From: a virus
Reading direction: 5' to 3' (one strand)
Length of the DNA: 35,667 bases
Virus record (IMG/VR): IMGVR_UViG_3300036791_000963
Coordinates: 1 to 35,667 of that record
Part shown: piece after piece, positions 1 through 35,667 of the stretch
How positions within the stretch are numbered: position 1 is the stretch's first letter
Layout: each line of letters begins with the position of its first letter
Position numbers and translations under genes: made by a program
The notes under the pieces: generated by a model
What the model saw: the letters and a program-made list of their open reading frames with translations, nothing else
Databases searched by the model: none
What the model was told of the DNA's origin: nothing

Positions 1-1542
1 CGCTGCGTAGTCTTCCCTGAACGGCGCGTTGGGATCATCCACGCCATCCACAAAGGGGCCGCGACCGTGGCTGTAGTAGCGCGAATTACTCTTGTCAATC
101 ACCCCGACCTGGAACTCTTCGTTTACCCCGTCGCAGAGCGCGGTTGTAACCCCGGACGGACTATATGTGGACACGGTAACCCGCGCCCTATGGAACTTCT
201 TAAACCCGAACGGATCGTCCCCGGTGTATCCGCGGGTCTCCACCTTGAACGGCACAGCAAAGCTCCCGGTGTAAAGTTCGTCGCGCAACCCTTCATACAA
301 AAGGTATATAAACCCGTTGAAATAATCGAGGGCAAACACCCTGTGCACCCCGAGATAATTGGTCACGTGCAACCGGTGAAACCGGAAATCGGCGCCTGCG
401 GCCCATGTGTCCCCAGCGCTTTCCCATTGCCTGCTCTGGGTGTTGTAGACAAGGATGGTGTTAAGTGAAAGCGCGTTTGGCCCAAGCGCCACCCCGAAAA
501 AGGCGTAGTTGTCCAGGGCGGCCGAACACCCCAGGAGGCGAGTTACGCTCCAGTTGATTTGGTCGACTATCGGCTGGATCGGTTCAGAAATGGGAATGGC
601 GAGCGCCGCAACCTGATCCTCGATAACCTCGCCCATCCTGTAAAAGCCGTTGGGTTCATTCAGGAAAATAACGTCCGCGCCCACAGCCAACGGCATGTGG
701 TTGGCAACCGCGCCTAAGTTACGGGAAAGTTGCCGCTGCTGAATCATCAAGGGGAATACCCCTAAGTCGGTGAGCATAAAAATTGACTGGTTCTTGAACA
801 CCAACATTGCTCCCTGAAAATATGACATGACCCGGACGATGTAATCGCTCTCGGCGGAGTTGACCCGGACATCCTGATACACCGGGTCGTAGCTGGTGTA
901 ATCGTTTAGGTCGCTTAAAATGAACTCGTCCCGGAAGGGGACGGCCGTGGCGTTGGCGTTGTAATAGGCTATGCGGCGCCCCCACGGTTCCCCGTTAAAG
1001 TACGGCGGCACAAGGACAAGCCCGTCAACTGAAAGGGTAACCGGTGTCCATTTGTTGGGCGTAGCGGTCTGATCGTAGTTGCCGTTCCAGACCAGTTGCA
1101 CCCCGCCCACGGGCGTCGGGTTGCGGTGCAACGTCACGTTCTGGAACGCCTGCACAAATTCAACTTGCCCGGTGCCGTTTGTCCTCCCGGAAGTGGCTTC
1201 CCCGCCGTTATAGACTATTTGCACCGGATCTTTCCCGTACCGCAACGCCCACGCATACTGAACCCCTGCGGGGGCAACCAAAAGTGATTCATCCCCGTTG
1301 GGGTCACGGTAAACCCCGCTCCCGACAAAGGGCGGGGCGAGACCGCCGACCGGGTTAAAATCAGGGGGAACCGCAGTCCCGGGACGCTGCTTAGCCCGGC
1401 TGGTGCGTAGCCGGGAGTTTTGCCCAAGGGCAAGCATCCCCTGGGCGACAATCCCCCTGTCGCGTGTCATGTCAATTCCTTGAAAGCCCCTATCCCCATC
1501 GATAAAAGGAAAGGCTCTACCGTAGATCGGCCAACGTTGCAT
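1..1542 (-). CDS. P22 gp10-like tail stabilisation protein (3' end beyond window)
   Basis: An open frame runs from an ATG at 1542 to the window edge, giving 514 residues with no stop. The product begins MQRWPIYGRAFPFID and has blade-like repeats (VYNTQSRQWESAG, FALDYFNGFIYLLYEG) and a late PFREDYAA motif. That is the layout of the beta-propeller packaged-DNA stabilisation/head-completion proteins of podoviruses (P22 gp10 family), which join the portal and adaptor to the tail needle. Its place at the distal end of the minus-strand structural block fits. The REDY motif usually lies near the C-terminus, so perhaps 100 residues are missing; this is inferred from family memory. It follows the stop of the 47-residue gene directly (TAA then ATG), suggesting coupled translation. 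Family assignment is moderate; a virion role is likely. Confidence 0.75.
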   Translation of the reverse strand, partial: MQRWPIYGRAFPFIDGDRGFQGIDMTRDRGIVAQGMLALGQNSRLRTSRAKQRPGTAVPPDFNPVGGLAPPFVGSGVYRDPNGDESLLVAPAGVQYAWALRYGKDPVQIVYNGGEATSGRTNGTGQVEFVQAFQNVTLHRNPTPVGGVQLVWNGNYDQTATPNKWTPVTLSVDGLVLVPPYFNGEPWGRRIAYYNANATAVPFRDEFILSDLNDYTSYDPVYQDVRVNSAESDYIVRVMSYFQGAMLVFKNQSIFMLTDLGVFPLMIQQRQLSRNLGAVANHMPLAVGADVIFLNEPNGFYRMGEVIEDQVAALAIPISEPIQPIVDQINWSVTRLLGCSAALDNYAFFGVALGPNALSLNTILVYNTQSRQWESAGDTWAAGADFRFHRLHVTNYLGVHRVFALDYFNGFIYLLYEGLRDELYTGSFAVPFKVETRGYTGDDPFGFKKFHRARVTVSTYSPSGVTTALCDGVNEEFQVGVIDKSNSRYYSHGRGPFVDGVDDPNAPFREDYAA

Positions 1543-1686
1543 TTACTTCTTACCTCGATACAAGTCGCCACCGGGTTTGAGCCGACGCGCCAAAGCCTTG
1601 CGGCGTGGGGTACAGGTTTTTTTCGTCATCGGCGAACAAAAACCGCGGTGGGATGGTTTTATTTTTTGTAAAAACTTCTTAGCCAT
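1543..1686 (-). CDS. small basic 47-residue phage protein
   Basis: A 47-codon gene encodes a Lys/Arg-rich peptide starting MAKKFLQKIKPSHRG and ending GGDLYRGKK. A near-perfect Shine-Dalgarno (GAGGAGGTGA) lies about 8 bases upstream of the ATG, which strongly supports translation. The stop is immediately followed by the ATG of the gp10-like gene. Tiny basic proteins starting MAKKFIQKA-type are common between tail genes of podovirus-like phages; their function is unknown to me. It could bind DNA or a virion partner, but nothing in the sequence shows this. Confidence 0.75.
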   Translation of the reverse strand: MAKKFLQKIKPSHRGFCSPMTKKTCTPRRKALARRLKPGGDLYRGKK

Positions 1687-1732
1687 ACTTGATTCACCTC
1701 CTCACGAATGATACGTTTGTGTTCTGGATTAA

Positions 1733-2236
1733 ATGAGCAGAGAACATCGAACAAAAGTTGAGTCCATATGCGAAACCTGCGGCAAGACGTACTTGCGTTA
1801 CACTTGGGCAACGCACCGAAGATATTGCTCTATGCGGTGCCACTACACGAAACTGAAAGTTGCCGTCAAATGCGCTATCTGTTCCACCGATTTCCTTGTC
1901 CATCGTTCCCACTACGTTAGAAACAAAGGACATCATTACTGCTCTCGAAAGTGCTACAATCTCCGACGCAATCACGCTGCCCAACTCAAGCGCGGAACAA
2001 ATCATTTCGAGCAACTCCTTAGGAACTCTGTGTGCGAATGTGGAGTAAGTAAGTTTTACCTTCTCCAAATTCATCACATCGACGGCAACGACTACAACAA
2101 CCAGCCAGAAAATCTCGAAGTTGTATGCTCCAATTGTCATATCAAACGTCACCTTTCCAAGCGAAAAAAGGATGGAGAATGGGTCTACAGTCCAAAGCAC
2201 GCGTTGACCCCTCGCGAACTATTAGCGTCGATCTAG
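1733..2236 (+). CDS. HNH homing endonuclease (plus strand, inside the minus-strand tail block)
   Basis: This 167-residue protein has three Cys-pair zinc knuckles in its N-terminal half (ICETCGKTY, CSMRC, KCAICS, YCSRKC) and a C-terminal HNH core (LQIHHIDGNDYNNQPENLEV, then VCSNCHIKRH). The HH-N-H residues and flanking CxxC pairs match free-standing HNH homing endonucleases of phages, which cut a cognate allele and spread by double-strand-break repair. It is on the opposite strand to every neighbour and sits between two tail genes without breaking either: the small gene at 1543-1686 keeps its Shine-Dalgarno, and the upstream gene ends 7 bases beyond this stop. Its promoter is not obvious. GC content is lower than that of the flanking genes, consistent with recent acquisition. 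Confidence 0.9.
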   Translation: MSREHRTKVESICETCGKTYLRYTWATHRRYCSMRCHYTKLKVAVKCAICSTDFLVHRSHYVRNKGHHYCSRKCYNLRRNHAAQLKRGTNHFEQLLRNSVCECGVSKFYLLQIHHIDGNDYNNQPENLEVVCSNCHIKRHLSKRKKDGEWVYSPKHALTPRELLASI

Positions 2237-2242
2237 TCATGG

Positions 2243-2998
2243 CTAAGCGCTCCGGTAAATGCCGGCCGCGTGGATCCGCAGCCTACTGAGACTGAACGGC
2301 CAGTAGACGTAAAGGCCGCTCGGCTGCGACCGAACGCTTATCGGGCCAAGCTGTTGAACGGTCGTTGGGAACGAGGAGAGATTGGAGGACAACGTAGGCA
2401 AGTCCGGCGTATTGGTAAAGAGCGCCTCCCCGGCGTGCCCTGCGCTGGTCGGGAACGTGAGTATGGAATCCCCCTGGACCCCGCGCTGGATCCTGAAACA
2501 CCACAGCGCCGTGTAACCGCCAGCAGCGATGGTGTTCTGGGGAAGGTGCATCTGGCTGCCGTCGCCGCTGTGCAAAATGGGCTGGCCCAGGTCAATAATC
2601 GCAACCGTGAAATTGTCGCTTAACCCGTTGTTATACCGCCAAAAATTGCTGTTCGTAGTGCCTATGCCGCCGTCACTCGAGACAAGGTTCGTGGCGCCGG
2701 TGGTGTTGACCGTGCCCTGCCCAACATTTGTGAACCCAAAGAAGTTCCCGCCGTTCTGGGTGTCCGCAACGCCGACCCCCACCCTGTTGGAAAATGCAAG
2801 GCCGCCCCCGGGCGCAGCAATACTCTCTGCTAGGCCCGTGATAGGACTGGGCGGATCGTCCACCGCAGCCGAGCACACGGACACGAAAAAGCCAACCCGC
2901 AGATCGGTCCAGTTCCCGGCCTCAAAGGGTTGCCACAAAAGTTCGCGCACCCCGAGGATAACCAGTTTCTCGCTGCCATGTATAATCACTTTTGCCAT
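2243..2998 (-). CDS. virion-associated protein, 251 residues, family unknown
   Basis: I do not recognise the family. The protein starts MAKVIIHGSEKLVILG, is rich in Gly, Thr, Asn and Ser with few charged residues, and has a composition typical of beta-rich phage tail or capsid surface proteins. Segments such as FGFTNVGQGTVNTTGATN and WCFRIQRGVQGDS suggest a jelly-roll-like or receptor-facing domain, but this is inference. It lies in the distal tail block between a 51-residue gene and the HNH insertion. No signal peptide or membrane segment is present. Confidence 0.8.
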   Translation of the reverse strand: MAKVIIHGSEKLVILGVRELLWQPFEAGNWTDLRVGFFVSVCSAAVDDPPSPITGLAESIAAPGGGLAFSNRVGVGVADTQNGGNFFGFTNVGQGTVNTTGATNLVSSDGGIGTTNSNFWRYNNGLSDNFTVAIIDLGQPILHSGDGSQMHLPQNTIAAGGYTALWCFRIQRGVQGDSILTFPTSAGHAGEALFTNTPDLPTLSSNLSSFPTTVQQLGPISVRSQPSGLYVYWPFSLSRLRIHAAGIYRSA

Positions 2999-3005
2999 TG
3001 GGTTT

Positions 3006-3161
3006 TTACCTTTGAGTGAACATGCCGACGTGCAACCTGCAACTGAGCGAGCCTACGACCTCAGGCAACGACGTAATCGTCCCAACCGTCAAAGACTCAA
3101 AGTCCTCTATCGCCTGATCCGCGGCGTTTATGAAAGTTCCTCTGTCCAGTCGAACGCTCAT
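3006..3161 (-). CDS. hypothetical 51-residue protein
   Basis: A short frame starts with an ATG directly after the TAA of the 514-residue gene (TAAATG), and ends 8 bases before the next gene's ATG. The peptide begins MSVRLDRGTFINAADQ and has an amphipathic acidic N-terminal half (AIEDFESL) and a Cys near the C-terminus. The tight spacing on both sides and the absence of any other reading in the gap argue that it is real. Function unknown; it is probably a minor tail component or an assembly helper. Confidence 0.6.
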   Translation of the reverse strand: MSVRLDRGTFINAADQAIEDFESLTVGTITSLPEVVGSLSCRLHVGMFTQR

Positions 3162-4706
3162 TTACGGTTTGATCTTGTAACGGCTAGTGGGTTCCTGCTG
3201 GTTGGTCAGCGGCGTATTAGGCTTGGGCGCAACATCGCTGCGCGCGCCCTGCTCATCCTGTGGCACGCCAACCCCTTGGGCGACCGCCAATCCCGACTGC
3301 ACTTCGCCCCATTCCTGCAGGAAATCGGCCGAGGCCCCGCGCACGACCGCGCTGACGAGTGCCTGCGGGAAAAGCAGTTGTATCCAGTACGCAGAGGGCG
3401 CCGACAACGTTGTGTCCACCGCTATGACCCTGTTGGAGATAATGCTGATTGTGTTTCCAGTCAGATCGACCGACACCGATATGCCCATGAAAAATTGATC
3501 GGTAGTGGCAGCAAAAACAATGGCATTGGCGATGCCGCCCAGGATGTCGCTTATCCCGTCCCCGGGGTCGCTTTGGTAGTTGACGGTGTGCGACACCATG
3601 TCTGGACCTTGGGTTGGCGGCATCCGATCTGCAAATGTGAATGTGTAAAGGGCGCCGGGAACAAGTTGTTGCTGCGAAAAGGTGACAACAAGAATCTGTG
3701 GCGTAACCCCGGTGGGCGGACTGGACGGTATGAACGCCTGGATCTGCTCCAGTATCAAGACCCTCGTAGCGAGCGAAACGCCGTCCTTATAGTACGGAAA
3801 ATTGCTGCCACCGCTCAAAATGAAATTGCTGGCATCATCTAACCGAACAGTCTTGGTTAACGAATCATACGTGAGCGTCCATCCGACCCCGAGCGCAGTG
3901 GAGAGCTGGCTCGCCAGATCAGCGCCAATCACATCGAGGGATTGCGTGCCTGTAGCGGTGTGGGTGGCGCTTCCCAAAAGAGCGCCGGCACTGCTGTATA
4001 CCGGAATGAAAAATATGGAACCGTTGACCGGAGGATCGTGGACGAAAGGGCCACCGTTAGTTGGCACCCCTTGGTAACGGTGAATGTCCACGTAAGTCTT
4101 CTTGTCCTGCCCAGGGTTCCCGAGTTGTGGCGGCTTGTATTGCTGGGTAACGGCACTCGGGATAGTCACCGGAACGCCGGTCACGGAAGGGTCGTTTGCG
4201 AAATTGTTGCTTACCGTGCTCCGGTAACATTCTCCCGAGGTAAAAGAATAAACGGTGTCGCCCTTTGAATACGTGATGTTCGCAGCCCACTGCTCGGCTG
4301 TGAACCGGGGCGAAGGTTCAATGTAACGGATCCAAACGTTTGATCCGTGATCGTACCCGCAGTGGATGCCTTGATCGTTGAGCCTGTGATCCGTGATTAT
4401 TGGTGTGTCGGTCGTGTTAGGGTCGACCAGGTAAACGTGGAGCGTCGTGTAAATCTGCAACGTGGTCGTGCCGAAATCCACGGGGGACAGCACGTCATAC
4501 GGCACAATGTGATTGCCGTTAGGAGCCGCGGTCAACGTCTTGCTCCATTCGGGCCAGTCTTCCTGCTGATACAGCCGGTCTGCCCACCTGTAGATGGCTT
4601 CCCCCAGGGAAAGCGCCTGGTTGGTGAGCAGATTGCCTTCCTCCGGGCTGAACCCGGCCTGGCGCGCGGTTTGCCAAAGTACGCTTCTAAATTTCTCGGT
4701 GCGCAT
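3162..4706 (-). CDS. virion structural protein with adaptor-like N-terminus, 514 residues
   Basis: The N-terminus (MRTEKFRSVLWQTARQAGF... then WPEW at about residue 53) closely parallels the N-terminus of the product of 9245-10450 (RTKKFRHIFDRVV... WPEW), so the two appear to share a head-tail-connector-like domain. A second shared module near residue 150 (YSKGDTVYSFTSGECYRS here, YTRGSATFDFVTGEVFQA there) resembles short carbohydrate-binding or fibre-attachment modules. The remainder is beta-rich and Thr/Ser-rich. Translation starts 9 bases after the stop of a 30-residue membrane peptide. It is likely a tail or adaptor protein; the exact role is not determined. Confidence 0.85.
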   Translation of the reverse strand: MRTEKFRSVLWQTARQAGFSPEEGNLLTNQALSLGEAIYRWADRLYQQEDWPEWSKTLTAAPNGNHIVPYDVLSPVDFGTTTLQIYTTLHVYLVDPNTTDTPIITDHRLNDQGIHCGYDHGSNVWIRYIEPSPRFTAEQWAANITYSKGDTVYSFTSGECYRSTVSNNFANDPSVTGVPVTIPSAVTQQYKPPQLGNPGQDKKTYVDIHRYQGVPTNGGPFVHDPPVNGSIFFIPVYSSAGALLGSATHTATGTQSLDVIGADLASQLSTALGVGWTLTYDSLTKTVRLDDASNFILSGGSNFPYYKDGVSLATRVLILEQIQAFIPSSPPTGVTPQILVVTFSQQQLVPGALYTFTFADRMPPTQGPDMVSHTVNYQSDPGDGISDILGGIANAIVFAATTDQFFMGISVSVDLTGNTISIISNRVIAVDTTLSAPSAYWIQLLFPQALVSAVVRGASADFLQEWGEVQSGLAVAQGVGVPQDEQGARSDVAPKPNTPLTNQQEPTSRYKIKP

Positions 4707-4715
4707 AAATTATAT

Positions 4716-4808
4716 CTATCGCATACTGCAAAAGAAAAAGAACAAGGTGAGACTCACGAGCAGCAGCCCGCCAACTAGAAAGCTCATGGTGTGAGGTGGA
4801 ACAGTCAT
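4716..4808 (-). CDS. 30-residue single-span membrane peptide
   Basis: An ATG overlapping the upstream stop as ATGA (4805-4808) opens a 30-residue peptide, MTVPPHTMSFLVGG followed by a strongly hydrophobic segment LLLVSLTLFFFF and a C-terminal CSMR. This is a predicted single transmembrane helix with a short positively charged tail. It directly follows a two-span membrane gene and an RlpA-like gene, so a role in lysis (holin partner, antiholin or pinholin-like) is plausible but inferred. It is too short for homology-based annotation and would be missed by gene callers. Confidence 0.5.
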   Translation of the reverse strand: MTVPPHTMSFLVGGLLLVSLTLFFFFCSMR

Positions 4809-5005
4809 TTGGGTGAACCTCCGTTACTTTTAGTCGCAAAGTAGGCTGCGAGGCTTGCGCCCAGACCGCCAGCTATCGCCAGTAAGATTTCGCCGCCGCC
4901 TTCGGTGAAGTTCTTATTTCTCCACGCAAGGGCCACAATGGCGATTCCGCCCCACGAGACGAGACCAGCGGCGATCACGATTGCTACTCGATCCCGGTTA
5001 CTCAT
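4805..5005 (-). CDS. two-span membrane protein, holin candidate
   Basis: A 66-residue product begins MSNRDRVAIVIAAG. It has two hydrophobic helices (about residues 7-27 and 39-55) separated by a short polar turn containing NKNFTEGGG, and ends in a charged tail (KSNGGSPK). Small size and two spans match class II holins, which permeabilise the inner membrane. I chose the ATG at 5005 because it overlaps the stop of the DPBB gene as ATGA; an in-frame ATG at 5017 is possible. The stop likewise overlaps the next start as ATGA. Holin is inferred from topology and context, not from a family match. Confidence 0.75.
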   Translation of the reverse strand: MSNRDRVAIVIAAGLVSWGGIAIVALAWRNKNFTEGGGEILLAIAGGLGASLAAYFATKSNGGSPK

Positions 5006-5397
5006 ACCCAACTCCATTCTACTGAGGTCATGGCCGGAATAGTAATTCCAAGTGCTCCGCAGGCGTCGGGATTAAGGTCGATTCGGGCTGCGTTCTTGAG
5101 ATTTTTTACCCACGGCATACGATCCTTGAGTACGCACACCACGCTTTTCTCGCCCTTTTCTACCAGCACTTTCTTGTGCTTCGCGTCCTTGATGTGACCC
5201 CATTTGTTTATCATGTAGTCAGGGGGCAACGCGCAGCTTGGCCCTGTGCCTTCAACCGTGGACGCGCCCCAGCAGCCGATCCCGTTGTCGCCTGTCCTAA
5301 ACGCATCCTTGTCCGACATCCCTTTGGACTTGGCCTTTTTGTAGGCAGCAATGTCTTTTGGATCAGCAAAGGACGAGGCTTTGACTGCGTGTTTCAT
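5002..5397 (-). CDS. RlpA-like double-psi beta-barrel (DPBB) protein, possible endolysin
   Basis: A 131-residue protein has the hallmarks of the DPBB fold found in RlpA and expansin-like proteins: an opening GDNGIGCWGAST, then CALPPD, a central VVCVLKDRMPW with the conserved Asp-Arg, and IDLNPDACGALGI followed by VEWSW at the C-terminus. RlpA-type DPBB domains cut or bind denuded peptidoglycan glycans. No signal peptide is seen. It is followed at once by two small membrane genes, and no classical endolysin is visible in the window, so it may be the cell-wall enzyme of the lysis module. The start at 5397 has an AGGGAGG ribosome site about 11 bases upstream and an ATGA overlap; an upstream start at 5442 is less likely. 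Confidence 0.8.
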   Translation of the reverse strand: MKHAVKASSFADPKDIAAYKKAKSKGMSDKDAFRTGDNGIGCWGASTVEGTGPSCALPPDYMINKWGHIKDAKHKKVLVEKGEKSVVCVLKDRMPWVKNLKNAARIDLNPDACGALGITIPAMTSVEWSWV

Positions 5398-5537
5398 TGG
5401 TATAAAGCCTCCCTGATTGCATGGCGCATTTCTCTGTGGCAATGCCGCCTTCTAAGTTCCCTGACCAATCGTCGAAACCTTTTGCGTATCTCATGCCGTA
5501 TCTCGCGCCGGAAATGAAATCGTAGTACGGCGTTCAT
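5394..5537 (-). CDS. 47-residue Arg-rich peptide
   Basis: This frame opens with an ATG overlapping the fibre gene's stop (ATGA, 5534-5537) and closes with a TGA overlapping the DPBB gene's ATG (ATGA, 5394-5397), so it fills the gap exactly with coupled overlaps at both ends. The product MNAVLRFHFRREIRHEIR... is dominated by Arg, His and Lys and probably forms one amphipathic helix. The function is unknown; nucleic-acid binding or interaction with acidic membranes is conceivable. The exact fit between its neighbours is the main evidence that it is a gene. Confidence 0.6.
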   Translation of the reverse strand: MNAVLRFHFRREIRHEIRKRFRRLVRELRRRHCHREMRHAIREALYQ

Positions 5538-6454
5538 TGTTGAAGGGTGGCCTGCACCACCTTGTTCGTTCCAGCGAAAAGAGAGCCCCCGTTAAAGCTG
5601 ACGCCGATTGTGGTGACGGCGCTAGAGTTAAACCCACTCGTGGTCGTGCCTATGATCGTCCACGCGTCGGCGTTAGAGAAAAGTCCGGTGGTAGCAAGGT
5701 TATGTTGCGCCCTGCAAATTCCGGCCAGAACCGCAGAAGTGCCGCTGCCCACTGAGCGCCAGACTACGTCCACTTCAAATGTTCCGGTATCAATTACCCC
5801 GGTGCCAACTCCGAATGTGAAAACGATAGTGGCCGTGGTATCGGACGTTGAGCCTGTGGTTCCCACACGCACGGTGATGACCGGCGCCGCTACGCCAGCG
5901 CCAGTTTTCGTCATGTCAAACACACAGCGGTATTGACCTTTGGCCTTCATGTCTCCAACCGCTGTGACACACGCTGATCCTGTGAGATACTGGTCGGCGG
6001 CAAAGCCGGTATTGTCCGATGTATTGGCATTGGTAATCTGCATCGGGTAAGTGGCGAACCCCGTTGATCCGTCACTTCGGAAATTATATCCAGCAGTGCC
6101 AACGGCAGTAGGGTACAAGGGCGTGGAAGCAGTCCAGTTCACGCCGTCAGCGGTCTGCACAATCTTGCCGGTAGCACCTATCGAGGGCGCAATAATGTTG
6201 GCAGAGCCATTGAACGAAACACCGTTAATAGTGCGCGGAGTGGTCAGCGTTGCCGCGCTTCCCGTAGTATTTTGGTTGAGTGTAGGGAAGTTCGTGACGG
6301 TCACTCCGGTGTAATTCCAAGTGCCAAGTAAACTTGCCCCTGAAATGATATTCAACGACGACCCGGATGGCACGACATTGTTCCCGGTGAGCGTGTGCGT
6401 TTGGGCGAGCGCGGTGCTAACCGACAGGAGTAAAACTGCGATGATCTTCTTCAT
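5534..6454 (-). CDS. fibre-like protein with an N-terminal Sec signal peptide
   Basis: The 306-residue product starts MKKIIAVLLLSVSTALAQTH: two lysines, a hydrophobic core and an ALA-Q signal-peptidase I site, a textbook secretion signal. The rest looks like a phage tail fibre: a GSAATLTTPRTINGVSFNGS segment typical of fibre repeats near residue 69, then a Gly/Thr/Val-rich jelly-roll-like C-terminal half. A cytoplasmically assembled virion protein would not normally need export, so this is odd. It sits in the fibre set (ATGA overlaps on both sides). It could be an exported decoy or a surface-coating protein, or the hydrophobic start may be retained as part of the virion. Confidence 0.85.
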   Translation of the reverse strand: MKKIIAVLLLSVSTALAQTHTLTGNNVVPSGSSLNIISGASLLGTWNYTGVTVTNFPTLNQNTTGSAATLTTPRTINGVSFNGSANIIAPSIGATGKIVQTADGVNWTASTPLYPTAVGTAGYNFRSDGSTGFATYPMQITNANTSDNTGFAADQYLTGSACVTAVGDMKAKGQYRCVFDMTKTGAGVAAPVITVRVGTTGSTSDTTATIVFTFGVGTGVIDTGTFEVDVVWRSVGSGTSAVLAGICRAQHNLATTGLFSNADAWTIIGTTTSGFNSSAVTTIGVSFNGGSLFAGTNKVVQATLQQ

Positions 6455-7695
6455 GTTGAGGCCGTCCAGCTATCTACGTTTTCCCAAACAGCAGAGTTGT
6501 TCAGAACCTGGAGCTGCACCCCTCCTGGCGGACCTGCGATGGCCACCAATCGCGCTTTAGTGCCTATCATAACGGTGCTGCCACCGACTATGCTCCCAAT
6601 CTCCCTCGTTTGAATGCCAGTGCCGCCGTTCTTACTGAAAGTATGTAATTCTCCCGTCGAGTATCCATAATTTCGCCAGGTAACATCGCCCCTGCCATAA
6701 TTGCTAGGGTCGTCTATCTCGTAAACCGGATTATTCCATTTTCCCGCAGTGTCCATTTCTTCTGAATCCCATTGCAAAATCTGCAATGGGTGAGTGCCAG
6801 TAACGCTGGCGCCTCGCACGCAATGGATGACTTCGTATCTGTTTATCAACGAGGAATGTTCTGAAAAACCGAACTCGATTCCTATTTTACAGCAGTCTGC
6901 TACAACCTGTTTCGCGTTGGCGAACTCGCCCCAGCGATAGCCGTTGTAGAAACCCTGGACAACGATATTGCCTGAAAGATCAGACATGATTGACTTGAAT
7001 CGGCTGGGGAGAATAATGCCGTAGCTCGTCGCCACAGTAGGTTCAATGATACCCAATTCTGCTGTGTTACTCCCGGCGATAACGTTCACATCCTTTAAGC
7101 AAATATAAGGCAGGTGCATTAGATTGAGACCAGAGTAGGAAGGATTCGCGACAGTCTGCAGGGTAATATCCTCAAACGTCGCAAAGATTGCGGTGGCTTC
7201 GTCGTAAGCTGACGATGGATTTCCGCGTCCATTAAATACCGATGGCCCTGTTCCGCTTCCGGCAGACAGCGTTGACTTGATGGTCGTGCCGGATGGCATA
7301 TTATCAGACGTTTGAAACACGTTCGGCCAATAGGTCGGATTAACGAAACCTTTGAACACGAGAGGCACCTTTGGCCCTGGAATGGGCAGTGTGGGGAACA
7401 AGATTTGCGCATTGCGATAAGTCGGGTCTTGCAGCGGGCCGCCCAGGATGTAAGGGCCAGCATCAGGGAAATAGATCGTGCCACCGCCGTTCGTGACCAC
7501 TAGATTGATTAAAGTCTGCAACGCTGCGGTGTCATCCGTAACACCGTCGCCCACCAGCCCGTTATCTTTGACGTTGTAAGTCCCTGCGGGCAGACTGCTG
7601 CCGCCCCCACCTGGCGTAGTGTCATTCAGCCGCTTGAACCCGGCGAAATCCAGATCGCTCTGGAGCAGCCCGTTTTTAATGGCAAACCTGTTCAT
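6451..7695 (-). CDS. tailspike-like protein with pectate-lyase-type beta-helix start
   Basis: The 414-residue protein has a short virion-binding N-terminus (MNRFAIKNGLLQSDLDFAGF) and then VKDNGLVGDGVTDDTAALQ at about residue 42, the signature of pectate-lyase-3-like tailspikes whose beta-helix binds or cleaves host polysaccharide. TIYFPDAGPYILGG follows, as in the family. A Gly-rich hinge (PGGGGSS) separates the anchor from the spike. Catalytic residues cannot be assigned by eye. The gene overlaps both neighbours by ATGA within the fibre set, so it is likely a receptor-binding or depolymerase protein. Confidence 0.85.
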   Translation of the reverse strand: MNRFAIKNGLLQSDLDFAGFKRLNDTTPGGGGSSLPAGTYNVKDNGLVGDGVTDDTAALQTLINLVVTNGGGTIYFPDAGPYILGGPLQDPTYRNAQILFPTLPIPGPKVPLVFKGFVNPTYWPNVFQTSDNMPSGTTIKSTLSAGSGTGPSVFNGRGNPSSAYDEATAIFATFEDITLQTVANPSYSGLNLMHLPYICLKDVNVIAGSNTAELGIIEPTVATSYGIILPSRFKSIMSDLSGNIVVQGFYNGYRWGEFANAKQVVADCCKIGIEFGFSEHSSLINRYEVIHCVRGASVTGTHPLQILQWDSEEMDTAGKWNNPVYEIDDPSNYGRGDVTWRNYGYSTGELHTFSKNGGTGIQTREIGSIVGGSTVMIGTKARLVAIAGPPGGVQLQVLNNSAVWENVDSWTAST

Positions 7696-9248
7696 GCTGT
7701 GAACGAACTGAACGGCAGGCCGGCGCCGCCATTGTAAAGGGCCGTGATCTCGCCAGCGGTCAGTTTGCGGCCCCAGAAACCGAGTTCATCTATCATCCCC
7801 TTGACGGTTCCCGCGCTTGAGCCGTTCCCTCCTACTTCAAGCTCGGTAGTGACCGCTGCAAACGCTGCTGCTGTTGCACCGGTGTAAGTCACCGAATCAT
7901 TGACTCGCAAGCTGACTTTCTGAGTGCTGGAATCATACCAGCCCACAAGATGAGTCCACGTTGAGGGAGTCAGCGGCACATGAGAAATCGCAGGTGCGCC
8001 GCTAGTGTTAGTAGCGCCGAAAATGATGCCGTTAGCCGTCGTAGTGTCGTGGTAAAAGAAATACTGAAAGGTGGTTCCGTCATACTTGGCCATCAAGAAG
8101 TTAGAGGCCATGGCAGGATCGACATTTACCCACATCTGCCACGTAAAGTCTCCTGCTGGAGCGAGTGAACTGCTAGTTGGGGCGCGCAAGAAGTTGTTCG
8201 CAGTGGGGTTGTTAAAACTGGCGGCATTGCCAACTTTCCCGACAACAATGGGCACTGTGTTAGACTGAGCAAGAGGGTTTAACCCCATTTCATCTGGCAC
8301 TGCGCCTAATGGTATGGTTTCCATTCTCCAGTAGCTGATGAGAGCGTTGAGCAGGTGCACGACAGAATTATAACTTAACGACGCGGGATCAGTGAGTGTG
8401 CCGCTGTTTGTGGTGGAGATCGTTTTGATGCCAGTTGACGCCGGCGTATAAGTAAACGTTGCCGAGGGCGCTGCGTTGGTGAGGCCGACAGTCGAGGGCG
8501 TAAACGTCCCGGCGGCTCCTGTTCCAGCGTCGTGCGGAGTGATCGTCACGGTGCCGGAAACAGTCACACCGGCTGCAAGCGCTACCGTGAAATTCGTTGA
8601 GGCAACGGACACTGTACCTGTGGTTGGGCCCGTGAGCGTGTATGTGTATGCGACCGAAACGTAGCTAAGCGACGCAGGATCAGTTAGCGCTCCGTTGTTT
8701 GTGCATGAAATCGTTTTGGTGCCAGTAGAGGCGGGCGTGTAAGTGAACGCGCCGGACGGGGCAGCTGTAGTCAGCAGGATGGTTGTGGGCGCAAAGGTTC
8801 CACCTGCCCCGCCATCATGCGGTGTAATCGTCACTGGTGCTGCCACCGTTGTCCCGACCGGGAGCGCAACCATAAAACTGCCCGAGGCAATGCCAGTCAC
8901 CCCGCTGGTTGGCCCGGTCAACCCGTACGTGGTCGCGCCGCCCCCTGTCGGAGCGCCTGCCACGGCCCATTGCAGAAAGTAGTTGGACGAATCCGGTGCA
9001 CCGCTCAGCTGGATCGTGAACCCGGTGGCGCTCTTTGCCGTAAGAGTGCCAACGACAATGTTAAGGGCCGAAGCGTCCACCGTGTTGAGCACCTGGCACC
9101 CGCCGAAAACCCATGAATTGTCAGCCATCGCCGCAAGGAAAGTGACGGCAATAAAACTTTGACCGTTGACCAGCGGGGTCACGCCTTGCCGAGTAAAACT
9201 CGTGATACCTGGCGGCCCCTTGATATTGCCTTCCGGCGCCCAACTCAT
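7692..9248 (-). CDS. tail fibre with two Ig-like repeats and a LamG-like lectin domain
   Basis: The 518-residue protein starts MSWAPEGNIKGPPG, a short collagen-like attachment motif common at the start of tail fibre modules. It then carries two tandem 95-residue beta-sandwich repeats (TYGLTGPTSG... and TYTLTGPTTG..., each with VTITPHD, FTYTPASTG and LTDPASLSY). The C-terminal 190 residues look like a concanavalin/LamG domain (DFTWQMWVNVDP, THLVGWYDSSTQ, MIDELGFWGRKLTAGEI), which usually binds sugars. I chose the ATG at 9248 because it overlaps the upstream stop as ATGA; an in-frame ATG at 9260 exists. Likely an adhesin of the virion. Confidence 0.9.
   Translation of the reverse strand: MSWAPEGNIKGPPGITSFTRQGVTPLVNGQSFIAVTFLAAMADNSWVFGGCQVLNTVDASALNIVVGTLTAKSATGFTIQLSGAPDSSNYFLQWAVAGAPTGGGATTYGLTGPTSGVTGIASGSFMVALPVGTTVAAPVTITPHDGGAGGTFAPTTILLTTAAPSGAFTYTPASTGTKTISCTNNGALTDPASLSYVSVAYTYTLTGPTTGTVSVASTNFTVALAAGVTVSGTVTITPHDAGTGAAGTFTPSTVGLTNAAPSATFTYTPASTGIKTISTTNSGTLTDPASLSYNSVVHLLNALISYWRMETIPLGAVPDEMGLNPLAQSNTVPIVVGKVGNAASFNNPTANNFLRAPTSSSLAPAGDFTWQMWVNVDPAMASNFLMAKYDGTTFQYFFYHDTTTANGIIFGATNTSGAPAISHVPLTPSTWTHLVGWYDSSTQKVSLRVNDSVTYTGATAAAFAAVTTELEVGGNGSSAGTVKGMIDELGFWGRKLTAGEITALYNGGAGLPFSSFTA
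8365..8935 (-). repeat. two tandem 285-bp repeats coding Ig-like domains
   Basis: Two adjacent copies with a 285-base period (for example the GGTTGG of the LTGPT codons at 8908 and 8622) encode the two Ig-like domains of the fibre gene. Long stretches such as those around 8690-8740 and 8400-8450 (gatcagt, tgtttgtg, gaaatcgtttt/gagatcgtttt) are clearly alike in DNA, so the duplication is fairly recent or kept similar by recombination. Confidence 0.85.
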
Positions 9249-10450
9249 GGTTTCCTCCAAGTCATCGTTGCACCGTCGAACTGGAACACGTCCCCGGACA
9301 ACGTGTTGAGATACATGTCCTGCGGCTGCAATTCAGACGGCGGCGGACTCGTAGGCGTAGGATCACTTGTACCAGTGAACCATAGGCTGCCGCGCGTTGG
9401 AATTATTGCCTGTGCCGGGGGCCGCATAAAAACCGTTCCTTGATCGCACGAATCGGTGAGTGTCGTTACCGTCCCCCCGCTCCAGTCAGAGCTTTCGCAC
9501 CAGAACGTAAAGCACGGTTTGCAGAACGCGTACTTGAGCACTTGCCCCTGCGCCTGTAGCGCGTCTATCTCGCCTTGCAGGGAGTTCATAGCTTTGCCTT
9601 CATACTTCTCCGCTATCATGGAGCGCATCTGCAAGTCTTCGTTCCCGCTCTGGTCAAACTCGTAAAGCGTATCGGCAAACGAAGAGTTGACCACGTAGCT
9701 TTCCCATTTTTCCAGGAACGGCACCCACGTCCAGTTGCTCGTATCTGTAAGAACGGCCGTGGTGTCATTAAGCGCTTGGAACACCTCGCCAGTTACAAAA
9801 TCAAACGTCGCGCTGCCCCTTGTATATGTCTTTCCCGCGACGTGCGCCGACATCGTGTAAACGGGGTTCGGCATGGAATAGCAAATGAAAACAGTCGGCC
9901 CCGGTGGATTGCAAACGTCGATGCCAAACTCGCTTGGGTGATAGCATAGTTTTGGCTGGTCTCCGCACCCACGCGCGCCCCCGCACCAGTTCCCGTTTCG
10001 CCCCCACATCCGAGGATCTTCCCTGTATACCCCTGTCACCATGCCTATCGAGCGTTTGCACGGCTGATCGTAGGCGATGTAGCTGTCAACCGGATCAAGT
10101 ATTTGCCAGTGAACGGTGTCGGTAGGTAAATCGCCCATAACCGGGTCGGTTGGCGCGCTCCCCAGCACTTGGTAGTAGGTCGTGTTCGGCAAATAGAATA
10201 CCTCGTCCGGGTTGCCACTTGACGGGTTTGCCCTGTAATACTGGTGGTCACTGCGCCAGACCTGCCTGAAGCTGCGTTCCTCAGTGACCCGCCACTCAGG
10301 CCACGGCCAGCCTTGCACCAGTTCCCGCACCCGCTCGTTGATGTGGTACACGATGGCGCGCGGCATGTCTGTCGGCATTTCCTTGCGCGGATTGCGCCCG
10401 TGAAGCGTCACTACCCTGTCGAAAATATGTCTGAATTTCTTGGTCCTCAC
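9245..10450 (-). CDS. virion adaptor-like protein, 401 residues, paralogous N-terminus
   Basis: The start is a GTG at 10450 overlapping the upstream TGA as GTGA; the resulting N-terminus RTKKFRHIFDRVV matches MRTEKFRSVLWQT of the 3162-4706 product, which supports this start. Further shared features are WPWPEW near residue 50 and an YTRGSATFDFVTGEVFQA module. The middle carries LQMRSMIAEKYEGKAM, helical, and the C-terminus (MYLNTLSGDVFQFDGATMTW) resembles modules preceding fibre anchors. It sits between capsid-proximal genes and the fibres, so it probably links head or tail tube to fibres. No precise family is recognised. Confidence 0.85.
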   Translation of the reverse strand: MRTKKFRHIFDRVVTLHGRNPRKEMPTDMPRAIVYHINERVRELVQGWPWPEWRVTEERSFRQVWRSDHQYYRANPSSGNPDEVFYLPNTTYYQVLGSAPTDPVMGDLPTDTVHWQILDPVDSYIAYDQPCKRSIGMVTGVYREDPRMWGRNGNWCGGARGCGDQPKLCYHPSEFGIDVCNPPGPTVFICYSMPNPVYTMSAHVAGKTYTRGSATFDFVTGEVFQALNDTTAVLTDTSNWTWVPFLEKWESYVVNSSFADTLYEFDQSGNEDLQMRSMIAEKYEGKAMNSLQGEIDALQAQGQVLKYAFCKPCFTFWCESSDWSGGTVTTLTDSCDQGTVFMRPPAQAIIPTRGSLWFTGTSDPTPTSPPPSELQPQDMYLNTLSGDVFQFDGATMTWRKP

Positions 10451-10950
10451 GATACTTGGGTAGCCTCGATGTAGCCGAATGCAGCAACGGTCCCCGAGGC
10501 GAACGTGGGCGCTTTGCCCACAAGATAAACCGTTTGCGCAGCCCCGGAGGTGAACCTGTGGGGAGACACCGCACAACTTAAATTAAATGACGCAGGGGAA
10601 CCACCCGTAATCACCGAAGCGTACCCCTGGTACCCGTTATCAGGTAGCGCCCCGGTCGTGGCGCTCAGGTTCGCTTCCCCAGTAATCTGCGTGCTCGCTG
10701 GCATCGTCGTACACGTCCACGTAACGCTTCCCCTGACATCCCAACTGCCTGCCGGAAGCGAAATCGACAGCACATTCTGCGTTTGGCCTGTCGTAAAAGT
10801 TATCGCAGACCCGGATGGCAACGTAGCGGACACCGCAGGTCCACCAGAGGCGCCCATGAACAGTTGTCTCCCTTGCCCATCCACAGCTATGGGGCGCACA
10901 TTTCCGCTGGGATCGACCCCGCTGTGCAATCGCGATTCCGGTTGTGCCAT
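10447..10950 (-). CDS. beta-rich virion protein, 167 residues
   Basis: The protein begins MAQPESRLHSGVDPSGNVRPIAVD and has a GSWDVRGSVTWTC strand pattern and a C-terminal FGYIEATQVS. Such 'W-D-V-x-G' jelly-roll segments occur in phage baseplate, fibre or head-decoration proteins. Its ATG follows the previous stop directly (TAAATG) and its stop overlaps the next GTG, so it is coupled on both sides. The function is inferred from composition and position only. Confidence 0.85.
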   Translation of the reverse strand: MAQPESRLHSGVDPSGNVRPIAVDGQGRQLFMGASGGPAVSATLPSGSAITFTTGQTQNVLSISLPAGSWDVRGSVTWTCTTMPASTQITGEANLSATTGALPDNGYQGYASVITGGSPASFNLSCAVSPHRFTSGAAQTVYLVGKAPTFASGTVAAFGYIEATQVS

Positions 10951-11328
10951 TTACAGTGTCTCCCGGCGTGGGAACATTTTTGGTTGCGCTTCGCGCACGC
11001 TCCCCACAAAGTCCGGGTCGCTCCAACTGGCGTTATGCGTTATGCGCATTTGCTCGGCGTAATACGGGGCAATGGACGCGCACCGCCTCATACTCGCGCC
11101 TTTGGCAACCGGCGCGTCGGCAAGCGATTTGTTTAGGACAATCTGCTCTTGCTCCGCCCGACGCACCTGTTGCAACGCTTGTGCGCGCATCCACGCGCGC
11201 ATGGCTCTGGTCGTGGGGTTCTCGCTCGTTTTAAGAATGTGTAAACTCATGGGGTCCATGTTGCGAACACACCCGTAGAGCGCGATATGCCGCGCCGCCT
11301 CTTCTACCACCAATCCCTCGATGGACAT
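10951..11328 (-). CDS. hypothetical helical protein, 125 residues (head-tail region)
   Basis: A mostly helical protein starting MSIEGLVVEEAARHIALYG, with amphipathic segments (RAMRAWMRAQALQQVRRAEQEQ) and a short C-terminal WSDPDFVGSVREAQPKMF. Its place immediately after capsid and decoration genes, its size and its helical nature resemble gp4-like head-completion or adaptor proteins of podoviruses, but no family motif is certain. A GAAAGGA ribosome site precedes the ATG. About 110 bases upstream are non-coding. Confidence 0.8.
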   Translation of the reverse strand: MSIEGLVVEEAARHIALYGCVRNMDPMSLHILKTSENPTTRAMRAWMRAQALQQVRRAEQEQIVLNKSLADAPVAKGASMRRCASIAPYYAEQMRITHNASWSDPDFVGSVREAQPKMFPRRETL

Positions 11329-11438
11329 GGCGCAGTCCTTTCGCTAACGCGGCGTCCCCTGGGTTCTTTAACAACCCCTAATCCACTTCCCGGTACTTTA
11401 TGCCGCCCCGAGGACGCCAACGTCAGTTACTTTGGATA
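11329..11438 (-). other. short intergenic gap with a weak hairpin
   Basis: These 110 bases separate the capsid/decoration pair from the adaptor genes. On the minus strand a five-pair hairpin, GGGTT-gttaaag-AACCC near 11365-11385, is followed by no T run, so it is not a convincing terminator; it may modulate read-through or mRNA stability after the highly expressed capsid genes. Confidence 0.35.
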
Positions 11439-11954
11439 CTAAGTGTACCCGGTCCCGTACGGAGCCGCTTTCTCAGTCGGTCCACTGAACCGTTGCAGCT
11501 CAAGCAAGATGTAAAGCTTGCCCTTGTTAAGGCTCGAGATGGACTTGCCAGCCATCGAGTTCAGTGTGAACTGCAACTGGCTCGGAGCCGTATACACCTG
11601 GTTGAGCCCTGCCCCAGGAACCGTGTCAATGACCGCAGTCCCGTTCTGGTTCGTTTCCACGGCGCTAAAGAAGCGGGTCGCGCTCCCGGCGTCGCCGAAG
11701 CTTACGGTGGTCGTGTTAAGCGCCGTGTCCGCGGTGTTCTGGAACTTCTCACTTACGTGAAGCTCTTGTCGTACCGACACGTCACTTGCCTTGAACGCAG
11801 GCAACCCTTTCCAGCCCGCAGGAGAATTTGCCGCGCCGAACACCTGCGAGGTGTTGGCCACGATTCCTACTGGTATGTCCGCGAACGTGAAATCGAACCT
11901 GTGTGTAAAGCCCGATGCCGCGCGTTCTTCCAATGTTAATGGCGTAAATCTCAT
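11439..11954 (-). CDS. capsid-associated protein downstream of the major capsid gene (decoration candidate)
   Basis: The 171-residue protein starts MRFTPLTLEERAASGF. The ATG at 11954 has an AGAAAGGAG ribosome site and gives 20 bases from the capsid stop; a longer upstream frame would run into the capsid gene and is rejected. The sequence is beta-rich (HRFDFTFADIPVGIVA, QLQFTLNSMAG), small and encoded directly after the capsid gene, which is where head-decoration or cement proteins often lie. This is positional inference; I do not recognise the family. Confidence 0.85.
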   Translation of the reverse strand: MRFTPLTLEERAASGFTHRFDFTFADIPVGIVANTSQVFGAANSPAGWKGLPAFKASDVSVRQELHVSEKFQNTADTALNTTTVSFGDAGSATRFFSAVETNQNGTAVIDTVPGAGLNQVYTAPSQLQFTLNSMAGKSISSLNKGKLYILLELQRFSGPTEKAAPYGTGYT

Positions 11955-11974
11955 ATTGTTTTTCTCCTTTCTCT

Positions 11975-13030
11975 TTAGCCAATGGCCACGTTTGGATCGA
12001 CCTTCAGGTGCGCAGATGGATCGCCCCATTGCGGACCCAGGATCGATTGGATTAGCCCACGTGGACCCGCGCCCTTGTCTTGCTGATCCTGATAAGTCAG
12101 GAAAAGCCCGCTCGGCCGCAGATACATGTAGGTCATGTCGAGGAAATATCCCCGACCCGACAGCGCCCCAGCCGCGTTGCGCGGCGCCCATGAAATCATG
12201 TTGAGATCAATGGGGCCAAAGTCCGATTCGTACAAATCAGACCCGTAATCAATGAAGTTCTTGCTCGAATACGCTTCATTGTACCGCTGGCTCACAGCTT
12301 GGTAGCCGGCCATCGTTTTCACGTAACGCTCAATCTTGGTGAAATGCCGTTTTAAGAGCGGATCAACAAACCCGCTTAGCTCGCCCGACATGCCAAAGTT
12401 GTCATACCGATTTTGCAGCATCCCGCTGAAAACATCCGCGTCAAACGTGATTACGCCTGTGGTGGTTAAATTGCCAACGTAAATTTGTGCCGTTGGCGTT
12501 ACAAACTGCGCAGGAACAGCGGTCTGCGAATCGCCAAATGTCAGCGCCGCGCCGGCCGTGCCGACGCTCACCGTATCATTGACAAAACGCCCTAGCCCCA
12601 TGATCTCGCGCCCGTTCACACCGTCGTCATCGCGGCTGTCTGTGTCCGCTAACAAACGTTGTTCAACGTCGCGCTTTTGTTCCTGGGTCTTTTTGACAAT
12701 CTGTTTCTGTTGCTTACCGAAGTCCGCCGGTGCCTGGTTGACCGTGTTCGCCTCGGTAGTTACGTGCGGCCTGCGCCAGAATTTCTGGCTTCTGCCGTAC
12801 AATTGATATTGCTTGTCCGTCTCAAAATCGTCCGCATCCTGATTTTCCGGTATCCCGGCAGTCATGCGTCCGTCAAACCGCTCAATCGCCCAAGAGAAAA
12901 ACTTGACGTTATGCAAGTCTTCCCCGCGTTTGAGGCGGCTCGTAAAGACAGTGGTGCGCTCATCGATATTGATAAATAAATTCGATAAATCTTCGCGCAC
13001 CACCTGGTCGTACGAGGTCACACCTGTCAT
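11975..13030 (-). CDS. major capsid protein (SU10/DUF5309 type)
   Basis: The 351-residue product shows the layout of the SU10-like major capsid family: N-terminal REDLSNLFINIDERTTVFTSRL, then VKFFSWAIERFDGR, and a helical KQQKQIVKKTQEQKRDVEQR stretch, followed by a beta-rich body that ends in the LKVDPNVAIG region. In this family the N-terminal 'EDLS...I..I.....TVFTS' and 'EW/AIE' motifs are typical. It forms the icosahedral head through an HK97 fold. It follows the scaffold gene by 35 bases with an AAAGGA ribosome site. Length is normal for the family. Confidence 0.85.
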   Translation of the reverse strand: MTGVTSYDQVVREDLSNLFINIDERTTVFTSRLKRGEDLHNVKFFSWAIERFDGRMTAGIPENQDADDFETDKQYQLYGRSQKFWRRPHVTTEANTVNQAPADFGKQQKQIVKKTQEQKRDVEQRLLADTDSRDDDGVNGREIMGLGRFVNDTVSVGTAGAALTFGDSQTAVPAQFVTPTAQIYVGNLTTTGVITFDADVFSGMLQNRYDNFGMSGELSGFVDPLLKRHFTKIERYVKTMAGYQAVSQRYNEAYSSKNFIDYGSDLYESDFGPIDLNMISWAPRNAAGALSGRGYFLDMTYMYLRPSGLFLTYQDQQDKGAGPRGLIQSILGPQWGDPSAHLKVDPNVAIG

Positions 13031-13065
13031 GGTGTAAAGAGTCCTTTCTGGTTACTAAAAAAGGC

Positions 13066-14196
13066 TTATTCAGCCAGTGGTTCTATTCGTCTGTGGCTCC
13101 CTCTGCGCTGCGAAAGTAAAGCGCCCACATACGCTTCGGCGTCCTCGACACTTTTACTTTTCGCAAACTGTTGCTCAGCCTTTGCCACTTCCGCACGTTC
13201 CACGCTTCGTTGCACAGGAGCGCTTGCCCTCGTCTTGGGCGCGCTCGGCGCTAACCTGGTCTTGGCCGACTCGGCCATCCGTTTCACTCCGGTCGCGGAC
13301 CCGTCCCCGTTGGTTGCACGTAGTTCCTCCATCCGTTTACGGAACCCGTAAACAGCGTGCCCTATCCATTGCAACAACTCGGGATCACTTTGCGCGCCGC
13401 CGTTTATGACCTTGTTAGCCAGATACGCCGCGATTTGCGAAAACTCCGCTTCCCGGTTCTCTAACTCCGGGTATAGCGCGATGGCTTTCGCATCCTCGAC
13501 ACTCCGGGTCTCCAGATATTTGCGCCGTTGCGGCACATCTTTGCGCAGGGCGCGCTCGGCGCGCTTCTGCAAAAGAGTAACCGTGTCCGGGGGCAACGCC
13601 TGCCAAACAGGGCTGCCATCGGATTTGCGGCTGACGATTATGGGAACGTTCCCTTGCTCGTCCACCTGGGTCGGATCGACTTCCAGGAGATCATCGTAAA
13701 CGCGCTCGATTTGGTCAAGCTCACCCACGTCCTGAATGTCGATCATGGAGTTGTCACGCGTGGGAGTCGGCCCGCTAACACGCGAAACCAAACGCTCCAG
13801 TTCTTGAACCTTCTGTTGCGCCTTCACCAAATCGGCTTCGGCGCGGTCGGCCCTGTCATTGGCGCGCTTGCGCTTGTCCGTTTCTTCCGCTACGCGCGTT
13901 TTCGCGCTTACCGGCCATTCCGGACCTTTCGCTGCTGCGGGTTCCTTCTCCTCTGTCCCTTCCTCGGACGGTTCAGTGGACGTTTCCCCTGGGATTTCGG
14001 CAGGCTGATCTTCAGCCTCTTCTGTTGTTTCCTTCGGCGGACCTTCCGTCGGGGGAACATCTATTGCCCCTTCATCCCGGGCCACGTCCATTAACAAGTC
14101 CTGTAAGGACGGCGTACCTTTTTCCTGTACAACCTCCGCTTGGGGTTGTGCGGTTTCTTCAGCCTCACCTGTTGCCGTGTCGCTCTGCGAGTTCAT
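13066..14196 (-). CDS. capsid scaffolding protein
   Basis: The 376-residue protein has an acidic, Pro/Glu/Thr-rich N-terminal third (about residues 1-90), a coiled coil (KRKRANDRADRAEADLVKAQ... QELERLV) at about 105-140, and a basic C-terminal tail (SVERAEVAKAEQQFAKSK, QRRGSHRRIEP). This charge layout and its position immediately before the capsid gene are characteristic of scaffolding proteins that shape the procapsid and leave before packaging. A strong GGGAGG lies 5 bases before the ATG. Confidence 0.85.
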   Translation of the reverse strand: MNSQSDTATGEAEETAQPQAEVVQEKGTPSLQDLLMDVARDEGAIDVPPTEGPPKETTEEAEDQPAEIPGETSTEPSEEGTEEKEPAAAKGPEWPVSAKTRVAEETDKRKRANDRADRAEADLVKAQQKVQELERLVSRVSGPTPTRDNSMIDIQDVGELDQIERVYDDLLEVDPTQVDEQGNVPIIVSRKSDGSPVWQALPPDTVTLLQKRAERALRKDVPQRRKYLETRSVEDAKAIALYPELENREAEFSQIAAYLANKVINGGAQSDPELLQWIGHAVYGFRKRMEELRATNGDGSATGVKRMAESAKTRLAPSAPKTRASAPVQRSVERAEVAKAEQQFAKSKSVEDAEAYVGALLSQRRGSHRRIEPLAE

Positions 14197-14469
14197 CCGG
14201 GCCTCCCGGACGAGTGAATCACGCGTTGCTTCGTTTGGCCGACGCTGCCGGACAAACTGGTGAACCCGTGAGTAACCACGGGATAACGTGTTACGCCCCT
14301 AGCGCGAAATTTGCAAGCGAAAAGTTTTGTCCGCCGCTACGGTACCCTGTCAAACAGGGCGCTATTTACGATGGTGTGTTCCGTAGCGCTTCGCCATTTG
14401 GTATATCACCTACTCGGCATACGCCGTCTCGGTGACACGGCTCGGCCAACACAGGCACGGACAAAATAT
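14197..14469 (-). other. intergenic region with hairpins upstream of the scaffold gene
   Basis: No substantial gene is seen in these 273 bases. Two perfect hairpins are present: CCGTG-agtaac-CACGG at about 14269-14284 and CCCTG-tcaaa-CAGGG at about 14347-14361. A minimal minus-strand frame of 11 codons (MAKRYGTHHRK) starts near 14400. A poor sigma70-like pair (TTGCAA, 17 bases, TAACAC) on the minus strand could drive scaffold and capsid transcription. This gap may be the untranslated leader for the head genes, but I cannot show a promoter. Confidence 0.35.
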
Positions 14470-15153
14470 TCACGCTTCAGTTTCCGGGAGCGTGTGCAGC
14501 ATCTCGCGTTGCATACTAAGCAGCGACCTGCGTTTGATCTCGTTGCTCAGTTCCTGATCCGTGAAGTCCTCAATTCTCCTCATCGGGCGACGGTTGTTAA
14601 TTTGTTGAGAGGCAGTAGCCCAACGACAGTTCTCGGGAGCGTATCCACCGTTTACATCTATTCGATCAAGCGACGTTCCTTTTGGCCTTCTTCCCATATC
14701 TGAAATGAAATTCTTAAATTGCATCCATCTTTCGCAAACCTTTATCCCACGGCCGCCATACTGATCGTAATTGCGGTGATTAGGTTTCAGGCAGCGCGCT
14801 CTCATCGAATTCCAACAGTTCCATTCAGGGGTTTGGCTCATTCCATGCGTTCTTCTCGTAAACACCAGTGGCGAACGCAGTTTTTGTGGTGCGACACAAC
14901 CGCATGATTTGGTATGGCCATTGGCCAGATTGCCTCTCGGAGTTCCATGTTCATTTCCGCATGTGCATCTACACCACCAATAAATGTGACCTTTTTTATC
15001 TCGGTATGGATAGAGCGCTGTCAGCCTTCCGAATTCGCGCCCGGCGAGATTTACGAATCTTCCTCGCGTTAGTTCTAGCCGCCTTGGTCTTTTTACTCGA
15101 ACTGACACTTCCGCCTTTACGTCCAATTTCGCTAAGGTAAGCTCTAATTGCAT
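14470..15153 (-). CDS. zinc-finger HNH-type homing endonuclease carrying a neighbour's C-terminal tail
   Basis: Residues from about 35 onward match a common phage homing endonuclease type: [37 protein letters not shown] (zinc), then [20 protein letters not shown], and [20 protein letters not shown], the HNH-like catalytic stretch. The first 33 or so residues (from ATG 15153) are an out-of-frame reading of a different small gene (14996-15166), so the true start may be internal. The last 18 residues, [18 protein letters not shown], nearly repeat the C-terminus of the upstream gene's product (SLLSMQRQMLQTLPGTED). This endonuclease thus appears to have landed in gene sequence and captured a displaced tail. 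Confidence 0.85.
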
Positions 15154-15166
15154 CGTGTTTAAGCAT
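14996..15166 (-). pseudogene. small Lys/Arg-rich gene interrupted by the endonuclease insertion
   Basis: A second frame through the 5' end of the endonuclease gene reads [20 protein letters not shown] followed by [15 protein letters not shown]. That '[11 protein letters not shown]...KAARxNARK' pattern is typical of small basic phage proteins, far more gene-like than the overlapping endonuclease frame. After about residue 36 it runs into endonuclease sequence and ends at a TAA (56 residues in all). It starts 26 bases after the stop of the upstream gene. I infer a native small gene whose 3' part was replaced or cut by the endonuclease insertion. Confidence 0.5.
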
Positions 15167-15191
15167 AGCGAAGCGGCTTGGCTAAGTCAAG

Positions 15192-15569
15192 TTAATCTTC
15201 TGTGCCCGGTAGTGTTTGGAGCATTTGTCTTTGCATACTGAGCAGCGACCGGCACGTTTCCCATGCGCACTTTTCAACGTCGTAAAGTGTGAGCGTGGTG
15301 TGCGCCATTTCCAGAACGTCGCTTAACCCCTTTAGCTGCGCCTGATAGTTCTCATCCGCGCGGGCATACTGTTCCGCTGCAGCAGCGCTATCGCCGGCGC
15401 GCAACCGCGTTACCACGAAGCGGGCGAGCAAATCCTTGCGCCTGTCCTTGTCAAAGCGCTCGACTGTCCGCGCCATGCCGACTTCCGACGCCATGAGCTG
15501 CATCTTGCGCGCGGCCTCTTTCATCCGCTTCTGAATCCGGTAAACATCGGAAGCGTCAGGCGTGTTCAC
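15192..15569 (-). CDS. helical hypothetical protein, 125 residues
   Basis: Starting from a GTG at 15569 (overlapping the ParB-like gene's end by 14 bases), the product begins NTPDASDVYRIQKRMKEAARKMQ and is almost wholly helical, with an Ala-rich centre (GDSAAAAEQYARADENYQ) and C-terminus SLLSMQRQMLQTLPGTED. An internal ATG at 15524 is an alternative start. The family is not recognised. Its C-terminal 18 codons are present again, diverged, at the end of the endonuclease gene 700 bases downstream, and the copy here is the AT-richer one. Confidence 0.7.
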   Translation of the reverse strand: MNTPDASDVYRIQKRMKEAARKMQLMASEVGMARTVERFDKDRRKDLLARFVVTRLRAGDSAAAAEQYARADENYQAQLKGLSDVLEMAHTTLTLYDVEKCAWETCRSLLSMQRQMLQTLPGTED

Positions 15570-16494
15570 GGGTTTTGCGCATTTCTTGGGGTTCGCGCTC
15601 CCAGACCAGTTTCGGAATGACGCCGCGCCCCTTGCAAGAGTCGCACTTGACAGGATTCTTCCCATTGCACCGAAGGCAAACATGCCGGGGAATCGCACCC
15701 GTCTTGATTCTAGTAGCCACATCGCCCAAACCTGCTAGGACACTGTTCACGTCCATGTTGAACCACATCACGTCGTTCTGATCAAGCTTTCTGGCGAACG
15801 CCTTGGCTTTGTCCACAAGAGCAAGAAGTTCCTCAGCTTCGGGACGCCGCCCCCAGTAGTATGAGGCGTCGCCACTAGGAATAGGATAACCGTCCTCATC
15901 GCAAAAGTCAGAGTCGTATTTTCCTTTTTCACGTTGCCGTATCTCATGTGCCAGCGCCTTCGGGGAGGCGGTACCAGTATGCAAGGCTTTCTTCTCCTCT
16001 TCGGTGCCTTCCCGTTGCACCTTCTCAATGTCACCCGCAGTCCTGCGACTTATCTTAGCCTCGTCTGCTTTCTCACTTATAGTCCGTGAAATATGGGAAC
16101 CAGTTCCCACATCTTCCGTTTTGTCTCTATTTTCTTCCATCGTCATCATTGATATAATGTGATATTTGTCAGAAGCGCTAAGATGGCGGCGGGCGAGATT
16201 GAACCCCTTCATTATTTCCAACGCCTCCTCGTCCGTCCCGGTAAATTCCCAGCATGGCGGGTTGGTTATCCGAGCCAGTTTACACGCCTTAACGCGGTGC
16301 TCGCCCTCGAGAATTCCCCCTTCGTAGATGACTATGGGCACAAGCAGCTTTCCTACAGCCTTAACACTCTCTACCAAACGCCTGAAATCATCGTTCGACA
16401 TCCCGGGGATCAGAGGTTTCCCGTCAATCCCCCGGGTTAGTCTGTGCGGTTTCAGTTTGAACGGATCAACCGCGATTTTTTGGAACTTTCCCAT
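15556..16494 (-). CDS. ParB-like protein with C-terminal DnaJ-type zinc ribbon
   Basis: The 312-residue protein opens with a ParB/Srx-type domain: residues near 35-70 read DDFRRLVESVKAVGKLLVPI then GGILEGEHRVKACKLA, matching the 'xxSIxxxGxxxPixV....ILdGehRxxAa' core, and ARRHLSASDKYHI follows. The middle is an acidic helical region. The C-terminus has CLRCNGKNPVKCDSCKGRG, a CxxC-x(8)-CxxCxGxG zinc motif. ParB-like proteins can bind DNA, hydrolyse CTP or nick DNA. It lies in the head gene block with an AGGAG ribosome site. Role: perhaps genome handling at packaging or host-control; inferred. Confidence 0.85.
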   Translation of the reverse strand: MGKFQKIAVDPFKLKPHRLTRGIDGKPLIPGMSNDDFRRLVESVKAVGKLLVPIVIYEGGILEGEHRVKACKLARITNPPCWEFTGTDEEALEIMKGFNLARRHLSASDKYHIISMMTMEENRDKTEDVGTGSHISRTISEKADEAKISRRTAGDIEKVQREGTEEEKKALHTGTASPKALAHEIRQREKGKYDSDFCDEDGYPIPSGDASYYWGRRPEAEELLALVDKAKAFARKLDQNDVMWFNMDVNSVLAGLGDVATRIKTGAIPRHVCLRCNGKNPVKCDSCKGRGVIPKLVWEREPQEMRKTREHA

Positions 16495-16503
16495 TTTTTA
16501 CTC

Positions 16504-16794
16504 CTAAAATTCTTCCTTCACGTTCTCGACTTGGCACTTGAGCGCGTAGTTTATGTTTTCCACCACGAAATCCCTCGTCTTTTCCATGTCTAGACCATTA
16601 ACGAACGCAGCCTCGCGCACCCAAAACTCGCACATAGATTTGAGAAATGTCATTTTAAGCATCTTTCTGATTTCCTCGTCACGCCATCCATCTGGATCAT
16701 GTGTCGCACAGGTAATCCGGCTTTGCTCTCGAATGAGATCGTTAATCATATACCAAAGCCGCCATTCGATGTCGTTAAACTCTTTCTCGCTCAT
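16504..16794 (-). CDS. hypothetical 96-residue protein
   Basis: A helical, mildly acidic protein starting MSEKEFNDIEWRLWYMINDL with several aromatic residues and two Cys (ITCATHDPDG, MCEFWV). The family is not recognised. It has an AAGGGAG ribosome site and sits between the VRR-NUC and ParB-like genes with 9- and 18-base gaps, so it is likely co-transcribed with them. Confidence 0.75.
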   Translation of the reverse strand: MSEKEFNDIEWRLWYMINDLIREQSRITCATHDPDGWRDEEIRKMLKMTFLKSMCEFWVREAAFVNGLDMEKTRDFVVENINYALKCQVENVKEEF

Positions 16795-16812
16795 AGTTAT
16801 TCTCCCTTGTTT

Positions 16813-17229
16813 CTAAATTCCGAGTTCGCGACAGAAATCCACGATTTCAACGAACGACCGAATGACCCTCACGTCCCATGCGTTCGGGCTCGTTCGCATC
16901 CGTTGCAGCATGTCGTTCTGCGCCCTGCTTAAGACCCCGTTGTCCATTTTTACTTCAAACGCGCACGGGCGCGGTATCCCGCATGGGCCGCGCACGCTGA
17001 ATATCAAGTCGGGCGTCCCTTTTACCCCAGTCGTTTTGCGGTCCATCCTGCTGCGCACCACCTCTATCCCGCGAAGCCCCAAGTACTGAACGATCTGGTT
17101 TTGAAGCTGCCGCTCCGTCTTCGCCCACGCTTTTTTCATCAGTTCCTCAGCCGTCGCTATCCCCAAACGTTTTCTGTCCTCAGGAGACACCAGCTTTGTC
17201 CATTTGTCATTTAAGAGACGAACATCCAT
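16813..17229 (-). CDS. VRR-NUC domain nuclease
   Basis: A 138-residue protein with a VRR-NUC fold: TERQLQNQIVQYLGLRGI at 38-55, then GTPDLIF at 71-77 (catalytic Asp), AFEVKMDNGVLSRAQ at about 90-104 (catalytic Glu-x-Lys) and the closing VRVIRSFVEIVDF. These standalone phage nucleases of the PD-(D/E)XK superfamily cut branched DNA and may resolve Holliday junctions before packaging; the latter role is known for related proteins. I prefer the ATG at 17229 to an upstream TTG at 17244. It is the last minus-strand gene before an oppositely oriented small gene. Confidence 0.9.
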   Translation of the reverse strand: MDVRLLNDKWTKLVSPEDRKRLGIATAEELMKKAWAKTERQLQNQIVQYLGLRGIEVVRSRMDRKTTGVKGTPDLIFSVRGPCGIPRPCAFEVKMDNGVLSRAQNDMLQRMRTSPNAWDVRVIRSFVEIVDFCRELGI

Positions 17230-17273
17230 GATTTGAATCGACAACGATTAGGGTGTATCCGTTCAAAACTATT

Positions 17274-17537
17274 ATGGCTAAAAAACACGAGACAGAAACA
17301 GAAGACATTCCTTTCGATGAGGAAGCGCCGCACAAAAACGCGCACACCAAGTCCCCCGGGCACCATTCGCCCGAGGCCAAGGAGGAAAATCGCCAGCCAA
17401 CACTGGAAATCGTCGGGGAACAAGTGAGCGAAGGCAAAAATCAAACCCGCCTCTTCCAGACCGGGCCGTTCCAGAAAACCTGGCTCACCAAGTCAGAAGC
17501 AATAGCAGGCAAACACTACTGGAAAGACGACGATTGA
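17274..17537 (+). CDS. small acidic protein encoded against the late operon
   Basis: An ATG at 17274 opens 87 residues, MAKKHETETEDIPFDEEAPH, then a His/Pro/Glu-rich disordered middle and a defined C-terminus, RLFQTGPFQKTWLTKSEA followed by KHYWKDDD. Codon-position composition and the sensible C-terminus favour the plus frame over the two Cys/Phe-rich minus frames. It converges with the gene at 17516-17782 (22-base 3' overlap) and diverges from the VRR-NUC gene. The 'GPFxKTWLTKSEA' block looks conserved-protein-like, but I know no family. No clear ribosome site is seen, so confidence is moderate. Confidence 0.5.
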   Translation: MAKKHETETEDIPFDEEAPHKNAHTKSPGHHSPEAKEENRQPTLEIVGEQVSEGKNQTRLFQTGPFQKTWLTKSEAIAGKHYWKDDD

Positions 17538-17782
17538 ACCCGGCGGTTGAGTTCCGCCAACAGCCCGTTTAACGCCGCGTAACCGCCAAGCTCAGTCGCC
17601 ATCCGCAAGGGGTTATTCTGCTCGGCCGCGGCCGCGCTCGCCATTACCGAGTTTTCCATCTCCTCCTCGATCACTTGCACAAGGGCGCGATACCATAGCG
17701 CGCCAACGTTGCCCCCGAACGCTTCCCCGATTTGATCCTCGGTCAGGCGCCGCTCGCCCCTGACTACCACAATCTTTTTCAT
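17516..17782 (-). CDS. hypothetical 88-residue protein coupled to the portal gene
   Basis: The ATG overlaps the portal stop as ATGA. The product MKKIVVVRGERRLTEDQIGEAFG is helical, with a predicted beta start, LWYRALVQVIEEEMENSVMA and RMATELGGYAALNGLL. Family unknown. Small genes directly after the portal often encode adaptor or head-assembly helpers; that is inference from position. Confidence 0.75.
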   Translation of the reverse strand: MKKIVVVRGERRLTEDQIGEAFGGNVGALWYRALVQVIEEEMENSVMASAAAAEQNNPLRMATELGGYAALNGLLAELNRRVQSSSFQ

Positions 17783-19917
17783 CCCGTAGGCGCGACCGCC
17801 TGCGAGTTAGTCGTAACCGGCGGTTGCCCCTGCGTGAAGGGTTGCGTGCTCAACGTCCGGCCAATCTGCGGGTTGAGTTGGAACTGTTGGATCTGGTTTT
17901 GGAAAAACGTCACACGATCCTGGGCAATTTTCTGTTTCACCGGATCCTGCATGAGATATTGCTGCACGTTAGGCTGTTGCATGATTTGCTGAGCTGTCTG
18001 CAACCTGAGCTGGTTATTGGCCATCATCGGCTTCTGCGGCACCATCCCCGACATGATCTGTCCCCAAGCGTTATATTCGTCGTCCTTTTCCTGCTTTTGC
18101 GCCGTGGGACTCATTTGCGACTCCGACAACGCGTCCGCAAGATCAGGATCAACGATGTTAGCCGCCGCCGTGAACACCATGCCCCCGGCGTCTTTGAATG
18201 GCATCAGTTGGGCCAACATTTGTAATTTATTTTTCGAGACGTCCTGGTCAATCAACGTCATGTCCACGGTCGCGCTCACAGTCGCCTGCTTCTGGATCTC
18301 CGCTTGGGTGTAATGCCACGTACTCGCGTCCCCGGCCACAAGTTGCACGTCCTGCTGCGTCCAATACTGTTGCCCCAACTGCAAGGTCTGTTCCAAAGCC
18401 AGTTCAAGTTCCCCAAGGACATCATTCCCCAGTTGTTGCCGGCGCACCATCTTGATCTCAGGATCAACGTTCCCGCCAATAATCGCGTACCGCCTGTCCA
18501 ACCTGTCCTGCACCATTTGCATCACCAAAATCGGGGTCTGATCCATTGGCGGCAACGGCGGGAAACTCACCACATCCGGGCGCAACGAAGTCATGATCGC
18601 CCTAGGGCCGTAAGCTTGCGCTGTCGCCTGCGCCCGCAGCGTAGGCACTATCATGGGCGGTTGATGGATCAAGTCAGTCCTGTCGTTGAGGCCGTCCTGC
18701 TGCTTTTTAATGTCCAACTCGTCCGTGTATGCTTCCTCCGCAATTCCCATGGAGGAAAGCAACGGCCGGAAGACCGTGTTACGCCGCAGCGCCACCAGCG
18801 GATACTGCTGATGCTCGTAATCGTCTTTCCGATGCACCGCGTACAACCCGCTCCCAATTGCCTGATCGCAAAAGATCGTTTTGTACATGACCGGAACACC
18901 GTTGTCCATGTAACGCGCCCTAAAATGAAACAACTCCACAAGGTCGCGATCACTCCCGATGGCTGTCAGCTGGTTGCCAGCGGGGATTATCCCCATGAAC
19001 TGCCCTTTGTGTTCAAGCGCCACGTCAACGAACTCCGGGTCGTAACCGTCGGTCACAATCCGGTCGGACAGTTCGCTCTCGCTAACTAGTTCCCGGCGCG
19101 CCGTCCACCGGGCATACTGTATCTCGCTGGTCTCGCTCGGGAACCACACATCATAAAACGGCCGCAGCGCAGTCCACTTAGGCTTGTTGACCCGCAAGTT
19201 TACAACCGGAAACTCCGCGTTCCCGGTGTTGCGCAGATCGTTGACCAGCTTCTTAGCATCGCCTGTCGTCATCACAGGGCTTAACCCCTGAAGCACTGTC
19301 ACCAAATCTCCATCAAACTGCTTGTCCGGGTCCATGATTTTAGCGGTAATGTCCGGGAGACCCATCCCTTGCATAAGCTGGGAAAGCATGTCCAAGCTCA
19401 CAGGCAGATAGTTCATTTCCCGCTGTTGCTCCCATTCGACGCAGAGGAATGACAAGCCATACCCGTACTTCCACGCAAACGCCAAAGGCAACTCCCGCAA
19501 GAGTTCACGGCGCATCTGGGTGTACACACACCAGTTGAGCATCCGCTGGGTCACGGAGTTTTCCCTGGCACTGGCAAATTGGCGAATCGATTTACTCTGC
19601 ACCTTCGCGCCCCAGAACGCGGTGAGAGCGAGAGTGACGTGCTCCTGGATAATCGTGGCTACGATGCGCAGCCTGCTGTCGCTGCACCCGTTCCACGGGA
19701 ACACGTCCGAGCGGTCGTGCCCGTCAGGCGCCCATTTCTTCCCGTCCGGCGTCTGGTACGGCCACTCGCACAGCCACCACCCGCGCAGCATCATTATCCG
19801 ATCAGAATACATCCACGCATCGGCGTTGGCCTGACGCATCTCATTCTGGATCTGGCGAAGATCAGGTTCCTTGGTAACGGAAGACTCAAGGGGAGGATAT
19901 GAAGAGGTAAGCGCCAT
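17779..19917 (-). CDS. portal protein
   Basis: At 712 residues this matches large podovirus portals (P22 gp1 type). Features include an N-terminal helical wing (LRQIQNEMRQANADAWMYSDR), RSDVFPWNGCSDSRLRIVAT near residue 90 (the 'wPg.sd.r...v' stretch typical of these portals), FYDVWFPSETSEIQYARWTARRE, and a C-terminal Gln-rich helical barrel region (QQIMQQPNVQQYLMQDPVKQ). The portal forms the dodecameric vertex for DNA entry and exit. It follows the terminase by two small Gly/Pro-rich genes. Length and context are strong; no frame disruption is seen. Confidence 0.9.
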   Translation of the reverse strand: MALTSSYPPLESSVTKEPDLRQIQNEMRQANADAWMYSDRIMMLRGWWLCEWPYQTPDGKKWAPDGHDRSDVFPWNGCSDSRLRIVATIIQEHVTLALTAFWGAKVQSKSIRQFASARENSVTQRMLNWCVYTQMRRELLRELPLAFAWKYGYGLSFLCVEWEQQREMNYLPVSLDMLSQLMQGMGLPDITAKIMDPDKQFDGDLVTVLQGLSPVMTTGDAKKLVNDLRNTGNAEFPVVNLRVNKPKWTALRPFYDVWFPSETSEIQYARWTARRELVSESELSDRIVTDGYDPEFVDVALEHKGQFMGIIPAGNQLTAIGSDRDLVELFHFRARYMDNGVPVMYKTIFCDQAIGSGLYAVHRKDDYEHQQYPLVALRRNTVFRPLLSSMGIAEEAYTDELDIKKQQDGLNDRTDLIHQPPMIVPTLRAQATAQAYGPRAIMTSLRPDVVSFPPLPPMDQTPILVMQMVQDRLDRRYAIIGGNVDPEIKMVRRQQLGNDVLGELELALEQTLQLGQQYWTQQDVQLVAGDASTWHYTQAEIQKQATVSATVDMTLIDQDVSKNKLQMLAQLMPFKDAGGMVFTAAANIVDPDLADALSESQMSPTAQKQEKDDEYNAWGQIMSGMVPQKPMMANNQLRLQTAQQIMQQPNVQQYLMQDPVKQKIAQDRVTFFQNQIQQFQLNPQIGRTLSTQPFTQGQPPVTTNSQAVAPTG

Positions 19918-20234
19918 TACATTCCAAACTGGTTCAGTGCCGCGGTTGCTGGATCACGGTAATACTGCTGCGGGGACGCTTGGGGCGTAAGCATGGGTTG
20001 CGACAGCATCGGTGTGTTAGGATTCAAAAGCCGGTTCACCGCGTTGGTAAAGTCTATCCTGTCGGGTTCGTTCATCCCAGTATGACCCTGCTCATCGTAG
20101 TTCGCCATCGGATCAAATCCCCGTGGCCCCGACGCGCGTGCACTGGGATCAACGTACCAATACTTCGCTGCCCCAGTGTCGGGGATTATCACGTTGCCCT
20201 GAGACGACGACGAGCGAGGGTCTCCACCACCCAT
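19917..20234 (-). CDS. hypothetical 105-residue protein between terminase and portal
   Basis: A polar, largely disordered product starting MGGGDPRSSSSQGNVIIPD, with AKYWYVDPSARASGPRGFDP and Pro/Gln-rich segments near the C-terminus. Its TAA shares a base with the portal ATG (TAATG), so the two are coupled. Family unknown; possibly a portal-associated or minor capsid component. Confidence 0.75.
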   Translation of the reverse strand: MGGGDPRSSSSQGNVIIPDTGAAKYWYVDPSARASGPRGFDPMANYDEQGHTGMNEPDRIDFTNAVNRLLNPNTPMLSQPMLTPQASPQQYYRDPATAALNQFGM

Positions 20235-20243
20235 TTCGCTCCC

Positions 20244-20675
20244 CTACCCAAGCAGCCGTTGAATCAACTGCATGACATCCGGCCCCAGACCGCCAGCCTG
20301 CGGACTTCCGCCCGCTTGTGGCCCACCACCAAAGGACGGACCGCCACCGAAAGATTGGCCACCGCCAAACTGCGGCGGCAAGGGGACTGGCGGCACAAAG
20401 TTCGGCCGCGAATACGCGCCGAGCAGTTGCGCTGGCGGAAAATTGGGAGCCTCCGGCGCAACGACGCCCTGCGGTAATTGCGGAACCTGGGAACCAGGAA
20501 TCGGCGTCCCCTGACCTGGCTTGATTTGCCCCAGCGCCTGCGAAGCATCCTGCAAAACGCCCGGCCAATTTATGCCGCTAGGCGTGCCACCACTGAAATT
20601 CGCATACTGGCCGCCCATTAGATCGTACGGCGCACCAGCACCTCCGCCACCGCCCGCGCTGCCTCCGCCTCCCAT
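20244..20675 (-). CDS. Gly/Pro-rich low-complexity protein
   Basis: A 143-residue product starting MGGGGSAGGGGGAGAPYDLMG, then a Pro/Gln-rich body and a short repeat (GGGQSFGGGPSFGGGPQAGG) before a helical tail, PDVMQLIQRLLG. I chose the ATG at 20675 over an in-frame GTG at 20684; AGAAGTGG gives a weak ribosome site. Low complexity means the function cannot be read. Its conserved-looking C-terminal helix may dock to the portal or terminase. Confidence 0.7.
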   Translation of the reverse strand: MGGGGSAGGGGGAGAPYDLMGGQYANFSGGTPSGINWPGVLQDASQALGQIKPGQGTPIPGSQVPQLPQGVVAPEAPNFPPAQLLGAYSRPNFVPPVPLPPQFGGGQSFGGGPSFGGGPQAGGSPQAGGLGPDVMQLIQRLLG

Positions 20676-20721
20676 GAGCACCACTTCTAAGACTCGCTTC
20701 CCAAGTATGCAAGAACATTTT

Positions 20722-22467
20722 TTAGCCTATGCGCGGTATCCCACCGCCGACAAACGAATCTACCGTGTCGTCCACGTAGTTTATCCCGCTTAAAAAAGCA
20801 CCTCTTATGCAGTCGATCGGGTCTTTACAGCTTCCCCTCTGGCCGTCGAGTCCGGACCAATGCTCAAGCGCCCAAATCGTGTTGGGACACGTCTCCACAA
20901 CCTGCAACTGCGGCCGGTTTAACCTTCCCAAGGCTGCCGAGAACTTCCCCAGCGGTGTTTCCAGATCATAGAACAACGCCGAATTTATCATGTCAATACT
21001 TCCATCGTGCGCCCCCAAGATCCGTGACTCGGCTGTCATACACAAAAAGTCCATCCCGATTTCCCCCAGTTGCTCCTGCAACGTCGTCACGGTTTCCCGT
21101 TCAGTGCGTCGCTGTGTGGAATAACGACTGTCGATATACCTGGCAAGGACGGTCTCTCTAACCCCTTCTTCGTCTGTTTCTTTTTCTTCGATTTCTTCTG
21201 TGTACCGCTCAAGGCTGAACCCCTTGCTGTCCTGGGCCGGCCCTCTAACTCCGTCAGCAGCACTTCCACTAACTGCCCATGGCCCAAGCAATCCAACCCC
21301 TCGGATGTAGGCAGCGCTGTGCCCGTGGCTAGGCCATTCCCTGTAAAGGATCCACCAATCCGGGCGCGGACATAGTATCCAGCACATGAACCAGTTTCGT
21401 CCGTCGCAAGGGTCCACAAGATGATACCGCACCGCTTGCTCATGCTTTTCAGTAATTGCCCTAAAAGCATCTGTTGAAATGACGTGAGCCCGTCGATTGA
21501 ACATAGGGAAAGCGATCCTGTGGCTTTTGGAGCAGACCCCGTAAACCCTGATGAGGATTGAGTCCCTGTTGTTCCCTCGTGCTTTTTCTTCTTGTCGTAT
21601 TGCTTCATAATTTCCAAATGGATTATCGTTTGTGTGAAAAAAGATGATCCGCTCAGTCTCATCCGCGCATTGGAGCACGCGCGGCACCCGCTCAAAGCCC
21701 GTGGTGCGTCCTTTCGCATTCTTCCGGGGTAGGAGGAGCGCTTCCTCGTCTTCGAGGGTCACAGCGCCTTCGTAGAAGTGCCCAAAGGTCTCGTTCCACC
21801 CGAACTCAGGCGTAAAGGTGATAATCAGAATCCCGTTACGATTTGCAAGACGATAAATTATCGACTCTACCCAATCCAGAGGCACCAACTCGTCACACCA
21901 AATACCGTTCACCTCGCTTCCGGGCAGGTTTTCCACGTCCATGCTATAGAACTTGAAATGGCACTCGCTCCCATTGGGCGCAACAAACATGTTCTTCGGG
22001 AATCCGTCGCTGACGTTGTAACGAATGTCAGTAACGCTGTCCCGTTCCAAGTTCTTCCATCCAAGCGGGAACTGTTGCCAGATCAAGCGCATCTGGTTGC
22101 TCCTAGCCTGCGCCTCCGTTGAATCGCAAGCCCACCAGCGATGACCTGGATTAGCAACCAAATCCTTGTTAACATGGTTTGCCGCGTAAAATGTCTTGCT
22201 CGAACGGTTCCCGCCAAAGATAGCCAGTTTGATTACCCCTTTAGGGAATTTCTCGCGCAACTCCGCTATGTTGCGATCTACCGTCTTCCAGATTCGCGGC
22301 ACATAACACGAATTAAGAGGGTCAGCTTCCGCCTCCTCAATCATGCGTTTACGCTCACGCAGGTACGCCAGAACCACCTCGGGTTCGCCCCGTTCAAGAA
22401 TATCTTCTGCAACCGGCCACGCGGCGTAGCTCGGTCGAAACGCCACAAGTTCTTCAGTGCTAATCAT
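20722..22467 (-). CDS. terL: terminase large subunit
   Basis: The 581-residue protein has an ATPase domain with Walker A GGNRSSKT at residues 85-92, Walker B GIWCDE at 188-193 and a coupling motif ITFTP near 216, then a nuclease domain whose first acidic residue is probably D352 in YHLVDPCDGRNWF. This is the packaging motor and headful or site-specific nuclease. Its ATG overlaps the methyltransferase stop as ATGA. The 'GGNRSSKT' type of Walker A is common in terminases of P22-like and related podoviruses. Confidence 0.93.
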   Translation of the reverse strand: MISTEELVAFRPSYAAWPVAEDILERGEPEVVLAYLRERKRMIEEAEADPLNSCYVPRIWKTVDRNIAELREKFPKGVIKLAIFGGNRSSKTFYAANHVNKDLVANPGHRWWACDSTEAQARSNQMRLIWQQFPLGWKNLERDSVTDIRYNVSDGFPKNMFVAPNGSECHFKFYSMDVENLPGSEVNGIWCDELVPLDWVESIIYRLANRNGILIITFTPEFGWNETFGHFYEGAVTLEDEEALLLPRKNAKGRTTGFERVPRVLQCADETERIIFFHTNDNPFGNYEAIRQEEKARGNNRDSILIRVYGVCSKSHRIAFPMFNRRAHVISTDAFRAITEKHEQAVRYHLVDPCDGRNWFMCWILCPRPDWWILYREWPSHGHSAAYIRGVGLLGPWAVSGSAADGVRGPAQDSKGFSLERYTEEIEEKETDEEGVRETVLARYIDSRYSTQRRTERETVTTLQEQLGEIGMDFLCMTAESRILGAHDGSIDMINSALFYDLETPLGKFSAALGRLNRPQLQVVETCPNTIWALEHWSGLDGQRGSCKDPIDCIRGAFLSGINYVDDTVDSFVGGGIPRIG

Positions 22468-23072
22468 CTTTTGCGGTAAAGCCTGTACGTCCCCTGATCG
22501 TTCTCAAGGACAGAAAACTCCTCGAGCCTGTGCAACGCTTTCTGCGTGGAAGGCCAGTTGCAATCGTCAAACCATATGTAGCCACCCTCACGCACATTAG
22601 GCACGTGACCTTCAACGTCCCCAAGGGCTTGCCCTTCGCTGTGCCCACCGTCTATGTGCAATATGTCAATCACCATTGGCACAAAGACTTGCTCGCTCCG
22701 AACGTGCAATAGCACAACAGGCAATCCCATGTCCAGGATTGTCCTTTCCAACTGGGCACGCACACCGTCCAAATGCTCCTGCGTCGGCTCCCAGTCCTCC
22801 CCAGAACTCGCGCTCTCCTTTACCACCTCCACATCCCACGGGTCTATCCCGTAAATCTTGCCTTTCCCATTGTGTTTGAGCGCGAGAGCCATAGGCAACA
22901 AGCTCCGCCCCGCATACACCCCGATCTCCACTATCACCTCCGGTTTGGTATCCAAAATCAGTTGCGCCATTTGCAAGCTCCGCTGCGCCCCTTGCCACCC
23001 GGGCACACTCGCCACTAGCCCCTCAATCTCCTGGGTGAGCGGTGCAGCCAATGGTGCGAAGAAGTCCGTCAT
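22464..23072 (-). CDS. class I SAM-dependent methyltransferase
   Basis: A 202-residue protein with a Rossmann SAM-binding motif (VIVEIGVYAGRSLLPMALAL at about 47-66), KIYGIDPWD (acidic loop after strand 2) and DILHIDGGHSEGQALGDVEG with YIWFDD, the pattern of the Methyltransf_24 group that often accompanies glycosyltransferases. The substrate is unknown: a sugar, a protein or a modified base. The start at 23072 overlaps the upstream stop as ATGA. It lies in a coupled run with a glycosyltransferase, so both may act on the same target, for example virion or host surface glycans. Confidence 0.85.
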   Translation of the reverse strand: MTDFFAPLAAPLTQEIEGLVASVPGWQGAQRSLQMAQLILDTKPEVIVEIGVYAGRSLLPMALALKHNGKGKIYGIDPWDVEVVKESASSGEDWEPTQEHLDGVRAQLERTILDMGLPVVLLHVRSEQVFVPMVIDILHIDGGHSEGQALGDVEGHVPNVREGGYIWFDDCNWPSTQKALHRLEEFSVLENDQGTYRLYRKR

Positions 23073-23299
23073 CGGCAAATACCCGTGCTCGTCCTCTTCG
23101 CGTAATCGTAGTTACCAGTGGTCCGGTAGCGCACAGCGCTTATTATCCTCCCGTCAAAGTCCCCGCCTATCATCCCGCTAACAAAAGCCCGTGCACGGTC
23201 AAAAGCGCCTTTCCCCTCAAACTCAACCAGCCTTATCCCCGCGTCACTCTCTATCACCACGACCTGTGCCATGTCGCGTATGTCGTCGGAACTAATCAT
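23069..23299 (-). CDS. hypothetical 76-residue protein between glycosyltransferase and methyltransferase
   Basis: The ATG overlaps the glycosyltransferase stop as ATGA and the TGA overlaps the methyltransferase ATG. The product MISSDDIRDMAQVVVIESDA has alternating strands and a helix (FDRARAFVSGMIGG), then FDGRIISAVRYRTTGNYDYA. A small alpha/beta domain; I recognise no family. Tight coupling suggests it works with the two enzymes. Confidence 0.75.
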   Translation of the reverse strand: MISSDDIRDMAQVVVIESDAGIRLVEFEGKGAFDRARAFVSGMIGGDFDGRIISAVRYRTTGNYDYAKRTSTGICR

Positions 23300-23925
23300 A
23301 ACGGATACAGCGCCATCCCCTCATGTTGTAGCCTAATCCCGGTGTCCAGCATCACCCTGAACCCGTGACCCCTCGCCAAATCGCAGAACCCCCAGTCCTC
23401 GCTCAATAGTTCCCCCTCCTCACTGATCGGTTGGCAAAATATGTCCCATTCCTGGTTCCCGCAATAATGCTTGTACCCTTTCGCAACCCCGGAGAGCCCC
23501 TCCAGCACGTTGCGCTCAATCTTCAGAAACCCCGTCCCCACGCGCATCGCTTCCACTACGTCCCCAAAAGGTACGGCCCCCACGGGCGCTAACAACCGGG
23601 CGCACGCCTGACGTTCCTCTTGCCTCTTCAAATAATACAATCCCCCGACTATCCCGTGCTTGCTCTCCAGCAACCTTCTCAGATCCGCAGGGGTAAATAC
23701 TATGTCCAGATCGATAAACACCAGCGCGTCCCCCAGATCGCTCTCACGCAAAAACTGCGCCACAGCGCAGTTGCGCGCCCTGTTCACATACACCCCGTTG
23801 CTGAACTCCGCCCACGTAAAATCCCAGCCCTCAAGCGCTTTCAACGCGTTCATCAACGAATGAAAAAATTTCATCCGCATGCTCCCGCTGCTCGTGACCA
23901 ACGGCAAGAACACCTTGCGCTTCAT
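23296..23925 (-). CDS. GT-A fold glycosyltransferase
   Basis: The 209-residue protein starts MKRKVFLPLVTSSGSMRM, has NRARNCAVAQFLRESD (nucleotide-sugar region) and DALVFIDLDIVFTPADLRRL with the DxD metal motif at residues 72-74, then GIVGGLYYLKR and a C-terminal SEDWGFCDLARGHGFRVMLD, as in Anp1-like/family-2-related glycosyltransferases. It transfers a sugar from a nucleotide donor. I take ATG 23925, which overlaps the methyltransferase remnant's stop as ATGA. Possible targets are modified DNA bases or virion proteins; undecided. Confidence 0.87.
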   Translation of the reverse strand: MKRKVFLPLVTSSGSMRMKFFHSLMNALKALEGWDFTWAEFSNGVYVNRARNCAVAQFLRESDLGDALVFIDLDIVFTPADLRRLLESKHGIVGGLYYLKRQEERQACARLLAPVGAVPFGDVVEAMRVGTGFLKIERNVLEGLSGVAKGYKHYCGNQEWDIFCQPISEEGELLSEDWGFCDLARGHGFRVMLDTGIRLQHEGMALYPL

Positions 23926-24050
23926 GCCAGTGCCAGCCCCAATGTCACGTTGCACCGCTCCTCGATCAGTTTCACATACGCGGGGTTCAGCTCGATGAGC
24001 ACAGCCTTGCGGCCAAGCTCAAGCGCCACCGCGCCGGTTGTGCCGCTGCA
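23922..24050 (-). pseudogene. orphan 3' end of a DNA methyltransferase gene
   Basis: These 42 codons read CSGTTGAVALELGRKAVLIE and then LNPAYVKLIEERCNV..., the SAM-motif-I-to-end segment of an N4-cytosine/N6-adenine DNA methyltransferase. The counterpart in the longer methyltransferase upstream reads GSGCTGEVALSLGRKCIGIE. The fragment lacks all upstream catalytic parts, begins exactly where the endonuclease gene ends, and keeps an ATGA overlap with the glycosyltransferase gene. Its high GC content (about 60% by eye) fits the phage. It is best read as the native tail of the methyltransferase gene, displaced by the endonuclease cassette. Confidence 0.8.
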
Positions 24051-24468
24051 AATCCTTGCGGTGAATATTGATGTGCTCGGCGCGTGTGACCAAAGCGTAA
24101 TTTGAGATTTCATCGTGCAGTGTGTCTCCGTCGATGTGGTGAACCATTAAACCCACTGATATTTTGCCGTATTTGGACTCCCATAAATAAACGGAAAACA
24201 TCTTCCAATCTGAAGGTCGTCCATCGACTTTGGTTTTTATCCATCGGCGTGATTTGCGGTTCTTGTCTGTTCGCGTTTGAATTGATCCGACAGGGAGAAG
24301 ATTTCGGGCAACCTGACCTTTCTTGAATCGTGTGGCGTGTGTTCCCACCGGCGACCATCCGAGCTTGCCCTTGTTCCACGGAGTGCTGCCTTTTTTGAAC
24401 GCTGTTTTGTTCGGGGCTGCGCCAGCAGCAAATTGGTTGCCGATCAAATACGAATTGTCCCGGCTCAT
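24019..24468 (-). CDS. HNH homing endonuclease inserted in a DNA methyltransferase gene
   Basis: The 149-residue protein has NUMOD3-like motifs (FKKGSTPWNKGKLG, RFKKGQVARN) for DNA binding and a C-terminal HNH core, LMVHHIDGDTLHDEISNYAL followed by EHINIH. It starts at an ATG 28 bases after the methyltransferase stop. Its last residues (QRHNRRGGA) are encoded by methyltransferase sequence read in another frame, which marks the insertion junction at about 24050, within codons for the methyltransferase's FxGSGxTG motif. Targeting a conserved catalytic codon stretch is typical of homing endonucleases. Confidence 0.88.
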   Translation of the reverse strand: MSRDNSYLIGNQFAAGAAPNKTAFKKGSTPWNKGKLGWSPVGTHATRFKKGQVARNLLPVGSIQTRTDKNRKSRRWIKTKVDGRPSDWKMFSVYLWESKYGKISVGLMVHHIDGDTLHDEISNYALVTRAEHINIHRKDLQRHNRRGGA

Positions 24469-24495
24469 TCAACCAGCATAATGCAGGTTGCGGGA

Positions 24496-25819
24496 CTAAG
24501 CAAGTGGTAATCCAATAGTAACGCAACATCTTTTCTCAGCTAATTTCACGTACTCAGGATTCAATTCTATCCCGATGCACTTGCGACCTAAAGACAAAGC
24601 AACTTCTCCCGTGCATCCCGATCCAAAAAAGGGATCAAGAACCGTACACGGCACGGGGTCAAGGCTGTGCGGACAGCCCGGTTGCCAGCCGGTTGCTTTG
24701 GTAATTGGTAAAACATCATTGCGGATCTCCGCTTGTTTAGCGTAGGGGCCGTCCATCGTCTTGCCATCTCGATACGTCTCATGGTCAAACGTTCGGCTAC
24801 GCTCAATGCAACGCTCCCACGGCGCGCCGCACTTCGGGCAGCAGCCACGGGCGCTTGTCCCCGCCAATATGCAAATTTTCGGAATCTCCTCAGGAAATGT
24901 TGCGAAATGAGCGTCAGCATAGGCTTGCGTGTTGATGCGCCAAACGTTTCGACGATTTCGGGTCAACGCACGTTCTCCGTTTGGAAACTCAGACTTGTCG
25001 AGTTCCAGCATCCCTTCCTTCACGTATTTGCTATTTGGATAGAAGCGTTGTCTCAACACTCCGTGTGGTCGCTTGTCGTCGGCGTAACTTGCTGAAATCG
25101 GTTCCTGAATAGCGATGTTGTCGTAGAAATAATGAGCGGACTTTGTGAGCATAAAGATTTTCTCATGCGCTTTTGTGCAGCGGTCTGTCGTGCTTTCCGG
25201 CATGGGATTGTCCTTGGCCCAAACAATCTCGTCCCGCAGCCACCACCCGTCTTTTTGAAGAGCCATCGCCACCATCCACGGAATCGGAATTAAGTCTTTC
25301 GGTTTGAATCCAGGCGGGATTGGGGTCGGATCAATGAGACTTCCGGCATTAGTCGCTTGCTTGCGAAATTTTGATTCCTCTGGATTGCCCCCGCGCCCGC
25401 CTCCCGCATAACTTGAACCGAGATTAAGCCAAAGGCTGCCATCCCATCTCAGGACTCGTTTCACCTCACGAAACACCTCGACCATCTTGGCTACGTACTC
25501 CCCCGGCGTTGCCTCAAGGCCAAGCTGCGCGTCGATCCGGCGCGCACCGCATTTGCCGCAGACGTGACGATAATTATTGAGCGCAAACCCTTCCTTATTC
25601 GATGTTCCCACAAGTGTCGAAGTAGGATCGCGCTCGGCATCCCTAAAGCGATGATCGCACCCCGATTCCCCGCCTTCCCATTCTGCCGTGCCGTAGTCGC
25701 GCAGGCCGCATTTACCAGTATGGCGGTGACGTTACACAAGTGTGTACCGATTCACTTGGAAGCGTTTTTAGAACTTCCAAAGCGTCCCCGCAGATAATCT
25801 TCAACAGGTCGCTCGCCAT
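24496..25819 (-). pseudogene. DNA N4/N6 methyltransferase with a frameshift after SPPYW
   Basis: An ATG at 25819 with a strong GGGAGGGG site starts MASDLLKIICGDALEVLKTL, then CVTSPPYW, the catalytic motif IV of beta-class DNA methyltransferases, followed at once by TAA (25712-25714). One base out of phase, the frame continues GLRDYGTAEWEGGESG... from 25707 and runs to 24496 through DGSLWLNLGSSYAGG, WWLRDEIVWAKDNPMPE (motif between IV and VIII), a CPKCGAPW zinc knuckle and DPFFGSGCTGEVALSLGRK (SAM motif I). A 370-residue piece from ATG 25611 could still be made but lacks SPPYW. Unless the shift is a sequencing error or is bypassed, the enzyme is inactive. The last 45 codons look AT-richer than the body. 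Confidence 0.82.
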
Positions 25820-25835
25820 ACTTTATGCCCCTCCC

Positions 25836-26021
25836 TTAGCATTTTTCTTTCTTCACCACCCACCATACCACCACCCCAATCCACAATACCCCCACACACC
25901 ACCCCGGTATACCCAAAATTCCCACAAGCACCCACAACCCAAACCCAAAACACGCGCTCAACCCAAACGCCACCCCAATCGCCCCCAACGTCTCCGTCAC
26001 ATCCCGCTTCCTAGCACTCAT
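25836..26021 (-). CDS. two-span small membrane protein
   Basis: From an ATG at 26021 the 61-residue product reads MSARKRDVTETLGAIGVAFG, then two hydrophobic helices (about residues 11-28 and 33-53, the second VGVLWIGVVVWWV) and a KKEKC tail. It ends 16 bases before the methyltransferase start. DNA here is oddly low in G on the plus strand, with long CA/CC runs, reflecting the Gly/Val/Trp codons. Without a clear ribosome site I rate it as probable. Family unknown. Confidence 0.55.
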   Translation of the reverse strand: MSARKRDVTETLGAIGVAFGLSACFGFGLWVLVGILGIPGWCVGVLWIGVVVWWVVKKEKC

Positions 26022-26056
26022 TAGCACAATCAGACATACCAAAAAGTTTCCCGTTC

Positions 26057-26097
26057 AAAAAAAAAGTGGCAAACGCCACAAAAAAACGCTTGCCACT
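26057..26097 (-). terminator. rho-independent terminator, minus strand
   Basis: On the minus strand AGTGGCAAGCG (26097-26087), a loop, and CGTTTGCCACT (26075-26065) form an 11-pair stem with one G-U pair, followed by nine T residues (26065-26057). This is a classic intrinsic terminator for transcription coming from the right, so it would end the transcript of the region 26098-27168 and separate it from the late block. Confidence 0.85.
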
Positions 26098-26628
26098 CTA
26101 AACCTCTTCGGTCTATATATGCACTTGAATCGCTACCATGGCTAGATTCTCACATAAAAATCCTAAAGTCAACGCCATCGTACAAAGCGATCCAGGTCAG
26201 TCCCGTCACGATTATCGTTGAGGAAGCACAGACCGGTCGGAGACGGGAGAAATCGGGGACTTCCCAGCAGCCGATTCGCCGGATACCGAATCCGGACTTA
26301 AATACGAGAGATCGTCAGGCGTAAGCCCGAAGCAGTCTCTCCCCAGCGGTGTAGCCCCGCGAACGACGTCTACTAGCTTCCACAGACCGTTTCCATCGCG
26401 CTACGGAGGGGCTGGGCGTTCCTTGTTCGCAAGCCGCGACGCGCTTCGCTGTGCCCCTGAATTTTGCACGCCACCGCTGGTCTCCTGCAGTTCGCGGACG
26501 TCTGAGAAAGCGATCCCCTCCCCCGGAGGGTCTTGCACACACCATGGGAGGGTTACCCTCCGCAATGCGAGAACAAGCATCGAAGGTTTTGAATAAGGAC
26601 AAAGCAAAGCATCCGGAATGGATGCGAC
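26098..26628 (-). ncRNA. candidate structured non-coding RNA or long structured leader (530 nt)
   Basis: No credible gene spans these 530 bases. Hairpins visible (plus coordinates): CCGGAT/ATCCGG 26279-26295; GAGAGA/TCTCTC 26306-26341, enclosing GGC-GTAA-GCC 26318-26327; CTTG/CAAG around TTCG 26422-26433; CCCTCC/GGAGGG 26516-26530; GGAGGG/CCCTCC 26547-26561. The last two can also pair with each other in an alternative fold. The minus strand ends in a strong terminator at 26057-26097, so I favour a minus-strand transcript; the GTAA tetraloop on the plus strand leaves the orientation open. A weak promoter (TTGACT at 26172-26167, GAGAAT at 26151-26146, 15-base spacer) also lies inside. I do not match it to a known RNA class. 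Confidence 0.45.
26609..26625 (-). terminator. possible weak terminator after the small-terminase-like gene
   Basis: GCATCC-attcc-GGATGC forms a perfect six-pair hairpin 3 bases after the stop of the gene at 26629-27168 and is followed on the minus strand by TTTGCTTTGT. The T run is interrupted, so termination would be partial; it could equally be the first helix of the structured region. Confidence 0.4.
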
Positions 26629-27168
26629 TCAATCACGCAGGCGCAGCGCGCGCGCTATGTCGTCTAGTGCGCGGTGGGCCTTTTCCCGGTCCTCACGTTC
26701 GGCCGCGCTTGGGAGCGTCACATTCGCAATCTGTACTAGTGGCTTTGCACGCTCAGCAGACCATCCAAATACTCTGTCAGCTGTTTTACCCACTTGCTCC
26801 ATCGCTATGGCCGTCTGCGCGTTGAGTATCGCCTTGCCAGGATACTCCGCCAGGGTTTCAGACGCGCTACACGCGCTCCTGGCGAGCCCGAATTTGGTTC
26901 GAAGGCTGTATTCACCCAGAATTGCGCTTTTTATGTCTCTAAGCGGAGTGACTCCGCGTGACACGACAGCCTGTAGGGCATCGTTATTGGCGTTTTGATG
27001 CTGACCGATAGCGCGTGAAAGGATGCCAAGCTTCCATTGCCGGCGTGAGGCGATTTTACGGCCGCGAGTTTCTTTGATGCCAAGGTGCCGGCAAGCTGGG
27101 TTAAGTCCTATATCGCAGGCGAGATGGAAAAGGTTAGAGCAAAAGAGCTCATAATCGGCGCGGGTCAC
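26629..27168 (-). CDS. small-terminase-like / HTH DNA-binding protein
   Basis: From a GTG at 27168 the product has 179 residues: TRADYELFCSNLFHLACDIG, then LNPACRHLGIKETRGRKIAS, which resembles a helix-turn-helix segment. A helical body follows (LRTKFGLARSACSASETLAE) and a C-terminal TLPSAAEREDREKAHRALDD, similar to what I recall of small terminase subunits and related phage DNA-binding proteins. It is the most upstream minus-strand gene, in front of the packaging genes, which fits a small terminase that recognises the packaging site. A TTG at 27207 would add 13 hydrophobic residues; neither start has a ribosome site. The function is tentative. Confidence 0.7.
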   Translation of the reverse strand: MTRADYELFCSNLFHLACDIGLNPACRHLGIKETRGRKIASRRQWKLGILSRAIGQHQNANNDALQAVVSRGVTPLRDIKSAILGEYSLRTKFGLARSACSASETLAEYPGKAILNAQTAIAMEQVGKTADRVFGWSAERAKPLVQIANVTLPSAAEREDREKAHRALDDIARALRLRD

Positions 27169-27179
27169 GTGTGAAAAAT

Positions 27180-27207
27180 AAAATAGGAAAAGATTCAACG
27201 TTTTCAA
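27180..27207 (-). promoter_or_regulatory. possible promoter for the small-terminase-like gene
   Basis: On the minus strand TTGAAA (27207-27202), a 16-base spacer and TATTTT (27185-27180) form a modest sigma70-like pair, about 11 bases before the GTG start, so the mRNA would be almost leaderless. It lies in the divergent gap in front of the early plus-strand block. Confidence 0.3.
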
Positions 27208-27228
27208 GTGGTGAATGTCTAGGTAAAC

Positions 27229-27660
27229 ATGACAAAAAGATTAATAGACGAAGCGATAAAGGCGGGAATGAGTCCGAAGCAATTAGTGAAGCTTGGGGAA
27301 GAAACGGCCGCACAACTAGAAAAGGCGAGCGAAACGCCAGAGAAGTTTCGCAAGGGCACATTCGAAGCGAAGATGGATTTAATGTTACCCACGGACATTC
27401 AATCGTTCGACGTTGTAGCGTTTGAACTATTGCGAGACGAGGGAAGTTGGAGCGTCAACGATGCGTGGACAATGGCGAGTGGCGTTGACCGGGAGGAGGC
27501 GATCAGCGCGCTTCGTGGCCGGTGGGAAGTATTCAAATTGAACTATGCGCCAAGGGCTTGCGTAAAAGACATCACCGATTGCGGAGATGGTTGGCAAGGC
27601 GAAACGAAATTGGAAGTGGACTGCACTGCGTTTGCCGATGTGCGCAATGCTGAGCTGTAA
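27229..27660 (+). CDS. early hypothetical protein, 143 residues
   Basis: First gene of the plus-strand block. MTKRLIDEAIKAGMSPKQLV is followed by helical and mixed segments (FELLRDEGSWSVNDAWTMAS, REEAISALRGRWEVFKLNYA) and a C-terminal strand-rich part, KDITDCGDGWQGETKLEV. Family not recognised. TAGG lies about 5 bases before the ATG. The N-terminus resembles short helical segments of phage regulatory proteins, but nothing definite shows DNA binding. Confidence 0.8.
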   Translation: MTKRLIDEAIKAGMSPKQLVKLGEETAAQLEKASETPEKFRKGTFEAKMDLMLPTDIQSFDVVAFELLRDEGSWSVNDAWTMASGVDREEAISALRGRWEVFKLNYAPRACVKDITDCGDGWQGETKLEVDCTAFADVRNAEL

Positions 27661-27692
27661 CCAGCAAAGGAACCAAAACAGAGACCAAAAAA

Positions 27693-28088
27693 ATGAACAC
27701 AGAAAAACAGACAGAACAGACGCAAAATGCAATCCGAATTGAACAAGAGCGCCGTACCGCTCGTTCGATCGATCAACAAGTCAACAACCTAATGTCCAAA
27801 GTTCAGCATGCTGCTGAGTCCGTGGGATTCCATAAAGAAACAGACACACAACCAAAGGGCAGCGCCGGGCCAGAATCGGCGCAACCTAAACCGTGGAAAT
27901 CAGACGTTAGGCTTGAATTGGAAGCAAATCTTGAGCGCATCACGGCGCAGCGCGACCAGTTGCTCGCGGCGTGCAAGGCCGGCTACGCATCGCTCTTCAC
28001 ATGGGACGGCGTATCCGCGTGGGATAACGACGACCGAAAAGCGTTGGACGCAATGCAAGCCGCAATCGCCAGCGCGGAGGGGAAGTAA
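27693..28088 (+). CDS. early hypothetical protein, 131 residues
   Basis: A polar, helical protein starting MNTEKQTEQTQNAIRIEQER, with RLELEANLERITAQRDQLLA as a predicted coiled coil and a C-terminal SLFTWDGVSAWDNDDRKALD. The C-terminal 'LLAACKAGYASL...ALDAMQAAIA' layout is common among small phage proteins of unknown role. Its stop is followed immediately by the next ATG (TAAATG). Confidence 0.8.
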   Translation: MNTEKQTEQTQNAIRIEQERRTARSIDQQVNNLMSKVQHAAESVGFHKETDTQPKGSAGPESAQPKPWKSDVRLELEANLERITAQRDQLLAACKAGYASLFTWDGVSAWDNDDRKALDAMQAAIASAEGK

Positions 28089-28253
28089 ATGAGCCGACAA
28101 TACGAAGAAACGCGACAAATAATCTGGGACTCGCCAACGTGCGATCAACCGAGCGAAGAGCGCGAAGAACAAGAGGAACTATGGCGCGAGCGCAACCTCG
28201 CGTGCGCTTTGGATGACGCCGAGCTTGAGCGCGAATACCAGGAGCATCAGTGA
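28089..28253 (+). CDS. 54-residue acidic peptide
   Basis: MSRQYEETRQIIWDSPTCDQ followed by a highly charged Glu/Arg helix (EEREEQEELWRERN) and a closing LEREYQEHQ. It starts directly after the previous stop and ends in a GTGA overlap with the next gene, so it is tightly coupled on both sides. Function unknown; small acidic early proteins may inhibit host factors, but nothing here shows that. Confidence 0.7.
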   Translation: MSRQYEETRQIIWDSPTCDQPSEEREEQEELWRERNLACALDDAELEREYQEHQ

Positions 28254-28390
28254 TCGCAGTGCTCGACTTCGAACAATACGCCGACTACCCGCAGGTTGGC
28301 GGTCATCTTGCCACGTGGCAGGCAATGCTTTTGGGCGCGTATTTCGCGTTCGTTCTGTTCGTATTCTATCAAGCCTGGCGTAAACGCTGA
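28250..28390 (+). CDS. 46-residue single-span membrane protein
   Basis: A GTG overlapping the upstream TGA (GTGA, 28250-28253) opens IAVLDFEQYADYPQVGGHLA, then a hydrophobic helix (MLLGAYFAFVLFVFY) and a basic end, QAWRKR. It ends one base before the helicase ATG. One membrane span with the positive tail predicted inside. Function unknown. Confidence 0.6.
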   Translation: MIAVLDFEQYADYPQVGGHLATWQAMLLGAYFAFVLFVFYQAWRKR

Positions 28391-28391
28391 T

Positions 28392-30038
28392 ATGTTGCGC
28401 GACTATCAAGTCCAAGCCCGTGACGCGATCCTTGACGCGTTCAAGGACCACAGGAGCACGCTTGCCGTAGCCCCAACTGGTTGCGGCAAGACTCGCATTG
28501 CCGATGCGGTGCTCGCCCAGACGCACGGCAACGCCATCTTTGTTGCGCACCGGGAAGAGCTCTTAGCGCAAGCGAAGGGCTGCTTTGAAACCCACGCGAG
28601 GAAACGGTGCGAGATCGAGATGGGCGAGAACCACGCCAGTGAGATATTCCCGGCCGATGTCCTGCTCGCCAGTGTGCAAACGTTGACCAGCGGCCGCAAT
28701 GGAGCCCGGCGGATGCACAAGTTTTCGCCTTACGACTACGATTTGCTGGTAATAGACGAGGTACACCACGCCACGGCAGCGACGTACCGCGCGGTGCTGG
28801 ATTACTTCGGGACCAATAAAGACCTCAAGGTGCTGGGGCTCACCGCCACGCCCGAGAGAGCCGATGAGGAAGCCCTCGGCCAGATATTCGAGAGCGTGGC
28901 CTTCGACTACAGCGTGATTCAAGCGATCAACGATGGTTGGTTGGTCCCTGTGGCCCAGCAACTTGTTCAGATTCAGACCCTCGACTTTTCGCATATTCAC
29001 ACCGTAGCTGGTGATCTCGCCCAGGGTGAACTGGCCGCGGTGATGGAAGAAGAAAAGAACCTTTACGGCATTTGTGACGCGGTAATGCGGGAACTGGGAG
29101 ACAAAAAAGCCATCATGTTTACGGTAAGCGTCCGCCAGGCACAGTTGGCAAGTGAGATTCTGAACCGCTACAAGGCTGGGGTGGCCGAACACGCGTCAGG
29201 CGCCACTCCAAAGGAAGACCGCCGGCGGATCATGGAAGACTTTCGAAGTGGCAAGTTCCAGGTACTGGTGAATTGCAACCTCGTGTCCGAGGGGTTCGAT
29301 GTCCCAGACGCTGAATTGCTCGTCCAAGCGCGACCAACCAAGAGTAAACTACTCTATCAGCAACAGTTAGGCAGAATCTTAAGACCACTGCCTGGTACTG
29401 TGGACTTTACACATGAAACTAGTGATAAGGGACTGCAGTCCCCTGACACGCGTAAACGCGCCATTGCCCAAAGTGCCAAGCCGATCGCTACCGTTCTGGA
29501 CTTCGTCGGCAACGCCGGCAGGCATAAGCTGGTCCGCGCAATAGACATCCTGGGCGGCAAAATCTCGCCCAAGGTCAGAGAACTCGCTGAGCGGCAACTT
29601 CTCGCCAGCGGTAAACCTGACCGCGTGGATCAATTGGTGATCGAGCTCGAGCGCAAAGAAGCGGAAGAAAAACACAGGGCTGAGGCAGCACGCAAGACAC
29701 GGCTCACCGCCAAAGCTACCTACACCATGCGGACCATTGACCCCTTCAGAGCCTTCGATCTTGTAGCGCCCGCAGCGCGCGGGTGGGATACGAACAAAGC
29801 GCTTTCCATCAAACAGCGCGGCTTGCTCATGCGCAACGGGATAGATGCCGACAAGCTTTCATATACCCAGGGGCAGCAAATCATCGGCGAATTGTTCAGG
29901 CGCTGGAACGGGAAACTTGCCACCCTTAAGCAGTGCAATTTACTTAAGCAGCACGGGTATGACACTCACAATATGACTATGGATGAAGCCACCCTCAGAA
30001 TTACAGCGCTGGCTAACAACGGATGGAAGCGACCGTGA
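28392..30038 (+). CDS. SF2 DEAD/DEAH-type helicase
   Basis: The 548-residue enzyme has motif I APTGCGKT (27-34), Ia FVAHREELLAQ, motif II VIDEVHHA (about 120-127), motif III TATP (151-154), and motif VI QQLGRILRPLPG, all in RecA-like domains of superfamily 2 of the kind seen in phage UvsW/RecG-like and type I/III restriction-like helicases. A C-terminal helical extension after about residue 410 includes SIKQRGLLMRNGIDADKLSY. It unwinds or remodels branched DNA with ATP. I use the ATG at 28392, where MLRDYQVQARDAIL is the typical start of the family's Q motif region. Confidence 0.92.
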   Translation: MLRDYQVQARDAILDAFKDHRSTLAVAPTGCGKTRIADAVLAQTHGNAIFVAHREELLAQAKGCFETHARKRCEIEMGENHASEIFPADVLLASVQTLTSGRNGARRMHKFSPYDYDLLVIDEVHHATAATYRAVLDYFGTNKDLKVLGLTATPERADEEALGQIFESVAFDYSVIQAINDGWLVPVAQQLVQIQTLDFSHIHTVAGDLAQGELAAVMEEEKNLYGICDAVMRELGDKKAIMFTVSVRQAQLASEILNRYKAGVAEHASGATPKEDRRRIMEDFRSGKFQVLVNCNLVSEGFDVPDAELLVQARPTKSKLLYQQQLGRILRPLPGTVDFTHETSDKGLQSPDTRKRAIAQSAKPIATVLDFVGNAGRHKLVRAIDILGGKISPKVRELAERQLLASGKPDRVDQLVIELERKEAEEKHRAEAARKTRLTAKATYTMRTIDPFRAFDLVAPAARGWDTNKALSIKQRGLLMRNGIDADKLSYTQGQQIIGELFRRWNGKLATLKQCNLLKQHGYDTHNMTMDEATLRITALANNGWKRP

Positions 30039-30262
30039 AACTCTCCAGGCTCAGACGAATCAGCCCGGTGGACGCTCTTCGGCTCAACGAAGACCTCCAA
30101 ACCCTCGGCCGGATCGTAAAGGAACTGGACAGCTTGGAGCCGTCCAATGTGAGCAAACCCGACATGGGTTGGACAGTGCTCAAGATGCTTAAAACCATGA
30201 CGCTCGCCTGCCAGCGATACGCTTCCCTCAAGCTGCGCAACGATTATCTGAAAAGATTTTGA
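30035..30262 (+). CDS. hypothetical 75-residue protein coupled to the helicase
   Basis: A GTG at 30035 overlaps the helicase stop as GTGA and gives KLSRLRRISPVDALRLNEDL, then a long helix (QTLGRIVKELDSLE) and DMGWTVLKMLKTMTLACQRY. An in-frame ATG at 30023 is an alternative start inside the helicase gene. Helical and basic; family not known. It may act with the helicase. Confidence 0.7.
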   Translation: MKLSRLRRISPVDALRLNEDLQTLGRIVKELDSLEPSNVSKPDMGWTVLKMLKTMTLACQRYASLKLRNDYLKRF

Positions 30263-30298
30263 ACGCGAGTGAACAACTCGTTGTCTAACACGGCAACT

Positions 30299-30496
30299 AT
30301 GAAATACCGTTTAATACAAGAACAACAACTGCACGGCACGCTCTTCTCAACCCAGCGTTTTGAAGATAACTTGTGGCTGCACGTCAGCGGAAGCTGCACG
30401 ACATCAGAGGAACAAGCCCGCGCATTCTATAAAACCATTACCCTCAACGGACACGAGCCTCAACAGACAATCCTGGAGGAAACCGTATGTCAGTGA
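30299..30496 (+). CDS. hypothetical 65-residue protein
   Basis: From ATG 30299, MKYRLIQEQQLHGTLFSTQR then FEDNLWLHVSGSCTTSEEQA, with a helix RAFYKTITL; an alpha/beta mini-domain. A GTG at 30269 would add 10 residues. Its 3' end overlaps the next gene by 10 bases. Function unknown; it may be a small nucleic-acid-binding or inhibitor protein. Confidence 0.65.
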   Translation: MKYRLIQEQQLHGTLFSTQRFEDNLWLHVSGSCTTSEEQARAFYKTITLNGHEPQQTILEETVCQ

Positions 30497-30990
30497 AAGG
30501 TTTGGTCATCCAAAAAGCTGATACCCCTGCGCCAGTAGCCGGCCAGACCAGGCCATACGTCTGGAGCGAAGTCACCGGGCGTAGCGGAAAAGCGTACACC
30601 AAAATCAAGTTTGACGGGCAACAGGGCCAACCGTGCAGGATCATCTCGGCGCAGAAGAACGACTGGAGCGACCAGTACGGCAACGTCTCATACAACATCG
30701 AGATTGAGCCCGGTGTGGCTGCACCGGCGGCCGCTCAACAGGCAAACGGAGTAGCCCGCGACTCGTGGAGGCAACACTTAATGCGCGCGGCCAATCTCCT
30801 CGCCAAATGCCATGAGGCTGCGAAAGCCGTTGGCCTGGCTGACGGGGAAGACGCGAGAAGCCTCTTCATCGACGCGTCACGCGCGGGGTACATCGCCGCA
30901 ATGCCGGCAAAACCTTTCGGTAGCGATCCTGAGCCTGAGCCACAGAGTGATGAACCCAGACCGGAGGACACAGTTCCCGATGAGTTCTGA
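30487..30990 (+). CDS. SSB-like protein with acidic C-terminal tail (tentative)
   Basis: The 167-residue protein begins MSVKGLVIQKADTPAPVAGQ with beta strands (RPYVWSEVTGRSGKAYTKI, NVSYNIEIEPGV), a helical middle and a C-terminal tail PEPEPQSDEPRPEDTVPDEF. The acidic, proline-rich tail ending in a Phe resembles the partner-recruiting tip of bacterial SSBs (DDDIPF-like). Its place between a helicase and a RecB-like nuclease supports a DNA-replication or recombination accessory, such as a phage single-strand-binding protein, but the OB-fold cannot be confirmed by eye. GGAGG is 7 bases upstream of the ATG. Confidence 0.7.
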   Translation: MSVKGLVIQKADTPAPVAGQTRPYVWSEVTGRSGKAYTKIKFDGQQGQPCRIISAQKNDWSDQYGNVSYNIEIEPGVAAPAAAQQANGVARDSWRQHLMRAANLLAKCHEAAKAVGLADGEDARSLFIDASRAGYIAAMPAKPFGSDPEPEPQSDEPRPEDTVPDEF

Positions 30991-31765
30991 GATCACCAGT
31001 TTTCCAGCCGAAAGTGGTCACTGGTACGCTCGCACCGGTGAGCCCGTCTACGAAGTGCCCAAGGCCAACGGCAACGGCACTAGGGCTACCAATATCAAGG
31101 ACGCACGCAAACTTGGATTAGTCCCCAGCGTTACCCTCATCCTCAAAGAGATCGCCAAACCGGGCTTGGAAATCTGGAAACTCCAGCAACTGCTTTTGGC
31201 TTCCATGACGTTGCCACGGCAGCCAGACGAACTGGAGGACGCCTATTGCCGCAGGGTCTTGGAAGATTCCCGCACCCAAGCTGAGAAAGCCCGTGAACGC
31301 GGCACCATACTCCACGGGGCAATCGAACAACATATCAGGGGCGAAACCGTGTCCCCTGAATGGGTGGCGCATTGTGATCTTGTCAGGGACACACTTGGGC
31401 AGCACGGCATTAACCTGTTGGGAGCGCAGCCTGAGAAGTGTTTCGCCAGCACCCTGGGCTACGGAGGCAAGGTGGACGCGTTTAGTGCTGAACCGTGGAT
31501 TGTAGATTTCAAGACCAAAGATGTGATTGACCCCAACAAAAAAATGGCATACGACGAGCACGTCATGCAACTGGCGGCATACGCCCATGGATTGGACTTA
31601 CCCATGAACTCGGTGCGAGCCCTTAACGTCTTTATCGGGGTCACCGATTGCAAGGTCGCAGTATACGAATGGACCGCGCTCGACCTGCGCCGTGGCTGGC
31701 GCATGTTTTGCAGCATTTTGGACTACTGGAAACTGAAAACTACAGTGAACCCACCACTACAATGA
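30980..31765 (+). CDS. RecB/Cas4-like PD-(D/E)XK nuclease
   Basis: A 261-residue protein with RecB-family motifs: RGTILHGAIEQHI (residues 107-119, the G...H motif), KVDAF (catalytic Asp near 166), VDFKTK (175-180, catalytic D-x-K) and HVMQLAAYAHGL (194-205, the Q...Y motif). Such phage enzymes degrade or process DNA ends in recombination or host-DNA turnover. The ATG lies inside the previous gene's last codons (overlap of 11 bases) with GGAGG 12 bases upstream. Confidence 0.9.
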   Translation: MSSEITSFPAESGHWYARTGEPVYEVPKANGNGTRATNIKDARKLGLVPSVTLILKEIAKPGLEIWKLQQLLLASMTLPRQPDELEDAYCRRVLEDSRTQAEKARERGTILHGAIEQHIRGETVSPEWVAHCDLVRDTLGQHGINLLGAQPEKCFASTLGYGGKVDAFSAEPWIVDFKTKDVIDPNKKMAYDEHVMQLAAYAHGLDLPMNSVRALNVFIGVTDCKVAVYEWTALDLRRGWRMFCSILDYWKLKTTVNPPLQ

Positions 31766-31971
31766 GACTACCAACTTACCCGGCCAACCACAGAGCAGGC
31801 ATGCAAGTGCCTTTAGGCGGATCTTCGTGCGCGACTTGCCGCTACGTGTCCAAGGACCATAAGCACTGCGGCAACCGCTATTTCATCGCGTGGCACGGCA
31901 GCCCCAAATTGCCAATGCCGGCCGACTCTTACTGTTCGGATTGGTACATTCCGACGAAGGGCTCTCTATGA
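31762..31971 (+). CDS. small Cys-cluster protein, 69 residues
   Basis: ATGA overlap with the nuclease. MRLPTYPANHRAGMQVPLGG leads to SCATCRYVSKDHKHCGN and ADSYCSDWYIP: a CxxC plus C-x-C set of four Cys suited to zinc or an iron-sulphur site. This 'CATCRY...C.N..F..W.GS..LP.PADxYCSDW' pattern recurs in small phage proteins of unknown role. Its position after the nuclease could suggest a cofactor partner. Confidence 0.75.
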   Translation: MRLPTYPANHRAGMQVPLGGSSCATCRYVSKDHKHCGNRYFIAWHGSPKLPMPADSYCSDWYIPTKGSL

Positions 31972-32120
31972 TCAGACTGTTGAGTTTCTACATGCAGGAA
32001 TTGCACCACAACCGAGCATATTGGCTTACCAGGCACGAAAGGCGTCGGGCTGCGCTCCTGCTCTTGACCCTGTTCGCGGTGATCGCCTTCGGCGTTCTAA
32101 TGTGGCTCGTGCAACGATGA
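31968..32120 (+). CDS. 50-residue single-span membrane protein
   Basis: ATGA overlap at 31968-31971. MIRLLSFYMQELHHNRAYWL then basic TRHERRRA and a hydrophobic helix, LLLLTLFAVIAFGVLMWLV, ending QR. A type II-like orientation is likely. Early phage membrane peptides may block superinfection or alter host envelope functions; no evidence here beyond topology. Confidence 0.65.
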   Translation: MIRLLSFYMQELHHNRAYWLTRHERRRAALLLLTLFAVIAFGVLMWLVQR

Positions 32121-32323
32121 ACGACATCGAGAAAATTGAATGGTTGCTGGAAGACCTGAAGCTTTTTCCAGAAACAAACTACGGAAAGTTAGAGACCGCG
32201 CTGAAGATTGCGCTGGACTTCGCAGACAAAATCGAAATCGATAAGTGCGATTACTACGACAGGGTTTTGCTGGTCAAACGATTCCGCACGGCCATTTCCG
32301 AGGCGTTGGAGGGCAAGCCATGA
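32117..32323 (+). CDS. helical hypothetical protein, 68 residues (paralogue of 32502-32738)
   Basis: ATGA overlaps at both ends. MNDIEKIEWLLEDLKLFPET and then LETALKIALDFADKIEI, ending AISEALEGKP. It shares 'DIEKI...LE', 'ALKIAL' and 'AL..ALEG' with the product of 32502-32738, so the two arose by duplication with one gene between them. All helical; function unknown. Confidence 0.75.
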   Translation: MNDIEKIEWLLEDLKLFPETNYGKLETALKIALDFADKIEIDKCDYYDRVLLVKRFRTAISEALEGKP

Positions 32324-32505
32324 CCACACGCGCTGATGAACTTAACGAGAAGCGATGTTTGGCGCATCAGATCATTTTCGACTTATTTGAGGCAAAGGCA
32401 ACGGGACAGATTGCGCTGCTTTTAATGGCGTGCAGTCTCGCACATAAACAACTCGCGCCAGAAGATCATCAAAAATGGCTACAGTCGAAGGTTTCCGAGT
32501 TATGA
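32320..32505 (+). CDS. helical hypothetical protein, 61 residues
   Basis: ATGA overlaps on both sides. MTTRADELNEKRCLAHQIIF then DLFEAKATGQIALLLMACSL and a C-terminal QKWLQSKVSEL. Helical with one hydrophobic stretch that is too short for a sure membrane span. Family unknown. Confidence 0.7.
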   Translation: MTTRADELNEKRCLAHQIIFDLFEAKATGQIALLLMACSLAHKQLAPEDHQKWLQSKVSEL

Positions 32506-32738
32506 CCGCACCACAACCAGGCGCTGACATCGAGAAGATCAACGCCAAGCTGGAACAGATTGAGGCACAAAGTCGTCGCGAATGGTGGCAGACAACATCG
32601 TCAATTTGGGAACCTTCGCGCGAAGCCAGAGTCATCGCCGCGCTGAGGATTGCGCTGAAATGGTTCAAGTCCTTGACTCCACTACAACGAGACAACGCGC
32701 TGCGAGAGATTGCCCAAGCGTTGGAGGGCAATCAATGA
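32502..32738 (+). CDS. helical hypothetical protein, 78 residues (paralogue of 32117-32323)
   Basis: ATG at 32502 overlaps the previous TGA. MTAPQPGADIEKINAKLEQI followed by ARVIAALRIALKWFKSLTPL and IAQALEGNQ. The C-terminal half mirrors that of the product of 32117-32323, including the ALEG end. All helical; unknown function. Confidence 0.75.
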   Translation: MTAPQPGADIEKINAKLEQIEAQSRREWWQTTSSIWEPSREARVIAALRIALKWFKSLTPLQRDNALREIAQALEGNQ

Positions 32739-32896
32739 GAGAATGGTGGCGCTGGGTTCGCAGAACTGATTGGGAATTGATAGAGCTAATTCCTACGACA
32801 TACGCGGGATGGTTCCCCACACAGTTCCGGCCTTACTTCTGGGAAATTTGGAGAGACAAGCGAACAGGACAAGAAAGGATAGTTGCCTGCCAATGA
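32735..32896 (+). CDS. 53-residue Trp-rich peptide
   Basis: ATGA overlaps at both ends. MREWWRWVRRTDWELIELIP then TTYAGWFPTQFRPYFWEIWR and DKRTGQERIVACQ. Seven tryptophans in 53 residues is unusual and suggests a membrane-surface or protein-binding peptide. Family unknown. Confidence 0.65.
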   Translation: MREWWRWVRRTDWELIELIPTTYAGWFPTQFRPYFWEIWRDKRTGQERIVACQ

Positions 32897-33516
32897 ATGA
32901 CGCACAACCATTACGACTGTCAGACATCCCTGCCCTGCAAGCCAAGATTGACCGGGAAGAACAAGAACGCTGGCGCGACATGCTGATAGCGTCACGACCG
33001 GATTTGAGAATTTTGCCTGCTGTGCCTTATGAAAACATGCACAAACTGCCACAAGCCAAAACCACTGACATCATTCCATCGACGCGGCAACCGACGAGAC
33101 AGCCGTTGTGCGGATTGCGAGAACGCGAGAACACTGGCTTACAAGAGAAACGGACATTGGGCGAGGACGAAGCCCAATGCGCAACGCAGGGCGCGGGTAG
33201 CCGTGGGAGCAAAGGTGCGTTGCGGCACAATGCTGAAACCGAGCTATTGCGAGAAATGCCACAAGAAATTTCCCAAACGACAACTGCACGGACATCATCC
33301 AGACCACAGCAATCGGTTTCAGGTGATATGGCTCTGTCCGAGTTGTCACAGGGAGGAACATTTGCCTGCCGTGACCTAGTGCTGGCCGAGTCGGAGGTCG
33401 TTGACCAACTCCCACGTAGAAGTCGTGGCGGCGAAGCGCGAGAGAGCACACCCCAAAGAACCGCTTGCGAAGTGGGAGCGGGCTCTCGCGGCGGCGGGCA
33501 AACATTTAACGCATAG
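32893..33516 (+). CDS. gene truncated or overrun by the HNH insertion (N-terminal part credible)
   Basis: The ATG overlaps the previous stop. The first 45 residues, MNDAQPLRLSDIPALQAKID then REEQERWRDMLIASRPDLRI, are convincing helical protein. From about 33029 the frame lies wholly across the HNH gene in a different phase and reads as low-quality Arg/Ser/Thr-rich sequence. I infer that a native gene lost its true 3' end when the HNH gene arrived, and that the present stop at 33516 is accidental. Confidence 0.45.
   Translation: MNDAQPLRLSDIPALQAKIDREEQERWRDMLIASRPDLRILPAVPYENMHKLPQAKTTDIIPSTRQPTRQPLCGLRERENTGLQEKRTLGEDEAQCATQGAGSRGSKGALRHNAETELLREMPQEISQTTTARTSSRPQQSVSGDMALSELSQGGTFACRDLVLAESEVVDQLPRRSRGGEARESTPQRTACEVGAGSRGGGQTFNA
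33029..33379 (+). CDS. zinc-binding HNH endonuclease
   Basis: The 116-residue protein has CTNCHKPKPLTSFHRRG at the N-terminus, then CADC (27-30), CEKCHKKFPKRQLHGHHPDH (74-93) and LCPSCHREEHLP. Cys pairs and HGHHPDH...N...CxxCHxxxH form a compact HNH nuclease like free-standing homing endonucleases. Low similarity of its flanks to the preceding frame shows it is an insertion in the tiny-gene string. Confidence 0.85.
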   Translation: MKTCTNCHKPKPLTSFHRRGNRRDSRCADCENARTLAYKRNGHWARTKPNAQRRARVAVGAKVRCGTMLKPSYCEKCHKKFPKRQLHGHHPDHSNRFQVIWLCPSCHREEHLPAVT

Positions 33517-33520
33517 ATAA
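33401..33520 (+). CDS. possible 39-residue basic peptide after the HNH gene
   Basis: In the HNH gene's frame, after its stop, a TTG at 33401 (GTG 33425 also possible) opens TNSHVEVVAAKRERAHPKEP then LAKWERALAAAGKHLTHR, a plausible basic helix more protein-like than the overlapping frame. It might be the displaced 3' end of the gene interrupted by the HNH insertion. Start evidence is weak (GGAGG only 3 bases ahead of the TTG). Confidence 0.35.
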   Translation: MTNSHVEVVAAKRERAHPKEPLAKWERALAAAGKHLTHR

Positions 33521-33539
33521 GAAAGAGAGGTGAACAATA

Positions 33540-33785
33540 ATGCTAAAGAAACTATTGGTCTTTACGGCAATTGTCTCGGTGGCCTGTGTAGCATTGGCTG
33601 GTGATCAGGTGTACCAGAAGACCGAGACAACGATACCAGTAGCGACTGGGTTCAAGTTCAGGAGCAGCTATCCTGCCCAGAGTCCGGCACAGAATCCCGG
33701 CGTTCTACCAAACCCAAATCCGCATCCCGCCTCCGAGGCGGGACACCAAAGCAAGAACTGGCTGCAACGCCTGTTCGGGTTTTGA
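33540..33785 (+). CDS. small secreted protein with signal peptide
   Basis: MLKKLLVFTAIVSVACVALA followed by GDQVYQKTET: a clear Sec signal with an ALA-G cleavage site. The mature part is about 60 residues, Pro/Asn-rich (GVLPNPNPHPASEAG), and ends KNWLQRLFGF. A strong GAGAGGTGA precedes the ATG. Exported early phage peptides are uncommon; envelope remodelling or superinfection exclusion are possible roles, not shown. Confidence 0.8.
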   Translation: MLKKLLVFTAIVSVACVALAGDQVYQKTETTIPVATGFKFRSSYPAQSPAQNPGVLPNPNPHPASEAGHQSKNWLQRLFGF

Positions 33786-33814
33786 ACGATCCCCCCAGGA
33801 CTAATTTTTTAGGA

Positions 33815-33844
33815 TTGACATTGCAAACCCTTCACCCGTAAAAC
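33815..33844 (+). promoter_or_regulatory. candidate sigma70-type promoter
   Basis: TTGACA (33815-33820), an 18-base spacer and TAAAAC (33839-33844). The -35 box is perfect, the -10 box matches 4 of 6. It lies in the 68-base gap after the secreted peptide gene. Transcription would start about at the ATG at 33854, giving a nearly leaderless mRNA for the membrane peptide and the endonuclease VII gene. Confidence 0.45.
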
Positions 33845-33853
33845 CCGTAGACC

Positions 33854-34003
33854 ATGATAAACCTGATCTGTCTAGCATTCGCATTTGTGTGCTTTGTTCT
33901 GGCAACCTTCAACGTGGGAGCGAAGGTTAATCTTATCGCGGCCGGTCTCGCCTTTTACATCTTGTCCCTGTTGCTATCTGGCGGTGGCGCACTAATCCGT
34001 TGA
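33854..34003 (+). CDS. 49-residue two-span membrane peptide
   Basis: MINLICLAFAFVCFVLATFN then VGAKVNLIAAGLAFYILSLL and SGGGALIR: two hydrophobic helices with a short NVGAKVN loop. No ribosome site is seen, which fits a leaderless start from the promoter just upstream. Similar two-span mini-proteins are common in phages; function unknown. Confidence 0.7.
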   Translation: MINLICLAFAFVCFVLATFNVGAKVNLIAAGLAFYILSLLLSGGGALIR

Positions 34004-34010
34004 TTGCATA

Positions 34011-34544
34011 ATGCTGAAGCAAGCAACATGTCATCCGAATAAGATGACCCAGTACTCCTCTGGCCTCTGCGCTGCGTGCTATCTAAGACGCAGGTATCAC
34101 AACGATCCAGATTATCGTAGAAAAGTCGTACTGAAGCGCCGAAAGTGGAGAACAGAGAATCCTGAGAAACAGGCAGAATACAATAAAAAGTGGTACTGGA
34201 AGAACAGGGAGCATTCGCTGCTGAAAGTTCGAGAGGCTAGAAAAAGAAACGGTGTTAAATGGAACCTTAATAAGCGGCTCAGACTCTATGGAATTACCCT
34301 TGAGGCGTACAACTCAATTCTAGAGAGCCAAAACGGGCTGTGCGCGATTTGCGACCGGACTCTAATCAGCAAATCTTCAGCAGTCGATCACGAACATTTA
34401 ACTGGAAAAGTCCGGGGTATCCTGTGCTCAAGCTGTAATCGCGCTCTTGGACTTTTGCGCGACAGCGATTCGCTTTTACTGAAAGCGATATCATACTTGC
34501 GAAAGCATTCGCATATCCTTCGAGCGTCCTCCAGCGCTTCCTGA
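34011..34544 (+). CDS. endonuclease VII-family protein
   Basis: A 177-residue protein with an N-terminal zinc knuckle (ATCHPNKMTQYSSGLCAACY), a basic helical linker (YRRKVVLKRRKWRTENPEKQ), then LYGITLEAYNSILESQNGLC and AICDRT, and AVDHEHLTGKVRGILCSSCN. The 'GIT.E.Y..ll..Q.G.CaiC...L.vDHcH.tGkVRGlLC..CN..lG' signature is that of T4 endonuclease VII-like (recombination endonuclease VII) nucleases, which cut Holliday junctions; many copies act as homing enzymes. Last gene of the plus-strand block. Confidence 0.9.
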   Translation: MLKQATCHPNKMTQYSSGLCAACYLRRRYHNDPDYRRKVVLKRRKWRTENPEKQAEYNKKWYWKNREHSLLKVREARKRNGVKWNLNKRLRLYGITLEAYNSILESQNGLCAICDRTLISKSSAVDHEHLTGKVRGILCSSCNRALGLLRDSDSLLLKAISYLRKHSHILRASSSAS

Positions 34545-34606
34545 CACGCTGTTCGCGTCTGAAACATTGCGCGCAAATCTGCTGCGATCATGGCATTGCT
34601 CATCAC
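34388..34606 (-). pseudogene. possible gene remnant overrun by the endonuclease VII gene
   Basis: On the minus strand a frame from GTG 34606 reads MSNAMIAADLRAMFQTRTAC and QEALEDARRICECF, a plausible helical start, then passes over the 3' end of the endonuclease VII gene and becomes poor. It follows the minus-strand gene at 34640-34882 by 33 bases. It may be a virion-block gene cut off by the endonuclease insertion, but chance coding is also possible. Confidence 0.25.
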
Positions 34607-34639
34607 ATAGATGATAACGCCACAACGCGCCCGTTTTGT

Positions 34640-34882
34640 CTACGAATACATTTTTCGTTTGCGCTGAAGCCCGTCGCCCTTCGCGCTGTAGCGCTTGGCG
34701 CGGCTAGGTTTCTCCTCTCTCATCGCGGGCTTATACTCGCTCTTGCCCTGCGCAGCCTTGCGCTTTTCGCTCAAGAATATGGCGACGGCTTGCTTTTGGT
34801 TCTTCACCACTGGCCCGGTCTTGGAGCCTGAGTGAAGCTGGTTCGCTTTCCATTTATGGAATACCTGATCATATGGTGGCAT
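34640..34882 (-). CDS. small basic protein, DUF6496-like
   Basis: An 80-residue protein, MPPYDQVFHKWKANQLHSGS then KTGPVVKNQKQAVAIFLSEK and a basic tail. The 'V.H..K...LhSGS..gp.V.n.kQAvAI.LSE' pattern recurs in small phage and plasmid proteins of unknown function (I recall it as DUF6496). A perfect AAGGAG site is formed by the last Arg codons of the preceding gene. It belongs with the minus-strand virion block that continues to the right. Confidence 0.75.
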   Translation of the reverse strand: MPPYDQVFHKWKANQLHSGSKTGPVVKNQKQAVAIFLSEKRKAAQGKSEYKPAMREEKPSRAKRYSAKGDGLQRKRKMYS

Positions 34883-34887
34883 AACTT

Positions 34888-35667
34888 TTATCTCCTTCTA
34901 CGTTTCTGCGGCAGTAACGGGCTCACCGGTGCGGCCGCTCCTCGACGACCAGGCGCAAGCCGGGAAACCGGGGATCCGGGCAGCAAAGAACTCGTCCCGC
35001 TGCCTTGTGTAGGCGCGAGAGGAACAGTCATCGCAGGGGCGCCTGCGCCGGCACCGCGCGGCGCACCCATCAGCATTTGGAGCCACGGGTTAAGCCCCGC
35101 AACGGCCGCTCGCATTTGCGCCGCGCCTCTGCTCTGGTCTGGCTGGAGATTTGGCAAAAGATTCATTAGTTGCGAACCGCCCGTCTGCTGGTCTCGAACG
35201 AGGTATGGCGCGCGTCCCGAAGTGGCTGTTACTGCGGTTTGAACCGCTGGGCTGCCACCCACAATTTCAAGACCTTGATTACCAAGCGTCCTGAGTACTG
35301 CTGAAACGTACTGCGGGTTATTGTACGAAGCTTCCCGCAGCACTTCTGGAATCGCTGTGCTTGTTAAGGGACGTGAGAGTGTCGGGTCGATCCTCCGCAG
35401 TTTAAGGTAGGTTGGGGTACCGTCCGCGTTTTTCAAATTGGTCTCCAAGTCAAACTGGTGTCCGGGCGCGTTCTGCCATGGCCAGTGGCCGCTCAAAACG
35501 CGGTTTATTGCGGCTAACCCAAGAATTGTGCCACCAGTCCCGCGCAACAGCGTTTCTCCCTGTAGCGCCAATGCTTGCAGTGCGCTTTGGCTTTTAAGTC
35601 CGCTGATGCCAACCATCTGTTTTAGCTCGGTCCAACGCATTGGAAGCGTCGACCCGGCATACGGGTT
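34888..35667 (-). CDS. C-terminal part of a large virion protein (5' end beyond window)
   Basis: The frame is open to the right edge: 259 residues, NPYAGSTLPMRWTELKQMVG ... RVLSGHWPWQNAPGHQFDLE ... and a Pro/Ala/Gly-rich end, SPLLPQKRRRR. The 'GHxPWxNAPGHxFDLET' stretch followed by 'RRIDPTLSRPLTS' resembles the C-terminal region of very large phage internal/ejection proteins (polyvalent-type). An ATG at 35640 exists but the frame continues upstream, so I treat it as internal. Role: probably a virion ejection protein; tentative. Confidence 0.6.
   Translation of the reverse strand, partial: NPYAGSTLPMRWTELKQMVGISGLKSQSALQALALQGETLLRGTGGTILGLAAINRVLSGHWPWQNAPGHQFDLETNLKNADGTPTYLKLRRIDPTLSRPLTSTAIPEVLREASYNNPQYVSAVLRTLGNQGLEIVGGSPAVQTAVTATSGRAPYLVRDQQTGGSQLMNLLPNLQPDQSRGAAQMRAAVAGLNPWLQMLMGAPRGAGAGAPAMTVPLAPTQGSGTSSLLPGSPVSRLAPGRRGAAAPVSPLLPQKRRRR

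Follow-up and report, generated by a model that had tools for sequence, protein, structure and literature searches.

Why should the end of a phage gene be found twice, once on either side of an endonuclease gene? The question is raised by a viral record of 35,667 bases (IMGVR_UViG_3300036791_000963), the whole of which was analysed and is referred to here as the window. On its minus strand, a ParB-like gene is followed by a gene for a product of 125 amino acids (15192-15569, its GTG start overlapping the end of the ParB-like gene), then, after a spacer of 38 bases, by an HNH endonuclease gene (14470-15153). A preliminary description of this DNA had proposed that the endonuclease gene carries a diverged copy of the tail of the 125-residue gene, that a second locus of the same architecture lies at a methyltransferase gene, and that the pair reflects a general mechanism rather than an accident.

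Organization of the two loci

The proposed order of gene, endonuclease and diverged tail is indeed present, with both C-termini as described. The two tail copies (15195-15251 and 14473-14529) are identical at 15 of 19 residues and 42 of 57 bases and have their stop codon at the same place, while to the left of these 19 codons (18 in the preliminary description) the 125-residue gene and the HNH gene are unrelated in sequence. The 20-base stretch said to be common to both, GGTCGCTGCTnAGTATGCAA, occurs in each copy (15231-15250 and 14509-14528) with agreement at 19 of the 20 bases. The downstream copy is in frame with the HNH open reading frame, to which it had been described as fused, and the GC contents counted by hand (about 42% upstream, 56% downstream) are close to those computed over the last 51 bases (43% vs 55%) or the last 57 (45.6% vs 56.1%). 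An attached tail and a diverged, displaced one flank the endonuclease reading frame, which is the bracketing seen in mobile open reading frames with C-terminal duplication of the Allomyces/Glomus type. No group I intron or other RNA element was matched in Rfam within the window.

Table 1. Features of the two loci (window coordinates)
Feature	Position	Strand	Remarks
ParB-like gene	15556..16494	minus	upstream of the 125-residue target gene
Body of target gene, 125-residue product, GTG start	15252..15569	minus	GC 59.8%, GC3 0.73
Attached tail of target gene, 19 codons + stop	15192..15251	minus	HNH-like codon usage; inferred replacement tail
Shared stretch GGTCGCTGCTCAGTATGCAA, upstream copy	15231..15250	minus	
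38-base spacer separating the target and HNH genes	15154..15191	minus	
HNH endonuclease proper, residues 1-208	14530..15153	minus	phrog_374 family, E 7e-63
Displaced tail copy continuing the HNH frame, 19 codons + stop	14470..14529	minus	core-gene-like codon usage; inferred native tail
Shared stretch GGTCGCTGCTTAGTATGCAA, downstream copy	14509..14528	minus	
DNA methyltransferase	24496..25611	minus	last 41 codons (24499-24621) = inferred replacement tail
HNH_3 endonuclease	24019..24468	minus	last codons and stop supplied by displaced tail in another frame
Displaced methyltransferase tail, 41 codons + stop, bodyless	23922..24047	minus	inferred native

The endonuclease of the 125-residue locus belongs to an HNH family (Table 1) whose invariant residues it keeps in full, as judged against 24 relatives; searches of its product against Pfam, NCBIfam and PDB gave no sequence match. 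The HNH protein closest to it in the C-terminal part, that of locus L092, ends ...NRRTMKSLDNFTDDELLEEIHRRGLRSF, and the C-terminal motif closing the HNH protein proper is found at that same end. Since this motif is then followed by the tail copy, the HNH protein looks essentially complete, with the tail joined onto its end. An open reading frame of 56 amino acids (14996-15166, minus strand) overlaps the start of the HNH gene in another frame; it was considered as a hitch-hiked piece of a donor gene and set aside, having no matches.

The methyltransferase locus is equally real, its tail copies being identical at 29 of 41 residues (score 139), and its endonuclease is of a different group (HNH_3, phrog_1891). 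The window contains two other nuclease genes, one HNH_3-like (1733-2236, plus strand) and one endonuclease VII-like (34011-34544, plus strand), and no tail duplication was found around either.

Similarity beyond chance

To score the similarity, pairs of stop-anchored reading-frame ends were compared, with 68,135 tails from unrelated loci as background. The pair formed by the 125-residue and HNH genes (15194/14472) scores 69; no tail of the background scores above 37 with the query. For a score as high as that of the pair, the fit gives a P of about 6e-9 per pair, there being 50 tails of this type in range, and chance similarity is excluded. Only two coding duplications of this kind occur on the minus strand of the window, 24498/23924 (score 139) and 15194/14472, and both bracket HNH genes, of two different families. 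Two further strong pairs, 8449/8740 (plus) and 8682/8391 (minus), were rejected because they read a repeat within the gene at 7692-9260 in antisense or out of frame; the repeats there (8391-8740) lie 291 bases apart and correspond to a repeated domain. The other strong pairs score 40 to 50.

Divergence of the tails

The differences between the tails of the 125-residue locus number 3, 2 and 10 at the first, second and third codon positions, so that 10 of 15 are at third positions, and dN is 0.15 with a dS of 1.65 (dN/dS about 0.09). Such an excess of synonymous differences is also what characterizes the C-terminal-duplication mobile reading frames. For the methyltransferase tails dN is 0.34 and dS is saturated, the differences again being mostly at third positions. 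As the orphan methyltransferase tail is not in the frame of its HNH gene, its protein should have been under selection before the tail was displaced. The pattern points to two orthologous tails with separate histories that later came together at one locus, and not to a recent local duplication.

Probable native and imported tails

Codon frequencies were trained on core and HNH genes, with the tails excluded except for about one codon at their edges. The attached tail of the 125-residue gene is HNH-like in codon usage and falls in the lowest 2% of 19-codon windows of core genes, while the orphan tail is core-like (46th percentile); at the methyltransferase locus, the corresponding values are 1% for the attached tail and 87% for the orphan. 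GC3 pooled over both loci is 24/60 in the attached tails and 45/60 in the orphan tails (P = 0.0002), the 125-residue locus taken by itself giving a non-significant 9/19 vs 13/19 (P = 0.32). The upstream tail (GC3 0.42) matches the HNH gene (0.46) and not the body of its own gene (0.73). When the body of the 125-residue gene is joined in silico to the orphan tail, an uninterrupted reading frame of the same length results.

Homologues of the 125-residue gene were sought by exact-peptide scans of IMG/VR and of 84,980 genomes, by tblastn against phages to E 10, in 398 genomes and in the collected loci, with none convincing. A PHROG match of low significance (E 0.03) is of no help in distinguishing between the two tails, and a DNA pattern of the tail motif run over IMG/VR returned nine matches, all short unrelated open reading frames. 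The portal and ParB-like neighbours, used as bait, retrieved just two short portal contigs that end before the locus. In consequence the polarity is read from composition, over 19 codons at the 125-residue locus. On that basis the view of the preliminary description, that the downstream copy is native and the upstream one imported at both loci, is supported, and we infer that the attached tail is a replacement that arrived with the endonuclease.

Recurrence in other phages

The search of other phages for HNH genes flanked by duplicated tails, which the preliminary description had suggested, took in about 218 further HNH loci, in addition to HNH-rich phage DNA totalling about 750 kb. Two extra cases, L089 (IMGVR_UViG_3300046323_000431) and L229 (IMGVR_UViG_3300037200_000144), were found among the former, in unrelated phages; the latter held no further clear case. 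High tail scores in L134, L137, L149, L160, L207, L271/L272 and L286 were dismissed, as these looked low-complexity, paralogous or noncoding.

L089 is the best-scoring relative of the window HNH among 598 candidates. Its positions 1-908 comprise a gene tail, an HNH gene of the same family and a diverged copy of the tail fused in frame to the HNH gene: the upstream gene ends ECGLTKTTIVRDGCQVWIWSANA and the in-frame HNH C-terminus is ECGLTKTNQSRDGCMVWIFAVK. The HNH gene starts at or just before the stop codon of the upstream gene (an ATG overlaps the stop), and a replication initiation gene lies further down. Four homologues of the upstream gene on other viral contigs have a single tail and no adjoining HNH gene; in three of the four, what look by eye like replication genes come next. 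The single tail of these endonuclease-free relatives is compatible with either polarity. In L229 (807-2172), a methyltransferase tail and its diverged copy (23/33 residues) enclose an HNH_3 gene that runs in the opposite direction, the antisense of the diverged tail forming the open start of the HNH frame. The methyltransferase gene is already duplicated there, so the copy could be the remnant of a tandem paralogue.

The claim of generality stands in part: the two further cases in unrelated phages and the single-tail relatives of the L089 gene indicate more than an accident, but the architecture is rare, and a yield of two from about 218 HNH loci is low for a regular mode of spread. The suggestion that the 20-base stretch is the target site does not hold in general, neither the L089 nor the methyltransferase locus having a comparable stretch; that it is the cleavage site of the 125-residue locus is a guess.

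Two other observations were made among the collected loci. One bacterial genome (G017) has four similar HNH genes (L202, L208, L209 and L210) with open frames of 221-222 amino acids, suggesting recent spread. Two phages (L254 and L261) have short repeats about 1-1.7 kb apart, with readings such as LPRCDEWKLA and LGDCPVAMNGS.

Origin of the arrangement

It seems probable that the 3' end of a phage gene was invaded by a gene for an HNH homing-type endonuclease, which brought along from a related phage a working but diverged version of the invaded gene's own tail. During co-infection, the endonuclease of the donor phage would cut or nick the empty gene near the boundary of body and tail, and repair of the break would copy the donor's replacement tail, spacer and HNH gene into it; at the right edge, the end of the HNH reading frame would be joined to the beginning of the native tail. 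The target gene would stay intact with the donor tail and its native tail would be orphaned, supplying at the 125-residue locus the final 19 residues of the HNH protein. With the recoded tail the gene would go on functioning, and the divergence of that tail could protect the occupied allele against further cutting. The anatomy, the similarity beyond chance, the conservative divergence, the polarity of composition and the recurrence in other phages are established by the analysis, and in the reading built on them cleavage, its site, mobility and immunity are presumed.

The polarity could be the reverse, the upstream tail being native and the orphan tail having travelled fused to the HNH gene from another phage, after an earlier insertion in the same gene. 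Both here and in L089 the HNH gene and the orphan tail share a reading frame, as would be possible for a passenger, and 19 codons carry little compositional signal. We nevertheless think this unlikely, as codon usage and GC point the opposite way at both window loci, the upstream tail resembles the HNH gene instead of its own body, and the methyltransferase orphan is out of the HNH frame. That last observation also bears on the idea that the HNH protein acquired its partner's C-terminal peptide for interaction or targeting, selection maintaining both copies. Such sharing would account for the residues kept in both copies and for the in-frame fusions at the 125-residue locus and in L089, but with the copy out of frame at the methyltransferase locus and antisense in L229, and with HNH relatives that have no such peptides, it appears very improbable.

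A local origin of the copies has also to be considered, the 3' end of the gene being duplicated (in tandem, or as a repair by-product of HNH cutting) and then diverging without any import. The copies lie next to each other and point the same way, and a phage homing endonuclease is reported to promote segmental amplification (PMC13096335). Yet the synonymous divergence is very high with the protein kept, even where one of the copies lies outside the HNH frame. GC and codon usage also set the two copies apart, and the HNH-free relatives of the L089 gene have one tail. Local duplication is, in our judgement, distinctly unlikely.

Insertion with an imported tail, if extended beyond the window, would mean that phages harbour recurrent selfish HNH elements that enter useful genes at their 3' ends, bring their own recoded replacement tail, and have arisen more than once and in more than one HNH family, as natural counterparts of home-and-rescue gene drives. 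We consider this broader proposal to be evenly balanced.

Comparison with known systems

Mobile open reading frames with a carboxy-terminal duplication are known from fungal mitochondria, in atp6 of Allomyces, atp6, atp9, cox2 and nad3 of Glomus, cox2 of Mortierella and atp9 of Rhizopus (PMC3630166), and partial C-terminal duplications near such reading frames are also described in PMC6279837. Their layout is gene, foreign tail, endonuclease reading frame and displaced native tail, with mostly silent divergence (PMC3630166). The putative phage elements resemble them in that the attached tail is diverged, protein-conserving and apparently foreign, with the probable native tail behind the endonuclease, in phase with it or not. 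They differ in residing in dsDNA phages instead of mitochondria and in encoding HNH instead of LAGLIDADG or GIY-YIG enzymes; furthermore, the native tail was identified from close relatives in the fungal cases and from composition in the phage window. Among papers citing the Allomyces paper and dealing with phages and homing, only PMC3630166 was found and no earlier phage report of the layout, which, for a search of the open-access literature, is weak evidence. We regard the phage version as new and the kind of element as already known from fungal mitochondria.

The seg and mob genes of T4-like phages, which encode free-standing endonucleases (PMC2988022), are similar in being promoter-less cassettes between phage genes, those of the mob group being of HNH type as here, and in the way they are presumed to spread, by repair of breaks when infections are mixed. 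That review does not describe them as bringing along a substitute 3' end for the preceding gene, and a word search of it gave no mention of duplication. If the reading proposed here is true, phage homing endonucleases can invade coding sequence without an intron or intein by bringing a substitute gene end, some chimeric phage genes and some orphan gene tails adjoining HNH genes would be explained, and spread, resistance and tail swapping could be tested in a fast laboratory system.

It would also provide a natural example, in a prokaryotic virus, of the cut-and-rescue logic of engineered gene drives. In HomeR home-and-rescue drives, a nuclease element is placed at the 3' end of a gene and a recoded rescue tail of 22-27 amino acids, with 22 or 27 codons changed, restores the protein and resists cutting (PMC7968924). 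The putative phage elements share with these the recoded tail and adjacent nuclease. Unlike them, HomeR is synthetic, based on Cas9 and used in insects, and the likeness is one of layout alone, implying neither an essential target nor immunity to cleavage in the phage case.
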